The notes under the pieces are model-generated. The model was not told the DNA's origin and did not search any database. It saw nothing but the letters and a program-made list of their open reading frames with translations. Source: Candidatus Sabulitectum sp. (GTDB lineage: Bacteria > Fermentibacterota > Fermentibacteria > Fermentibacterales > JCC-6). Taken from it: a stretch of 64,000 bases of DNA. The stretch spans positions 32,728 through 96,727 of the forward strand of contig JAGLOJ010000014.1 of NCBI GenBank assembly GCA_023139045.1, written 5' to 3'. Position numbers and translations under genes: made by a program. Shown in pieces: positions 1 to 64,000 of the stretch. Position 1 is the stretch's first letter. Every line of letters starts with the position of its first letter.

Positions 1-2
1 CA

Positions 3-491
3 GACATGACAGCCATTGCGGAAAGGCTGGGCAGCGATGTTCCTTTCTTTCTATTGCAGACAGGAGCGGCTCTTGTCCGGGGAAGAGGAGAAATTCTCGA
101 ACCTGTCCACCTGCCTCACTTCCACTGTGTTCTGGTTCACTCAGGGGAAAATATTCCCACACCGATGGCCTTCAAACTGTGGGATGAATACAAGGGGGAC
201 TTGACAGAGGCATGCCATATAAGCAATTATACCGCCCTGAAATTTGGAGTTTGGCATGAGGGTAAGCCTTTCCCTGTCAAACTTGACAACCACTTTCTGT
301 CCCTTCTCCACAGCCGCTTTCCAGGTGTGACCCGGACGGCTGAGGAATTGTCCCGGTTGACTGTTAACTGGGGGCTCAGTGGCTCAGGACCAACCTTCTA
401 CACCCTCTTCAGGTCCGAAGTCGAAGCAAGGGAAGCGGAGGATCATCTTGCCGGGAAATTCCCGTGGGTGTTCCGTTGTCAATCGAGATAG
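3..491 (+). CDS. ispE: 4-diphosphocytidyl-2-C-methyl-D-erythritol kinase, C-terminal part (5' end outside window)
   Basis: Frame open from the window edge; AERLGSDVPFFL motif and GLSGSGPTFYTLF glycine-rich GHMP kinase motif. Confidence 0.85.
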   Translation, partial: DMTAIAERLGSDVPFFLLQTGAALVRGRGEILEPVHLPHFHCVLVHSGENIPTPMAFKLWDEYKGDLTEACHISNYTALKFGVWHEGKPFPVKLDNHFLSLLHSRFPGVTRTAEELSRLTVNWGLSGSGPTFYTLFRSEVEAREAEDHLAGKFPWVFRCQSR

Positions 492-500
492 AATTGGAAT

Positions 501-575
501 TGGGGCGTCGTCAAATGGCAAGACACAGGGTTTTGGTCCCTGCATTTGGAGGTTCGAATCCTCCCGCCCCAGCCA
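501..575 (+). tRNA. tRNA-Gln (anticodon TTG)
   Basis: Cloverleaf by eye: acceptor TGGGGCG/CGCCCCA, anticodon arm CAGGG-TTTTGGT-CCCTG, T arm GGAGG-TTCGAAT-CCTCC, encoded CCA. Confidence 0.95.
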
Positions 576-605
576 GCTTTCCCATCAGTAACGAAAGGAA
601 TAGTA

Positions 606-1235
606 ATGCCGATCCAGTTAACAATGGAAAAGAGAGTAAATCTCGGTTCCAGAGAGTCAAGAAGACTCCGCAGAGCAGGTAGTCTGCCGGGAGTTATCTA
701 CGGGCAGGGTTCAGACATCTCAATAAAGATTGAGCAGATTGAATTCATGTCCAAAATTGGTTATTCCAAGTCCCTGGGTATTGTCGAACTTAATGTCGAG
801 GGTGAAATCCTTAAGAGCATTATCAAAGAAGTTCAGTGGGATACTCTCACAGACAAGCCTGTCCACCTTGATTTCCAGCAGGTTTCCGATGACCAGCTTG
901 TTACCGTACCGATTCCCATCAAACTCGCAGGAATACCTCTTGGCGTTTCCATTGAAGGTGGAATTCTTGATCACTCCATGCATGAACTTGAAGTCACCGT
1001 TAGAGCAGCAGATATCCCATCAGAGATTTCGTTTGATGTTGCCGGGCTCAATCTTGGAGACAGGCTTCACCTCTCCGATGTTGACCTTCCTGAAGGCCTC
1101 ACCGTTGACTTTGCATTCGATCCTGTTATTGCAGGCGTGATTGCACCCAAGGCTCTCCTGGTCAAGGAAGAGGAAGAAGAAGAAGGAACCGAAGAAGAGG
1201 CCGCCGAAGGCGGAGAAGACTCCTCCGAGGAATAG
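606..1235 (+). CDS. rplY: 50S ribosomal protein L25/general stress protein Ctc
   Basis: MPIQLTMEKRVNLGSRESRRLRRAGSLPGVIYG start; acidic C-terminal tail typical of the CTC form; directly upstream of pth. Confidence 0.93.
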   Translation: MPIQLTMEKRVNLGSRESRRLRRAGSLPGVIYGQGSDISIKIEQIEFMSKIGYSKSLGIVELNVEGEILKSIIKEVQWDTLTDKPVHLDFQQVSDDQLVTVPIPIKLAGIPLGVSIEGGILDHSMHELEVTVRAADIPSEISFDVAGLNLGDRLHLSDVDLPEGLTVDFAFDPVIAGVIAPKALLVKEEEEEEGTEEEAAEGGEDSSEE

Positions 1236-1244
1236 GAATAAAGA

Positions 1245-1823
1245 ATGTGTATTTCAGACCCGGAGATCAGCATAATCGTATGTCTTGGTAATCCAGGTCC
1301 GAAGTACGCTCTTACATGGCACAACGCCGGCTTCTGGGTAGCAGATATTCTTGCCCGTGAAGCCGGCGTTTCCTTTAAAAGAGCGGGAGCGTTTGAAATC
1401 GCTTACATGCCCGGCGGCCTTCACCTGGTTAAACCGTCAACTTACATGAACGAGAGTGGCAGATCAGTGGGAGCCATTCTCACCGCCAGACAGAAGGATC
1501 CGGAGAACATGCTTGTCATCTGTGATGATATTAACCTTTCCCTGGGAACACTCCGCCTTCGCAAAACCGGCTCAGCCGGCGGCCAGAACGGTCTCAAAGA
1601 CACAATCGAGGTGCTGAAAACTCAGGATTTCCCAAGGCTGAGGATAGGAATAGGACCGAAACCCGAGAAAATGAGTCTGGCAAAATATGTCCTGAAGAAA
1701 GTGCCGAAGCAGCAGCAGGAACTTGCCTCTGTTATGGCCCACAGAGCAGCTGACTGCGCTCTTGAGGTTGTAAAAAACGGCGTGGAAGCTGCTCAGTCAA
1801 TCTACAATGGAATCTACGAATAA
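1245..1823 (+). CDS. pth: peptidyl-tRNA hydrolase
   Basis: IIVCLGNPGPKYALTWHNAGFWVAD, VKPSTYMNESG, GSAGGQNGLKD motifs. Confidence 0.95.
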   Translation: MCISDPEISIIVCLGNPGPKYALTWHNAGFWVADILAREAGVSFKRAGAFEIAYMPGGLHLVKPSTYMNESGRSVGAILTARQKDPENMLVICDDINLSLGTLRLRKTGSAGGQNGLKDTIEVLKTQDFPRLRIGIGPKPEKMSLAKYVLKKVPKQQQELASVMAHRAADCALEVVKNGVEAAQSIYNGIYE

Positions 1824-1833
1824 ATCAGAAAGT

Positions 1834-1860
1834 GGAGGCACTGCTTTCAGCAATGCCCCC
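1834..1860. terminator. convergent stem-loop between pth and the minus-strand lipoprotein gene
   Basis: GGAGGCACTGC-TTTCA-GCAATGCCCCC, near-perfect inverted repeat between two convergent stops. Confidence 0.6.
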
Positions 1861-1884
1861 GTTCCAATTTCAATAAGCAAAAAA

Positions 1885-3483
1885 TTACTGCATGGCAGCT
1901 ATCATGCCGAAAAATGCGAATCCTGTTGCTACAGCGTCGCTTCCATCCATGGACATTTCACTGACGGCTTCACCGTCGGCGAAGGTTCCATCCCAGGTTA
2001 AGACAACATCTGAACCGAGTTCAGGAATATCCATTCCGTCGGGGCTCATGGCCATAACCATGTTCAGGTAACCGGCAAGGCTCATCTCTCCGGCCATCTC
2101 ACCTGTTCCCTCAAGCTCTGCAGAAATGTAATCACCGGAAACAATGTTCAACAGAACAGCAGGCTCCGGTGCTGTCTCAAGAAGAAGTGCTCCATCATGA
2201 ACAGTCATCCAGTAATCGAATGTGATACTGGCTGCTGAATCAGGAAGAATTATCATTGTTAAGGAGAAGAAATCAACTCCGTCAATCTGAATTATTCCGT
2301 TGTCCTGGAAGTTGAAGGAATTTGCCATCTCTTCATTCTGTTCAATGTAGGGCATGATAACTCCTAGATATTCGGAATACATCACCGCAATATCCTCAAT
2401 CGAGATATCAGCCGTTACCTCATATGCAGCAACCATATGAATAAAGTCATCATCATAAATTGAGACAGCGCCATTTGAAGCCATTGAAGCCCAGAAGTGC
2501 AACATGTCTTCACTGAGCTCTGTGGTGAATACTTCCGTAAAGGCTTTCGTAATTTCAAAGGCAATCTCTTCAGGCATGCGGAAACGAACAGTGGCTAAAT
2601 CACCCTGAGTCAGGTAATCAAGCATGTTGGTTCCGGATGTGTGAACAAGAATTTCAGCGAGATCAGTACCAGGAACAAAGCTGATTTTCTTCCGCATCAC
2701 AAAATCCTCAGGCCCTGTGATAAAGGTCAATTCCAACATGTCGGCCTGCGTAAGAAACGCTTCGATACCATCCATGTAAACATCTATGATGGCTGGTACA
2801 AAAGAAGGCATGGTTGTATCAGCTGCCATTCCCTGCATCATCATCATTCTGGCCATTGGCATCTGCGCGGCAGCCATAGGTCCGATCATGGAAAGGTTGA
2901 TCTTCATTGTAAGACTGGTAGGAGCAACTTCATCAGATACATCGGGAGCAAGACAGGAGATCAGCGTTTCAAGTTTTGCACTGGACATGGTCATAAGAGC
3001 CACTCCGCGCACGCCCGCCAGATACATTGTTCCGTTTTCTGCATCCATTGAGTAGACTGCAACGCCACCGAGTGGTTCCTCGTTTGCCAACTCAACTTCC
3101 ATTTCCTCCATAAGTGAAACAAAGAGAGGAAAATCAGGTGCGGAAACAGCCATTCCCATACTCTGCGGCATGGCACTTTCCATCCAGAAGACTACCGGGC
3201 CTGACGGATCAAATCCGTACCTTGCCGGCATTGAGTCCAGAGAAGAGACATCCAGTTGTTCGCAGATGAGATTTTCAAGAAGGTTCACTCCGAGAACAGG
3301 AGCGCCCTCTTCAATATAACCGTCAATATTCCTCACCATTCCAGCGGGGTCATTAAGAACAATCGAGATCATAGCTCTCTCTGGAAGCACAGACAGCGGA
3401 CTGGCCTCTTCTGCAACACCGCCACCACCGCAGGCCGTGATAATCAGTACGGCGAGCAGTGCTGGAAGTAAAAAGCGTTTCAT
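1885..3483 (-). CDS. hypothetical secreted lipoprotein
   Basis: MKRFLLPALLAVLIITACGGGG lipobox; ~530 aa. Confidence 0.7.
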   Translation of the reverse strand: MKRFLLPALLAVLIITACGGGGVAEEASPLSVLPERAMISIVLNDPAGMVRNIDGYIEEGAPVLGVNLLENLICEQLDVSSLDSMPARYGFDPSGPVVFWMESAMPQSMGMAVSAPDFPLFVSLMEEMEVELANEEPLGGVAVYSMDAENGTMYLAGVRGVALMTMSSAKLETLISCLAPDVSDEVAPTSLTMKINLSMIGPMAAAQMPMARMMMMQGMAADTTMPSFVPAIIDVYMDGIEAFLTQADMLELTFITGPEDFVMRKKISFVPGTDLAEILVHTSGTNMLDYLTQGDLATVRFRMPEEIAFEITKAFTEVFTTELSEDMLHFWASMASNGAVSIYDDDFIHMVAAYEVTADISIEDIAVMYSEYLGVIMPYIEQNEEMANSFNFQDNGIIQIDGVDFFSLTMIILPDSAASITFDYWMTVHDGALLLETAPEPAVLLNIVSGDYISAELEGTGEMAGEMSLAGYLNMVMAMSPDGMDIPELGSDVVLTWDGTFADGEAVSEMSMDGSDAVATGFAFFGMIAAMQ

Positions 3484-3525
3484 TCCATCTCCCTTCAAGT
3501 ATAGTTAAATTCCTACCTGTCATAG

Positions 3526-3553
3526 TTTAATCAATCCATCATGCTCTTGTCAA
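3526..3553 (-). promoter_or_regulatory. sigma70-like promoter for the minus-strand lipoprotein
   Basis: Minus strand TTGACA, about 18 nt spacer, TAAACT. Confidence 0.4.
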
Positions 3554-3565
3554 AAAAGAGGTACT

Positions 3566-3595
3566 TTGACTGCGGGGTTGTAGTTTCATTAGAAT
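3566..3595 (+). promoter_or_regulatory. sigma70-like promoter for exonuclease-murA transcript
   Basis: TTGACT, 18 nt spacer, TAGAAT; ATG lies only 7 nt after the -10. Confidence 0.45.
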
Positions 3596-3602
3596 TACAG
3601 CT

Positions 3603-4397
3603 ATGAGTAACACTTTCGACCTTTTCAGCAGCATTGCCAGTAGCGATGTGCGTATATTGTTCCTTGATACCGAGACCACCGGACCGGATCCGACTACTGC
3701 TGAAGTTTGTGAAGTTGCATTCCTTCTGGCAGAATACAAAGGATTCACCTTCACCGGTGAGAAGCAGGTCTTCGAAGCTCTTGTCAAACCATCAGTTCCG
3801 ATTCCACCGGAAGCTTCTGCTGTGAACCGGATAAGTAACAGAATGGTCAGCAATTCTCCACCTGCGGAAGAATTAACTGAACAAATCAGGAAACTCACTG
3901 AGCAGGCAGATTACATATCTGCCCATAACCTTCCTTACGACTACACTATTCTTAAAAGACAGTACCCCTCACTCTTCGGTGGCTTTAACAAAAGTACACA
4001 TATAGATACTCTCAGGCTTTCAAGACAGATCTGGCAGGAAATACCATCTCATGCCCTTCAGGCTCTCAGGTATCGGTTTGAACTTGATCGGGATATCCGG
4101 GGAGAGGCTCACCGAGCACTATTTGACACCGAGCTGGTGCAGTCTCTGCTGCACTTTTCTCTCAAACAAACTGATTGTCTTGACCTGCAGAATAGCTGGA
4201 AATCACTTGTAGATTTCATAATTGCCCCGCTGGAGGTGAAAATTTTCACCTTCGGCAAGTACAGAGGCAATCTTGTGGAAGATACAGTTGCGAACGATCC
4301 CGATTACATCAGATGGCTGCTTAAGCAGAAATGGCTTTCAGAGGAACAACCTGATCTTTATCACACAATTCTCAGTAAAACAGGAGCGAAAAAATGA
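3603..4397 (+). CDS. DEDDh 3'-5' exonuclease (DNA Pol III epsilon-like) with C-terminal DUF3820-like module
   Basis: LFLDTETTGPDP exonuclease motif I, SAHNLPYDY, RGEAHRALFDTELV; C-term FTFGKYRGNLVEDTVANDPDYIRWLL. Confidence 0.85.
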   Translation: MSNTFDLFSSIASSDVRILFLDTETTGPDPTTAEVCEVAFLLAEYKGFTFTGEKQVFEALVKPSVPIPPEASAVNRISNRMVSNSPPAEELTEQIRKLTEQADYISAHNLPYDYTILKRQYPSLFGGFNKSTHIDTLRLSRQIWQEIPSHALQALRYRFELDRDIRGEAHRALFDTELVQSLLHFSLKQTDCLDLQNSWKSLVDFIIAPLEVKIFTFGKYRGNLVEDTVANDPDYIRWLLKQKWLSEEQPDLYHTILSKTGAKK

Positions 4398-5707
4398 CAT
4401 CCGGTTCCAGCTCCAGCTGGCTTGTAAAGGGCGGGAATACGCTCAGCGGCACACTTGTACCATCGGGCAGTAAGAATGCTGCACTTCCCATTCTGGCTGC
4501 TGCACTGCTTACGGATCAGCCTGTTACACTGCACCGCTGCCCTAACATCCGTGATGTAAGAGCCATGATCGACCTTCTGCGCAATCTTGGCGCAAATATA
4601 TCCAGTGGCTCTGATCCGCACACTGTCACAGTAACCGCCTCCCGGATCAACCCTGCCGATCTCAGCGAAGAACTTTCACGAAAAATCAGAGCTTCAATAC
4701 TGCTTGCAGGGCCACTGGTGGCAAGAACCGGCTCTATTGAGCTGCCCCCTCCGGGAGGAGATGTCATAGGTCGAAGACGACTTGACACTCACTTTCTCGT
4801 TCTTGAAATGCTCGGTGCTGAAGTTTCCTTCAAAGATAGAATGATAAGAGTAGATGCGCCTGCGGGGCTCAAAGGAACAGAAATCCACCTTGATGAACCA
4901 AGTGTAACCGCAACTGAAAATGCCATTATGGCCGCTTCAGTGGCAAAAGGCACCTCTGTTATCTACAATGCCGCATGTGAGCCAAATGTACAGGACCTTG
5001 CCATTCTGCTCCGCAGTATGGGCGCAGAGATTCAGGGTGAAGGAACAAACAGAATCACCATCCACGGCAAAGGGAAGCTGCTCAATGGCACTACCCACAC
5101 TGTATGCCCGGACCACATAGAGATTGGCAGTTTCATCGGTCTTGCTGCCTGCTGCAGGGGCAGAGTGGAGATACCCGGTGTTCCTGCCGGCATTATCAGA
5201 CCGACAATGATCGGTCTGGGCAGGCTGGGTGTACAGATAATTCACGAGAATGACACACTCATAATCCCGGCTGATCAGGATCTGGTTGTCAATCCTGACA
5301 GAAGTGGTGACATTCCCACTATTTACGATTCTCCCTGGCCCGGCTTCTCACCTGACCTTACCAGTACAGCTGTTGTTGTTGCAACACAGGCAACAGGAAC
5401 AAGCCTTATTTTCGAGAAAATGTTTGAATCAAGAATGTTCTTTGTTGACAAACTGGCAGCAATGGGAGCAGCTCTTATCCTCTGTGATCCCCATCGTGTC
5501 GTAGTATCCGGTCCATCCAGACTTGTTGGAACAGAAGTTTCAAGCCCGGATATAAGGGCAGGCATGGCTCTTCTAACGGCGGCCCTCTGCGCACGGGGAG
5601 ACAGTGTTATCCACAACGTGCATCAGATAGAGAGAGGCTACGAAAATATTATTGAACGTTTAAACAATCTTGGCGCCAGCATTAGACCGCTTAACAGCCT
5701 TGAATAG
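4394..5707 (+). CDS. murA: UDP-N-acetylglucosamine 1-carboxyvinyltransferase
   Basis: GTLVPSGSKNAALPILAAALL, PPPGGDVIGRRRLDTH, IERGYENIIERLNNLGA. Confidence 0.95.
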   Translation: MTSGSSSSWLVKGGNTLSGTLVPSGSKNAALPILAAALLTDQPVTLHRCPNIRDVRAMIDLLRNLGANISSGSDPHTVTVTASRINPADLSEELSRKIRASILLAGPLVARTGSIELPPPGGDVIGRRRLDTHFLVLEMLGAEVSFKDRMIRVDAPAGLKGTEIHLDEPSVTATENAIMAASVAKGTSVIYNAACEPNVQDLAILLRSMGAEIQGEGTNRITIHGKGKLLNGTTHTVCPDHIEIGSFIGLAACCRGRVEIPGVPAGIIRPTMIGLGRLGVQIIHENDTLIIPADQDLVVNPDRSGDIPTIYDSPWPGFSPDLTSTAVVVATQATGTSLIFEKMFESRMFFVDKLAAMGAALILCDPHRVVVSGPSRLVGTEVSSPDIRAGMALLTAALCARGDSVIHNVHQIERGYENIIERLNNLGASIRPLNSLE

Positions 5708-5715
5708 GACACACC

Positions 5716-6648
5716 ATGAATAGATTTGTATTAACCGCTGTTGCTCTACTGCTGATTCTAGCCGCCTGTAGTAATTCTGAAGAAGAGGTAAGCTGGCCCG
5801 ATGGCAGCACACTCTGGCTATCGGGCATTTATGCAGACACTGCATTATCCTGGTCTCCTTACGGAGACATCCTTTTCTTCTCCACCTACACCACGGGAGC
5901 CACCAGACTCTACGGAACAGATGGCCTGACCAACCCCATAGAGCGCACTTTCACCAGCATGGATGAATTCATGGGCCCACTGGGTGCCTGGAATGCAGAG
6001 AACGGCAGAATTGTTTACACTGCTCTGAATGCAGACAGCATGCGCAGCCAGATCAGGTCAATCGCCGGTAACGATATTTATGTAACTGTTCACATTCAAG
6101 ACAGTCTTCTAAACGCCTTTCCCACTTACAACATTGACGGTGACAGCATTCTTTATTGTGGCAAAGTTACTGGAAACTGGCGTCTTTATCAGGTTTCCCA
6201 TAACCATACTCCCGATTCTCTGGATGACCCCGTTCTTCAGAATGCTTTCCCCGACGGAGACATTCTCAGGCCATCCTACAGCCCGAACACCGGCAACTGG
6301 ATTCTGTTCCAGCACAGAGCCACTTCCTCCGATGACTGGGACATTATGATCGCTCACCAGGATGGCAGCGAACAGAGAATACTGGCACAGAGCTCTGCTG
6401 ACGATATTCACCCGACATGGGGTCCGAGTGATAATTGGGTCGCCTTTTCATCTGACAGAACCGGTAATTACGAGATTTACTTAACTGATGTAACCAACGA
6501 TACTCTTATTCAGTTAACTGACGACCCTGCAATGGATCAGTATCCCGCCTGGAACCCGAAGAAAAACTGGATTGCATTCAGCTCCGATCGAGCATCAGGC
6601 AGCTGGAACATGGATATATTTGCTATTGATGAACCTGAATTGCCCTGA
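5716..6648 (+). CDS. TolB-like beta-propeller (PD40) lipoprotein
   Basis: Lipobox LLILAACS; repeated WGPSDNWVAFSSDRTGNYEIYL / WNPKKNWIAFSSDRASGSWNMDIF. Confidence 0.8.
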   Translation: MNRFVLTAVALLLILAACSNSEEEVSWPDGSTLWLSGIYADTALSWSPYGDILFFSTYTTGATRLYGTDGLTNPIERTFTSMDEFMGPLGAWNAENGRIVYTALNADSMRSQIRSIAGNDIYVTVHIQDSLLNAFPTYNIDGDSILYCGKVTGNWRLYQVSHNHTPDSLDDPVLQNAFPDGDILRPSYSPNTGNWILFQHRATSSDDWDIMIAHQDGSEQRILAQSSADDIHPTWGPSDNWVAFSSDRTGNYEIYLTDVTNDTLIQLTDDPAMDQYPAWNPKKNWIAFSSDRASGSWNMDIFAIDEPELP

Positions 6649-7112
6649 TTGATATTGTTGATCATAGATCGTGGAAGAATTGACTGGGCTTGAATAACTG
6701 TTAATCGGTAACCCTTTCAGGGAACAGCAGTCGCCCGGGATGCCCCGTGTACGGGTCGGGGCTCAGTGTAGCAGCGCGTTATATCTGCACTTGATACTTG
6801 ACACTTGACAGGGTTCTGGGTTAAACTCCATTTCGTCGCGGCGAAACTAAGTACGAATTGTAAAATCTGTTGGGTATATTTTCGGTCAAGTGCTCTTTTT
6901 CACACACACCCACACCACAGCCACGACAGTTGTGCCGCGGTCAGCTGTCACTGACAATAAATATCATGTTATGTATGTGATCTGTGGAATGACATTTGCA
7001 TAACGTGCTGTTCCATGCCCTGCCTGCCATACATTTATAGAATTACCCGCAGTGAATGAAGCGCTCCGACCTGTTTCAGAAGGTGAGTGAACTGTGCAGA
7101 CCTGCCGTTAAA

Positions 7113-7149
7113 AAGCAAGAGGCCGCCGGAAAACCGGCGGCCTCTGCTT
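7113..7149. terminator. strong stem-loop terminator
   Basis: AAGCAAGAGGCCGCCGG-AAAA-CCGGCGGCCTCTGCTT inverted repeat just downstream of the minus-strand gene. Confidence 0.8.
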
Positions 7150-7165
7150 CTGAACTTCTGTATCT

Positions 7166-8257
7166 CTACAGAAGCATCGTTTCAATAGCCTGCATGAGCC
7201 TGACAGGGAAGTCGGGATCTGAAGCCTTAATATCAAGACCAAAACCTTCATCCTGACAGATACCAAGAGCAGGTCTGAAGTACTGATTTCTGTAGGCCAT
7301 GGCTGCTGCCATACCCCTCAGCTTCTGATTATCGATTCCTTCATAATGGCTGAATGAATACGCTCCCTCATCGGCAAGACCGAGAAGGGCTGCGACTCCG
7401 AGGTAGGGGTCACCATTCTCGCCTTTTGCATCCTGAAGGATACCGTAGGCCGCTACACCATCGTTGGCAAAAGCAGTATGTCCTGCTGCGCTTTCGAAAG
7501 TTGCGTAACCAAAAGACATCTCATTCTCATTCATGCACCAGGTTCTGTAACCGTCCTTCCGTACGTAAGGAACGCTCATGTACACAGAACTGGCCGATGT
7601 TCCGTTAACAATGGAATCGACACCGCAGTTCGCGAATGAAAGTCCATTGGCCACAGTGAACAAGGCCATCACATTGGGATGATCGATCTCGAACTTGTAC
7701 TGGAACCTGATGTTGGAATACTTTCCATACAACCAGTCACCAATTTCCTCGTTATCAAGGGTTTCTTTGGGCAGGTCAGGCCCTTGTGTGCCTCCCCAGA
7801 AGAGGGTATCACCATCAACGACAAGGATGGTGTCACCAAAGGCGTTAATAACCTGAATATCGTTGGCTGTAAGTTCAGGATAAACGCATTCGAACTTAGA
7901 CCAGTCCTTATTCTGAGGAATTATCACTGCATTGAACTCAACTGGCCATGTTCCATTGTCGAGCTGAACTGCCATGAAGTCATACTGATGCCCGATTACC
8001 CAGTAATCAGGAAGCAGTATTGAACACCATCCGGCGCCAACATAGGCATCAGAACGAGAAACATCCATATCGATAGCATTCTTGAAGTTCAACATGGCTG
8101 CCTCGTAATCGCCATCCTCAAAAGCATCCCAGCCTGCATTGACAAACCCCGTGTATCCTTCAACTTCAGGATACTCTGTAACGTTGTCATAGCATCCTGC
8201 TACAAGAATGAGGGAGGCAGCAACCACAGCTATTATCATTGTGTTGATTTTTTTCAT
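7166..8257 (-). CDS. lipoprotein with TPR-like segment
   Basis: MKKINTMIIAVVAASLILVAGCYDN lipobox; GWDAFEDGDYEAAMLNFKNAIDMDVSRSDAYVGAGWC TPR-like repeat. Confidence 0.65.
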   Translation of the reverse strand: MKKINTMIIAVVAASLILVAGCYDNVTEYPEVEGYTGFVNAGWDAFEDGDYEAAMLNFKNAIDMDVSRSDAYVGAGWCSILLPDYWVIGHQYDFMAVQLDNGTWPVEFNAVIIPQNKDWSKFECVYPELTANDIQVINAFGDTILVVDGDTLFWGGTQGPDLPKETLDNEEIGDWLYGKYSNIRFQYKFEIDHPNVMALFTVANGLSFANCGVDSIVNGTSASSVYMSVPYVRKDGYRTWCMNENEMSFGYATFESAAGHTAFANDGVAAYGILQDAKGENGDPYLGVAALLGLADEGAYSFSHYEGIDNQKLRGMAAAMAYRNQYFRPALGICQDEGFGLDIKASDPDFPVRLMQAIETMLL

Positions 8258-8271
8258 TATTCTTCCCCCCC

Positions 8272-10725
8272 TTACTGTACTTTAAGCATCTTCTGAGTAA
8301 GAACCTGACCGGCAGTCTCAAGTCGGCAGAAGTAAACTCCTGCACCGACTGGAGAACCTGCTGCATCAGTTCCATCCCAGATGATAGTATGGTTTGCCGC
8401 TGCCATCTCTTCGTTGGCAATGGTTGTTACAAGGCGACCGGTCATGTCAAAGACATTTACCCTTACATTTCCGCCGACAGGAAGGCCGAAGCTTATTGCT
8501 GTCTGTGCGGTGAACGGGTTGGGTGCGTTGCCTCCGAGCACAAGCTGCGCCGGAATCTCCGGTGAGAAAACACCGAAGCCCTCGCCAAGAGCATAAATTC
8601 CGCCCTCTTCAACAGTTGCAAATATCTTCCCATTCTGCATCCAGCTGTCAAGTTTGACCCAGCCCTCATTTGTGTAACGATACACAGATGCGGCATTGGT
8701 GCTGCTGTTAAATGAGAGAGTTCCAGTTACTGCTGGAATGGCAACGGGACCGACAATAATACCGGTCATCCGACTGCGAATATCAGCAATGGAAAGGCCG
8801 GATTCCATGGCAAGACCAAGGGTACTGGTTTCTGCCAGGGTAATCATACTCCCGCTGGGAGCTCCGCCCTTAGGTACATCGAAGAAAACATTATCGATCT
8901 CCAGGCTGACATCGGTGTCGGCAAACCCAACTGCCACTTCGCGAATTCCCTGCACGGTATGGCCTGTGCTGTCAAATCCGCTGAAGCTGAGAGTGTAGGT
9001 TCCGCTAGCCCAGGCGGGGAATATTCCCGTGAAAAGGCCACCATAGAAGCTGCTCATCTTGATGTTCTGTGTTGAATCACCAATTTGTGCTTTAAATACG
9101 GGGCCTACCCAGTCATATCCCTCGATCTCATCGGTATCCGCATCCACCAGAGCCGTATAAACAGTTATGTACTGAGACATAATACCATTCTGGTGAAGAG
9201 CGGTCTCTGTTTCCGGGGCAACTTCATCATTGGAGATGTAGTACCTCATGCCCATGGCACCGCCGGGGTTGTTGTTTGTCAGAATGATGTAGGTGTTTGG
9301 ATCGCTCAGCGTGAAAGAAGTGTTGTAAAACTCATCAAAAACAAATGGTTCCACAGAGATGAACTCACCAGCCGCGTCATCACACTTGATAAGAAGGCCT
9401 TCCCAGCGCGAGTTTACAGCACTGTTGGCTCCGGAACCATCAGAGTACTGACCATTGATGAATGTTACCCAGTCTTCTGTATAAGTGTTAAAACGGCAGT
9501 ACTGGCTTGCCCAGACAGGCCCCTTCAATGCACGGGTCAATGGTGCAATCCATCCTTCAATGGGAAAGGAGTTAAAGGTCTTTGTGAAAGCAGCAGGCAT
9601 TAATGCATGCGACCAGTTTTCCTGAGTTGTTCCCTCAAGGAAATCATACATGTAGATGCCCCCGGCATAATCACTGCGGAAGTCATTGTGAAGGTTGCAG
9701 ACCAACCAGTCGAAGTAAAGCGGAACAACATGGTCATTCACTGCTGTTTCTTCATCAGCGGCAGGATCGATTGCAAGAGCAATCGAGAGCATTCCGACAT
9801 TTTCTGTATCCATGGCAATGGTGGAGATGATGTCATCCCCCTCACGCTGTGCAAGATACATAAACCAGAGGAACTGCTGCCCCTTGGATGCTTCATGATC
9901 GTACTTGGCATTAGCAGCCTGAGAGTTGATCAACTCGATATATGCAACATTCGCGAATCCCTTAAGAAGTCCGAAGGCGCCGTGCTCATACACAGATGTA
10001 TGCGTAAAACCAAAGCATCGGTACTGCATAACCTGAGAAATTCCACGAATCAGCCAGCGTTCTTCTTCTTTCTGGCTTGAAATCATGATTAGATCTGCCA
10101 GACCATTCGCCAGGTTCCACTCTCTCATCTCTACCGCTGCAGGCATCAAAAACGGCAAGAGGGTATTCGAATGAATGTTTACATAGAACACTTCCATGGC
10201 TTCGCCTTCTATCTCGTTGTAAGACAGATCAGCGTAGTGCATAATGTTCATTGGTACCGTTGATGTTGAACTGGCGCTGTATCTGGTAGGTATCGCAGCG
10301 AGAATAACAACGACTTTGCCGTCGCTGTTCAAATCCTCGGGTACTCCACAGTCTGCAGTTACTGTACCCCATACATTATCTTCGAATGAGGCAGTAAGCG
10401 CTGCGAAATCTGCGGGATCCACAAGATTAAGGGTATCATTTGATCCCCATACAATCTTGGGTACGAATGTTGTATCCCCATTGCCGCCACTGTTGTCAAT
10501 ACGACTGGTGTCCTGAACCAGCCATACTGCGTGATCGGTTATGGCGCGACAGGTAAATATGTGTTCTTCCGGCGTTTGAGCGAACTCCTGCAGGTCAGGA
10601 ACAAGCACGGTTACCTGATCATTTACCTCAATTGCTGAGGCATTGCCAACACCGAGGAGCGGCATCAGGAGAACAGCGAAGACGGCAAGAAGACCAATCC
10701 TCCCTTTTCTCGGCAATCTGTTCAT
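8272..10725 (-). CDS. secreted M30/immune-inhibitor-A-like protein with FlgD/T9SS-type C-terminal sorting domain
   Basis: Signal peptide MNRLPRKGRIGLLAVFAVLLMPLLGVGNASA; C-term NAPNPFTAQTAISFGLPVGGNVRVNVFDMTGRLVTTI...AGVYFCRLETAGQVLTQKMLKVQ. Confidence 0.7.
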   Translation of the reverse strand: MNRLPRKGRIGLLAVFAVLLMPLLGVGNASAIEVNDQVTVLVPDLQEFAQTPEEHIFTCRAITDHAVWLVQDTSRIDNSGGNGDTTFVPKIVWGSNDTLNLVDPADFAALTASFEDNVWGTVTADCGVPEDLNSDGKVVVILAAIPTRYSASSTSTVPMNIMHYADLSYNEIEGEAMEVFYVNIHSNTLLPFLMPAAVEMREWNLANGLADLIMISSQKEEERWLIRGISQVMQYRCFGFTHTSVYEHGAFGLLKGFANVAYIELINSQAANAKYDHEASKGQQFLWFMYLAQREGDDIISTIAMDTENVGMLSIALAIDPAADEETAVNDHVVPLYFDWLVCNLHNDFRSDYAGGIYMYDFLEGTTQENWSHALMPAAFTKTFNSFPIEGWIAPLTRALKGPVWASQYCRFNTYTEDWVTFINGQYSDGSGANSAVNSRWEGLLIKCDDAAGEFISVEPFVFDEFYNTSFTLSDPNTYIILTNNNPGGAMGMRYYISNDEVAPETETALHQNGIMSQYITVYTALVDADTDEIEGYDWVGPVFKAQIGDSTQNIKMSSFYGGLFTGIFPAWASGTYTLSFSGFDSTGHTVQGIREVAVGFADTDVSLEIDNVFFDVPKGGAPSGSMITLAETSTLGLAMESGLSIADIRSRMTGIIVGPVAIPAVTGTLSFNSSTNAASVYRYTNEGWVKLDSWMQNGKIFATVEEGGIYALGEGFGVFSPEIPAQLVLGGNAPNPFTAQTAISFGLPVGGNVRVNVFDMTGRLVTTIANEEMAAANHTIIWDGTDAAGSPVGAGVYFCRLETAGQVLTQKMLKVQ

Positions 10726-10825
10726 TTGAACCTCCTCGTAACTAGGTTTCTTTGTTACTTCGTATCTATTTTCTGCACCTGATTCTATGAATCGGTGCGC
10801 TTTATACATTTTTCGGCAGTACACA

Positions 10826-12151
10826 CTAAAACTCATCATCGCCTCCGGAACTTCCGCCGCTGCGATTGACATTTTGTAACATGCTCTGCCAGTTTGAATA
10901 GCTGACTTCACCCTCTACTGTGGAATATATCTGGAGATAATCTCCATTACCCATCAGATCAGCAAAAACAAAGCCCTCCTGCTCGGAACTGTAGTAGGTC
11001 CAGAGCTCGTAAGGTGCCTGAGTTGTACTGAAAGGATCTGATTCCACCTCGTCGGGTTCACCGAAAATCAGGTACACCCTTCCCCTGTCAGTTTCCCATC
11101 CCTCTTTTCCCAGGGCTGAGAATCTTGCGGCCACGACTCTGCTTCTTTCCAGATATCCGTTGTGCTCCCCTGGATTGGCATTCCAGTAGTTGTTGTAGTA
11201 AAGTGCCTTTCCGTCCTCGTCTAACCTGTTGAACAGTTCTGCTTCCTCCCGGTTCAGAAGAAGGGGGAATTCGATCAAACATCCGGTAGAGAAAATCTCC
11301 GGGGTTTGAACGGATTCAACAACTGGAAGAAAAACTTCCACAACCAGAGGTTTAAATACTGAACCTAAGGTATCCCCATTCTGAGTGTAGGTGACAGAAA
11401 GGGTGTAAAGCCCCGGTTCTCTCACCACGGAAAGATCGATACTGTCAATCAAAGCAATCGTTTCCATTCCATCCGGAATGGAAATAACGTCTGCAGGTCT
11501 GGCGAAGATTGGCAGCCCTTCAGGATTCAGCAGTTTGCTGTACCTTAGAATATCAGTTCCCCCGAGGGAGTAGATCTCCTGGTAGGTATACAGCATGCTT
11601 TCACCCGGTACGGCAAACCTGGTTGATGCAGCTGGAAACACAATAATGCTTCCCTTCAAAAGCGAGTTAACCGAACCCTCAACTGCCGGCATGATAGTTC
11701 TGGCAATCTCAACATCACTTAGATGTTCAGGATGCTCAACAGAAAGTTCCCTGACAGCAACCCCCTGACGGCCATTGCCTGCATCTGTCATGCTTACAGT
11801 TAGTATCCAGTCACCCTCAAGTACAGGCAGCAGTGTGCAGTTTACCGCACGGCCACTTTCACTCCACGCAAGTGGAGTATTCCAAATGTCAGCCGCTACA
11901 GTATCACCCGGTACAGAGCAGAGAGATATCTCTGTAGTGAAGAGACACATTCCATCTGAACCCCGGGAAAACTGTGCGATATCCACTTCCTGATACACTT
12001 CAAGAAGAAGAGTATCTCCAGCCCCGGCTCTGATGCTGAAAACGGCTGTGTCAATGGCAAAATCAATATTGCCACGACTCACTGTTGCCAGCCCGAGGGC
12101 CGCCGCTGTAAATGCCAGTACCAGAAGAAGAGCAGTGGTGCTTCTAGTCAT
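10826..12151 (-). CDS. GWxTD domain-containing protein
   Basis: LGKEGWETDRGRVYLIFGEPDEVESDPF...YELWTYYSSEQEGFVFADLMGNGDYLQIYS. Confidence 0.8.
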   Translation of the reverse strand: MTRSTTALLLVLAFTAAALGLATVSRGNIDFAIDTAVFSIRAGAGDTLLLEVYQEVDIAQFSRGSDGMCLFTTEISLCSVPGDTVAADIWNTPLAWSESGRAVNCTLLPVLEGDWILTVSMTDAGNGRQGVAVRELSVEHPEHLSDVEIARTIMPAVEGSVNSLLKGSIIVFPAASTRFAVPGESMLYTYQEIYSLGGTDILRYSKLLNPEGLPIFARPADVISIPDGMETIALIDSIDLSVVREPGLYTLSVTYTQNGDTLGSVFKPLVVEVFLPVVESVQTPEIFSTGCLIEFPLLLNREEAELFNRLDEDGKALYYNNYWNANPGEHNGYLERSRVVAARFSALGKEGWETDRGRVYLIFGEPDEVESDPFSTTQAPYELWTYYSSEQEGFVFADLMGNGDYLQIYSTVEGEVSYSNWQSMLQNVNRSGGSSGGDDEF

Positions 12152-13313
12152 GTGACCATCCCTCTCTTGCGTTGAATGCTCTATCCACAATATTCCAGCC
12201 CTCGACCATTTCGTAATATCCGTATCCGTCCTGATCTACGAAAGTGACCGCAAGGGAAGGAGTAAAATACTGCCAGGTAATGTAGGGGTAGTAACCAATC
12301 TCAAACGGGAAATTCTCTACAATGTCCGGTTCTCCCATTTTTGCATAAACTACGCCCCTGTCGGTGTTTATTCCACGTATTCCAGTGGTACTGAAATCTC
12401 TTGAGATCCTGTCAAGTCTGAGCAGGTATGCATCAAGGTATTCATTCTCTCTGGTTGCCGGGTTGGGATCCCGCCGGGCCCAGAAATCTGACATTACAGA
12501 ATTTCTGTCTCCAAGACCTCCGGCTCGTTCAAGCTCTCTCATTTCATGGGTTGAAGCAATTGGTCTGATAAGAGTTTTCGTCTCATCAACATCATCACCC
12601 CACATATCCCAGGATTCGAGAACCAGAATTGAACTGGACGAGGAGGCAACAACACTGTCGCCTTGAAGAGCAGCCACAGTAAACCTGTATCTGCCTTTTT
12701 CAAGGCCATTGAGAGAAACATCTGCAGAGTAGGAAATTACTCTATCTTCCCTGGCCTCACTTGTCAGCCAACCCTCCCGAACAACATCCGTTGATCTGTC
12801 AAGAAGGGCATAGGCTACGGGTGGTACATATTCTTCTTCCTCATTTTCCGGTATGTAAACATTCCAGAAGAGGCTGACACAACCGGAAGCCCTCACACAG
12901 CCGTCGGGAGAAATCCTGACGCCTCCGCTTGACCAGAGAGTACCATTTGCAGCATCGATAAATATCTCGACTTCACTGCTGAGGATTGCTCCCGATTCAA
13001 GGTCTGTGAGGGTAACGGATACAATATGTCCACCTGTTTCAAGTAAGTCGTAAGCAAGTACTTCACTAATCGGGAAAGAAGCATCTGTGATCCTGCTGCC
13101 TTTGCGAAGAAAACCTTCGCCGTCGATAGTGGCTGTTATCTCATAAGAGACAAGTGAACCACCGGCAACTGTGCTTACTGCGATAAGATCCTCCTCGTTT
13201 ATCAGAACCGTTACCTCTGCTGATCCGGTATCTGTGGACCTGGAGGGGTAAGAACTCCAACTGAGACTGAAACTTGTCAACGCAAGCATTGTAAGGGCTG
13301 CAGCAAGTGTCAT
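12144..13313 (-). CDS. GWxTD domain-containing protein (second copy)
   Basis: RGINTDRGVVYAKMGEPDIVENFPFEIGYYPYITWQYF; preceded by RLDRISRDF helix typical of the family. Confidence 0.75.
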   Translation of the reverse strand: MTLAAALTMLALTSFSLSWSSYPSRSTDTGSAEVTVLINEEDLIAVSTVAGGSLVSYEITATIDGEGFLRKGSRITDASFPISEVLAYDLLETGGHIVSVTLTDLESGAILSSEVEIFIDAANGTLWSSGGVRISPDGCVRASGCVSLFWNVYIPENEEEEYVPPVAYALLDRSTDVVREGWLTSEAREDRVISYSADVSLNGLEKGRYRFTVAALQGDSVVASSSSSILVLESWDMWGDDVDETKTLIRPIASTHEMRELERAGGLGDRNSVMSDFWARRDPNPATRENEYLDAYLLRLDRISRDFSTTGIRGINTDRGVVYAKMGEPDIVENFPFEIGYYPYITWQYFTPSLAVTFVDQDGYGYYEMVEGWNIVDRAFNAREGWSHD

Positions 13314-13370
13314 TCAAGCCTTTCCGAGAGTCGGGAAGGGAAAACCCTTCCGGTTTATCCAGCTATCCTG

Positions 13371-14348
13371 CTAGAATGAAAATCCAAGACTGGCACGGTG
13401 AACCATTTCCAGTCTGTTGAAATCCTGATACGCGTAATCAAGAGTCAGAGCCTTGTCTCCCATAGGTACACGGAAACCGGCACCTGCGCTGAGACCCTCT
13501 TCATCTGTGTTCACACGATAGCCGCCCCTGAGGGCGATCATGTTGTTGTACCAGTACTCCGCACCAATGTTAACCTGCTCAACATTGTCGGCAGGATGTA
13601 CACCATCCACCTCCACGATGACCTGATGAGGACCCTGATCAACCACATCCATGGCAAGACCGATTCTGAAGTTCATGGGCATGGCATAAGGATCGTAGGT
13701 GTCAGTGGAATCTGATCCACTGTACCAGTTCTGACCCTCGCCGCCGGGGGTAAGCTCCGGTCCGAAGTTCTGAATTGACATTCCGATACGAAGTGTCTTG
13801 AAACCTGTGTCATAAAGTGTACCAATATCGACGGCAATGCCACCTGCTGATACATCATCCCAGGCCTCACGGACATACTTTGCAGTCAGCCCCGCACTGA
13901 ATCTGTCGGTAAGCATCCTTGCAAAAGAAAGACCAACAACCATGTCTGAGCATGTGAAGGTTTCTGTTCCATTGGGATCCTCAACCGTGGTCCGGTATAT
14001 GTCGCCGCTTGAAAGCAGACCGAACTGCAGGGCGATAGTACCGATACCAGTCAATTCGTGCGTAACAATGCCACTGCCGTAAAGCATGTCGGCGTAGAGC
14101 TGTGTACCCGAGAACTGGAACTGTGTTCCGGGAACCCTTACGAGAGCACCTGGATTCCAGTAAGCAGCACTGGGATCATCAGCTGTAGCGACAAAGGCAC
14201 CGCCCATAGCCACTCCACGGCATCCAACGCCGATTTTAAGGAACTGGGCACCTGACGTTCCTGTTTTTGCAAAGGAAGCCTCCGCAAGAGCAGGGAACAG
14301 CAGGAAGGCAACCAGTGCGGTTGCAAGTATCATGCTTGTTCGCTTCAT
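13371..14348 (-). CDS. PorV/PorQ-family outer membrane beta-barrel protein
   Basis: KTGTSGAQFLKIGVGCRGVAMGGAFVATADDPSAAYWNPGAL; terminal aromatic GFSF. Confidence 0.85.
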   Translation of the reverse strand: MKRTSMILATALVAFLLFPALAEASFAKTGTSGAQFLKIGVGCRGVAMGGAFVATADDPSAAYWNPGALVRVPGTQFQFSGTQLYADMLYGSGIVTHELTGIGTIALQFGLLSSGDIYRTTVEDPNGTETFTCSDMVVGLSFARMLTDRFSAGLTAKYVREAWDDVSAGGIAVDIGTLYDTGFKTLRIGMSIQNFGPELTPGGEGQNWYSGSDSTDTYDPYAMPMNFRIGLAMDVVDQGPHQVIVEVDGVHPADNVEQVNIGAEYWYNNMIALRGGYRVNTDEEGLSAGAGFRVPMGDKALTLDYAYQDFNRLEMVHRASLGFSF

Positions 14349-14361
14349 GGTTTCCTCCCTT

Positions 14362-16629
14362 CTACTTGATGATTGCGAACTTATCAATCACAAAGTCGTC
14401 TGCGGTCTCTACTCTGTAAACGTAGAGGCCAGTTACTATATCCTGATCATTTCTGGAGACAAGATCCCAGTATTCTGTACCAACCTCACCAGTATAATCA
14501 CGATGCTCAAGAGATATTACATGATCTCCCGCAAGTGTAAATATGTGAATATCACACATGGATGGAAGATTAACGAATGCAATTTTGTTAAAGTAGGTTG
14601 TTTCCCAGGCTGCACTCATCTTGTAGGGATTGGGAACTACTCTCACATTCTCGGTCCAGTTGGCATCAGTACCCCAGTTCGGAGTAACAGCAACGGGAAC
14701 TCCCTCTAAAGACTGCTTGTAATTGCTTTTGGTGCTTTCAACAAGAGTTTCGGCATCATAGGCAGTAACAACATAGTAGTAAGGGAAACCGTTACGGGCT
14801 GTGTTATCCGTGTACTCGTGAACACCGGCCTCAGTTATCGTAGCGATGACTTCGAAGTTGCCGGGCTCAAAGGTAGAACGATATACCTTGTATCCACCGA
14901 ACGGGGAATATGCTTCTGCATTGGCGCCCCACTCAAGATGAACAGCGTTGTTCTGACCTTCGTAGAAAAGAACTGGCGTAGGAGGAAGATCGGGCACTCC
15001 CCAGTCGCCATCAAGGTAGTAGGCACTGAGAAGCTCATCTGCCGCCTCTCTTGCACCTTCAAGGCCGAGACCAATAAGCCAGCCACCTATAACGAACAGG
15101 CTGTCGCCGTCGTCAAGGGTCACCGGGCCCATGTTGGGAAGGAACCTGTAATCGAATACAGGATACGTGAGGGCAAAAGGGTTGTCGTAAACAAACGGCC
15201 ACGGACCGGGATTTGGTGCGACTCTCGCTTCCGGTGTATTGGGGTTTCCAACCCAGTTTTCCATGTAGGCCGGTCCACTGTGCTGACCACTCTGGTCAGG
15301 GAAAACACCCCACATGTAGTCATAAACCTGAAGATCACTTCCAGGATCACTTTCCCAGTTCCACCAGGCATGACTTAGTGGAATAGCAACGTCATAAACA
15401 TCACAAGGACGCTCAACATCACCGTTGGCTTTCACTACCCAGAGGTCAAGCAAACGCCAGCCGATAAAACCGTTACAGGGTACATCAATGTGCTGATCAC
15501 CGCTGTCATCACTTGTGCTTCCTGTTGCATCACTGTCCCACATGTAGCTCATGTTTCGAGGAACAACGGCGTAGGTTGTGTCTCCTACTACATGCTGCCA
15601 GAAATTCTCCGGGCGGTTACCCTCTGTAAACATATCCATACCGGTTCCGCTGTTGACAGGATAGATATAGGTTGAAGGGTCATTAAAATTAGTTGTCTTG
15701 AAAAGTATGGTGTAATGGTCGGAAACACCGTCACCATTGACATCATTATCCATGAAACTGTCAGATCCGATGTAGTTGTAGTAGTACCAGATGTTGTCGG
15801 GATCGTCTTTTTCCAGCGGGCTGTCAGGATTCTGCTGGTAAACATAGATGTTCTGCTCACTGGCAATAGTTTCATCGTCGAAAACATACTCGAAGTCTGG
15901 TGCTGTTGTAACATCACCGCTGTTAAGCCAGATGGCATGTCCATCATAGTAGACCATATCATCCAGGTGCGTTTCTACAGGGTTTGCGGTGGCAATATCA
16001 CAGTCACCGCGAATGCCCAGAACCAGGCCGTCAAGAGGCTTACCGCTGCCATACTGGCTGTGGTGTGTTACAGCAAACTTGTTTGCGATAAAGTTGTTGT
16101 AACCGGGTGTTCCCCAACTGTAGTTTTCCTCCCAGACCTGCATTCCGTACGGATTCTCGTTTCTGGAGGCATACCAGTCATCATAACCGTACTGAGTCTG
16201 CTCAAGAGCAGTGGGGCCCGGAACAAGTTTTTCCATGGGGAAACCCTCGCTCGTCCAGAGCTCGTAGCCAGAGCTGGCGTTTGCGTTGGCGCAGCTTGCC
16301 CATTTACCGAGACTGTCTTGGAATGAGCTGGTAATTTTACCGGCGCACGAGCTGAAAAGAGTACCCTGCCAGAGGTAGTAACTTCCCGACCCGGCGGGCC
16401 ACTCCATTGAAGGGTATTCTGCTTTGCTGTCACCGAACACGCCGATGTTCAGAAATGTACACCAGACATTACTCAGGTTGTGCAGTCCCATGACCACGGC
16501 AGGCCTGTCATCTGTGCCTTCCGGCAATGGAACTTGTCTAAGATTTCTTGCGAGGCCGGTACCTGCAAACACAAAGAGTGCAAGCACGACGAGTGCAAGG
16601 AGTCCGCGACTTCGCCTCGTATTCCTCAT
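14362..16629 (-). CDS. large secreted protein with T9SS-type C-terminal domain
   Basis: Signal peptide MRNTRRSRGLLALVVLALFVFAGTGLA; fibronectin-like segment; C-term VRVVPNPYKMSAAWE...IHIFTLAGDHVISLEH...GLYVYRVETADDFVIDKFAIIK. Confidence 0.75.
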   Translation of the reverse strand: MRNTRRSRGLLALVVLALFVFAGTGLARNLRQVPLPEGTDDRPAVVMGLHNLSNVWCTFLNIGVFGDSKAEYPSMEWPAGSGSYYLWQGTLFSSCAGKITSSFQDSLGKWASCANANASSGYELWTSEGFPMEKLVPGPTALEQTQYGYDDWYASRNENPYGMQVWEENYSWGTPGYNNFIANKFAVTHHSQYGSGKPLDGLVLGIRGDCDIATANPVETHLDDMVYYDGHAIWLNSGDVTTAPDFEYVFDDETIASEQNIYVYQQNPDSPLEKDDPDNIWYYYNYIGSDSFMDNDVNGDGVSDHYTILFKTTNFNDPSTYIYPVNSGTGMDMFTEGNRPENFWQHVVGDTTYAVVPRNMSYMWDSDATGSTSDDSGDQHIDVPCNGFIGWRLLDLWVVKANGDVERPCDVYDVAIPLSHAWWNWESDPGSDLQVYDYMWGVFPDQSGQHSGPAYMENWVGNPNTPEARVAPNPGPWPFVYDNPFALTYPVFDYRFLPNMGPVTLDDGDSLFVIGGWLIGLGLEGAREAADELLSAYYLDGDWGVPDLPPTPVLFYEGQNNAVHLEWGANAEAYSPFGGYKVYRSTFEPGNFEVIATITEAGVHEYTDNTARNGFPYYYVVTAYDAETLVESTKSNYKQSLEGVPVAVTPNWGTDANWTENVRVVPNPYKMSAAWETTYFNKIAFVNLPSMCDIHIFTLAGDHVISLEHRDYTGEVGTEYWDLVSRNDQDIVTGLYVYRVETADDFVIDKFAIIK

Positions 16630-16720
16630 ACTCACTATCACCTCCTGTCTTTCTCCAAACGTGCCTTTCATTGCAGTTCGGATCCTACTTGTGTTGTGTG
16701 TCATACCCATATGCCACACC

Positions 16721-17389
16721 CTAATTAGATAACTCAAAGTTGTAACCCAGTGAGGTCCATACGGCAACAGGTACATTGTTGTTGCGTGCAGGCGACCAGC
16801 GCGTATTCCACGCGGCCGACATGGCAGCCTGATCGAGACTGCTGACTCCACTTGAGTTGTAAAGCTGAACATCAGCCACAGTGCCGTCAGCTTTAACAAA
16901 GATCCAGAGTGTAACCAAACCCTCTACGCCGGCCTGGCTGGCAAGATCAGGGTAGTTTGCGGCTGGCCTGTAGGTGCAAACCGGGAAAACTTCTGCGGCC
17001 ATAAACCGCGGTGGCCCCATTTCCCCGGACTGCCCCATATCGCCAAGCTCATCACTCTGGTCAATGGTTAAAGCTTCTTCAAGCCCTTCTGTGTCGTCGC
17101 TGAGCGACAGCGTAATGTCAAGCTCTTCAATTATTTCTTCCGTTTCATCCTGCAATTCTTCCTGCTCTTCTTCAACTTCTTCTTCCTGTTCTTCAACATC
17201 GTCGTCGAAGGCAATGTCAGCCTCAACGGCTTCCATCTGCGAATCTGAAGTTCGAGTAGACAGCCTGCCCAGTTCACTGGCAGGAATAAACTCGAAGAAG
17301 ATGATCAGAAACGCAAGAGCCACAACAATTCCCCACTCAAAGCCAAGTGCGGACTGTTTTCTGCTCTCTATATCAGCGCTTGTAGACAT
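16721..17389 (-). CDS. tonB: TonB-family energy transducer
   Basis: Single N-terminal TM, Glu/Asp-rich spacer, C-term YPDLASQAGVEGLVTLWIFVKADGTVADVQLYNSSGVSSLDQAAMSAAWNTRWSPA. Confidence 0.85.
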   Translation of the reverse strand: MSTSADIESRKQSALGFEWGIVVALAFLIIFFEFIPASELGRLSTRTSDSQMEAVEADIAFDDDVEEQEEEVEEEQEELQDETEEIIEELDITLSLSDDTEGLEEALTIDQSDELGDMGQSGEMGPPRFMAAEVFPVCTYRPAANYPDLASQAGVEGLVTLWIFVKADGTVADVQLYNSSGVSSLDQAAMSAAWNTRWSPARNNNVPVAVWTSLGYNFELSN

Positions 17390-17400
17390 CTCACCTCCCC

Positions 17401-17865
17401 CTATATTCCTGTGCTCAATTCCTGAGCGTTAAACTGAATGCTGTACAACTCCTCGTAACGAAGATCCGCAAAAAGACCGACCATAGCACTCATAGGGACA
17501 CGAGTGTCTGCATTGAGTACTATGACATCAAGGTGCTTGTTCTGCTCACGCCAGAATTTGTCAGCAAGACCTTTCAGTTGAACTGCAACCTGATCTACAG
17601 GCAGGTCGTAGTCGCCGATTCTTGCTATAACTTCACTCTGGCTGTCACCGGGGTTCATCTGTTTGATCCAGACGGCCACGATGAGATTCTCCTTCCCGAG
17701 CTCGCTCATTACCTGAGGGTGAGCCTGGGGAAAGCGAATTCTGAGACCGGTGTCATCCTTGAAAATGGTTGTAGCCATGAAGAAGACAAGAAGCAGGAAA
17801 ACGATATCCGACATTGTGCTGGATCCTATCGCACTGCCCACCTTCATTCGTCTTTTAAATTTCAT
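17401..17865 (-). CDS. exbD: ExbD/TolR-family protein
   Basis: MSDIVFLLLVFFMATTIF near the N-terminus; adjacent to a second ExbD and ExbB. Confidence 0.85.
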   Translation of the reverse strand: MKFKRRMKVGSAIGSSTMSDIVFLLLVFFMATTIFKDDTGLRIRFPQAHPQVMSELGKENLIVAVWIKQMNPGDSQSEVIARIGDYDLPVDQVAVQLKGLADKFWREQNKHLDVIVLNADTRVPMSAMVGLFADLRYEELYSIQFNAQELSTGI

Positions 17866-18608
17866 TGCACACCACCTAGTCTTTCCTGTATTGTGATACC
17901 GGTACGGCTGACACCGTTGCGCCTGAGAACATCAAGTGCACTGATCATGCCGTCATAATCACAATCGGGGAAAAACTTGAGAATAACAACAAGCTCACTC
18001 TCTCTTACGGCTGAAGCAATATCACCCTGTCTGGCGTCAGCAAGCACCAGAGTATCGCCAAAAGCCACTTCTCCGAAGTTTGGATCGATGACAGTGGGAG
18101 CATCTCCGCCCATGACTTCCCGGATCAGTCCGGAACGCACTATGGCTGTAAGATTCTCTGCCTGAATCGCCGAACTCAAATTGGAATAAGTACCGGATCG
18201 TACACCCTTGGCAACTTCCAGATTGTTCAACAGTCTGGAAGATGTCGCTTCCACTGTTTCTGCTCTCTGAGATGCAAGAGTCATTATTCCAGCCTGAAGA
18301 ATCGGGTCATCAAGGGCTACATCTTCACCGGCTCTGGCCCTCTGCAGCGGCCCGTCGGGGGGCGCCTGGTCTATAAGAGCTACATAGCTTCCCAGACCCC
18401 ACTGCTTGATGGTCATAACAAGCCGGTTTGTTTCATCGATCACTACCTCTTCAGTCTGTTCATCGGGTTTTTTAGGCAGCTGATAGCTGATACCCTTCTG
18501 AACATCAAAAGTGGTTGTCACCAGGAAGAAGATCAGCAGCAGGAATGCAATATCGGACATTGACGAATCGGAAAACTCGCCGGTGGCCCGTGGTCTTTCA
18601 TTGCGCAT
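17862..18608 (-). CDS. exbD: ExbD/TolR-family protein with an extended periplasmic insertion
   Basis: MSDIAFLLLIFFLVTTTFDVQKGISYQLP; overlaps next ExbD by ATGA. Confidence 0.85.
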   Translation of the reverse strand: MRNERPRATGEFSDSSMSDIAFLLLIFFLVTTTFDVQKGISYQLPKKPDEQTEEVVIDETNRLVMTIKQWGLGSYVALIDQAPPDGPLQRARAGEDVALDDPILQAGIMTLASQRAETVEATSSRLLNNLEVAKGVRSGTYSNLSSAIQAENLTAIVRSGLIREVMGGDAPTVIDPNFGEVAFGDTLVLADARQGDIASAVRESELVVILKFFPDCDYDGMISALDVLRRNGVSRTGITIQERLGGVQ

Positions 18609-18620
18609 TCTTGCTCCTTA

Positions 18621-19457
18621 TCACAACTGCTTGAGATGTTCCATGTCGGCAAGCTGATCGACGAGGAACATGCTTGCCTCTTCCATGTCGGTAATAAAAC
18701 GGCCCACTTTCGCGATGAAATAGTTATTGGCCATCTGAATGGGAATAGCAACACAAAGACCGGAGGCCGTTGTGATAAGCGCTTCCTGAATACCACCTGC
18801 GACAAGGCTGGCATCAACATTCTTGGCTGCGGCAATCTCACCGAAGGCACGAATCATACCTGAAACTGTACCAAGGAAACCAATCATAGGGGCAACACTT
18901 GAAACGGTGGCAAGAACAACAAGCCCCTTCTCAAGATGAGCCATCTCTATGGATCCGGCACCCTCGATCGCTTTTTCTACGTCAACAAGCCCCTTGTCTC
19001 TTCTCGTGAGCCCGGATCTGAGAATTGCAGACACAGGACCGCATGTACGATCACAGAGGTTCTCAGCACCACTGAGGTCGCCCTTGCGAATGTATCCGCC
19101 AAGTTGCTCGAGAAACTTGTTTACATCGAGTTTGGCCTTACTGAAGACGATAAATCTCTCTACAGTTACGGCAACACCGATGATAAGAGCAAGAAGCAGC
19201 GGCCACATGAAGTTTCCACCGGCGATGAAAAGATCCTTCAGATCCATACTCGCACTCTGTGAACGCTCAACTTCTTCCGCGACAGGTGTTTCAGCAACAT
19301 CTGCCTCATCTGTATCCACAACAGGTTCCTCTACAGAAGCAACATCTTCAACTGTTTCGGTCACCTCTTCTGTGGTTTCTATTACTTCCGGCTCTTCATT
19401 CTGAGCCATGGCGAAAGGTGCCATGACCAGTAGAAGCACCAGCAGGATTTTATACAT
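18621..19457 (-). CDS. exbB: MotA/TolQ/ExbB proton channel family protein
   Basis: LATVSSVAPMIGFLGTVSGMIRAFGEIA and ALITTASGLCVAIPIQMANNYF. Confidence 0.9.
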   Translation of the reverse strand: MYKILLVLLLVMAPFAMAQNEEPEVIETTEEVTETVEDVASVEEPVVDTDEADVAETPVAEEVERSQSASMDLKDLFIAGGNFMWPLLLALIIGVAVTVERFIVFSKAKLDVNKFLEQLGGYIRKGDLSGAENLCDRTCGPVSAILRSGLTRRDKGLVDVEKAIEGAGSIEMAHLEKGLVVLATVSSVAPMIGFLGTVSGMIRAFGEIAAAKNVDASLVAGGIQEALITTASGLCVAIPIQMANNYFIAKVGRFITDMEEASMFLVDQLADMEHLKQL

Positions 19458-19501
19458 CTGGTAACTCTCCTTGTTCTTGCGGGAAAACCCGCCTGAATTT
19501 C

Positions 19502-22267
19502 CTACCATTCGAAATCTAAACCGAAACGTATCTGTCTTCTACGGGAATAAGCATTCGGGTTGCCCATTTTACCTGTGGGGTCATGATCAGGTTCGCCGTC
19601 TCCATCCATGTCGGCATCGTACCATGATTCGTCCATGAGGTGACTGATGTTTACACGGTTGAACAGATTAATCACCCAGACATAAGCATTCACGGATGTA
19701 TCACCCATCCAGAACGTCTTGTTCAGCTTGGCTGTGGTGTTCATTGTGAAAGGCAACCGCTCGCTGTTGATCTGAGGATCAGCCGTGCCCTGGCTGCTGG
19801 CATTGTAGGGGAAACCACTTCCGTAGTTCCACTGCAGTGCAAGCCCTAAACCCTGAAGGTAACGAGTACCGCCCCATGCAGGGCCTTCGTTACGGGGGAT
19901 GATGAAATTAAAGTTGACGTTAACCATGTGTCTCTGATCCCATTCAAGGAAACTTTCGCGCTTGGGAATAATCCAGTTGGCCCAGGCATAATCGTAATTC
20001 TGCCTTTCGCTGGAACTCTTACCCTTGGCAATAGCGTAGGTGTAGTTTGTGGTGAAGCTTATGAAGTTTGAGGGACGTCTCATAAGGGTAAACTCTGCAC
20101 CTCGAACATTACCGTAATCACCATTGACATACAGATCATATGCGTCTACAGGGGTGTAGTTGTTCTTCTGCATGTCAATAAGACCTGTGATGTCTTTGTA
20201 ATAACCGGTGACATCAAGCATGGTCAAATCGTCAAACATGTGCTTCACGCCAACTTCGTAGGCGATGGTCTCTTCAGGCTCGAGATCGGGGTTTCCCACC
20301 ATGGGGAAGGCACCTGAAAGATCAAAGTTCGCACCATCGAACATGTTTGCGAAGTCTGGCACCTGGAAATAGTGACCGTATGTGAAGTGAAGAACATCAC
20401 GCTCGGTAATGGGATGGCTGAAGCCGAGTCGGGGACTGAGGTGATACTTGGCACTGACACTTACAGGGTTCTTGATGTAACCCGGGTCACTTACTGATGA
20501 TCCCTGATTAATCGGATCTGTAAGGTCGGCGGGATAGTTATCGAAATTCGGGTCAAAGTAGTCGAAGCGAAGACCCGCATTAACGATCATTCCTCTGTAC
20601 TCCATCTTATCCTGCAGATAAGCCGATACAGCATGAGGATAAGAGTGCCATTCACCCATGTAGATGTTACCGCCGGAGGCGGTGTCTACACTGTACTCGT
20701 AAATGTCGTAGTACTTGCCCTCAACACCGAATTTGAGCTGGTGCTGCTGGTTCACCTGACTTGTAACATCAAGTCTGGCTGTGGAAGTTGCGCTTCTGGT
20801 GTCAAGCCAGGCAGCCCTGTCAAGTCCGGAGCGGTAGAATCCGTCACCGTCCTGGACGCGCTCAGGCGTGTAGGTGAGCCAGTCATCTCTGGTAAAGTTT
20901 TCACCAAGATAACTTCCATCTTCCTGGTTGATTCTGCGCTCGTAATCAGCTACATACTGATTGATCTTGAATTCCAGGAAGCTTGCATCACTGAGAGTCT
21001 GAGTGAGGCTGAAGCCCATGGAATAGTTATTCCTTGTGCCTGTTGGAAGGCCGTATTCGAAATTGGATCCGGGTATTGTATCACCCGTAAGCGGGTTAAC
21101 AAATGGATCCTCATATCTCGCGTAAACCCAGCCGCGGTAAATTCGCGCTACCCGATTCCTGTAAAATCCGCTGAAGTTCAGCTTGGTTCTCGGGTTAGGC
21201 TTGATTGTGAGTTTCAAGTTACCGTTCCACTGCTCGCTGCCAGTGTTCAGAAGGTAAGCGTAGTTACCGTCTGGGCCGCCACCGTTCTGCAGCCATTTGA
21301 CTGAACCGAAAAAACGCACATCGGCGTTCACATCAAGACCCATTGCAGGAAGAAGGTACTGGGTAATGGGTTCGGGGCCGCCAAGGGCGGCTTCGGCTGT
21401 GAGTCTGGCTTCTGCAAAAGGAGCAGGCTTGTTCAGCCCGAATTCCTGAAGGATCTGCCCTTCTTCACCGTCGAACTTGGAACCGGCCCACCATGAGCCG
21501 GGGTAGCCCCAGGTCCAGTCCTTGGAAAGACCAAGGGCATCAAAGTCATTACCGTTCATGCCGATGGAACCGGTGTAACGGTTTCCACCTTCACGGGTAA
21601 CAACGTTGATGATTCCAGACTGGGCATTTCCGTATTCAGCACCGAAACCACCGGAGATAATCGATGTTTCAGTAACTGCTGAAAGGGGAATTGTCCGATC
21701 AGCCACATTGCCGATGGGGTTGGTCTGGCTGATGCCGTCAACAAGATAGGCAACCTCGCCACCGCGGCCACCGCGCATGTGAAGACCATCCTTATCGACA
21801 GCACCTGCCTGCTGGTTCACCACATCGGTGATACCGGCTACCGGCATGGTTCTGATCTCGTCACGGGTTACAACAGAAACACTCGAGGTGACTCCGCGAA
21901 GAATCATACCCCTCTGGTCGGTAACGGTGATAACCGTACTTCCGACTGCTTCCGGATTAAGAATAAAGTCCATACGGGTGGTCATGTCAACTATGACACT
22001 GGCACCCTCTTTGGTCTGCTCTCCCATTCCAACCATGCTTGACCGGAGGTTATAAGTTCCCGGTTGCAGGTTGATAATGAAGTACTCACCGTTTGGATCG
22101 GTCATTGCACCGAAGGTAGTACCAACGATCATTACAGTCGCACCGATTAACGGATTTCCGTCTGAATCGGTAACGCGACCGGCGATCTTGCCGGTAGTTC
22201 CTGCAGTTGCACTAAGGGACACAAACAGCAGTAGAGCAAGCGAAATTACTGTCGCTCTCCTAAACAC
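19502..22267 (-). CDS. TonB-dependent receptor with N-terminal carboxypeptidase-regulatory-like domain
   Basis: GKIAGRVTDSDGNPLIGATVMIVGT; plug domain DVVNQQAGAVDKDGLHMRGGRGGEVAYLVDG; beta-barrel ending QIRFGLDFEW. Confidence 0.9.
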   Translation of the reverse strand: MFRRATVISLALLLFVSLSATAGTTGKIAGRVTDSDGNPLIGATVMIVGTTFGAMTDPNGEYFIINLQPGTYNLRSSMVGMGEQTKEGASVIVDMTTRMDFILNPEAVGSTVITVTDQRGMILRGVTSSVSVVTRDEIRTMPVAGITDVVNQQAGAVDKDGLHMRGGRGGEVAYLVDGISQTNPIGNVADRTIPLSAVTETSIISGGFGAEYGNAQSGIINVVTREGGNRYTGSIGMNGNDFDALGLSKDWTWGYPGSWWAGSKFDGEEGQILQEFGLNKPAPFAEARLTAEAALGGPEPITQYLLPAMGLDVNADVRFFGSVKWLQNGGGPDGNYAYLLNTGSEQWNGNLKLTIKPNPRTKLNFSGFYRNRVARIYRGWVYARYEDPFVNPLTGDTIPGSNFEYGLPTGTRNNYSMGFSLTQTLSDASFLEFKINQYVADYERRINQEDGSYLGENFTRDDWLTYTPERVQDGDGFYRSGLDRAAWLDTRSATSTARLDVTSQVNQQHQLKFGVEGKYYDIYEYSVDTASGGNIYMGEWHSYPHAVSAYLQDKMEYRGMIVNAGLRFDYFDPNFDNYPADLTDPINQGSSVSDPGYIKNPVSVSAKYHLSPRLGFSHPITERDVLHFTYGHYFQVPDFANMFDGANFDLSGAFPMVGNPDLEPEETIAYEVGVKHMFDDLTMLDVTGYYKDITGLIDMQKNNYTPVDAYDLYVNGDYGNVRGAEFTLMRRPSNFISFTTNYTYAIAKGKSSSERQNYDYAWANWIIPKRESFLEWDQRHMVNVNFNFIIPRNEGPAWGGTRYLQGLGLALQWNYGSGFPYNASSQGTADPQINSERLPFTMNTTAKLNKTFWMGDTSVNAYVWVINLFNRVNISHLMDESWYDADMDGDGEPDHDPTGKMGNPNAYSRRRQIRFGLDFEW

Positions 22268-22365
22268 TTTGCAGCTCCTTTCTTCTTGCTACAAACTGTG
22301 CACAAACCCGAAGCCCCGACGTACACCCCGGAAGGCACCGGATCCGCACAAACAAACAAACATCA

Positions 22366-22381
22366 CCACGGCCAGCCGTGG
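22366..22381 (-). promoter_or_regulatory. 5' UTR hairpin of the TonB-receptor transcript
   Basis: CCACGG-loop4-CCGTGG inverted repeat between predicted promoter and start codon. Confidence 0.35.
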
Positions 22382-22451
22382 CCACCTAACACTCTGCAGC
22401 ACACCGATTTACAGCGTACTAACCTATTGTCACACAACTCTTTCCTGCTCT

Positions 22452-22480
22452 AGGATACATAAGCCTCAGAACCGTGTCAA
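22452..22480 (-). promoter_or_regulatory. sigma70-like promoter for the TonB-receptor/Exb locus
   Basis: Minus strand TTGACA-17 nt-TATCCT upstream of start at 22267. Confidence 0.55.
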
Positions 22481-22712
22481 GAAGAGGCTGTACACCTCGC
22501 TGGAACAACAGCACAAGAATCGGGTATAAGTGGTTCTGCACAGCATAAGTACCTGCAAATCTTCTGACTGGCAGAGAATGCCGGTAATCCTATTTTTTAG
22601 AAGTCACCGTTTCTGACTGCAGGGCTGAGTTTCCCCGCCTTTGTTCCACAGGGTCGTATAAAATTTCATGAATGATTGATTGAACTGCATGTGCATACGA
22701 ACCGCTGCTGCC

Positions 22713-23780
22713 TTAAAAAACAGTCTCTATTCCAAGCACCACAACGTCTCCGGCATCATAGACATGGTTTACGTATGGTATCGGCACGGCAACGCCGTTC
22801 CTGTACCGGCTGTGGAACAAGTATGCTGCGGATATACGGTTGTTTCCGAAACTGAAGTCCCCACCAATACTGAGACCAATTCCAGTTTTGAGCGCATGAT
22901 CGGGCCTGTATCCGTTCAATCCCAGGTACATATTGGAGCCCTCAATTACACCGGGAAGACGGGTGAACGCTGTAACATTGAGATTGTTACCATCTACAAC
23001 ACCAAGTTCAGCACCGAAATAGCCACCTTTCATGAAAGGAAAAGATGCCGATGCACCAATATTTGTGAATGAGAAGAATCTACTGTCTCCGCTGGTGTGT
23101 GTGGAATAGAGAACGGTATAGCCCAGGTTCATGCTTGCTCCTGCTCTTAAAGCAAAGGCCGAGTGTTCCCAGGTTTCGATAAAAGTTGAATCGCGACCGT
23201 TGACCCTGTTGGAATATGTTGTTGAACCACCGCTGCCATACCTGATCCCGGGTGAAATGCCGATGTCAACGGGGCCAATCGTTCCAGCAAAAGAGACAAG
23301 GGCTTCGTTCAGATTGCCAGTTGCATCAGAGATCAGGGTCTTCCAGAGTTCCCCGTGAAGATAACCTGCTTCGTGGTATACCTGAGCAGTAGCTTTCATC
23401 TGGTACTGTGAAACCGTGGCTATTCCAGCTCCGGCAGTGAACCCGCCCCCCACAGGCATTGTGATGGCAAAAGCTCCCCGGGGAGACATGGCTCCGAGGT
23501 TAAAACGGTAAGGCTCTGTACAGGTGTAGTGGTAGGTAATCTCTTCCCTCCAGCCGATGTGCCAGCCGGAGAGAGAAAAAGTAAGCTTTTCTGAACCCGC
23601 CAGAGCTGAAGGATTTGTGAACAGAGAAAATGCCGATGAACTTTCAGGTACAGTAGCCCCGCACATTGCTGCACTGACAGGGCTCAGGCTCGGAACTCTG
23701 CCGCCAACTCCGAAAGTATCCCAGTATCCATATCCAAAAGCTGTTATCGCCGATACAAACAGTATAATCAGGGCTTTCAC
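22713..23780 (-). CDS. putative outer membrane beta-barrel protein (paralogue of 31822-32892)
   Basis: MKALIILFVSAITAFGYGYWDTFGVGGRVPSLSPVSAAM; FTNPSALAGSEKLTFSLSGW. Confidence 0.65.
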   Translation of the reverse strand: MKALIILFVSAITAFGYGYWDTFGVGGRVPSLSPVSAAMCGATVPESSSAFSLFTNPSALAGSEKLTFSLSGWHIGWREEITYHYTCTEPYRFNLGAMSPRGAFAITMPVGGGFTAGAGIATVSQYQMKATAQVYHEAGYLHGELWKTLISDATGNLNEALVSFAGTIGPVDIGISPGIRYGSGGSTTYSNRVNGRDSTFIETWEHSAFALRAGASMNLGYTVLYSTHTSGDSRFFSFTNIGASASFPFMKGGYFGAELGVVDGNNLNVTAFTRLPGVIEGSNMYLGLNGYRPDHALKTGIGLSIGGDFSFGNNRISAAYLFHSRYRNGVAVPIPYVNHVYDAGDVVVLGIETVF

Positions 23781-23807
23781 ATCATACCTCCATGTAAATA
23801 GTTCAAA

Positions 23808-23972
23808 TCAGGTATACAATACACAGAGACAGGCAGGTACACAAGGAGAAGAATGTGATATGCCGCTGACAGCACTGAGACTGGTTATTCTTGCTTCAAT
23901 ATCAAATGAATCCCAATACCAGTATCCGAATGCCATTACCGCAGAAGCAAGCATGGCTGCCAATGCTTTCAT
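23808..23972 (-). pseudogene. truncated 5' fragment of the same OMP family
   Basis: MKALAAMLASAVMAFGYWYWDSFDIEARITSLSAVSGI aligns to the first ~39 residues of the adjacent gene, then stops. Confidence 0.65.
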
Positions 23973-24189
23973 AGTGCCTTCATGAAAAGCTGTTTGCTTT
24001 TCAGTTATAACTGCAAACAAGTCTACTACACAGTCAGATTGCTGGAATAAGTACCTTTTCAGCCGCTTTGTCGCAGCCTTCGAAAACTGATTGAATCAAG
24101 TGATGGCTGACAGTATTCTCACTGCGCGACAAGAACACTACCATGAATATTCTACTTGGCATGTATGATTTTCATGGTATTTTCCTGTT

Positions 24190-25337
24190 ATGATAAAGCG
24201 AAAAAGAATAGAGAGGAAACTTGAAACTGCTCTGGAAAGAAGCAGGGTCGTTCTTCTGTCCGGCCCTCGTCAGAGTGGTAAAACAACTCTTGCCAGGGGC
24301 TTTTTGAACTCTGAATCAGTAAACTACTTTGACATGGAGAATCTCCTTGACCTTGAAAGACTCTCCGAACCTTTCACTGCCCTTGCCCCATTGAAGGGGC
24401 TGGTGGTTATAGATGAGGTTCAACGGAGACCTGATCTTTTTAACATTCTGAGAGTGTTAGTTGATCGCGAGGAGACACCTGCTCAATTCCTTATTCTTGG
24501 AAGTGCATCCGGCAACCTGCTGCGTCAAACCTCGGAAAGCCTTGCAGGAAGAATCGAAATAGTGCAGATCGATGGATTCACTCTTGAAGAAATTGCAGAA
24601 GCTAACTCAGATACCCTGTGATTCCGGGGAGGCTTTCCGCCTTCATTCTTATCATCCAATGATGAAAACAGTTTTGCATGGAGGAAGTATTTCATTCAGA
24701 TTCTACTTGAAAGAGACTTCCCGCAATGAGGTGTAAGTATTCCAGCTTCGGCATTGGGTAGATTCTGGAGAATGCTGGCTCACTACCATGGCCAGACCTG
24801 GAACGCAGCTGCACCCGCAAGAGCTCTAGCGTGAATCAGAACACAACAAGACGACATCTTGATCTCCTGACTGATGCATATATGGTCAGGCAACTTCAAC
24901 CGTACTTTGCTAATCTGCGCAAAAGGCAGGTTAAATCTCCCAAAATTTACATTCGAGACACAGGGTTGCTTCATCAGTTGCTTGGCATATCAACATTTAA
25001 ACAACTTCTAACGCATCCAAAGATCGGTGCTTCCTGGGAAGGGTTTGTGATTGAGCAGATACTTGCAGCAACTTCCCATGAATCCGCTTTCTTCTGGGCA
25101 ACCCACCAGGGGGCAGAGATTGATCTAATCCTTGAGAGGGGTGATGAACTGCTGGGAATCGAATGTAAAAGAGCTGATTCTCCAAAGATCACTCCATCTA
25201 TCAGGATAGCATTGGATGATCTGAAACTTGATAGAATCGCCATCCTGTACCCCGGAAACAAACGCTACCGTCTTGCAAATCGGGTTGAAGCAGTTCCTCT
25301 TTATTCTCTGGCAACGGGTGAACCTCTTTTTCTATAA
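24190..25337 (+). pseudogene. AAA ATPase / DUF4143 family protein, disrupted by two in-frame TGA codons and one frameshift
   Basis: VVLLSGPRQSGKTTLA ... VVIDEVQRRPD ... TL*FRGGFPPSFLSSN ... ERDFPQ*GVSIPASALGRFWRMLAHYHGQTWNAAAPARAL/GVNQNTTRRHLDLLTDAYMVRQLQPYF...QVKSPKIYIRDTGLLHQLLGI. Confidence 0.9.
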
Positions 25338-25361
25338 GGAGGAAATGCTGAAAATTACAAC

Positions 25362-25383
25362 GGGCGGAGCCGAAGCCCCGCCC
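25362..25383 (-). terminator. stem-loop terminator with UUCG tetraloop (minus strand)
   Basis: Minus strand GGGCGGGGC-TTCG-GCTCCGCCC downstream of the 25407-25745 gene. Confidence 0.65.
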
Positions 25384-25406
25384 TGCTGATTCAGATTTAC
25401 CTGAAA

Positions 25407-25745
25407 CTAATCAATATCGGAAAGAGTCACAGTAAACACATTGTCGTCATCACCTGTGCCGTAGTCTTCCCCGTCAACGGCGAGGAATGTATATATGTCG
25501 CCGTCTTCGTCTTCAAGCTGGATGTCAAAGAGCTCGGTTTCCCAGTCAAGGTCGCTTATATCAAACTCATAAACATCTCCATCAAACATGACATCTTCAC
25601 CCAGCCAGTCTCCGCCCCAGTCATCCTCGGAAGTGTAGCTGATGTAAACGAAATAGATGTCATAACCGGTATCGTTTGTGATTTCGAAGTACTGTCCGAA
25701 GGATACAAAGGCAAGAGCCGTCAGTACAAGCAGTGCGAATTTCAT
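25407..25745 (-). CDS. small secreted acidic protein, hypothetical
   Basis: Signal peptide MKFALLVLTALAFVSFGQ; very Asp/Glu/Tyr-rich mature part. Confidence 0.6.
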   Translation of the reverse strand: MKFALLVLTALAFVSFGQYFEITNDTGYDIYFVYISYTSEDDWGGDWLGEDVMFDGDVYEFDISDLDWETELFDIQLEDEDGDIYTFLAVDGEDYGTGDDDNVFTVTLSDID

Positions 25746-25804
25746 TTTTTCTCCTTTTCCACTTGTCCGGGGTCTCCCATTTGAAGACCCCGGATAAGCA
25801 ATCG

Positions 25805-26449
25805 TTACAAGTGTATTCCCATCGTCGGCAACCATTCAAAGAGCAGGAACTGTGTCTGCCCGATAAGAAGACTGATACGAGCCATTACAGTGTAGCCGAA
25901 GCTGGCACCGAAGGCCACCATAAGAAGCGTAATACCCACATTGGCAGCCCCTCCAAATACGCCGGTATGTGACTTTGAGAAGAAGAAGTAAACAAGACCG
26001 CACACAACACCTGTTACCATTATGATATTGCTTACCCAGTCGAACCAACCACCACCCTGTCCAAGGGCAATAATAGTTCCATTAACCTGAGCAAGTGCTC
26101 TGGTTTGGAGCATTGCAGTAATGCTTATACCGGCGCCTGTTCCCACGATAAGAGCAAGAGAAAGCCTGCTTAGTCCTGCAAGTTTTGGTATAAGTCTGAA
26201 CAGCATGAATAAACTCAGTACACCAGGTACCAGCCAGATGGGCTGGAAACCACCCTCCAGCGGTACAAGCTTCTGCCACCAGTTGGGTACCAGTACATTC
26301 ATGATTGCGTAAATAACCCAGTAACCGGCGCTCATACCCACAAAGAGGTGCTCGGCAAACTTGTAGAACGGATTATCTTTGTAGAGAAAACTATATAAAC
26401 AAAGGGACAGAAGAGCTCCCAGCCATATTCCTATCACTTCCCAGCTCAT
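25805..26449 (-). CDS. multi-pass membrane protein, hypothetical (membrane cassette gene 4)
   Basis: Several TM segments; ATGA overlap with upstream gene. Confidence 0.65.
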   Translation of the reverse strand: MSWEVIGIWLGALLSLCLYSFLYKDNPFYKFAEHLFVGMSAGYWVIYAIMNVLVPNWWQKLVPLEGGFQPIWLVPGVLSLFMLFRLIPKLAGLSRLSLALIVGTGAGISITAMLQTRALAQVNGTIIALGQGGGWFDWVSNIIMVTGVVCGLVYFFFSKSHTGVFGGAANVGITLLMVAFGASFGYTVMARISLLIGQTQFLLFEWLPTMGIHL

Positions 26450-27303
26450 TTTGCTCCTCCCTTCCTCTTTTTTTCTGACAGATATGCGATGTTTCCAATA
26501 ATGATGAAAAGCATTATCACAAGGTGGGCCACTGACTGGGCTGCCATTCCTGCAATCGCGATACCCGGAGGAGGGTTTTCAACACCGATTCTTACCATTG
26601 TTTCATAATCACCGGCACCCTTGAGACCACCCAGAAGACCGATAAGCTGTCCAGTGGAAAGATATGGATAAAGCTGAGGAGCACTGACTGCAGTGCAACC
26701 GCCCCCAACGGCAATATTGTATCTGTCTCCAGCCATCATTATCCAGGTTTCAATACCTGGATCTCCGGCAGATAATGAAATTATCATGTCGAGATCACCA
26801 AGTTTATTCACTCCCTGCATCACAGGCATCTCATCAACCGGGTTACCGCCATAATCGGTGGGGAATACAGACTGAATGTCGCTTCCCATTCTCACTATGA
26901 GAACACCACCTCCTATTTTGTAACCAAGGTTCACCCAATCGACATACTCCTCCTTGCCGAGACTGTCTCCGACGGCTGAGAGGGCTTCATTCCCAAGGCT
27001 AACCCCCATTGGCCACAAAGCCAGTGAGACTATCCTGATGTCGCGGGTCATCAGATGCTGGGAAAGTGCAACAGCCATTGGCTGAAGCTCAGGCATTGTT
27101 GAAGGATCATAGTCAAAACTAATGAGAACTCTGGAGCCCTCCGGAAGAGCATCAATTGCATCAAAAAGGTTCTTGCTGGGTCCCTTGTCAATTGGAATGG
27201 GCAGATTCATTCTAAGTGCGAGCGGTATAATAACCGCAAGAGCCATCAGAACAAAAATCACTCTTCTATCGAGGTTGCCAAGTTTTTCAATGAATGTCGC
27301 CAT
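26446..27303 (-). CDS. membrane-anchored hypothetical protein (membrane cassette gene 3)
   Basis: N- and C-terminal TM segments, soluble alpha/beta-looking centre LPEGSRVLISFDYDPSTMPELQPMAVAL. Confidence 0.65.
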   Translation of the reverse strand: MATFIEKLGNLDRRVIFVLMALAVIIPLALRMNLPIPIDKGPSKNLFDAIDALPEGSRVLISFDYDPSTMPELQPMAVALSQHLMTRDIRIVSLALWPMGVSLGNEALSAVGDSLGKEEYVDWVNLGYKIGGGVLIVRMGSDIQSVFPTDYGGNPVDEMPVMQGVNKLGDLDMIISLSAGDPGIETWIMMAGDRYNIAVGGGCTAVSAPQLYPYLSTGQLIGLLGGLKGAGDYETMVRIGVENPPPGIAIAGMAAQSVAHLVIMLFIIIGNIAYLSEKKRKGGAK

Positions 27304-27920
27304 CAGTCTGCACCTCCGAGGTAACTGCGTTCAATCCCGAAGATCATTCTCAGAGAGGTAGCAATCATACCCATGGCAGCACCTATCATTACTGCTCTCT
27401 GGCCGGCCATGTTTGGATATTGCATTATCCATTCACTTATTATCGGGATTTTATTCCAGATCATTGAACCGATTGGAACACGGCCAAGCATGACCACAAA
27501 CGCACTAACCAGAAGAAGAGATGCCCGCCAGTTGCTGGCACGGAAAGCACGGAACGCCGCACTCGCCACAAAGAAAGCAAGCAGACTGAACATTGTTGCA
27601 GCCATTGGTGCCACCATCTGCTGAAACAAGTAATCGAAGGGAAGATCCGCTTCAATTCCAAACACAAGCCCTGTAATTATCATTACTGCAAATCCGATCA
27701 AAGTAATAGGACTGTACTTCCAGTTCCTGGCCTTGAATCGAATTTTGTGAACATGGACCGTAATCAGGTTAGCTGCACCAAGGAAAATAGCAGCACTGGA
27801 CACAATCATATACCATTCCTGCAGATTGTCTCCCATAGGTTGTGTAGCCGGCACAAAAAACTGAAGGATCATTATCATTCCGGCTACGAATGTGATCATC
27901 AAAGGTATTACAAGTCTCAC
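27303..27920 (-). CDS. multi-pass membrane protein, hypothetical (membrane cassette gene 2)
   Basis: GTG start VRLVIPLMITFVAGMIMIL inferred; six or so TM stretches; ORF open to 27989. Confidence 0.6.
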   Translation of the reverse strand: MRLVIPLMITFVAGMIMILQFFVPATQPMGDNLQEWYMIVSSAAIFLGAANLITVHVHKIRFKARNWKYSPITLIGFAVMIITGLVFGIEADLPFDYLFQQMVAPMAATMFSLLAFFVASAAFRAFRASNWRASLLLVSAFVVMLGRVPIGSMIWNKIPIISEWIMQYPNMAGQRAVMIGAAMGMIATSLRMIFGIERSYLGGAD

Positions 27921-27931
27921 TTCACAGCCTC

Positions 27932-29110
27932 CTATTCCACCGAGGTTATTGTTTTGAGAAATACAGCCACTTTCGAAGCCGGTTCCCATGCCTCACCGAG
28001 AGTGGCAGTAAGAACACCAAGAACTATTACAATCATGAAGAAAAGCTTCGCAATGTCCTGACCGCGTAGACTGCCCAGCAGTTTTGGCTCCCTGGAAAGG
28101 TAAGCGCTTGCGGCAAAGAGTTCCTCACCGATCAGCGTGTAATCGCAGGCAGCAATGAAAAATGGGATCTGGCTGGGCATGGCAGTTCCTGCGATCTGAA
28201 TAGCACCAACGCTTCTTCCTGTCTCTGCAAGAATCAGACTCTCGGCATAAAATGTACCCAGCATGAAAATTGCAGCAGGCTTCTCTCTTACCATAATACC
28301 ATCTACACCTGCAGCATATCCGAACTGATCATCTGTGATGTAGTTAATGCTTTCCCTTTTGTATGCATCAGGTCTTCCCACCTGCAGGTATGACTCTTTC
28401 ACGATCTCCTGTGCAACACTCATAACCACCGAACGGCATGTTGGAACAAGAAGTGATGAACCGTACTCGGCGGTTTTAATCGCAACACGGCCGAGAATAA
28501 CCATACTGGCTATTGTCTGGATGTTATCCATGTCCATAATTCCCGGTATGTAAAGAACAGGACGCCCCATCTCGGTTGCCCTTCCAACAGCGTCTTCAAC
28601 CGCTGTCAGACCGGCAATTCTACGAATGTAAAGCTCTTTGCCCCGTTTCCCCTGATCGATGTAGTAGAAGATTACAAGACTGATTACAACAAGAGTAATC
28701 AGCATTCCAATTCTTCCGGAATGAATCCACTGAGTTGAAGAACTTGCGGATACCTCGATACTGGGATCTTGAGCTGTACCGGCGTAGAAAGGGACAATAC
28801 GGTAGGAGTATTCCATACCATTTTCAAGCTCGTTGTCGGTCTTGCGACCGTTAATTGGATTCAGGGTTGAAATTGCCGCCCAAATACCTGAATCATCTTT
28901 CCTTTCAAGAACCATTGAATCCGGCAAAGCAGTATCCAATGCCACCGTCCAGGTAATATCCACCCCCCCTCCGGCATCATTGGGAGCATCCTCTGCTGTA
29001 AGCGACTCTATAAAACAGTCGCCGCCATCCATAGAGGTAATACCACCACTCTGTGCGAACAGTACCCCTGTCAAAGCCAGAAGAGGAAGTACGAACAGCG
29101 CTCTTTTCAT
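27932..29110 (-). CDS. FnIII-like domain membrane protein, DUF6754-like (membrane cassette gene 1)
   Basis: Signal peptide; DITWTVALDTALPDSMVLERKDDSGIW FnIII-like; RRIAGLTAVEDAVGRATEMGRPVLYIPGIMDMDNIQTIASMVILG. Confidence 0.65.
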   Translation of the reverse strand: MKRALFVLPLLALTGVLFAQSGGITSMDGGDCFIESLTAEDAPNDAGGGVDITWTVALDTALPDSMVLERKDDSGIWAAISTLNPINGRKTDNELENGMEYSYRIVPFYAGTAQDPSIEVSASSSTQWIHSGRIGMLITLVVISLVIFYYIDQGKRGKELYIRRIAGLTAVEDAVGRATEMGRPVLYIPGIMDMDNIQTIASMVILGRVAIKTAEYGSSLLVPTCRSVVMSVAQEIVKESYLQVGRPDAYKRESINYITDDQFGYAAGVDGIMVREKPAAIFMLGTFYAESLILAETGRSVGAIQIAGTAMPSQIPFFIAACDYTLIGEELFAASAYLSREPKLLGSLRGQDIAKLFFMIVIVLGVLTATLGEAWEPASKVAVFLKTITSVE

Positions 29111-29216
29111 ACTGTTGAACCCCTTTCGTTAGAATGTAATCGTACAAAACACAGTCTGACGATAATAACCCCACACGACCATCTCTGCAACAATGCAAGA
29201 TAGTCGGAGTCATTCT

Positions 29217-30235
29217 CTACAAAAGATCACGCAGTTCACTCACTGTTGCCACAGGCAGAGCACAGGTACCATTTCTACACACCCGGGCTGAAACAGCTGA
29301 AGCAACCGATCCGCTGAAAGCAGATTCTATTCCCGAAGCCTGTTCCAGGTACGAAGAATCCCCTGTAAGCTTCCATAGACTGATCAGATTTGTCAGCTCC
29401 AGTGAATTCCCTGAAGGCACTGCGCCGTCGTAAGATTCTTTCAGTCTTGCAATCTGCAGATCTGCATAATCAGCTGTAAAGAAATATCCTCCGTCAGACT
29501 GGTCTGCGAAATGCATATCCAGCTCTCTCTGAAGATCAATGGCAAACTGAAGATACTCCCGGTTCAGCGTGGCATTGTACATCCCAAGACTGCCCCGGAT
29601 GAGGAAGGCGCAGTCATCAAGAAATGCGTCAAAACATCTTCTGCCTCCTGCAAAACTGTGGGTAAGCCTCTGATTATCTGCAACCATGTTTTCAGTGATA
29701 AATTCAAAAGCTCTTTCAGCAGAATGAAGGTATTGAGGGTCATCAAGAAGCAGTGATGCTTTTCCCAGAGCTGCAATCATCAATCCGTTCCAGTCTGTAA
29801 GAATCTTCTCGTCTCCGGCTGGTCGGCCCCTTGTCTCCCCGACTGCGGGAAAGTAACTCTCTGATCTCTTCCAGCTCACTCCGGTCAGAATCTGAAATCG
29901 CTCTGCTGCCCGATTGATGAAGGATATGGCTCGGATCTGCTGCATTCCAGTGTGCCTCTGCAAGGTTCAGCTCCTCTATTGAAAGAACCGCAGACATCTC
30001 GCCAATTGTTCATGTATAAAACGCCCCCTCGCCCCCCTGACTGTCAGCATCTTCCGAAGAATAGAATCCTCCGCGAGGTGAGGTTCATGTCACGAAGAAC
30101 ATATTCCAGAATCTCTGACGCAGTACCGGCAAAAAACTGTCACCTGTGGCCTGTTTCAGAAGAGAGTTTCCCGGGAAATGCATAAGCAGGTGGACAAGGC
30201 ATCTGGAATATCTGTATGTTGAAGCAGGGTCAGGC
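29217..30235 (-). pseudogene. remnant of YyaL/SSP411-type thioredoxin-domain protein (C-terminal glycosidase-like half, N-terminal thioredoxin domain lost)
   Basis: Across three frames: ATGDSF/FAGTASEILEYVLRDMNLTS/RGGFYSSEDADSQGGEGAFYT*TIGEM...LEEIRE/...GRPAGDEKILTDWNGLMIAALGKAS. Confidence 0.85.
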
Positions 30236-30325
30236 TACTTTTTATTTTTACCAACACAGGTGGTGAAACATGAACATTCTTTCTTGAAACAACGGCATCA
30301 AAGCAGTTTTTCAGAAAGGATTCTC

Positions 30326-31819
30326 ATGCACCAAACATTTTTACGCTTCAGTAATGTCTCATACACATACCCCGGCTCTACAAATCATGCGGTTACTGCC
30401 GTCTCTCTGAATCTTGATTCAGGCTGGACAGCCTTTGCAGGCGCAAATGGCTGCGGCAAAACTACAGTTCTCAAACTGGGCACGGGGCTTCTTTCTCCGG
30501 ATACCGGTTCAATCATTTCCTCGGGAATCTCTGTGTACTGTGCTCAGAGAACTGATCACCCGCCGGGCAACCTGAATGAATTTCTCTTTGACTGGTCGAA
30601 GGATTCCATCAAACTCAGAGATATTCTTCAGATTGAGGATGACTGGGCAGTCAGATGGAACACTCTTTCTCATGGAGAGCGAAAACGCCTTCAAATCGCA
30701 GTTGCAATATGGACTCGTCCGTCTGTACTGGCCCTGGATGAGCCTTTCAACCATCTTGATGTTCATGGAAGAACTCTTCTGATAAAGTCCATGAAAGAAT
30801 ACAGAGGGTGCGGTCTTCTTGTAAGTCACGACAGACGCGCCATGGATGAACTCTGTTCCTCCTGTGTCCTCTTCTTCCCTGAAGAAGTGCAGATATACAG
30901 AACAGGTTACACCTCAGCTGTAAAAGCAGACAATCAGAAGCGGGAACTTCTTGTGAAGCACCGAAGGGAAGCGGAAGAGAAATACATTCGTCTCAAGCAT
31001 GATGCAAGAAAGAAAATGATCAATGCCAGAACAATTCAGGCTCGCATAGCAGGCCACAATTTCACTTTCAAAGATATATGCAAGTACAACTACGATGGAG
31101 AATCACAATATCACAGCATTGTGCAGAAGGCAGGTCAGATAAGCCGCACTGCTACCGCACGGGCAGCCCGGGCCAGAGATCACATGGAATCCATTACTTA
31201 CAGAAAAGTTCACAACTCCGGAATTGTACTGGCAGGAGAAGGATCAACCAGAAACTACCTTCTGGATATCCAACCCGGGGAAATTAAAATGGGAAGTAGA
31301 GCAATCAGGTATCCTGGCCTTCTGATCCGGTCGGAAAGCAGAATAGCACTTGCAGGCAGAAACGGATCGGGAAAAACCACACTGCTGAATCATATCAGAG
31401 CAGAGCTGAACTGCCCGGAAGACAAACTGATCTGGATTCCCCAGGAGATCACCGCAGAGGAGTCCACTCTGTGCCTCTCTGACGCAAAAAAACTCTCCAG
31501 TGAAGAGCTTGGGCAGGTCATGATCATAGTAAGAAGGCTGGGAAGCGATCCTGAAAGGGTTCTCAATTCCGCCGTTCCAAGTCCAGGCGAATCCAGAAAA
31601 CTGCTGCTGGCACTTGGTCTCGCCAAAGCGCCCTGGCTTGTTGTTATGGACGAACCCACGAACCACATGGATCTACCCTCGGTAGAGTGTCTGGAAAAGG
31701 CTCTTAACGACTACACCGGTGCTCTCCTGCTGATCAGCCACGATAGAGAATTCCTTAGCAGCACAACCTCGAGTCAGTGGGAGATCAGAGATGGAGAGTT
31801 ATTCGTTACCTGCTGCTGA
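30326..31819 (+). CDS. ABC-F-type duplicated ATPase
   Basis: Two Walker A (GANGCGKTT, GRNGSGKTT), two Walker B (LALDEPFNHLD, LVVMDEPTNHMD), charged linker, no TM domain; RBS AGAAAGGA before ATG. Confidence 0.85.
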   Translation: MHQTFLRFSNVSYTYPGSTNHAVTAVSLNLDSGWTAFAGANGCGKTTVLKLGTGLLSPDTGSIISSGISVYCAQRTDHPPGNLNEFLFDWSKDSIKLRDILQIEDDWAVRWNTLSHGERKRLQIAVAIWTRPSVLALDEPFNHLDVHGRTLLIKSMKEYRGCGLLVSHDRRAMDELCSSCVLFFPEEVQIYRTGYTSAVKADNQKRELLVKHRREAEEKYIRLKHDARKKMINARTIQARIAGHNFTFKDICKYNYDGESQYHSIVQKAGQISRTATARAARARDHMESITYRKVHNSGIVLAGEGSTRNYLLDIQPGEIKMGSRAIRYPGLLIRSESRIALAGRNGSGKTTLLNHIRAELNCPEDKLIWIPQEITAEESTLCLSDAKKLSSEELGQVMIIVRRLGSDPERVLNSAVPSPGESRKLLLALGLAKAPWLVVMDEPTNHMDLPSVECLEKALNDYTGALLLISHDREFLSSTTSSQWEIRDGELFVTCC

Positions 31820-31821
31820 TT

Positions 31822-32892
31822 TCACAGCATACAGGAAATGCCCAGGTTTATTATTGTGTATGAGTCGTCTACATGGTCAGACTGCTCATCGGGAAAAGCT
31901 GTGTCTTCTCTGGATCTGAACCTGTTCAAAACTCCTCCACCTGCGGTGAAACGGCCCACTCGTCCGGAGAAACCCATGCCAAAGCCAAAACCAGCTCTGT
32001 TTGCAACCCGGTTGTCGTCAAAGCTTACTGAGACAAGAGCTTCCAGGCTTTTTGTAAGAGGCATACTTAAAAAAAGTTTTCCCAGAAAAAGATTTTTGTC
32101 AAATGGAGAGGTGATTTCTGCTTCAAACCCCAGGGTTGTCTTTTTGAGATGTTCAGCATAGGCGCTTCCACCAAAAGCCAGAATGTCTTCCATGTACTCG
32201 GTTTCCGAAGAGTAGGAAACACCTGATTTAAAAAGGTCTCCGGTTAATGCCAATCCAGTATGCCACGCGAATTCGCTGCTGTTTTTAGACCAGGTGTATA
32301 ACGAATCAGGGATAAGGAAATGAAAACTGTTGAAATTGTACTGGTATTCTGCCGCAGCCCGGCGAACACCACCCGAAAAACCTGCGGACAGAGGACCGGC
32401 AATTACCATGGACACACTGCCCATAGCCTCTATCTGGGAACCACTGGATTCGAGAAGTGCAATACCAATTTCCGGATCATCAGGATCATCGTAGATAAGA
32501 GTCATCCCGTCATAACCGAATTCTGCTACTTTGACTATTCCTGCACCTAATGTAATGCCTCCCGCGGGATAAACCACAGCAGCCAGCCCGTTGCTGTTCG
32601 TCATCAGCGTTCTTAAAGTTTTATCTAAATCTGATTCAATCACTCGCTCTGCCCATGATATGGATGAACCTGAAAGCTGAATGGAAAAGGGGTGTACTGC
32701 GACCTGAGCAGGATTTGTGAATATGCTTGCCGGTTCTGATACTCCGACAGCACGCACAGTTCCCAATGCCACTGTATAGGGGGAGAATCCACCGAGAACG
32801 GTTCCATTTGTTATCGCGTCATAGTACCCGAATCCGAAGGCATGAGTACTCAAAATGGACAGAATTACGACGAAACGAGTGAAGACTCTCAT
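31822..32892 (-). CDS. putative outer membrane beta-barrel protein (paralogue of 22713-23780)
   Basis: Signal peptide; FGFGYYDAITNGTVLGGFSPYTVALGTVRAVGVSEPASIFTNPAQVAVHPFSIQLSGSSISWAERV. Confidence 0.65.
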   Translation of the reverse strand: MRVFTRFVVILSILSTHAFGFGYYDAITNGTVLGGFSPYTVALGTVRAVGVSEPASIFTNPAQVAVHPFSIQLSGSSISWAERVIESDLDKTLRTLMTNSNGLAAVVYPAGGITLGAGIVKVAEFGYDGMTLIYDDPDDPEIGIALLESSGSQIEAMGSVSMVIAGPLSAGFSGGVRRAAAEYQYNFNSFHFLIPDSLYTWSKNSSEFAWHTGLALTGDLFKSGVSYSSETEYMEDILAFGGSAYAEHLKKTTLGFEAEITSPFDKNLFLGKLFLSMPLTKSLEALVSVSFDDNRVANRAGFGFGMGFSGRVGRFTAGGGVLNRFRSREDTAFPDEQSDHVDDSYTIINLGISCML

Positions 32893-33009
32893 TCTTCCTC
32901 CAGATGTGTGATTTTTTTGATAACCAGACCCAATATTATCATTGAACTATCACAATTTAGCTGTACTCAGTCAATAGCGTCCCAGCCCGCTCCGCAGCCC
33001 CACATCTAA

Positions 33010-33027
33010 AAGTAACTTAAGTTACTT
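33010..33027. repeat. 18-bp perfect palindrome in intergenic region
   Basis: AAGTAACTTAAGTTACTT. Confidence 0.9.
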
Positions 33028-33343
33028 GGAAGACCTTATCGAGTGAACAGAGCCTGCGGTACACCCGGAATATCATCCTGAACAGCCCTGAATATTGTAC
33101 CCGGTCGTTTGACAAATCTTGTTCACCGTTCGAATCTGATCGCAGGCTACCTGCCCCTGCTTTCCCTGAAAGTCGCGAGATATGCGATGCGACCTGGGTA
33201 CAATCTACGATACACGAGTGCGCCCCGGGGGTCAGCATGGCAGGCAATAAGTGTTGTATTTTTGAGATAGGAAATGACAAGAAAGACACAGAGTGTCCGC
33301 AGTGCATATATTTCTTTCAGACAATTCCACAGACGGGACCGGT

Positions 33344-34174
33344 ATGAAGAAGGAAATGAAAATCAGGGAAGCTGCTGCCGATGATCTTGGCGACCTTGCA
33401 GAAATATCAAGAACCACCTGGGAAGGCCATGATTACCTGGAGCAGGTGTCTGAAGGATGGCTCGAACAACAGGGATTTTTTATTGGAGAAATCGCCGGCA
33501 GAGTTATTGCCTGTGGAAAAATATCAGCAATGCCCGGTAATGTGGCATGGCTGGAGGGTCTCAGGGTACACAATGACTTCAAGGGAAAAGGGTATGGAAG
33601 AATCCTCGCGGATGAGATCCTCCAGATTGCCCGGAAAAAGGTGGAGGCTGGTCATTTTAACTCCATTGAATTCTCCACATACGTCAAAAATGCTGAGAGT
33701 ATCTGCATGGCAGAGAAACAGGGGTTCAGGGCTGTAGAGCTTTTTCATGTGATAAGCATGGAAAACCCGCCAGTTCAGAATACTCTTCCCCTTAAAAAGT
33801 TTTCTCCTTCAACCGAAGATTTCTCGGTCTATCCGGAACACGCCCCCTGCGGATGGAAGTACATAAACTATCGCAGCAGTGACTCCATGAAGTGGATGAA
33901 TAATAACGCCAATTTCTGGCAGGTGGAAACAGGGGCGAGATTTCTCTCTGCAAATCGGGGTTCTGAAATTTCACCACTTGCCGCCGCAATTGATGATCCG
34001 CAAGGATTCATTCAAGGCGTCTTTGCATTTGCAGAAAAGAAAAGACTGGATTATCTGGAGATAATGATACACGGTACTCACAAAGAGATTCTTACCGCTG
34101 CTGTAAATAATGGCTTTTCCTACTGGGAAGAGCAGGGAGTGGCAAACCTGCCTGTTTACAGACTCTTCGAATAA
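33344..34174 (+). CDS. GNAT-family N-acetyltransferase
   Basis: MKIREAAADDLGDLAEISRTTWEGHDYL; VAWLEGLRVHNDFKGKGYGRILADEIL. Confidence 0.8.
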   Translation: MKKEMKIREAAADDLGDLAEISRTTWEGHDYLEQVSEGWLEQQGFFIGEIAGRVIACGKISAMPGNVAWLEGLRVHNDFKGKGYGRILADEILQIARKKVEAGHFNSIEFSTYVKNAESICMAEKQGFRAVELFHVISMENPPVQNTLPLKKFSPSTEDFSVYPEHAPCGWKYINYRSSDSMKWMNNNANFWQVETGARFLSANRGSEISPLAAAIDDPQGFIQGVFAFAEKKRLDYLEIMIHGTHKEILTAAVNNGFSYWEEQGVANLPVYRLFE

Positions 34175-34187
34175 CTCTGAGCCACAG

Positions 34188-34227
34188 GAACGAAGGGGGC
34201 GTTGCAACGGCGACACCCCCTTCGTTC
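34188..34227. terminator. convergent stem-loop terminator
   Basis: GAACGAAGGGGG (34188-34199) / CCCCCTTCGTTC (34216-34227), between convergent genes. Confidence 0.75.
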
Positions 34228-34247
34228 TTATACGGGCTTTGGTTCGG

Positions 34248-35375
34248 CTAGCCTTCAATCAGTTCGACATTGGCCCTGGGTACCGTGCACCTCTTGCCGT
34301 CATCGAATTCAACCTCGAGAACTCTCACCTTTGCTTCAGAATCAACCACCTGAAGCTCCGGTGGAAGAGCTGCCACTTTACCGATCATCCCGAAGTAGGG
34401 AGAACGGATACAGCGGATAGAGCTTCCGATGTCCATTGCACCGGCCTGTTTTGTGCTGGTCTTCTCGCTCATAACATCTGCAGGCAGGGGAACCACGATC
34501 TCCGGGCGCATTACGCCGGCACGAATCTGAGTGGCTCCGTTTACGCTGGCCATCATGCCCTCACGCCTGGCAAGAAGCTCGAATGTACCCTCAGCCATGG
34601 CCATTTTTCCGAATCCCTCGGTAAGAATCAGTGTAAGACCAAACTTCTCGTGACCGGTAATGGCAACACCAAGGTCGAATCCAAGAAGATCCTTAAGATC
34701 CTTGTCATCAAAACCGCCAACAACAACAGCATTCACTCCAGCGGCAATGGCCTTCTGGAGAACGCCGTAGCTTATGTAGTTTCCCCCGATGATGATCTTG
34801 CCTTTGCAGTCGGGTGTGATCCTGTCAGCGGTGATTTCTTCGTCATGTGTTGAACAGACCATCTTCAGTTCACCGCGAACCTCACCGCCGATTCCAAAAA
34901 TTCCCTGAACAAAGGTGCAGTGAGTCTGAACAACAACACCTTCACCTGGAAGAACCTCGATGACCTTGCCATCAACATATCCGTCAATCTCTACGGGAAT
35001 AGGGGGCTCTCGAAGAACAGCCTGACCGGTAATCTCATTGAAATTTTCAAAAACACCTGCAATGGGGCTTTTTACTGTACTCTTGAAGTACTTGCCAAAA
35101 AGCCCTTTGCTCTGAGCCAGGGGCTCGTCGACATTAATGGGATCTCCTTCTTTCTTGAGAAGAAGCTCAGGTATATCGGAGGGGGGCACACCAAGCATGT
35201 TGGCGATGTTAAACATCTTGATATTTCCAGGAAGCTCTGTTCTGGCAACAACTGTATCCGACTTGATTATGTCACCCTGTGCAACGAGCACTTCACCCTT
35301 CAGGGGAAGTCTGCGTGTTTTTGCGATGTCAGCGACATCGGCAACTCTTAAACCTGGTGTGTATGCAAATGCCAT
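34248..35375 (-). CDS. conserved hypothetical protein encoded with GlmL-type ATPase; barrel-sandwich/KOW-like architecture
   Basis: STVKSPIAGVFENFNEITGQAVLREPPIPVEIDGYVDGKVIEVLPGEGVVVQ; directly coupled to the upstream glmL-like gene. Confidence 0.6.
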   Translation of the reverse strand: MAFAYTPGLRVADVADIAKTRRLPLKGEVLVAQGDIIKSDTVVARTELPGNIKMFNIANMLGVPPSDIPELLLKKEGDPINVDEPLAQSKGLFGKYFKSTVKSPIAGVFENFNEITGQAVLREPPIPVEIDGYVDGKVIEVLPGEGVVVQTHCTFVQGIFGIGGEVRGELKMVCSTHDEEITADRITPDCKGKIIIGGNYISYGVLQKAIAAGVNAVVVGGFDDKDLKDLLGFDLGVAITGHEKFGLTLILTEGFGKMAMAEGTFELLARREGMMASVNGATQIRAGVMRPEIVVPLPADVMSEKTSTKQAGAMDIGSSIRCIRSPYFGMIGKVAALPPELQVVDSEAKVRVLEVEFDDGKRCTVPRANVELIEG

Positions 35376-37267
35376 TATTCACCACCTCCCATGGTAAGGA
35401 AGCGTTCAGGATAGGAATCCAGCGTCTGTGACCAGGTCTGAAGCATTCTTACCCGTTCCGCATCTTCCTCGGGAAGATTGAAGGGATGTCGCCCTCGTCC
35501 ATCCAGAACGATACCGACTACGCCGCCTTCAAGTTCGCCTTCCCATATCTCGCCTGGACCATTACCAACATCCAGACCCTTGATTGGAGTGATAACCGCT
35601 TTGGCCTTTTCGTTAACTCCAAGAGGTATGTGTTTCATTTCACCGGGAATTATTTTTTCTTCCACTGTTTTTCCGTCAGGCATTACCATTGTGATCACAG
35701 CGAGGTGAGCTGCCTTCTTGAAGGCACCGGAAGGTGCTACACAGTGCCCGAGTTTAATCAAACAGTCATTGTTGAACACATCAACTGCTGCTTGTGGATG
35801 AACCTCACTGAGTACACCAAGATGGGGCATCATGAAGATGGAATCCACTGCAAGCATAGTGATACCCTCTGGAAGGAAACTGTCTATAAGCATAAGAGCA
35901 GTCTGGCTTCTTCTCGGAGCATGGCTGAGCACTCCTCCGGAACCGATGAGAAGATCAAGATCCATCATGTTAACCAGCGTGGCACCGGTCTGAGTCTGCT
36001 CAAAAGCATCGCCGATGGTTCTCTCCTGGGCAACACCCTTCAGGCCTGTTGCAAGATCCTTGTGCTGAACAAGTGCCAGACGAAGGGCTTCACGGGCGAT
36101 AGCCTGCTCGATAATCAGCTCTTCCAGTTCCTGTGGAATTGTGGTGGGGCGGATCATCTTGTTCCTGATCCTGTTGCGCAGGTCAGCTTCATCAACATGG
36201 AATGGAACCCAGCGCATAACATTATCCATACCTGCACTGGCAAGTACATTGCTGATCGAGTAGCTCAATCCCAGGTTGGCACTTACCGTACGGTTGAAAA
36301 CCGGTTCCCCGTTGCTGTCAAACACGCTGAATACATCCGTTGTTGCGCCGCCTATATCAACACCCATAACATGGATGTTTTCCATCTTCGCAACCCTTTC
36401 AATCAGCTTGCCAACGGCGCCTGGTGTAGGCATAATGGGAACATTCTCCCATTTGCCGTTCACAAAACGACCGGTCCACTCCATAAGGTGGGCATAACCC
36501 GGAGCCTGAGCCATCACATGCTCCATGAAGAGTTCATGGATAAGATCTCTGGCAGGTGTAAGGTTTTCCCGCTCGAGTACCGGGCGGAGGTTGTCAACAA
36601 TCTTCAGCTCAACAGTATCTCCAAGCTCTTCTTTTACGTCGCCTGCAGCATCCTTGTTTCCCGCATAAATAACAGGAAGCTTGAACCCGACACCAAACCT
36701 TGGCTTGGGATCTGCCGCTCTGATAATTTCTGCCAGCTCTACAACATGGTCAATAGTTCCACCGTCGATACCGCCGGAAAGCAGAATCATATCGGGACGA
36801 AGCCTCCTGATATCCTCAACTTTTTCGTGGGGAAGTCTTCTGTCGTTTGAGGCGACAATATCCATCACGATGGCACCGGCACCAAGAGCCGCTCTCTGGG
36901 CGCTTTCACCGGTCATGGACTTCACGACACCGGCAACCGTCATCTGAAGACCACCACCTGCTGATGAGGTTGAAACGTAAAGATCTACTCCGTCGCCGGA
37001 ACCTTCCCTTACGTGTACACCACTTCCATCTTCTTTAAGAAAGCGGCGACCTTCAAGGTCTTCAATCTCTCCAACTGCGTTAAGAACGCCCTTGGTAACA
37101 TCCTCCGCGGGTGCTTCAACAGTTGTTGGAGCTTCCCCTCGGCGGGCGAGACGATAGCGACCAGCCTCTTCACTGTACTCTATGAGTATTGATTTTGTGG
37201 TAGTACTACCGCAGTCGGTGGCTAAAATAGTCTGTATTCTTTCAGCGGCCACTGCTTCTCCCTTCAC
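35375..37267 (-). CDS. glmL: GlmL/MutL-family ASKHA ATPase (B12-mutase accessory protein type)
   Basis: ILATDCGSTTTKSILIEY, TSSAGGGLQMTVAGVVKSMTGESAQRAALGAGA, ILLSGGIDGGTIDHVVELAEII, VMGVDIGGATTDVFSVF. Confidence 0.85.
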   Translation of the reverse strand: MKGEAVAAERIQTILATDCGSTTTKSILIEYSEEAGRYRLARRGEAPTTVEAPAEDVTKGVLNAVGEIEDLEGRRFLKEDGSGVHVREGSGDGVDLYVSTSSAGGGLQMTVAGVVKSMTGESAQRAALGAGAIVMDIVASNDRRLPHEKVEDIRRLRPDMILLSGGIDGGTIDHVVELAEIIRAADPKPRFGVGFKLPVIYAGNKDAAGDVKEELGDTVELKIVDNLRPVLERENLTPARDLIHELFMEHVMAQAPGYAHLMEWTGRFVNGKWENVPIMPTPGAVGKLIERVAKMENIHVMGVDIGGATTDVFSVFDSNGEPVFNRTVSANLGLSYSISNVLASAGMDNVMRWVPFHVDEADLRNRIRNKMIRPTTIPQELEELIIEQAIAREALRLALVQHKDLATGLKGVAQERTIGDAFEQTQTGATLVNMMDLDLLIGSGGVLSHAPRRSQTALMLIDSFLPEGITMLAVDSIFMMPHLGVLSEVHPQAAVDVFNNDCLIKLGHCVAPSGAFKKAAHLAVITMVMPDGKTVEEKIIPGEMKHIPLGVNEKAKAVITPIKGLDVGNGPGEIWEGELEGGVVGIVLDGRGRHPFNLPEEDAERVRMLQTWSQTLDSYPERFLTMGGGE

Positions 37268-37674
37268 TTGTTTGTATCCGGTTGATCCTTGCTTCTGCGG
37301 AATAACCTCTTGAAAAAGCTTTTGCGGTTCTTTCGCCCGTTCTGCTTTTCCTTCCGCCTGAGTTCGGAAACCAGTGCATTTTCTTCCTCTATTGCTACTG
37401 TAAGTTTCTCTACATTTTCCCGATCTTCTATCATTCGAACAAACCTGTAATAATCACCTGATTGAACAAGAAGAGAAACTACAGGATTTGCAAACACGAG
37501 CATCTGACTGCCCAGGAAAGAGACCGGTTTAATGGACTCAAGAAAAATAATTGCAGGTACGGTCAGATCCCTCTCGACAATCTTGCGGGCTATTTTCTTC
37601 ACAAGGTCATCAATTTCTTCAGGGGTGTCCGAATTGTAATCCTCAGGGTTCAATCCTGGCCCGAATAAACTCAA
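37264..37674 (-). CDS. small hypothetical protein with basic C-terminal tail
   Basis: Translationally coupled to glmL; KEKQNGRKNRKSFFKRLFRRSKD tail. Confidence 0.6.
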   Translation of the reverse strand: MSLFGPGLNPEDYNSDTPEEIDDLVKKIARKIVERDLTVPAIIFLESIKPVSFLGSQMLVFANPVVSLLVQSGDYYRFVRMIEDRENVEKLTVAIEEENALVSELRRKEKQNGRKNRKSFFKRLFRRSKDQPDTNK

Positions 37675-38062
37675 GCACTTCCTCCCTGTTACCGGAGAAC
37701 TGTACGCTCAGTCCTCTGAATTTTGCCAGCCTTGTCGGCTCTTTAAAGGGGCTCAGCAGAACTCCGTTTGCATCCGGAACAATGCTTCTAACCTCTTTCC
37801 ATTTTCTAACTTCTGTCCCGAAGGGAGACTTCTTTCTCACTCCTGTGGAATCCATTATGAACTCAACAGGAAGAAAGTAACTCCACATGGAAAGGAACAG
37901 AAGAGCAAGCCCGATTATTCCCCACCAGACATTTCCCATCATCACCGAAGCAGCGAAAGAAGATGTAAGCATTATGACAACCAGGGCCACTGTAGCCCTG
38001 GGACGCTCTTTCATGGGGAAGGAAATCCACTCAAGGGTTTCTGTTCCCGCTGTATCGGTCAT
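37643..38062 (-). CDS. two-TM PH-like membrane protein, hypothetical
   Basis: Start after GAGGAG RBS; two adjacent hydrophobic segments followed by VEFIMDSTGVRKKSPFGTEVRKWKEVRSI. Confidence 0.6.
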   Translation of the reverse strand: MTDTAGTETLEWISFPMKERPRATVALVVIMLTSSFAASVMMGNVWWGIIGLALLFLSMWSYFLPVEFIMDSTGVRKKSPFGTEVRKWKEVRSIVPDANGVLLSPFKEPTRLAKFRGLSVQFSGNREEVLEFIRARIEP

Positions 38063-38063
38063 T

Positions 38064-39512
38064 TCACTCCTCGTGTTCAACTGGCTCCACCAGACACAGA
38101 TCCTTTACTGCTTTAACTTCGTCCAGCCTCAGAACCGGAGTGTTAACCGGCGCATCAGTAACAAGATGAGGCTTCTCGTCTACCTCTTCAGCGATAGCGA
38201 TCATTGCATCAATAAACGCATCGATACTCTCAAGGCTTTCAGTTTCTGTTGGCTCTATCATAAGAGCTTCTTTAACAATCTGCGGGAAGTAGATTGTCGG
38301 TGCATGAAAACCGTAATCAAGGAGACGCTTGGCAATGTCCAGTGTTTTCACTCCCTTTTTGGCCATTTCCGCCCCACTGGCAACAAACTCGTGCATGCAG
38401 GGGCCATCATCGTTAGGCACTTCATAGTAAGGCTTGAGCCTTGCCTTCATGTAGTTTGCATTGATGAGAGCCACTTCGGACACTTCCCTGAGCCCCTTTG
38501 GACCCAGTGTTCTTATGTATGCATAGGCCCTGTACAACACTCCCACATTTCCGTGGAATGCCAGTAATCTTCCAATTGATTTACCCATGCGATCTCTAAG
38601 TTTGTATCCTTCTTCGGTCTTCTCTACTGTTGACGCTGGAAGAAACTGCCTGAGCAGCTCTGTACAGCATACTGCACCGGAGCCCGGGCCACCGCCGCCG
38701 TGGGGGGTGCTGAATGTCTTGTGCAGATTCAGGTGACACACATCGAAGCCCATGTCACCAGGTCGGACGATACCCAGCAAAGCATTCATGTTGGCACCAT
38801 CCATGTAGTTCAAACCGCCGGCGTCATGAATGATTTTCGTTATCTCCTCTATGCTGCTCTCAAAGATACCAAGGGTATTCGGATTGGTAAGCATGAAGGC
38901 ACAGGTGTTCTCACCGGCCTTGCTGCGCAGATCCTCAACATCAACTCTGCCATGCTTGTCAGACTTCACGCTGATGACCTTGAGCCCTGCAAGAGTGCTG
39001 GTTGCCGGATTGGTTCCGTGGGCCGAGTCCGGCATCAGAACCTCATTGCGGTGCCCCTGACCTCTTTCATCCTGCCATTTTTTGATAAGCATAAGTCCGG
39101 CGAATTCGCCTTGAGCTCCTGCTGCAGGCTGAAGTGTGGTCGCCTTAAAACCGGTTATCTCACAGAGCAATTCACCAAGTTTGTACATGATCTCAAGAGT
39201 TCCCTGAACTGTTGAATCATCCGAAAGGGGGTGCACCGCTGCAAGACCATCAATCCTGGCCAGAAATTCGTGTAATCTGGGATTGTATTTCATGGTGCAT
39301 GAGCCAAGAGGATAAAATCCCTGCTCAATACTGAAGTTCATGGTTGAAAGCCGTACGAAGTGACGCATTGCCTGCCCCTCGGTCACTTCGGGAAGTCCTA
39401 TGAACTCTTTTCTTCTAAACTGTTCCGGGATAGCTGTTTCCGGCACATCGAGTACAGGAAGCGCAACTCCGATTCGACCGGGACTGCTGTACTGAAATAT
39501 TGTCTTTTCCAT
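38064..39512 (-). CDS. gcvPB: glycine dehydrogenase (decarboxylating) subunit 2
   Basis: FYPLGSCTMKYNPR, HGTNPATSTLAGLKV, DVCHLNLHKTFSTPHGGGGPGSGAV. Confidence 0.95.
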   Translation of the reverse strand: MEKTIFQYSSPGRIGVALPVLDVPETAIPEQFRRKEFIGLPEVTEGQAMRHFVRLSTMNFSIEQGFYPLGSCTMKYNPRLHEFLARIDGLAAVHPLSDDSTVQGTLEIMYKLGELLCEITGFKATTLQPAAGAQGEFAGLMLIKKWQDERGQGHRNEVLMPDSAHGTNPATSTLAGLKVISVKSDKHGRVDVEDLRSKAGENTCAFMLTNPNTLGIFESSIEEITKIIHDAGGLNYMDGANMNALLGIVRPGDMGFDVCHLNLHKTFSTPHGGGGPGSGAVCCTELLRQFLPASTVEKTEEGYKLRDRMGKSIGRLLAFHGNVGVLYRAYAYIRTLGPKGLREVSEVALINANYMKARLKPYYEVPNDDGPCMHEFVASGAEMAKKGVKTLDIAKRLLDYGFHAPTIYFPQIVKEALMIEPTETESLESIDAFIDAMIAIAEEVDEKPHLVTDAPVNTPVLRLDEVKAVKDLCLVEPVEHEE

Positions 39513-40858
39513 TACACTGCCCCCCTGATGTACTGATCCAGAGCCTCTACAAAGCCATCAATTTCTTCCCTGGTTCGTTTCTCGGTTGCTGTAAGCATCA
39601 TTGCCCCATCTCCGAGGCATGGCATTGGAAGTCCTGCAAGATATCCCTTTTCCTTCATGGCGGAAGCGGTATCTTCCGCTGAAACTGGAAGATTCACTAC
39701 AAACTCTCTGCAGAAAGGCACATCAAACACATCGGTTACGCCATTGGTTTCAAGCAGTCTGTCATGAAGATAGTGAGACTTGTGCCAGCACTGCTTTGCC
39801 ACCTCTGTAAATCCAGTTTCGCCGGTAAGAGTTAGATAAATTACATTGGCAAGTGCCATAAGAGCCTGATTGGAACAGATGTTACTGGTTGCTTTGGCTC
39901 TTTTTATGTGCTGCTCACGGGTTTGGAGGGTAAGAACATATCCTGTGTTACCTGCGCGGTCCTCGGTTCTTCCCACAATTCTTCCCGGCATTTTCCTGAG
40001 GAGTCTGGCATTTGTGGCCATGAAACCCACATACGGGCCTCCATAACTCATTGCAACGCCCATAGGCTGACCTTCTCCCACAACCACATCAGCTCCCAGT
40101 CTGCCCGGGGCTTCAATAACGCCAAGGGCAACAGGGTCCGCAGCAACAACAAGAAGACCCTTGTGTCTGTGAATAAGATCTGCCGCAGCTTGAACGTTCT
40201 CAATAGAGCCGAAGTAATTGGGGTACTGCAGCACCAGAGCGGCAACGCCGCCTTCTGCCAGTTGGTCGGCGGCTTCAAGGTCAATCAAACCATCTGTGCC
40301 GAAGGGTACCTCGTTGATCTCAAAATCGCCGTTACCCATATAGGTGTGTATCACATCAATTGTTCTGGGATTCAGGGCACCCGAAACCAGAATTCTCTTC
40401 TTTCTCGTAGCCCTGATTGCCATAAGAGCAGCTTCGGCAACAGCTGATGAGCCATCATACATACAGGCATTGGCAGCATCGCATCCTGTGAGTCGTGCAA
40501 TCATGGTCTGGTATTCGAAAATTGACTGCAGAGTACCCTGACTCACTTCCGCCTGATATGGCGTGTAGGCAGTTAAGAATTCACTTCTTGTGAGAATGTT
40601 ATCTATTGCAGAGGGAATGTAGTGATCATAGGCACCTGCACCACGGAAGCATACAAGATTGGAAGAACTGTTCTGCGCGGCAAACCCCTTGAATTCTTTC
40701 AGAAGTTCCAGCTCGCTGGCAGGTGAAGGCAGATCAAGCTCGCCCTTGAGATGAACACTCTCCGGAATGGGAGTAAGGAGATCCTCAAATTTCCCCACTC
40801 CGATAACATCAAGCATCTGCTCTTGTTGAGCCTTTCCGTTGGGAACGAATATGCTCAT
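39512..40858 (-). CDS. gcvPA: glycine dehydrogenase (decarboxylating) subunit 1
   Basis: FRGAGAYDHYIPSAIDNILTRSEFLTAYTPYQAEVSQGTLQSIFEYQTMI. Confidence 0.95.
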   Translation of the reverse strand: MSIFVPNGKAQQEQMLDVIGVGKFEDLLTPIPESVHLKGELDLPSPASELELLKEFKGFAAQNSSSNLVCFRGAGAYDHYIPSAIDNILTRSEFLTAYTPYQAEVSQGTLQSIFEYQTMIARLTGCDAANACMYDGSSAVAEAALMAIRATRKKRILVSGALNPRTIDVIHTYMGNGDFEINEVPFGTDGLIDLEAADQLAEGGVAALVLQYPNYFGSIENVQAAADLIHRHKGLLVVAADPVALGVIEAPGRLGADVVVGEGQPMGVAMSYGGPYVGFMATNARLLRKMPGRIVGRTEDRAGNTGYVLTLQTREQHIKRAKATSNICSNQALMALANVIYLTLTGETGFTEVAKQCWHKSHYLHDRLLETNGVTDVFDVPFCREFVVNLPVSAEDTASAMKEKGYLAGLPMPCLGDGAMMLTATEKRTREEIDGFVEALDQYIRGAV

Positions 40859-40862
40859 TGGT

Positions 40863-41246
40863 TCACTCTCCTATGTGAGTCTTGTACTCTTCCGCTGTGA
40901 GAAGGCCGTCAAACTGTGAATCATCAGAGGCTTTAATGGCATACAGCCAGCCACCGGCGAAAGGGTCTTCGTTGATAAGTGCAGGGTTGGATTCAAGTTC
41001 TTCGTTGACAGCAGCAACCTCTCCATCGAGAGGGGCATAAAAATCTTCAGCAGTCTTCACAGCTTCAAGCCCGCCCATGGAATCGCCCTTAGTGGCTTCA
41101 GTACCAACTTCAGGCAATTCAGCCATAACGATCTCACCCATCTCATGCTGAGCGTAGTCAGTGAGCCCGATTGTATACTTACCTTCATCTTTGCGCACCC
41201 ATTCGTGAGTCTCTGTGTAGCGTACATTCTCTGGAATATTGCTCAT
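40863..41246 (-). CDS. gcvH: glycine cleavage system H protein
   Basis: YTETHEWVRKDEGKYTIGLTDYAQHEMGEIV, GGLEAVKTAEDFYAP lipoyl-Lys site. Confidence 0.95.
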   Translation of the reverse strand: MSNIPENVRYTETHEWVRKDEGKYTIGLTDYAQHEMGEIVMAELPEVGTEATKGDSMGGLEAVKTAEDFYAPLDGEVAAVNEELESNPALINEDPFAGGWLYAIKASDDSQFDGLLTAEEYKTHIGE

Positions 41247-41277
41247 TCTATTTCTCCTTTATGAATATGATTCTGAA

Positions 41278-42375
41278 TTACTTTCGGCTGCCTTCCGTGT
41301 AGAAGGGTATCTTCACTATTTTCAGAGGAATCCGTTTCCCTCTGACTTCCGCCTCCAGCTCGTTACCCCTTTTCTGAAAACCTCGTTCAACATACCCCAG
41401 ACATACTGCCTGTCCCAGCGCGGGAGCGATGGAACCGCTTGTAATAATGCCCACTTTTCTGTCACCGCTGAACAGAGGACTACCGTGCCTTGGAAATCCT
41501 TTTCCAATCACCTTCATGCCAACCAGATATCTTCCAGGTTTCTCAGCTTTCTGCTGCTCAAGAACTTCTCTGGCAATGAACGGCTTGTCAGTCTTCAGCT
41601 TAACAACCCAGCCAAGCTTTGCCTCGATTGGAGTGGTACTGTGATCAATATCGTTGCCGTAAAGAGGATATCCAACTTCAAGGCGAAGTGTATCCCTGGC
41701 ACCAAGCCCCACAGCAACAATACCGAACTCTTCCCCTGCTTCCATCACTGAGTTCCAGACTGCTTCGGCGTCGGGGTATTTCATGTAGATTTCAAATCCG
41801 TCTTCACCGGTGTAACCGGTTCTTGCAATCAAGGCATCTACACCTGCAAATGTACCTGTTGTGTGCTCGTAATAACCGATACCGTTCAGATCAACATCGG
41901 TAAGTTTTGAGCACACTTCCTGGGCTCTGGGGCCCTGAACAGCAACAAGAGCGGTCTCGTCACTTTCATTGGAAACCTTAAGATCAAAACCCTGGAGATG
42001 ACTCTGTACCCAGGCCCAGTCCTTGTCCAGATTGGCTGCATTCACAACCATCAGATATTCCTGGTCAGCAATCCTGTAAACGATAAGATCATCAACAATT
42101 CCACCATCAGGGTAGCACATTGTGGAATAGTAAGCCTTTCCATTATCAATACTGGCATCATTGGTAAGAAGTTTGTCAAGAAATGCAGCAGAATCTGGTC
42201 CAGTTACTCTGAATTCACCCATGTGGGTCAGATCAAAAACACCAACGTTCTCTCTTACGGCCATATGTTCTTTCTGAATCGCACCGTATTTGATGGGCAT
42301 AAGGTATCCGGCAAAGGATTGCATAGTAGCTCCAAGCGCAACATGCTTCTCGTAAAGCGGGGTTCTCTTATCCAT
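41278..42375 (-). CDS. gcvT: aminomethyltransferase (glycine cleavage T protein)
   Basis: RTPLYEKHVALGATMQSFAGYLMPIKYGAIQKEHMAVRENVGVFDLTHMGEF; ARTGYTGEDGFEIY. Confidence 0.95.
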   Translation of the reverse strand: MDKRTPLYEKHVALGATMQSFAGYLMPIKYGAIQKEHMAVRENVGVFDLTHMGEFRVTGPDSAAFLDKLLTNDASIDNGKAYYSTMCYPDGGIVDDLIVYRIADQEYLMVVNAANLDKDWAWVQSHLQGFDLKVSNESDETALVAVQGPRAQEVCSKLTDVDLNGIGYYEHTTGTFAGVDALIARTGYTGEDGFEIYMKYPDAEAVWNSVMEAGEEFGIVAVGLGARDTLRLEVGYPLYGNDIDHSTTPIEAKLGWVVKLKTDKPFIAREVLEQQKAEKPGRYLVGMKVIGKGFPRHGSPLFSGDRKVGIITSGSIAPALGQAVCLGYVERGFQKRGNELEAEVRGKRIPLKIVKIPFYTEGSRK

Positions 42376-42512
42376 TACTGCCCCTTTTCGGGAATAACTG
42401 TAAAATTATGAAAATATCAATTTCGGCTTATAAGTGAATGCTAATTTAGCCAACTATCCAGGGAAATGCAAATCTCATTGACCGAGTGCCGCTGCAGGTC
42501 TGATATTCATGC

Positions 42513-43103
42513 ATGGGATCAATGGAAGGAAGCCAGGTGGCACAAATTACACTTGCAGAATCAACGGTTGATAAACTTCAAAAAGAGTCCGGTGGCAACC
42601 AGGTTGTATTTCACGATCTCTGCCGTGAATCAATGGCTCGGAAGTGGCTGAAATCCAGCGGAATTCCATCATGGAGAAACCCGGCAACTCCGTTGGAAAA
42701 TACCGGTAACAATGCGACCGGTAACTCAAGGTACAGTATCATGCTGGCAGACGGGTCCAGGTTTTTTGTCTGCTCATATCCATCACCGATTCTCTACCTG
42801 GACATGCTGGCGGCTGCAAAGTGTTTTGCCGCACTGGCTGTAAACCTTGGAAGCAATTGTACTTGCGGTTCAATAATGGGGTGTATTTTTCTGCGGAATA
42901 TTTCACAAACAAAAAAACATTATTGCTTTAATCAAGGGGGGCTTGAGTCCAACTCAAAATTGTTGCATTATCTGGGCAGACATCGCGGGTATAAGTCAAT
43001 GTTTATCCGTTTCAGCGCCAGACTGCTTCTGTTTGGTGAACCGGATGCACCAGAGCGCGGTACAGAGGGAGTAAAAAGTTTTTACCCTGTTGCCAGGGGT
43101 TAG
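42513..43103 (+). CDS. hypothetical protein
   Basis: Open frame just upstream of and co-oriented with the GGDEF gene; no recognised motif. Confidence 0.4.
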   Translation: MGSMEGSQVAQITLAESTVDKLQKESGGNQVVFHDLCRESMARKWLKSSGIPSWRNPATPLENTGNNATGNSRYSIMLADGSRFFVCSYPSPILYLDMLAAAKCFAALAVNLGSNCTCGSIMGCIFLRNISQTKKHYCFNQGGLESNSKLLHYLGRHRGYKSMFIRFSARLLLFGEPDAPERGTEGVKSFYPVARG

Positions 43104-43117
43104 CGGGAGGTTCTCTT

Positions 43118-45265
43118 GTGGATGCTAAAGCCGATGAACTGGTAGACTTTTTTGGGTCCCCCTACCTGGAACAGCTATGGAAGGCTTCAACCGGTGCTCT
43201 GGTTGTATGCGATGCCAACAGGCAGATTCTTCAGGTCTGTCCGGGCTTCACCGATTTGTTCCTGATTCCAGCCGCAGACTGCATCGGACATGACCTTGAT
43301 GAGCTGATCACACCTGCCCAGTTTCTGCCTGAATCCGAGTGTATTTTTGATAGCGCCATTACCGGAACACCAGTATCTCTCACTACAACGAAGGTGAAAA
43401 GCAACGGTGAACTTGCCAGAGTGTTTCAGGTAACAGTGCGGATTATTGCCGATACAGGCGATAAACTTGCCTGTTTTGTTTTTAAACAGATTCCGGAAAA
43501 TTCAAGACAGAGAGCAACAGATAAATGCGATGACAGGGAACTTCTGAACAACGCCTTTGAGAACTCGTTTGAACCATCTCTTTATTCTGATACTGACGGT
43601 AATGCTGTTCGTGCCAATACTGCATTTCACTCTGAATTTGGCTGGACGCACGAAGATATAGCAGAGCAGAGCATTGCAGAAATGTTTATACCACTGTCAA
43701 TCAGGCCCGAAGCAGAGTACATAAATTCAATGCAGAGGGCTGGCAGAGTTCTCCGCCTGAGAACGTTAAGGAAAAAGAAGAATAACAGCACCCTGCAGGT
43801 TTCACTGATTTGCGCTCCTCTGAATTCACAGACTTCGCAAACTGAAACAGGGTACAGAATCTACAGAACTCCAGATTCCAGGAGCCGGACCACAGCAGAC
43901 GTTATCGCCAGGAATGATTTCAGGGAGTGTCCTTATCCGGGGCTGCACACCGGAATGTTTTTCCACGCACGAGTCGATGAAATGAGAACGATGGAATTCA
44001 TCGCTCCCGGCTCAGCATCATATGCCGGATACTCTGAAATTGAATTGCTGTCAAAAGCAAGGCCTTATGCCACCATTATTCTGAACGAAGACCGTAGTAT
44101 GGTCTTGAAGGCAATAGAGGAGTCTCTGGAAAAGCGAAAAGATTACAGTATCACCTACAGAATAAAAAACAGCTCAGGAGACACTCTCTGGGTAATGGAA
44201 CATGGCAGGGCATATTTCATGACAGGGGATGAACCGAATTTCTGTGTTGGATGCATCATAGATATTTCTGAAACAAAGAAAGATCGAGATAATTTATCTA
44301 TGGCCAGAGATCGGATCGAGAAGCTCCACAGTGTTGCGGCAGAACTCCAGCAATCCCGTTCCGAGGGAGAAATTTACCGGATTTGCGCCGAGGCAGGGCA
44401 ATCCATTCTGAACGGTGCATGCAGCTCTGTATTCATCCGGTACGAGCAGGAGATGAAACAGGTGGCCTCCTCCGGCAGGGAACACTACAACTGCAGCAGG
44501 GAATGCAGTCCGGGTATGGTGGAATTGACTCTGAGTACAGTGAGTCCCTGCTATTTCAGTTCCAGGGATCTCGTGGAGGATTTATGCCCGGCAGGAAGCT
44601 CCGGAGCCTGCTTTCGATTGAGTGACAAGGCAGTCTTTCAGATAATCTCCAAGGGCAACAACGTCTTTGGAAGCATCGATACAAGAATCACGGAACTACT
44701 GCTGGGGTATACTCAACAGGGACTCAAGCGCCTGGCGCTTCAGCACCAGTTGATCAATCAGGCACTCCACGACCCTCTCACCGGTATACACAACAGAAAT
44801 TACTTCAATCGGATTATCGAATTGGAAGAACTCAAAGCCCGAAGACTTGGTTCATCCATCGGCTTCATAATGGTGGATGTGGACAAATTCAAAACAGTAA
44901 ATGACAAATACGGCCACCAGACTGGAGATCATGTTCTTCAGGAAGTAGCAAAGATTCTCGGCAATGCTCTCAGAAAAACGGATACAGTGCTGAGATACGG
45001 CGGGGATGAGTTCCTGATAATTCTCACCAGAATGGCAACGGATCACTGCCACAAAGTCGAAGCCCGAATCAATAATGCCATAGCAAAGTCCAGGGTGTTG
45101 CATATGCCTGACGGAGAGAAGATCACCGTTTCAATGGGACACGCCTTCTGGACACCTCAAGCGAAAGAATCCATAGACGATATACTGGGTATGGCTGACA
45201 GCATAATGTACGAAAACAAAAGAAAAAAATTCAGGAGCGTGTCTGACAGTAATTGCTCTGAATAA
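43118..45265 (+). CDS. PAS-domain sensor diguanylate cyclase
   Basis: PAS-like segments; DPLTGIHNRNYFNRII ... MVDVDKFKTVNDKYGHQTGDHVLQEVAKILGNALRKTDTVLRYGGDEFLIIL. Confidence 0.9.
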   Translation: MDAKADELVDFFGSPYLEQLWKASTGALVVCDANRQILQVCPGFTDLFLIPAADCIGHDLDELITPAQFLPESECIFDSAITGTPVSLTTTKVKSNGELARVFQVTVRIIADTGDKLACFVFKQIPENSRQRATDKCDDRELLNNAFENSFEPSLYSDTDGNAVRANTAFHSEFGWTHEDIAEQSIAEMFIPLSIRPEAEYINSMQRAGRVLRLRTLRKKKNNSTLQVSLICAPLNSQTSQTETGYRIYRTPDSRSRTTADVIARNDFRECPYPGLHTGMFFHARVDEMRTMEFIAPGSASYAGYSEIELLSKARPYATIILNEDRSMVLKAIEESLEKRKDYSITYRIKNSSGDTLWVMEHGRAYFMTGDEPNFCVGCIIDISETKKDRDNLSMARDRIEKLHSVAAELQQSRSEGEIYRICAEAGQSILNGACSSVFIRYEQEMKQVASSGREHYNCSRECSPGMVELTLSTVSPCYFSSRDLVEDLCPAGSSGACFRLSDKAVFQIISKGNNVFGSIDTRITELLLGYTQQGLKRLALQHQLINQALHDPLTGIHNRNYFNRIIELEELKARRLGSSIGFIMVDVDKFKTVNDKYGHQTGDHVLQEVAKILGNALRKTDTVLRYGGDEFLIILTRMATDHCHKVEARINNAIAKSRVLHMPDGEKITVSMGHAFWTPQAKESIDDILGMADSIMYENKRKKFRSVSDSNCSE

Positions 45266-45319
45266 CCTGCACAAGTGTCGACCAAGCCCATTTTAAAGCG
45301 TTTGTGGCAGGTTCATTCG

Positions 45320-45333
45320 GTTTTTCGAAAAAC
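45320..45333. repeat. 14-bp palindrome downstream of GGDEF gene
   Basis: GTTTTTCGAAAAAC. Confidence 0.8.
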
Positions 45334-45484
45334 TATATTGTCTTGAATACTATCCATGCAATTCATATACTACTCCTCCGCTACTCTGCTGACCGGATCT
45401 TCTTAACATGTTTGCCTTATTGGCTTGATACGTTTTATCATACTTTTCGAGACAACCTGTAATTCACGACATGACAGATCTTGC

Positions 45485-45518
45485 TTGACGCAACATTACA
45501 ATGTAACTACATTACAAT
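45485..45518 (+). promoter_or_regulatory. brnT promoter overlapped by a repeated operator-like motif
   Basis: TTGACG-17-TACATT; ACATTACAAT direct repeats at 45493-45502 and 45509-45518; palindrome TTACAATGTAA at 45496-45506. Confidence 0.55.
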
Positions 45519-45519
45519 C

Positions 45520-45807
45520 ATGAAAACGCTGCATTTTGAATGGGATCCTGAAAAAGCCAGGATCAATGCTGAAAATCATGAGGGAGTTTCCTTCAAGGAA
45601 GCGGAAAGTGTTTTTTATGATGAACGGGCAATTGAGTTTTATGACGAACAGCATTCGGAATCAGAGAAAAGGTTTCTAATGCTGGGATTGAGTGCAAGAC
45701 TTCGCTTGCTTCTTGTATGTCACTGCGTAAGAGAAAATAATTCTGTCATTCGAATAATCTCAGCCCGAAAAGCGACAAAGAGAGAATCCAAGCACTATTG
45801 GAGGTGA
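45520..45807 (+). CDS. brnT: BrnT-family toxin
   Basis: FEWDPEKARINAENHEGVSFKEAESVFYDERAIEF...RIISARKATKRESKHY. Confidence 0.9.
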   Translation: MKTLHFEWDPEKARINAENHEGVSFKEAESVFYDERAIEFYDEQHSESEKRFLMLGLSARLRLLLVCHCVRENNSVIRIISARKATKRESKHYWR

Positions 45808-46034
45808 TGAAAATGAAGGACGAGTATGACCTTTCCCAAATGAAGTCAAGAAGTAACCCATACGCTAAACGTTTAAAAAAACAGATTACTCTTCGGTTAC
45901 AACCTGAGATAATTGAGTACTTCAAATCGTTATCCGAAGAATCAGATATTCCGTATCAGAGCCTGATTAACCTGTATCTCCTTGATTGTGTGAATAGCCA
46001 TCGCAAATTGAAGATGGATTGGGCGACAGGTTAA
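45798..46034 (+). CDS. brnA: BrnA-family antitoxin
   Basis: Overlaps brnT; KQITLRLQPEIIEYFKSLSEESDIPYQSLINLYLLD. Confidence 0.85.
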   Translation: MEVMKMKDEYDLSQMKSRSNPYAKRLKKQITLRLQPEIIEYFKSLSEESDIPYQSLINLYLLDCVNSHRKLKMDWATG

Positions 46035-46204
46035 GGTTTTAGAGAGAAAATGCCCTCTCTGTAAACGGTAAATGATTCCGGGCCAATGATAGTCACCAGA
46101 ATTCTTTTCTCGATTTGTCCTCAGAATTGGATGAGCTTGCTGTAGTGCTCTGTACGCCTTAATATTTCGGTATAGTGCGTTGCTATCCTGAGTTCCAGCA
46201 AGGC

Positions 46205-46245
46205 ACTGGTTTATGCGCATAGCACCGCTATGTTATTGAACCAGT
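46205..46245. repeat. nested imperfect hairpin / cruciform-capable sequence
   Basis: ACTGGTT-tatgcg-CATAGC-acc-GCTATG-ttattg-AACCAGT. Confidence 0.75.
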
Positions 46246-46426
46246 AACGCCGCTGGGGCTCTGGAGAGCAAGCAGGATACGAAAGTTTAGGGTATACAGA
46301 GTACTGGTAACATTGGGCTCAGCATTATTGATTCAACTCTGCGGGCTGCCCCGGATTCACTTTCGAACAAAGGTATTAGCAACCACACGAACAACGATAG
46401 TCCATGCTGTCGCTGGGACGCATTCC

Positions 46427-47617
46427 TTAGAAAACAGTGATATCAGTGCCGTCTGTTGTGATGATGAAGGTTCCGTCCTGGTCTGTTCGGAAAACCGGAA
46501 TACCCCGACTGTCCAGTCTGTTCAGGAGTTCGCTGTGCGGATGTCCGTAAGGATTTCCTGATCCGACCTCAATTGCCGCGTAAGACGGTTGAACTGCGTC
46601 AAGCCACAAGTTGCCTGTGGCATCACCGGAGCCGTGGTGTCCAACTTTGAGAACGTCGGCTCGCAGATCTTCCGGAGAATAATGGGCAAGAACATCATCT
46701 TCTCCATCATCCGTTTCCAGATCACCGGTAAACAGAAATGAAACTTCCTCAAAGGTTATGTGAATCAGTATTGAAGCATTGTTCATATCGCCGGAGCCGG
46801 GGTGAGCTTCCGGATGAAGTATCTCCACCTGCAGGTTCGGGTCCCAGTCGAGAGTCATACCCCTGGTGCCTTCAATGTATTCTGCACCTGAATTCTGAAC
46901 TTCCTGAAGAAATTCCTCATAAGTGTTGGAAGCATCCCCTGTCCAGCCGCAATCCCAGACCTTGTCCACGGGCATTTCCTCAAGTATGGCGATAAGCCCG
47001 CCGATATGATCCGAGTGTGGATGAGTTCCCACTATTCCATCCAGACGGGTAATACCCAGGCTGTCCAGCATGGGAAGTATCCGGTCTCTGCCACAGCTCC
47101 AGTCACTTCTTCTGTCTCCTCCGTCGATAAGATAGTTGAACCCCCCCGGTGTTCGAATAAGCATAGCGTCACCGGACAAAGATCCATGGGACGGATCTAT
47201 AAAGAAAACTGTAAGATTGTCTGGTTCGTTCAAGGGAATTGTGAGACTGAGTTCGTTGCTCCATGCAGAAAGCAGAGATGTGTTTCTGGTTTCCAGAGCA
47301 TACCAGTAGGTATCACCCGGTGTCACATCGGCATCAAACCAGGTGTTCTGAAGCGGATCACCGGAAAATATTTTCAACGCCTGAGCCTGAGAAGGATCAG
47401 CCTGGATACCGGCAGATTGACTTCTCCACAAGATGTAGGCATTGAAATCTTCATCGGAGCATTGCGTCCAGCTTGTGTACACTACGGAATCGGACTGAAG
47501 CTGAATTGCAAGAACACTTGGCGTGGGGTTACCTGCGGAATCAACCGGTGACTCTCCGCACGACAGAACAATAAGAAGACCGGCAGCAAGCACAGATACT
47601 GGAAATTTAATGCGCAT
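46427..47617 (-). CDS. MBL-fold metallohydrolase lipoprotein (ComEC/Rec2 C-terminal-like)
   Basis: Lipobox LLIVLSCG; GTHPHSDHIGGLIAILEEMPVDKVWDCG, SFLFTGDLETDDGE, LKVGHHGSGDAT. Confidence 0.85.
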   Translation of the reverse strand: MRIKFPVSVLAAGLLIVLSCGESPVDSAGNPTPSVLAIQLQSDSVVYTSWTQCSDEDFNAYILWRSQSAGIQADPSQAQALKIFSGDPLQNTWFDADVTPGDTYWYALETRNTSLLSAWSNELSLTIPLNEPDNLTVFFIDPSHGSLSGDAMLIRTPGGFNYLIDGGDRRSDWSCGRDRILPMLDSLGITRLDGIVGTHPHSDHIGGLIAILEEMPVDKVWDCGWTGDASNTYEEFLQEVQNSGAEYIEGTRGMTLDWDPNLQVEILHPEAHPGSGDMNNASILIHITFEEVSFLFTGDLETDDGEDDVLAHYSPEDLRADVLKVGHHGSGDATGNLWLDAVQPSYAAIEVGSGNPYGHPHSELLNRLDSRGIPVFRTDQDGTFIITTDGTDITVF

Positions 47618-47641
47618 TCAGTTCCTGCTCCTTTTCACTGC

Positions 47642-48424
47642 TCAGTTCCCGATTACACCACTGTCTGCCCCTACCGGGAGTACAGGAGCCTCCCCGCCAT
47701 GGATTACGAATATATCAAAGAACTGCTGAAGGAGCCTTCTCTCCGTGTCTCCGAAAAGCATTCGGAAATCAGGTGATTCCGATGAAACAACCAGTTGCTC
47801 TGCTGTACAGATTTCCCTGAGCATCCACTGTGGAAGGCTGAATGCAGCTTCATACAAAAGAGTTCCATCGGGAAGCCAATTCCCTTCATAGCTTTCAGCC
47901 TGCTCAGCAAGGAATGGAAAGGAAGTTCTGTTGGCAACGATAGTAACAACCTCAGTACCAGTTACCACCGGAAGAAGAGTTCCGCCGTCGGTGGAGGATG
48001 ACACTCCGCTGTGCATGACCAGGCTTTCAACATCTGAATCAATCATATAAGACTGCATTCTGCAAGTAAATTCAAGTTGAAATTCTTTTGCTGCAGATCT
48101 GCGTGAAGAGCCAACAGAGATAATTACGGGTCTTACCTCGAAGGCAACACCGTCGGTTTCAGTTTTGCATCCCACAAGAGTAGACCGTGACCAGTTTCCG
48201 CACCGCTCAATTTCTACATGCCCTCCTCCGAGCAGAAGATACCTGGAATAAACGGTATCTTGAAATGCCGATGGTGGAACGGGAAACGCCGGGGAAGAAC
48301 TCTCAACATACACAGTGTCCGGTGGTTGTACTCCACCTCCGCCGGAGTGTGTGGAATAGTCATACATATTTATCGTGCAGGCGCTAAAAATCAGCAGCCC
48401 GGCTAAAACAGCAATTTTTGTCAT
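47642..48424 (-). CDS. hypothetical lipoprotein
   Basis: MTKIAVLAGLLIFSACTINMYDYSTHSGGGG lipobox. Confidence 0.6.
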   Translation of the reverse strand: MTKIAVLAGLLIFSACTINMYDYSTHSGGGGVQPPDTVYVESSSPAFPVPPSAFQDTVYSRYLLLGGGHVEIERCGNWSRSTLVGCKTETDGVAFEVRPVIISVGSSRRSAAKEFQLEFTCRMQSYMIDSDVESLVMHSGVSSSTDGGTLLPVVTGTEVVTIVANRTSFPFLAEQAESYEGNWLPDGTLLYEAAFSLPQWMLREICTAEQLVVSSESPDFRMLFGDTERRLLQQFFDIFVIHGGEAPVLPVGADSGVIGN

Positions 48425-48632
48425 CATTTCTCCTTTCATTCCCTATCATACATCTCCAACCAGGAAGGTGTTCCATTGAGAGTCGCCTGGGCCGTTAACG
48501 CAAGACATTCTTATATGATTGCTGCATTTGCCTTTATGGGGATTCCAGCTACTGTAGCAATTCACCTGCTTTCTGAGCAGCCAATACTCTATCAAACGAC
48601 AGTTATATTCGCTCTACCCGAAGGAGGGTTAA

Positions 48633-49316
48633 ATGATCACAACTGCTGCAATTGCAATGACACTGATTCTGGTTTCAACTGTTCTATTTCAAGATGATTT
48701 CAATGACGGAACCGCTGACGAATGGTTTACCGTAGGGCCATCAAGCTATGAGGTTCAGGACCAGAGATACCATTTCAGTGGAGGCGGTGCCGTGAATCAC
48801 GCAACATCTTACAGGGGAGATGCCGGGGAGGTAATGAGTACCCCTGATTACTCCATGTGTACAGATGTTGAAATAGATGTAGGCATCTTTGGCGGAATGA
48901 TGACGAGGTATTCAGAGAACGGCCTTTACAACATGATGCTTGTTTTAAGCATACCCCACCAGGCCCTGAGACTCTACCGGTGGCACTGGTCATCAATCGA
49001 ACTGATAGAATCTTATCCTTTTCCTGTTCAGACCGGTATCACATACACTGTAAAAATGCAGTGCAGTGGAAATACTTTGGCCGGTAGAGCCTGGCTCCCG
49101 GGGGAAAACGAACCGGAGGAATGGTTTGTTTCTGTAACAGACACCCTGTCCAGACCGGGGGCAGCGGCACTTTTTGCCGTAGGAACATCCAAGGAATTCA
49201 CAGATGTGTATATGAGCTGTTTCTTCGACAATGTGGTGGTTGAAACCCCTGAACCATGGGCACTTGCACAAAATACATGGGCAAGCATAAAAAGGCTGAA
49301 CAGTCTGCCGCATTGA
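48633..49316 (+). CDS. secreted concanavalin-like hypothetical protein
   Basis: Signal peptide; FQDDFNDGTADEWFTVGPSSYEVQDQRYHFSGGG...FFDNVVVETP LamG/DUF1080-like pattern. Confidence 0.6.
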   Translation: MITTAAIAMTLILVSTVLFQDDFNDGTADEWFTVGPSSYEVQDQRYHFSGGGAVNHATSYRGDAGEVMSTPDYSMCTDVEIDVGIFGGMMTRYSENGLYNMMLVLSIPHQALRLYRWHWSSIELIESYPFPVQTGITYTVKMQCSGNTLAGRAWLPGENEPEEWFVSVTDTLSRPGAAALFAVGTSKEFTDVYMSCFFDNVVVETPEPWALAQNTWASIKRLNSLPH

Positions 49317-49322
49317 GTACAG

Positions 49323-51098
49323 CTACAGTGCCCGTATCAGAACAACTCTCCGGATAAATACAGGTTCTGTGTGATCTGTACTAAGTTCTACCATCAGAGA
49401 ATCTCCGGCAGGCTGAAGCAGAATGGAGAAGTGCTGAGAATGCTCCGCTGGAATCCACTCACCGGCATCCGGTAAATCAGCAAGAACAATTCCTGCCGGA
49501 ACCTCGGCTGTAATTGTAATTCCAGGTATTTCATTCTGATTATGCGTCACTGTGTGCTTGTACATGTTGAAGAAATAGGCGGGTATTGCAATGGAATCGG
49601 CAGTTTTCTCTATTCCCAGCACGGCGCTTTCCCTGTTGAACCACAATACCCCATGGCAGGTATATGGCCAGGTCCCGCGAACAGTCACACGACTGTAAAG
49701 TCTCTGAAACTCCCCGGAAGATGACAGACTTTCCGCAACGGCTAAACCTGAGGGCTCACCAGCAACATTGAAGCTGATGATATCAGGCTGCCGTTCGAGT
49801 ATGTAATCGGGATTGCAGACATTGTGTCCTGGAAGACCTTTCTCTGCACTACCGCCCTGATTCATGGCCAGATACCTGTCATTCAGACCCAGCATGTCAA
49901 AAGAAGGCAGCTCAGACCAGTAAGGCAGGGCTCCCGCAGCGGTAACGGCAAGAAGAGGTTCCCGTTCTCCGAAAGCTTCTTTCAACACAAGAGCTGTTAC
50001 CTGACCGTCCCATTCCCACAGTTCTTTCCGGGCCTCACGGTTCCGTGAATCAGTATACTGCAACACAACGAAGAGAAGCAGTGTTACCGCAAACAGGAAC
50101 ACAGTTCCGGTGGTTCTTCTAATTTTTGGAAACTCTTCAATACATATCCAGGTAAAAAGAACAACAAGAGGAACGAAATGTCTGTATGCCGGGAAGATAT
50201 CTCCCCCGATAAGTATCAGATAGAGCATCCATACCAGTGCCATTGCCGCCGGCAGCAGAGTTCTTGTATGCCTCTTGCGGACGGCTTTAACGGTTGCAGC
50301 AACAGAAAACAGGCTAAGTGGAAAAAGAACAAATGCACCTCGAATCAGATACTTGATACCCTCGATAGAGTAGTGCACAGATGGACGCATCTTAATCCTC
50401 GCGGTGTTCGGCACATAATCTCCGTAGTAACCAAGTCGAAAACCAAGTTGACCGAGAACAAACAATGCAGGAAGAACTGCCAGAAGAAAAGATCGTTTCC
50501 CGTACCCGGAAAAAAGCAGAACCAGTACCGCGATAAAGGTGAAGATGGCTCCGTCGGGCCTGGTTATACACAGCAATGCCAGTGGAATGGAAGAAGAAAA
50601 ATAAACCTGCACTCCTGCATCCCGGTTATCAATAATTCTCCAGACCAGAGGAATGGAAAGCGCCAGAAGGGCAGCGACAAGAGGCTGTTCCAGGCCTCCA
50701 ATTGCCCAGACCCCCAGAGGTGCGGACAGTACAGCAAAGAGCAGAACAATCATGTGCTCTCTTGTAATATTTTTTCTGTAAGCGAAGAGAACACAGAACA
50801 CAAAGCAGATCATGGAAATAATCCCCAGCAGTCGAACTGTGGCAACTCCGGAAATTCCAGCGAAGACACCGGCAGCAGTTAGAAGAACCCAGAGAAGATT
50901 GGAGTACCCTTCCACTGCTGGGCCATCAGTCCAGGTGAGTCCATCACCATCGGCAAGTCTGGCGGAATAGCGCATGGAAATCAGGGCATCATCAGATAGA
51001 AAAGGCAGATAGAACAGAGCATTGAGTATAAGTACAGCGCTGAAAGCAAGAAAAGCAGGTAGATATGGATATGATCCCTGGCGTGTTCTATTGCCCAA
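49323..51098 (-). CDS. multi-pass membrane glycosyltransferase-like protein
   Basis: Many TM helices; YLPFLSDDALISMRYSARLADGDGLTWTDGPAVEGYSNLLW (GT-C/ArnT-like first loop). Confidence 0.65.
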   Translation of the reverse strand: MGNRTRQGSYPYLPAFLAFSAVLILNALFYLPFLSDDALISMRYSARLADGDGLTWTDGPAVEGYSNLLWVLLTAAGVFAGISGVATVRLLGIISMICFVFCVLFAYRKNITREHMIVLLFAVLSAPLGVWAIGGLEQPLVAALLALSIPLVWRIIDNRDAGVQVYFSSSIPLALLCITRPDGAIFTFIAVLVLLFSGYGKRSFLLAVLPALFVLGQLGFRLGYYGDYVPNTARIKMRPSVHYSIEGIKYLIRGAFVLFPLSLFSVAATVKAVRKRHTRTLLPAAMALVWMLYLILIGGDIFPAYRHFVPLVVLFTWICIEEFPKIRRTTGTVFLFAVTLLLFVVLQYTDSRNREARKELWEWDGQVTALVLKEAFGEREPLLAVTAAGALPYWSELPSFDMLGLNDRYLAMNQGGSAEKGLPGHNVCNPDYILERQPDIISFNVAGEPSGLAVAESLSSSGEFQRLYSRVTVRGTWPYTCHGVLWFNRESAVLGIEKTADSIAIPAYFFNMYKHTVTHNQNEIPGITITAEVPAGIVLADLPDAGEWIPAEHSQHFSILLQPAGDSLMVELSTDHTEPVFIRRVVLIRAL

Positions 51099-53196
51099 CA
51101 GAGTTACCGTTACCCCACTGAAGCAGGTAAAGATTGTAATAGATACCGCGTCTGGACAGAAGTTCCTGGTGGGTACCTCTTTCCATGATTAGTCCTGCAT
51201 CAATAACCATGATCTCATCGCACTTCTGAATGGTTGACAACCTGTGTGCCACAATGATGCTTGTTCTTCCCTTCATAAGAGTATCTATGGCTCTCTGGAT
51301 AAGCTGTTCAGTGGCGGGGTCTACATTGCTTGTGGCTTCATCCAGAACCAGAATACGGGGATCGTGGGCAAGAGCCCGGGCAAAACAGATCAACTGTTTC
51401 TGACCTGTGGAGAGAGTGGCACCACGCTCCGCCATGACTGTATCAAAACCCTTTGGAAGTCGATCAATGAACTCGGTTGCCTGAACCATGTCGGCAGCCC
51501 TGCGGACTTCTTCACTGGTGAGGTTACTGCTGAGTCTTATGTTGTCCGCCACTGATCTGCTGAAGATAAAGGCATCCTGAAGAACAATTGCTGTGTTCTT
51601 TCTGAGGGTTTCCACAGAGTGATCTCTTATGTCTGCCCCGTCAAGCAGAATTCTTCCCGTATCCACATCCCAGAACCTTGTGAGAAGGCTGATGATGGAA
51701 GTCTTACCAGCTCCGGTTGGCCCCACAAGAGCAACACTCTTTCCAGGCTTAATACCGAAGTTGATATCTTTCAGTACGGGAGTATCCGCCGAATACCCGA
51801 AATTGACATCTTCAAATGTCACTTCTCCCCTGAGTTTCATCGGGGGAAGAGCATCCTCTGCCTCTTCAACCTCAGGCAGGGTATCCAGAATCATAAATAT
51901 TCTTTCACTTGAAGCCATTGCACTCTGCATGATGTTGTACTTTTCACTCATGTCGGAGATGGGTCTGAACATCTGACGGACATAGCTGATGAATGCAACC
52001 AGGGCTCCGATAGTCAAGGCGCCTGATATAGCGCTGAGGCCGCCGTAGATAAGAACAATTGCAGTTCCAACCTGTGCAATAACTTCGATAAGCGGGCGGA
52101 ACACGCCAAATACATAAAGCTGTTTCATGCTGATCTTGTAGTAGTTATCGTTGATCTCAAGATACTTGTCTCTTCTGGTTTTCTCCTGCCTGAATATCTG
52201 AATCACTTTCACCCCGGAGATATCCTCGGCTATGCTGGAATTGAGCTCTGCCAGGTGTTTTCTTACCTTACGGTAGATGACTCTGGTCTTCCTTCTGAAA
52301 AGAAGCGATGCTATTGTGAAGATGGGCAGAACGGTAAGGGAAATCAGAGCAAGTTTCCAATCCATGAAAAGAAGAATGGTAATTGTTCCAATGATGAGCA
52401 GGAAATCCTTCACAAGGTTCACAAGAACCGCACTGAACATTTCATTCAATGCTTCAACATCGTTTGAAACCCTGGTTACAAGCCTGCCAACAGGGTTCCT
52501 GCTGAAAAAGTTGAGACTGAGTGTCTGTATGTGATTGAACAACTCAGTTCGTACATCGTACATTGAACGCTGTCCTGCTATCACAAGAGACATAACATGA
52601 CCGTATCCTGCAAACATGCTTATCACAAGAAGTCCCATGAAAATCAAAGCCAGTCTGGTAATCCCGGCAACATCCTTCTCCCTGATACTCATAAGCTTCT
52701 CTGGAGGGATTTTTCCCAGATCCCTCTCGGGAACAAGCCAGTAATCATTCTGCAAACGGCCTGTTTCCCCTTCATACTTGTCTGCCGGGAACAGGTAGAA
52801 TGTTTCCGGCATCAGGTGTCCACCTGCTACAAGAACATGAGTTGTTGCCGGGTCCATACCATCCATAGAGGCTTTTCTTATCAGAAGAGTGTCAGACGCA
52901 AGGAAGATAAAATCTCCCTCTGCCGGCGCAAGATCCATCAGGCTGTCACAGGCGGAAGGGGTATCTGTATAGACCTGATACAACCGTGCAAGATATTTAT
53001 CGATTCCCTGCTTGGTTACATAGGGCAGAAGCAGCTCAACGCTGGAAGAAATAAGCATGAAAAACATTGCGAGAAAGATCAACTTGCGGTGTGGCCCAGC
53101 ATAGTGAAGCAACCGCTTGATCAGCTTTGAATCGTAACCTTTCCCTTCCACAGAATCGTCAGCAAATGAACTGTTTCCATGGGGTGGCATCAGCAA
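51088..53196 (-). CDS. ABC transporter, fused permease/ATPase, with ~90-aa insert between TM1 and TM2
   Basis: GPTGAGKTSIISLLTRFWD Walker A, LSTGQKQLICFARALAHDPRILVLDEATSNVD. Confidence 0.9.
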   Translation of the reverse strand: MLMPPHGNSSFADDSVEGKGYDSKLIKRLLHYAGPHRKLIFLAMFFMLISSSVELLLPYVTKQGIDKYLARLYQVYTDTPSACDSLMDLAPAEGDFIFLASDTLLIRKASMDGMDPATTHVLVAGGHLMPETFYLFPADKYEGETGRLQNDYWLVPERDLGKIPPEKLMSIREKDVAGITRLALIFMGLLVISMFAGYGHVMSLVIAGQRSMYDVRTELFNHIQTLSLNFFSRNPVGRLVTRVSNDVEALNEMFSAVLVNLVKDFLLIIGTITILLFMDWKLALISLTVLPIFTIASLLFRRKTRVIYRKVRKHLAELNSSIAEDISGVKVIQIFRQEKTRRDKYLEINDNYYKISMKQLYVFGVFRPLIEVIAQVGTAIVLIYGGLSAISGALTIGALVAFISYVRQMFRPISDMSEKYNIMQSAMASSERIFMILDTLPEVEEAEDALPPMKLRGEVTFEDVNFGYSADTPVLKDINFGIKPGKSVALVGPTGAGKTSIISLLTRFWDVDTGRILLDGADIRDHSVETLRKNTAIVLQDAFIFSRSVADNIRLSSNLTSEEVRRAADMVQATEFIDRLPKGFDTVMAERGATLSTGQKQLICFARALAHDPRILVLDEATSNVDPATEQLIQRAIDTLMKGRTSIIVAHRLSTIQKCDEIMVIDAGLIMERGTHQELLSRRGIYYNLYLLQWGNGNSVGQ

Positions 53197-54980
53197 TCGC
53201 CCCCTTCATACCTTTTCTCAACCTCTTCTTCAAGCTGCTGCATTCTGTAAAGCTCAGCGTAGTAACCATTCTTTTCAAGCAGATCCTGGTGGGTTCCCTT
53301 TTCCACAAGTTTTCCGTCATCAAGAACAAGGATGAGATCGGCATGTTGAACGGTGCTTATTCTGTGGGCAATAAGAATATTGGTAAGCCCTGAAATTTCT
53401 TCCTTGAGTTTCGCAAGAATTGCCGATTCCGTTTCAGTATCGATGGCACTGAGTGAGTCATCCAGCACAAGAATGGAAGGCGAAACAGCCAGTGCTCGCG
53501 CTATGGCAATCCTCTGCTTCTGTCCACCGGAAAGAGTAACACCCCTCTCCCCAACCATGGTTTCATAGCCTTCTTTAAAACCTTCAATCTCAGACCCGAT
53601 CTCTGCCAGTTCAGCAAGATGCTTCACCGTTTCAATGGGAATACCCTGATTTCCGAAAGAGATATTCTCTGCAATAGACAGGGCAAAGAGGAATGTCTCC
53701 TGCGGGACATATCCGAAAAGACCACGAACTTTTCCCAATTCACGTTCCCGTACATCAACTCCGTCTATAAACACCGTGCCTGAAGGAGGATCGTAAAGAC
53801 GCATGAGAAGTTCAACCAGAGTTGTTTTACCGCTTCCGGTTCTGCCTACAATACCAAGGGTTGATGCTGCCGGAATACTGAAGGAAATATCCTTCAGCAC
53901 TTCAACATCCGTATCAGGATATGTGTATGACAATCCCCGCACCTCTATTGATGGCTCAGGGCGTCCATTAACAGGGCCATCAACTATTGCAGGAATCGTA
54001 TTCATGATCTTTTCAAGCCTGCCCATGCTGGCTGCGCCGCGCTGAAGCAGGTTCACCACCCAGCCTATAGCCATCATAGGCCATGTGAGCATGGCGAGAT
54101 AGCTGGCAAAAGCCACATACTGACCAAGAGAAACAGATCCTCCAATAACAGCCCGCCCACCGACCATGAGCAGAATCGAGCTGCTCATCATTGCAAGCCC
54201 CATAACAAATGGCTGCATGAAGCCCCATATACGGGTCAACCTTATGTTCTCATGAACACATTCACTGGCTTTTTCAGCAAGCAGCTTTCTCTCGGATTCT
54301 TCATCACCGTAAGCTTTGATTACACGAATACCTGAAAGTGATTCCTGCGTCTTGTCTGTAAGCCCACTGAACGCCTTCTGAACCGCAGTGAACCTGTCGT
54401 GCAGCATCCCGCCGAATTTCAAAACAAGAAGAGTAATGAAAGGCAGTGGAATCATGGTTATCAGTGTAAGTTTCCAGTCTATGAGAAGCAGCATGATGAT
54501 GCTGGCCACACTCATGAAAATTGCATCGAAAGAGGCAATTGTCGCCATGCCTGCCGCCATTCTAACTGCATTAATGTCATTGGTGGCATGGGCCATGATG
54601 TCGCCGACTTTGGTTTTGTCATAGTACTGGGCTGGAAGCTTCTGCAGATGGCTGTAGAATTCTGCCCTCAGGTCTCGCTCCAGCCTGCGGCTGGCTCCTA
54701 CAATGAATATCCTCCAGAAGAACCGGAAGAATGCCATTCCCAGCGCGATAACAACAATGGTGAGACCCATTCTCCACACAAGAGTGGAGTCGGCAGTTCC
54801 CTGCGCAAGGCTGTCTATGAGTTTTCTGAAAACCTGGGGAACAAGAAGCTGCAGACCATCAACACCAATAAGGGCGATGATGCCCCCCAGCAGAGCCTTC
54901 TTGTGCTTGAATATTCGTGAGTAGAGATTCCTCAGACTTGATCTGTCAAGTTTTGGTCCTCTACTTTTTGCCTTGGACAA
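53190..54980 (-). CDS. ABC transporter, fused permease/ATPase (partner)
   Basis: GRTGSGKTTLVELLMRLYD, LSGGQKQRIAIARALAVSPSILVLDDSLSAIDTETE (non-canonical D after Walker B). Confidence 0.9.
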   Translation of the reverse strand: MSKAKSRGPKLDRSSLRNLYSRIFKHKKALLGGIIALIGVDGLQLLVPQVFRKLIDSLAQGTADSTLVWRMGLTIVVIALGMAFFRFFWRIFIVGASRRLERDLRAEFYSHLQKLPAQYYDKTKVGDIMAHATNDINAVRMAAGMATIASFDAIFMSVASIIMLLLIDWKLTLITMIPLPFITLLVLKFGGMLHDRFTAVQKAFSGLTDKTQESLSGIRVIKAYGDEESERKLLAEKASECVHENIRLTRIWGFMQPFVMGLAMMSSSILLMVGGRAVIGGSVSLGQYVAFASYLAMLTWPMMAIGWVVNLLQRGAASMGRLEKIMNTIPAIVDGPVNGRPEPSIEVRGLSYTYPDTDVEVLKDISFSIPAASTLGIVGRTGSGKTTLVELLMRLYDPPSGTVFIDGVDVRERELGKVRGLFGYVPQETFLFALSIAENISFGNQGIPIETVKHLAELAEIGSEIEGFKEGYETMVGERGVTLSGGQKQRIAIARALAVSPSILVLDDSLSAIDTETESAILAKLKEEISGLTNILIAHRISTVQHADLILVLDDGKLVEKGTHQDLLEKNGYYAELYRMQQLEEEVEKRYEGGDC

Positions 54981-55064
54981 TTAACACCCCCGGGAATAAT
55001 CAAAGAGCGCTGAATATAAACTGCACTTCACAAGAGTGCTAATTCCAGCAGCGAAATCGTATAA

Positions 55065-55385
55065 TTAATCAGGTAACTGCACACTGCGATACAGGACTAT
55101 TCCTCTTCTTCTGATGTGATCGAGCAACTCTTCACTGTCAATATGACGATAGATTGAAATATCAAAGGTATACGGCAACATCAAATCGTCCAGTCCAAGA
55201 GAAATCCTGTTAAGGAAGTGCAGGTCCAGTTCCTGCCCCTTGAGGGCAATATCAATATCCGAGCCCTTTTTGTAGTTACCCATTGCTCTTGAACCATACA
55301 GCACTACCTCTTCCAACTCGGTAAAGCTCTGAAACACTTTTCTGATGCTGTCAATAGTGTCACCGGACAGACCGTACTGACTCAT
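55065..55385 (-). CDS. minimal nucleotidyltransferase, MntA-like
   Basis: GSRAMGNYKKGSDID = GSX10DXD motif. Confidence 0.85.
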   Translation of the reverse strand: MSQYGLSGDTIDSIRKVFQSFTELEEVVLYGSRAMGNYKKGSDIDIALKGQELDLHFLNRISLGLDDLMLPYTFDISIYRHIDSEELLDHIRRRGIVLYRSVQLPD

Positions 55386-55786
55386 AATTCAATACTGCTC
55401 ATTTTTTCTTTCAGCGTGCAAAACAACCCATAATACTGAGAGGTCACCGCTGAACTTATTTCCTTTGCAGTCTCTTCATTGTAAGTATGGGATGTTTTGT
55501 TCCTGCTTTTCAGCATATCCATCCATCCTTTACCATCCTCAATCAGACCAAGTTGAAATGCCTTCTGGATGGCATTACGGGACCCGTAAATACCGGTCTG
55601 GCCGCTGAACTCCAGGAAATCTTTCAGCGTGTTCCAGGCAAGCTCAAAGGTGTACTCAAAAGACTTGATCAAGCCCTGTTCTTCAAGCTCGGATAAATTG
55701 CCCTTGTCCACAAACTTCTTCATCCGCCCCAGAGCTTTCTGGTAACTCACAAATCGCTGCTTCCATCTTACATCTTCAGCTACCAT
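55382..55786 (-). CDS. HEPN / nucleotidyltransferase substrate-binding (HI0074/HepT-like) protein
   Basis: FEYTFELAWNTLKDFL; RNKTSHTY = RX4HXY motif; ATGA overlap with MNT gene. Confidence 0.85.
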   Translation of the reverse strand: MVAEDVRWKQRFVSYQKALGRMKKFVDKGNLSELEEQGLIKSFEYTFELAWNTLKDFLEFSGQTGIYGSRNAIQKAFQLGLIEDGKGWMDMLKSRNKTSHTYNEETAKEISSAVTSQYYGLFCTLKEKMSSIEL

Positions 55787-55852
55787 TTACTCAACCTCCA
55801 CTCTAACGATATCTTCTTAAAAAGCAAGCTGGAATATCATTCCCGCATCCGA

Positions 55853-56203
55853 TCAGTAATCCTCCAGATCACCTTCCTGGATGGCAGAGAAGTCAATTAC
55901 ATACAATTTTCGGAGATCTTCCCTTACAGAGTAACCCTCCTCAGTCAACCTGCCGATCACAGCAGTCTGCCTGCTTATCTCGGGAACGATGTCGAAAGCG
56001 ATTTCCCCAACAAGTGCAAAGACTTCACCGGAAACAGCATCAGTAATGATAACAGTTTCAGACCGGGTTCCCGCATGCAGTACCTCCACAATGCCGGTAA
56101 CTCCAATGGTATCTCCATGCTCATCTGAGGTGCTGGTGGTTCCGCACCCTGCAAAACACAACACAAGAAGCAGTGTTGTACCGGTTAACAAAAGCGCTTT
56201 CAT
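55853..56203 (-). CDS. small hypothetical lipoprotein
   Basis: MKALLLTGTTLLLVLCFAGCG lipobox. Confidence 0.6.
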   Translation of the reverse strand: MKALLLTGTTLLLVLCFAGCGTTSTSDEHGDTIGVTGIVEVLHAGTRSETVIITDAVSGEVFALVGEIAFDIVPEISRQTAVIGRLTEEGYSVREDLRKLYVIDFSAIQEGDLEDY

Positions 56204-56204
56204 T

Positions 56205-57506
56205 CTATTCTCCCTTCAGGGACCACGGCTCAAATTCATTGAAATCAACAACAGTACTGTCAGCAATGATACCCCAGCCGGCATCCAGTGCCCAGTCGGA
56301 AAGAGCTCTGCTGATTTCGTAAACTGTCATCTCTTCCAGAGATTCCTGAAGCAGATAGGGGGCACGCCAGTCTCCGGCAGATAAAAAACCGCTTCCAAGC
56401 ATCCAGCACTGTGTGTCCATGGACTGGGCATTGATTCCCTTGATCGTGCGGTAGTTATTGGCAACACCGGTAACAAGAGACTGATCCGCGTTGCCACTTG
56501 CCACAGTCCCGAAAACTTCAGCCATAAGAGTTGCCGACAGGGCAGGCTCAGCTGTACTGATATACATGTAGCCCCAGTTACGTTGGTAGTTGCTTGTACT
56601 GCCGCCACTTACGGCATAAGTAAGTGCATTGTCGGTACGAAGTACCTGCCAGAGCAATTCATCAACAACAAGACATGCCGTGTTATATGCGGGCAGATCG
56701 GAGTCTCCTGAAGGAGGGGCTTTGAACTTCACAACACAATATGCCGAGAGAGTTTCATCATTCTCAGTAATGATTGTGTCACGATCTATGCCGAATTCAG
56801 GCACCTCGGGAATAACATCCCCGCCTTCGGGGATTCTTCCGAAGGAAACTTCAAGAAGCTCTGCAAGTTGTTCAGGGGGTGTGGGCCCGGCGTGAGTAAT
56901 AAGGATGTTTCCACTTTTGATCCTGCCGGAAAGCCATTCCCTTACATCTTCAACTTCAAAAGACGAGAGAGTTGAAGGAATGCCGTCAGGTCTGAGAAGG
57001 TATGGATGCCCGGCACCCATAAAACCCCTGTTTGCCACAAGCCAGATCCTGTTGTCAGGATCATTAAGCTCTGACTGCAGAGCCACAAGCTGAGAATTCT
57101 GCACCCGTTCAACTACCTGAGGGTCAAGTTCCGGTTCAAGGAGACAATCGGCAAAGCCGTCAAGCAGCAGCGGAAGATCCTCGGAAAGGCACTTCAGATG
57201 ATATCTGGAGTAATCATAGTTGTAGGATGCGTTCCAGCTTGCCAGAGTAACATCCATGATCTCACGCCATCTCTCATCGGGATATGTATCGCTTCCAGCC
57301 ATGGCAGCTTCCAGAGCAAATGCTTCAATTCCCTGATTGGCCTCATCAAGAACTCTTGATCCTCCAACCAGGAAGAAGCTGAGACCTTCAACTTCGCCGC
57401 CGGTAACAGTTCTGGAAATAACATGAATACCGTTATCAAGATCAAATTCTGTTACATTCTCCGGCGCTGAAGCCAGCAGAGTTAAAACGAAAAGAATAGA
57501 GATCAT
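56205..57506 (-). CDS. M16-family peptidase-like protein, HxxEH absent
   Basis: FDLDNGIHVISRTVTGGEVEGLSFFLVGGSRVLDEANQGIEAFALEAAMAG; position of HxxEH replaced. Confidence 0.75.
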   Translation of the reverse strand: MISILFVLTLLASAPENVTEFDLDNGIHVISRTVTGGEVEGLSFFLVGGSRVLDEANQGIEAFALEAAMAGSDTYPDERWREIMDVTLASWNASYNYDYSRYHLKCLSEDLPLLLDGFADCLLEPELDPQVVERVQNSQLVALQSELNDPDNRIWLVANRGFMGAGHPYLLRPDGIPSTLSSFEVEDVREWLSGRIKSGNILITHAGPTPPEQLAELLEVSFGRIPEGGDVIPEVPEFGIDRDTIITENDETLSAYCVVKFKAPPSGDSDLPAYNTACLVVDELLWQVLRTDNALTYAVSGGSTSNYQRNWGYMYISTAEPALSATLMAEVFGTVASGNADQSLVTGVANNYRTIKGINAQSMDTQCWMLGSGFLSAGDWRAPYLLQESLEEMTVYEISRALSDWALDAGWGIIADSTVVDFNEFEPWSLKGE

Positions 57507-58798
57507 TCCACCCACTCTCCTTCCGGAGTAATAATGAAGACAGCCGTTGGCTTGTCTTTTACCCATCTGTCCAGATACAGGGAGATATCACCCGCAGTAA
57601 CCGCAGCCAGACTGTCTGGATAGTTGTTGTAGTATTCCAGGCCGCCACCCTCTACCCACCAGAACGGGAAGGTTTCAGTGGCCATGTCTCTGCTGGATTC
57701 TTCTCTGAATAACCTCTCACGGCGCAACTGTTCAGAAGCCATCTCTATTCCCGATTCTGTAAAGTAGCCTTCGCGGAACATGTTCAAGATCTCTTCGTGC
57801 ATCATCTCAAGCCCCTGATCGATCAGCTCCGGGTCGATAGTGCCGCCGAAGGTAATGGATGGTTCAAATCTCTGTGAATAATAACTTGCATACACATCAA
57901 GGAACGGGCCGTTGGCTACCAGATCATTGTGGAACTCACCGGTCATCCTGCCCATGTACTGGCCCCATACATCTGCCGCGTAAGTCCAATTCTGCTGGTT
58001 TGCCATGGAAGGACCCACAAACACAATACGGATCATTCCCATACCTTCAGGACCGCCAACATTCACAATTGTATCCTTCTCAATGGAAATGTTCAAACCA
58101 AGGGAGAAATAGTCACTGCGTCCGCCGTACTCCCACTGGCTGAAAAGCTCTGTAACAGCAGGCATGATAGTTTCCGCATCAACATCTCCTGTAATTATCA
58201 GAGCAGAGTTATCGGGTGTGTAGTATTTCTCCTGGAACATCAGCATTATCTCCTGATCGGCAGCCATGATAACCTCGGGTACACCAATGGAACTGCTTCT
58301 CCACTTCTCAATGGAAAGCACTTCTTCCTGCATACGCCATAAATTCCAGAAGGGGTGATTGGTTTTTCTTTCGTACTCATTCATTATCACAGATCGCTCA
58401 TTGACTATTTCTTCAGGGTCAAACAGAGGGCCTGTAATCGCATCGTACATGAATTCAAGGCCCTCATCAAACAGATCAGATGAAACTGTCAGGTAGTACC
58501 GCACCACTTCCCTGCCCGTGGTTCCGTTGCGGATCATTCCCAGCTCCCGCATTCTGCTGTTGTACGCGGTCTGATCCGGCAGAGCAACATTGCCCTTGAA
58601 GAACATGTGCTCATAAAAGTGAGCAAGCCCGTTTGATTCAGGCGACTCGCAGGTTCCACCCGTGTTCACCACAATACACACGGTAACAATCGGTGATGAG
58701 TGATCTTCACCAATGATAACATCAAGCCCGTTGGGCAGTTCGCTTTCAACAACTGGGAAATTCATGGAAAGCATAAGAATGAGCGTATACAGCACCAT
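57503..58798 (-). CDS. M16-family zinc peptidase
   Basis: LPNGLDVIIGEDHSSPIVTVCIVVNTGGTCESPESNGLAHFYEHMFFKGN; HFYEH = HxxEH. Confidence 0.9.
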   Translation of the reverse strand: MVLYTLILMLSMNFPVVESELPNGLDVIIGEDHSSPIVTVCIVVNTGGTCESPESNGLAHFYEHMFFKGNVALPDQTAYNSRMRELGMIRNGTTGREVVRYYLTVSSDLFDEGLEFMYDAITGPLFDPEEIVNERSVIMNEYERKTNHPFWNLWRMQEEVLSIEKWRSSSIGVPEVIMAADQEIMLMFQEKYYTPDNSALIITGDVDAETIMPAVTELFSQWEYGGRSDYFSLGLNISIEKDTIVNVGGPEGMGMIRIVFVGPSMANQQNWTYAADVWGQYMGRMTGEFHNDLVANGPFLDVYASYYSQRFEPSITFGGTIDPELIDQGLEMMHEEILNMFREGYFTESGIEMASEQLRRERLFREESSRDMATETFPFWWVEGGGLEYYNNYPDSLAAVTAGDISLYLDRWVKDKPTAVFIITPEGEWVE

Positions 58799-58883
58799 AA
58801 TTCCTTTCTAAACAACCCGAATCACCGCATCCGGGTTAGAGAACTGACATTGCAATCAGCATTGATTATAAGAACTGGTGCAA

Positions 58884-60053
58884 ATGAGTCAAAAAAAGGA
58901 GTGTAAGGAGAAAGATTTGGAACAGGTAAAATCCACAGTACAGAGTCATGTTCACCTCTGTCAGACACTCTTCAGAGGCATGGCTGAAAACAGAACACTG
59001 ATGCCATGGCTTGAAGAGCGAATCTGGCCGCTGGAAGCAGCTCACACACCGGAGACCCTGGCCGTTTCCGTAATTCTCTCACTCCGTGAAATAATATCCA
59101 CCGGGTCAACGGGCCTGCTGGACATGGGCAGCGTACAGCACTCTACAACAACAGTAAATATTCTGAAGGAAAGCGGAGTAAGAGCGGTAGCATGCAATGC
59201 CCTGATGGATAGAGGCCCCGACTTCATAAAAAAGCCCCTCCCGTGGCTGATAAAGGAATCGGAAGAAACAGAAAAAAACTGCGAAGGATTAATCCAGTAC
59301 GGCCTCGCTCCGAGGTTTGTTCTCTCATGCTCACCGGAGCTCTGGCAGTGGCTTGAAACAAAAGACAGGAACACAACAAGAACCACACATGCCGCTGAAG
59401 CCCCAAGCGAGATGGCAGACAGATGGATAGACGAACACGGAGGCAATATCCACCTCCTTGACAGCCTCAATTTTCTCTCTCCCGTAACACTCCTCGCCCA
59501 CTGCGTGCACCTGCAACCGAAAGAAGTGGATCTGCTCAAAAAAACAGGAACAGCAGTTGTTCACTGCCCCTGGGCAAACCTTCACCTCGGCAGCGGAATT
59601 GCCGATATTCCGGCACTCATTAAGAACAACATCAGAGTGATGCTTGGCAGCGACGGCGCACCGTGCAACAACCGACTCGACCTCTCCGGTGAAACCCGAC
59701 TGGCAGCCAGTCTCGCCACATTAAAGGCAGCCCCGGGAACAATCGACGGTAAAGCATGGGCAACAATCAGCAGCACACAGGCAGCCGAATTCTTCAACTT
59801 CAAAAACTTCGAGAATGACACAATCCACCTCAGCCTCACTGAAACTGAGGAAGATGAGCTGACAAGAGCAGAAGACAAACAGAGATACCTGAATGAAATA
59901 CCAAGAGCCGGGCGGGTAGCCAGAGTGGAATGCAACGGCAGAGTCATATATGACCACGGCGAATTCCCGACCCTGCCAAAACTCCCAATGAGCATAAAGG
60001 AAGCAAGAGATATCGTGTGGAACAGAGCCCTGGCCCTGGGTATGAAACCGTGA
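58884..60053 (+). CDS. amidohydrolase (ATZ/TRZ/guanine-deaminase-like), short N-terminus
   Basis: SHVHLCQTLFRGMAENRTLMPWLEERIWPLEAAHT; HCVHLQPKEVDLL; GSDGAPCNNRLD. Confidence 0.8.
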   Translation: MSQKKECKEKDLEQVKSTVQSHVHLCQTLFRGMAENRTLMPWLEERIWPLEAAHTPETLAVSVILSLREIISTGSTGLLDMGSVQHSTTTVNILKESGVRAVACNALMDRGPDFIKKPLPWLIKESEETEKNCEGLIQYGLAPRFVLSCSPELWQWLETKDRNTTRTTHAAEAPSEMADRWIDEHGGNIHLLDSLNFLSPVTLLAHCVHLQPKEVDLLKKTGTAVVHCPWANLHLGSGIADIPALIKNNIRVMLGSDGAPCNNRLDLSGETRLAASLATLKAAPGTIDGKAWATISSTQAAEFFNFKNFENDTIHLSLTETEEDELTRAEDKQRYLNEIPRAGRVARVECNGRVIYDHGEFPTLPKLPMSIKEARDIVWNRALALGMKP

Positions 60054-60124
60054 TCAAGCCCCTGTCAGACAAAAGCAGAGGATCCATACCCACTGCGACC
60101 GGTTCCTCATACGGGCATGCAGCC

Positions 60125-62524
60125 ATGACAGCAGTTTCAGTTGCCATCCCCAGACCAATAACAGAGACCTACACATACCTGCTTCCCGAAAACATGCAGG
60201 GCGGCACACTTGAGGGTTGCCGGGTGGTTGTTCCCCTTGGAGGCAGCAGAGTAGTTGGTGTTATCTGGGAATCCAATGCAGAGGTACCCGAGAAACTCAG
60301 ACCAAAGCTGAAAAAAGTAATCCAGCGGTTGGACTCTGATCCCCTCCTGCCCAAAAATGTACTCAAGCTGCTCAAGTGGACAGCAGACTACTACATGACA
60401 CCGCCTGGAATGGTTGCCGCAGCCGCCTTCCCCCCTGGAATGCAGGGCTCTGCTGTAAGAATAATTGAAATAAACACCAATTCAACTCTCAAGCAATACA
60501 CAGGTCAGAGAAAAACCATAGAGTACAAACTTCTCCAAACCCTGACACCAAAAAATCTGCCACTGGACAGTATCCTTGCAGAGGAGGCGGCAAAAGGAAA
60601 AATCCGTAGCTGGTGGCAACCAGAAAAGCTCCCGCCACCCAAACAGATCTCCATTATCGAGTCTCTTGTTCCTCCCGAAGAACTCACCTCCGCCGGGCAC
60701 TCTCTCAAAAAACGGGCTCCAAAACAGGCGGCGATTCTAATAACCCTGGCCCTGAGCGGTACTCTGCCCAAAGCTGAACTTCTCAGATCGGCCAGGTCAA
60801 ACAGAACCTCTCTGGAACGACTCCGTCAGCTAAAATTGATAAAGGAAGTAATAAAAAAAGTACCTCGTGACCCCATGCTGAACTCACCGAATCTGGAAAA
60901 CAAACCAGCACCGACTCTCAACCGGCACCAGACCGAAGCAATACAAAAAATACTGGAAGGAACGAATGCAACAAAAGCGGCAAACAGCAGCCCTGGCACA
61001 TTCCTTCTCCACGGAGTCACCGGCAGCGGTAAAACAGAGGTGTACCTCAGACTCATAGAAGAGGAAATAAAAAACAACAAAGGAGCCATTGTTCTCGTTC
61101 CGGAAATATCCCTCACCCCTCTTGCGGTAAGCAGGTTCAACAACCGGTTCCCAAATAAAGTAGCAGTGCTTCACAGCGGGCTTTCAAAGGGTGAAAGGCT
61201 GGACGCCTGGAGCATGGTCCAGCGGGGTGAACGCAGCATAGTGATCGGCCCCCGCAGCGCTGTCTTCGCGCCTGTTAAAAACCTGGGAATAATAGTCGTG
61301 GACGAGGAGCACGACGACAGCTACAAGCAAAGCTCAATGCCCCGGTACAACGGCCGTGACCTTGCGGTGGTAAGAGGCAGTATTGAAAAAATTCCCGTCA
61401 TTCTCGGCTCCGCAAGCCCCTCGGCGGAAAGCTGGCAGAACGCGCAGCACAATCGCTACACACTGCTTACCCTGCCGGACAGAGCCACAAAAAGAAAGCT
61501 TCCGGAAATAACCCTCATCGATTCCAACCAGCAGGAATTCACCCTTCTCTCCAAACAACTGCTGGCAGCCATAGGCAAACGCACAGCAGCAGGTGAGCAG
61601 AGCATCATTCTTATCAACCGCAGAGGCCACTCCCCCATACAGATGTGTTTTGCGTGCGGTCATGTGGAGAAGTGCCCGGCATGTGACATTTCGATGACCT
61701 ACCACCGCCACGGAGAAATCCTCCGCTGCCACCACTGCGGCCACTGGAAGAGCGCAAAAACAAGATGCCCCCAGTGCAAAGGAGAAGAATACAAGAGACA
61801 GGGTCCCGGAATCCAGAAGGTACAGGATGCCCTGAAGGAACTCCTTCCACAGACCAGAGTTATCAGAATGGACGCCGACACAACCAGCACCAGATCTTCA
61901 CACTGGAAAATCATTCAGCAGTTCACAAAAGGCGAAGGTGATGTTCTCCTGGGTACTCAAATGGTTGCCAAGGGCCATGACTTCCCCGGTGTAACTCTCG
62001 CTGCGGTAATTGGTGCCGAGATGGGTCTCTACATGCCTGACTTCAGAGCCCAGGAAAGAACTTTCAACCTTCTCCTTCAGGTGGCGGGCCGCGCAGGAAG
62101 AGGCGAAAAACCCGGCGAGGTAATCATCCAGACCACCGACCCCGACAACCCAATAATCCGGATGGCCTGCAACCACGATTACAAGGGCTTCATAAAACAG
62201 GAACTGGAAATGCGTAAAACCCTCAGCAACCCGCCATCAACCAGAATGGTCAGACTGCTCTGGTCGGGCAAAGACCAGAGAAGAGCAAAAAAAGCAGCAG
62301 ACCTGACCTGCAAAACAGACCTCCCACCCGACTGCACCCTGCTCGGTCCAAGCGAAGCAGCCATGGCAAAGATCGCAGACAAATACCGCTACAGCGCCCT
62401 GCTCAAAGCCCCCAGCCACGCAACCCTCAAAGCAGCCGTAACCACAATGAGAAACACCTTCAACGAACTGAAACAAACCACCGTTCGCATGGATGTGGAT
62501 GTGGATCCCCGGAACCTGATGTAG
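60125..62524 (+). CDS. priA: primosomal protein N' (replication restart helicase)
   Basis: LLHGVTGSGKTEVYLRLIEE, DEEHDDSYKQ, CFACGHVEKCPACDISMTYHRHGEILRCHHCGHWKSAKTRCPQC. Confidence 0.95.
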   Translation: MTAVSVAIPRPITETYTYLLPENMQGGTLEGCRVVVPLGGSRVVGVIWESNAEVPEKLRPKLKKVIQRLDSDPLLPKNVLKLLKWTADYYMTPPGMVAAAAFPPGMQGSAVRIIEINTNSTLKQYTGQRKTIEYKLLQTLTPKNLPLDSILAEEAAKGKIRSWWQPEKLPPPKQISIIESLVPPEELTSAGHSLKKRAPKQAAILITLALSGTLPKAELLRSARSNRTSLERLRQLKLIKEVIKKVPRDPMLNSPNLENKPAPTLNRHQTEAIQKILEGTNATKAANSSPGTFLLHGVTGSGKTEVYLRLIEEEIKNNKGAIVLVPEISLTPLAVSRFNNRFPNKVAVLHSGLSKGERLDAWSMVQRGERSIVIGPRSAVFAPVKNLGIIVVDEEHDDSYKQSSMPRYNGRDLAVVRGSIEKIPVILGSASPSAESWQNAQHNRYTLLTLPDRATKRKLPEITLIDSNQQEFTLLSKQLLAAIGKRTAAGEQSIILINRRGHSPIQMCFACGHVEKCPACDISMTYHRHGEILRCHHCGHWKSAKTRCPQCKGEEYKRQGPGIQKVQDALKELLPQTRVIRMDADTTSTRSSHWKIIQQFTKGEGDVLLGTQMVAKGHDFPGVTLAAVIGAEMGLYMPDFRAQERTFNLLLQVAGRAGRGEKPGEVIIQTTDPDNPIIRMACNHDYKGFIKQELEMRKTLSNPPSTRMVRLLWSGKDQRRAKKAADLTCKTDLPPDCTLLGPSEAAMAKIADKYRYSALLKAPSHATLKAAVTTMRNTFNELKQTTVRMDVDVDPRNLM

Positions 62525-62786
62525 GAAACCTGAAAGAACATCTCAACACGGACACCGACTACACCAACCACACTCTTCCCGAATCCCCAACTGTTAATAA
62601 CAAGACTCCAGCAGCTGCGGCATATACAGCAGCTTGTCAACATTGAGAAATACGATGTTAGTCTACACTTACGGGTCCGATTGGGATATCTTTGCACAAT
62701 TTACATGCCTTGACAGAGTGTATTGTGCATTGTATCCTCAAGCATTAAACTCGGATACTTTTTGAACAGCAGCTGTATATACATCG

Positions 62787-63510
62787 TTGGGCGGCCTATC
62801 TTCATTTCTTTTCGTCCAGAGAATGATAATTGGAATGTGATTATGCGTTGGTTAGTCTCTTGGGACCTTGCAAGCGGGATTGTGGCACCCGCTGTCGTAG
62901 TCGGCATAAGCGTGATGGTGTTACTGCCACGCGCTCTAGCTCGGGGCGAGTCACTCTATGCGCTACCGTTAGTTCTGCTGATTGTTATTGCAGCCACAGC
63001 GCTGATGTTCTGGTTGATCCGCTTGAGCTTTGTGAACTCGCAAGGGTCGAAACGCCCACTCATGAAGCTGGGCCTTCTTTTGTATAGTATCGGCCTGACA
63101 TCCACAATTGGGTTGTTGGTGATTACGACTGGCAAGTTGCTCAATCATGTTCTGCGCTTACACCCTCTATTTCACTATGAAACCGATACGGTTTATTGGA
63201 TCATCTCCGTTTGGACGCTTTTAGAAGGCACACATCATTACGCTTACAAACTGATGTATGGTCGCAGAGATGCTCTTGCCGGCATGCTTATGGATGGCGG
63301 TTTAATAGACCTGCGACGCCCAATTGGTGGAGCAATTGGTATTCAGTTGCTGAGAATGAGAAGGCAGCGATAGCAAATATTCTCGATCAGGATATTTTTC
63401 TGGAGTTCGCTCGCGGTTGTGTATTGCTTTGAACCAGGTATGGGCCGCCCAACACTCGCTGCAGCCGACCCGCCCCCACTGGCGCTCCGGCGGGCGGATG
63501 AGCTGGGTCG
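62787..63510 (+). mobile_element. candidate solitary integron-type gene cassette
   Basis: GTTGGGCGGCC (62786-62796) and inverted GGCCGCCCAAC (63443-63453) bracket one small ORF; joining the two ends regenerates GGGTCG|TTGGGCGGCC, completing an attC-like site. Confidence 0.5.
62843..63373 (+). CDS. multi-pass membrane protein, hypothetical (cassette cargo)
   Basis: MRWLVSWDLASGIVAPAVVVGISVMVLLPRALARGESLYALPLVLLIVIAATALMFWLIRL... Confidence 0.6.
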   Translation: MRWLVSWDLASGIVAPAVVVGISVMVLLPRALARGESLYALPLVLLIVIAATALMFWLIRLSFVNSQGSKRPLMKLGLLLYSIGLTSTIGLLVITTGKLLNHVLRLHPLFHYETDTVYWIISVWTLLEGTHHYAYKLMYGRRDALAGMLMDGGLIDLRRPIGGAIGIQLLRMRRQR

Positions 63511-63512
63511 GC
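63447..63512 (+). repeat. attC-like folded site
   Basis: GCCCAAC (RYYYAAC) then GCCGACCC (63464-63471) ... GGGTCGGC (63505-63512) inverted repeat with GC-rich interior. Confidence 0.5.
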
Positions 63513-63550
63513 AATAATAGATATCGCTAAATCTTGGAAAGGATTTGCCA

Positions 63551-63781
63551 ATGATAAGAGGTAAAAGAGCTCTACTTCGTCCGATGAAGAAAGAAGATAT
63601 AGCAATACAACACGAATTTTACCAAGATATTTCAATTCAGGTTTTGAATGGTGGCTTTCCTCACGTTTCACCTGTGGAGCGAGCACAGCAATTATATGAG
63701 AATTTCACAAAAAAAGATCCAGAGGCAGATTGTTTTGCCATTGAAGCGGAAGTTCCCTTTTTAGGGTTCACCTCCCAATGA
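63551..63781 (+). pseudogene. GNAT acetyltransferase, C-terminally truncated
   Basis: MIRGKRALLRPMKKEDIAIQHEFYQDISIQVLNGGFPHVSPVERAQQLYENFTKKDPEADCFAIEA then stops at 77 codons; typical domain is about twice as long. Confidence 0.65.
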
Positions 63782-63798
63782 ATACAACCTATTGCTAT

Positions 63799-64000
63799 TT
63801 AAGAATTTAACTTGCGTTTGTTAAGCTTTTTCTTAGTGGCTACATCAAGGTTCGACATAGCGATTGCTGGAGGCAATTCGATGTTTAGTGTTTCAAGTAA
63901 TTGACGAGACAATTCACGAGGTTTAGGTATTCGCTCCAGTTCTGAAGAGCCTACTTTCTCAATATACATTCCAGCCATCGAGGTAGGACTGCCAGTTACC
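63799..64000 (-). CDS. partial protein, C-terminus only (possible transposase)
   Basis: Minus-strand frame open to window edge: ...VTGSPTSMAGMYIEKVGSSELERIPKPRELSRQLLETLNIELPPAIAMSNLDVATKKKLNKRKLNS*. Confidence 0.35.
   Translation of the reverse strand, partial: VTGSPTSMAGMYIEKVGSSELERIPKPRELSRQLLETLNIELPPAIAMSNLDVATKKKLNKRKLNS

Follow-up and report, generated by a model that had tools for sequence, protein, structure and literature searches.

By its sequence, the 724-bp segment near the right end of the window is an integron gene cassette that carries one open reading frame (ORF) and a genuine attC site. The window is the whole 64,000-nucleotide stretch analyzed, positions 32728 to 96727 of contig C46 in a 3.70-Mb draft genome of 205 contigs (G000); C46 is 96.7 kb long and ends at window position 64000. 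The cassette probably entered the chromosome by integron integrase (IntI)-mediated insertion at a secondary (“attG”) site, with a foreign attC of a mostly proteobacterial type. Cassette insertion outside integrons is already known, largely from laboratory assays. The kind of event is therefore not new, and the cassette is a clean natural example from a little-studied phylum; its value lies in the readable ends, the foreign attC, and a supporting series within the genus.

Cassette structure and classification

Table 1. Features of the cassette and its surroundings (window coordinates)
Feature	Position	Strand	Description	Basis
Promoter-like sequence	62710..62738	+	TTGACA-17-TATCCT; host flank upstream of cassette	Consensus scan
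GTTGGGCGGCC	62786..62796	+	TTGGGC would form the R' box once the cassette is circular	
Gene cassette	62787..63510	+	724 bp; crossover G62786/T62787 on the left, after G63510 on the right	Sequence, rebuilt circular junction
Cassette ORF	62843-63373	+	176 aa; membrane protein, mostly helical by prediction; not assigned to a family	
Integrated attC part	63447..63510	+	R'' 63447-63453; L'' ~63458-63467; L' ~63495-63503; terminal G63510	R1 match, cmlA attC likeness
Right host flank	63511..63746	+	Leader, then GNAT acetyltransferase gene (starts at 63551, truncated)	
Insertion-sequence-like repeat	63747..64000	.	Cuts GNAT gene; contig ends within repeat	

The 11-bp sequence at the left end of the cassette has its exact inverse at 63443-63453, and these are the sole two copies across the 3.70-Mb genome. 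For core-anchored perfect inverted repeats of 11 bp (starting with GTTRRRY, arms 300 to 1,500 bp apart), 0.01 was expected per window and one was observed. The 3' end of the cassette, GGGTCG, is followed by GCAATA. Circularization of the segment restores GCCCAAC...GTTGGGC, in which the R'' box GCCCAAC is complementary to the GTTGGGC of the circular form, and the candidate site then reads GCCCAAC-ACTCGCTGCAGCCGACCC...GGCGGATGAGCTGGGTC-GTTGGGC. The ORF has the same orientation as the attC, which lies on its 3' side, and both fall within the cassette boundaries. An earlier note, made from the bare sequence, had described the core with its inverse, the single ORF, and the terminal folded segment, had foreseen that circularization would rebuild an attC-like site, and had read the whole as a single cassette between non-attC DNA on both sides; the cores, the ORF, and the folded segment were found at the positions it gave. 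Its overall interpretation is largely right, as supported by the attC model match described below and by the ORF searches, in which no relative carried the ORF without the core ends; a relative of that kind would, according to the note, have counted against it.

Those searches yielded no homologues of the ORF in 42 genomes of the phylum, in plasmids, or in GTDB contigs by the methods used; a weak match in congener G003 was rejected, as it runs antisense to a helicase-like gene. Structure prediction for the product was poor (pLDDT 62). Cassette genes usually have no detectable relatives, which is silent on their function.

Simple scans for R boxes and folding gave 59 matches in the real sequence and 91 in reversed controls and, being no better than these controls, were replaced by a covariance model (R1) of 15 sites, 8 from plasmid cassettes and 7 from integrons of related genomes, with the candidate left out. 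The base pairs of R1 covary strongly. Its best match in the 64-kb window was 63447-63512 on the + strand (23.8 bits, E = 0.0019), the integrated copy with its R' half missing, so that the covariance-model match named in the earlier note as a test was obtained, here with our own model. The integrated attC by itself scores modestly, and an Rfam search returned nothing relevant. In the L boxes, GCT (63458-63460) pairs with AGC (63501-63503), CA with TG, and CCG with CGG, with an extrahelical G at 63461, as in the attC of the cmlA cassette. Because the L'-side spacer length and the extrahelical G are the same as in cmlA, the pairing, which had been called not textbook, is in fact close to textbook.

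By description the cassette is a SALIN, with exactly one attC, one cassette, and no integrase nearby; this descriptive label of IntegronFinder output is assigned here by home-made covariance models. The cassette resembles a CALIN in that the genome does encode an integrase, though not near the cassette, but a CALIN has at least two clustered attC sites without an integrase, and only one is present here: the nearest further attC-like site, a remnant, lies on the opposite strand at a distance of ~18 kb. Nor is this a complete integron with intI beside the cassette, as no IntI (TIGR02249) was found anywhere on the 96.7 kb of C46.

Origin of the attC and the integron of the genome

A BLAST search of plasmids with the site gave ~1,140 records at 90 to 95% identity; the listed matches of that kind span query bases 7 to 32 (92.6%), and the two that were inspected are both the attC of a cmlA cassette. 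With the cmlA1/cmlA5 resistance cassettes of class 1 integrons the site has in common R''-L'' (27 bp, 92.6%), the L'-side spacer lengths, and the extrahelical G, whereas the gene and the terminal structure of the attC are different, and kinship is limited to the recombination site. When GTDB genomes were searched with a degenerate R''-L'' pattern, the matches that passed R1 as attC were mostly proteobacterial, the genera including Salinisphaera, Rhodanobacter, Frateuria, Dokdonella, Halomonas, and Stenotrophomonas. The reconstructed site is 75 to 80% identical to several of these mostly proteobacterial attCs, whereas its identity to attCs of its own clade does not exceed 64%; one 99-nt site at 88.6% was discounted, as that figure was reached only via long gaps.

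The genome itself contains ~50 attCs of another type, which are ~80 nt long and AT-richer; most of them are on short contigs or close to the end of a contig, the pattern expected from a large integron fragmented by assembly. In a model of these native-type attCs (R2), the candidate scores 12 bits. Since the native sites are of a different, AT-richer type, the cassette looks imported, and it suggests uptake of proteobacterial-type cassettes by a clade whose own attCs are of another type. Some native attCs (loci L125, L127, and L130) have R boxes that are fully complementary yet depart from the RYYYAAC/GTTRRRY consensus, such as CTACAAC/GTTGTAG and CTAGAAC/GTTCTAG.

Two integron integrases of the genome score above the TIGR02249 cutoff, one on contig C126 (473 bits) and one on C140 (345 bits). 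The C126 protein shares 52% identity with IntI1, and both its tyrosine-recombinase residues and its ALERKY region, which is specific to IntI, are conserved. The remark in the earlier note that no integrase was in view therefore holds for the window and for the whole of C46 but not for the genome. C126, C140, and ~25 mostly small contigs would make up the large integron of ~50 attCs fragmented by assembly, and intI on C126 runs in the direction of the adjoining cassette array.

The proposed insertion site and competing explanations

To the left of the cassette lie priA and 95 kb without an IntI match. The region 62710-62768 recurs with 83% identity on contig C145 (9059-9118), upstream of a lipoprotein gene, and the C145 copy continues without a cassette. 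The two copies of this leader have an inverted repeat, GTATCC...GGATAC, followed by T5. The promoter-like sequence is weak when taken alone, as the consensus scan found one against 1.9 expected in shuffled sequences; with such a sequence upstream and the ORF pointing forward, transcription of the ORF from a host promoter is plausible. On the right, homologues of the GNAT gene are chromosomal in congeners G002 and G012 (193 and 190 aa), and the repeat that truncates it has a 96% copy at the end of contig C186 and short matches at further contig ends. The right side is known for 490 bp, up to the contig end inside this repeat. Neither flank is an attC or the attI of an adjacent intI (no further attC within 17 kb, C46 free of IntI, and 490 bp covered on the right side).

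The reconstructed target is ATACATCG^GCAATA, i.e., G^GC. Published targets at secondary sites follow GNT or GWT (PMC3518468, PMC4618277), from which the implied target departs, being one base off GNT. The secondary-site insertion proposed in the earlier note agrees with the non-attC flanks but sits uneasily with the GNT/GWT rule, which was not considered there; either the rule is looser for the integrase responsible or the junction was altered after insertion. The 16 bases that precede the crossover resemble the left junctions of the genus, both those of attI sites and those of lone cassettes, with 13 of 31,006 positions scoring as high, a likeness that is only suggestive, since this was a post hoc test on a set in which some sequences are related. 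The joined flanks were not found as an empty site in 45 genomes, and the region downstream of priA varies between congeners.

On the insertion reading, an integron integrase would have acted on the circular cassette and recombined its attC with a chromosomal site that is not an att site, and the empty site before insertion would have been ATACATCGGCAATAATAG. The enzyme would most simply be one of the two encoded in the genome itself. The cassette would have been placed with its ORF forward between the promoter-like sequence downstream of priA and the GNAT leader, where the ORF could be read from the host promoter. We infer from the sequence the insertion event, the integrase responsible, and the putative expression of the ORF and mobility of the cassette. 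The reading is favored by the attC model match, the cmlA-like R''-L'', the rare inverse cores, the closer likeness of the attC to proteobacterial sites than to those of its clade, the presence of IntI in the genome but not on C46, the left-junction likeness, and the lone cassettes of congeners, above all the one that splits a methyltransferase gene, and it is weakened by the G^GC target, the failure to find an empty site in 45 genomes, the contig end 490 bp downstream, and the modest attC score. The attG insertions of Loot et al. (2024, Nat Microbiol, doi 10.1038/s41564-023-01548-y), as described in papers that cite that work, likewise concern a chromosomal cassette at a non-attI, non-attC site with the G end conserved; those came from an assay with GNT/GWT targets, whereas the present case is natural, from an uncultured phylum, with G^GC as the target and the insertion inferred.

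A cassette that is the last survivor of a decayed array (integron or CALIN), its integrase and companion cassettes lost or beyond the contig end and its 3' junction formed by a later deletion, is distinctly unlikely. Such an origin would be in keeping with the contig end in a repeat 490 bp downstream, the attI-like left ends without an integrase elsewhere in the genus, the right junction without the expected TT, and the decayed native attC at 45252-45329 in the same window. However, the side on which the integrase would be expected is occupied by priA and the 95 kb free of IntI matches, what follows on the right is a GNAT gene, which has homologues in chromosomes, rather than a cassette with a second attC, and the candidate attC is not of the native type. 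It is very improbable that an assembly or binning error joined a cassette contig of another organism to this one: the draft is in 205 contigs, the attC looks foreign, and the cassette is near a contig end, but the flanks look native (the left recurs on C145, and on the right both the GNAT gene and the repeat are related to sequences of the genus or of the genome itself), and the join points would have to coincide exactly with the cassette ends. Equally hard to credit is the reading in which an ordinary gene happens to lie within an inverted repeat that arose by chance and is followed by a terminator-like hairpin, because, although GC-rich hairpins after genes are common and the R' half is absent in place, the R1 match, the likeness to the cmlA attC, the pattern of the extrahelical base, the 0.01 expected repeats, and the finding of no terminator-like site at the 3' hairpin of the cassette led to its rejection.

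Lone cassettes in the genus and a decayed attC elsewhere in the window

Insertion of single cassettes outside integrons also has parallels among congeners. Each of the 13 genomes in the genus has attC matches. An empty site is most clearly seen, as judged from comparison of relatives, for the insertion on contig C55 of G004 (locus L237, 1773-2757), where a lone cassette encoding a toxin of the ParE type and a ribbon-helix-helix antitoxin lies at CTACATTG^TTAAAAG. Joining its flanks restores one open SAM-dependent methyltransferase frame. The methyltransferase is contiguous in ~20 relatives, including the genome studied here, and is split at the insertion point only in G004; in G001, two matches are partial, both at the end of a contig. 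The targets of the other lone cassettes in the genus are mostly G^TT, versus G^GC here. On contig C24 of G010 (L229, 1915-3961), two RelE-type toxin-antitoxin cassettes are separated by ~120 bp in the central part of a 241-kb contig, between a GTP cyclohydrolase-like gene and a GatE-like gene.

That the IntIs of the phylum routinely seed single cassettes chromosome-wide, some of them carrying foreign attCs, next to host promoters and at targets less strict than GNT, is a tentative generalization and rather unlikely. If it were true, genome-wide insertion, and not the array, would be a regular route of gene gain in the phylum. Natural cases with readable ends would allow the target rule and the frequency of insertion to be measured from genomes.

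The left ends of cassettes on C191 of the genome studied (L133, near 2969), on C41 of G002 (L136), and on C24 of G010 (L229) share GGATACACCG..GCAGTAnAATCATTG^TT, which is also common to sequences at the attI position beside intI in other genomes. These left ends are apparent orphan attI copies, with no intI seen nearby. Within the window, a decayed attC of native type, without R boxes, lies at 45252-45329 on the - strand (R2, 32.7 bits, E = 5.4e-5). It overlaps the 3' end of a diguanylate cyclase gene and adjoins genes for a BrnT-type toxin and a putative antitoxin (45481-46034), and the region is possibly a second, older lone cassette.
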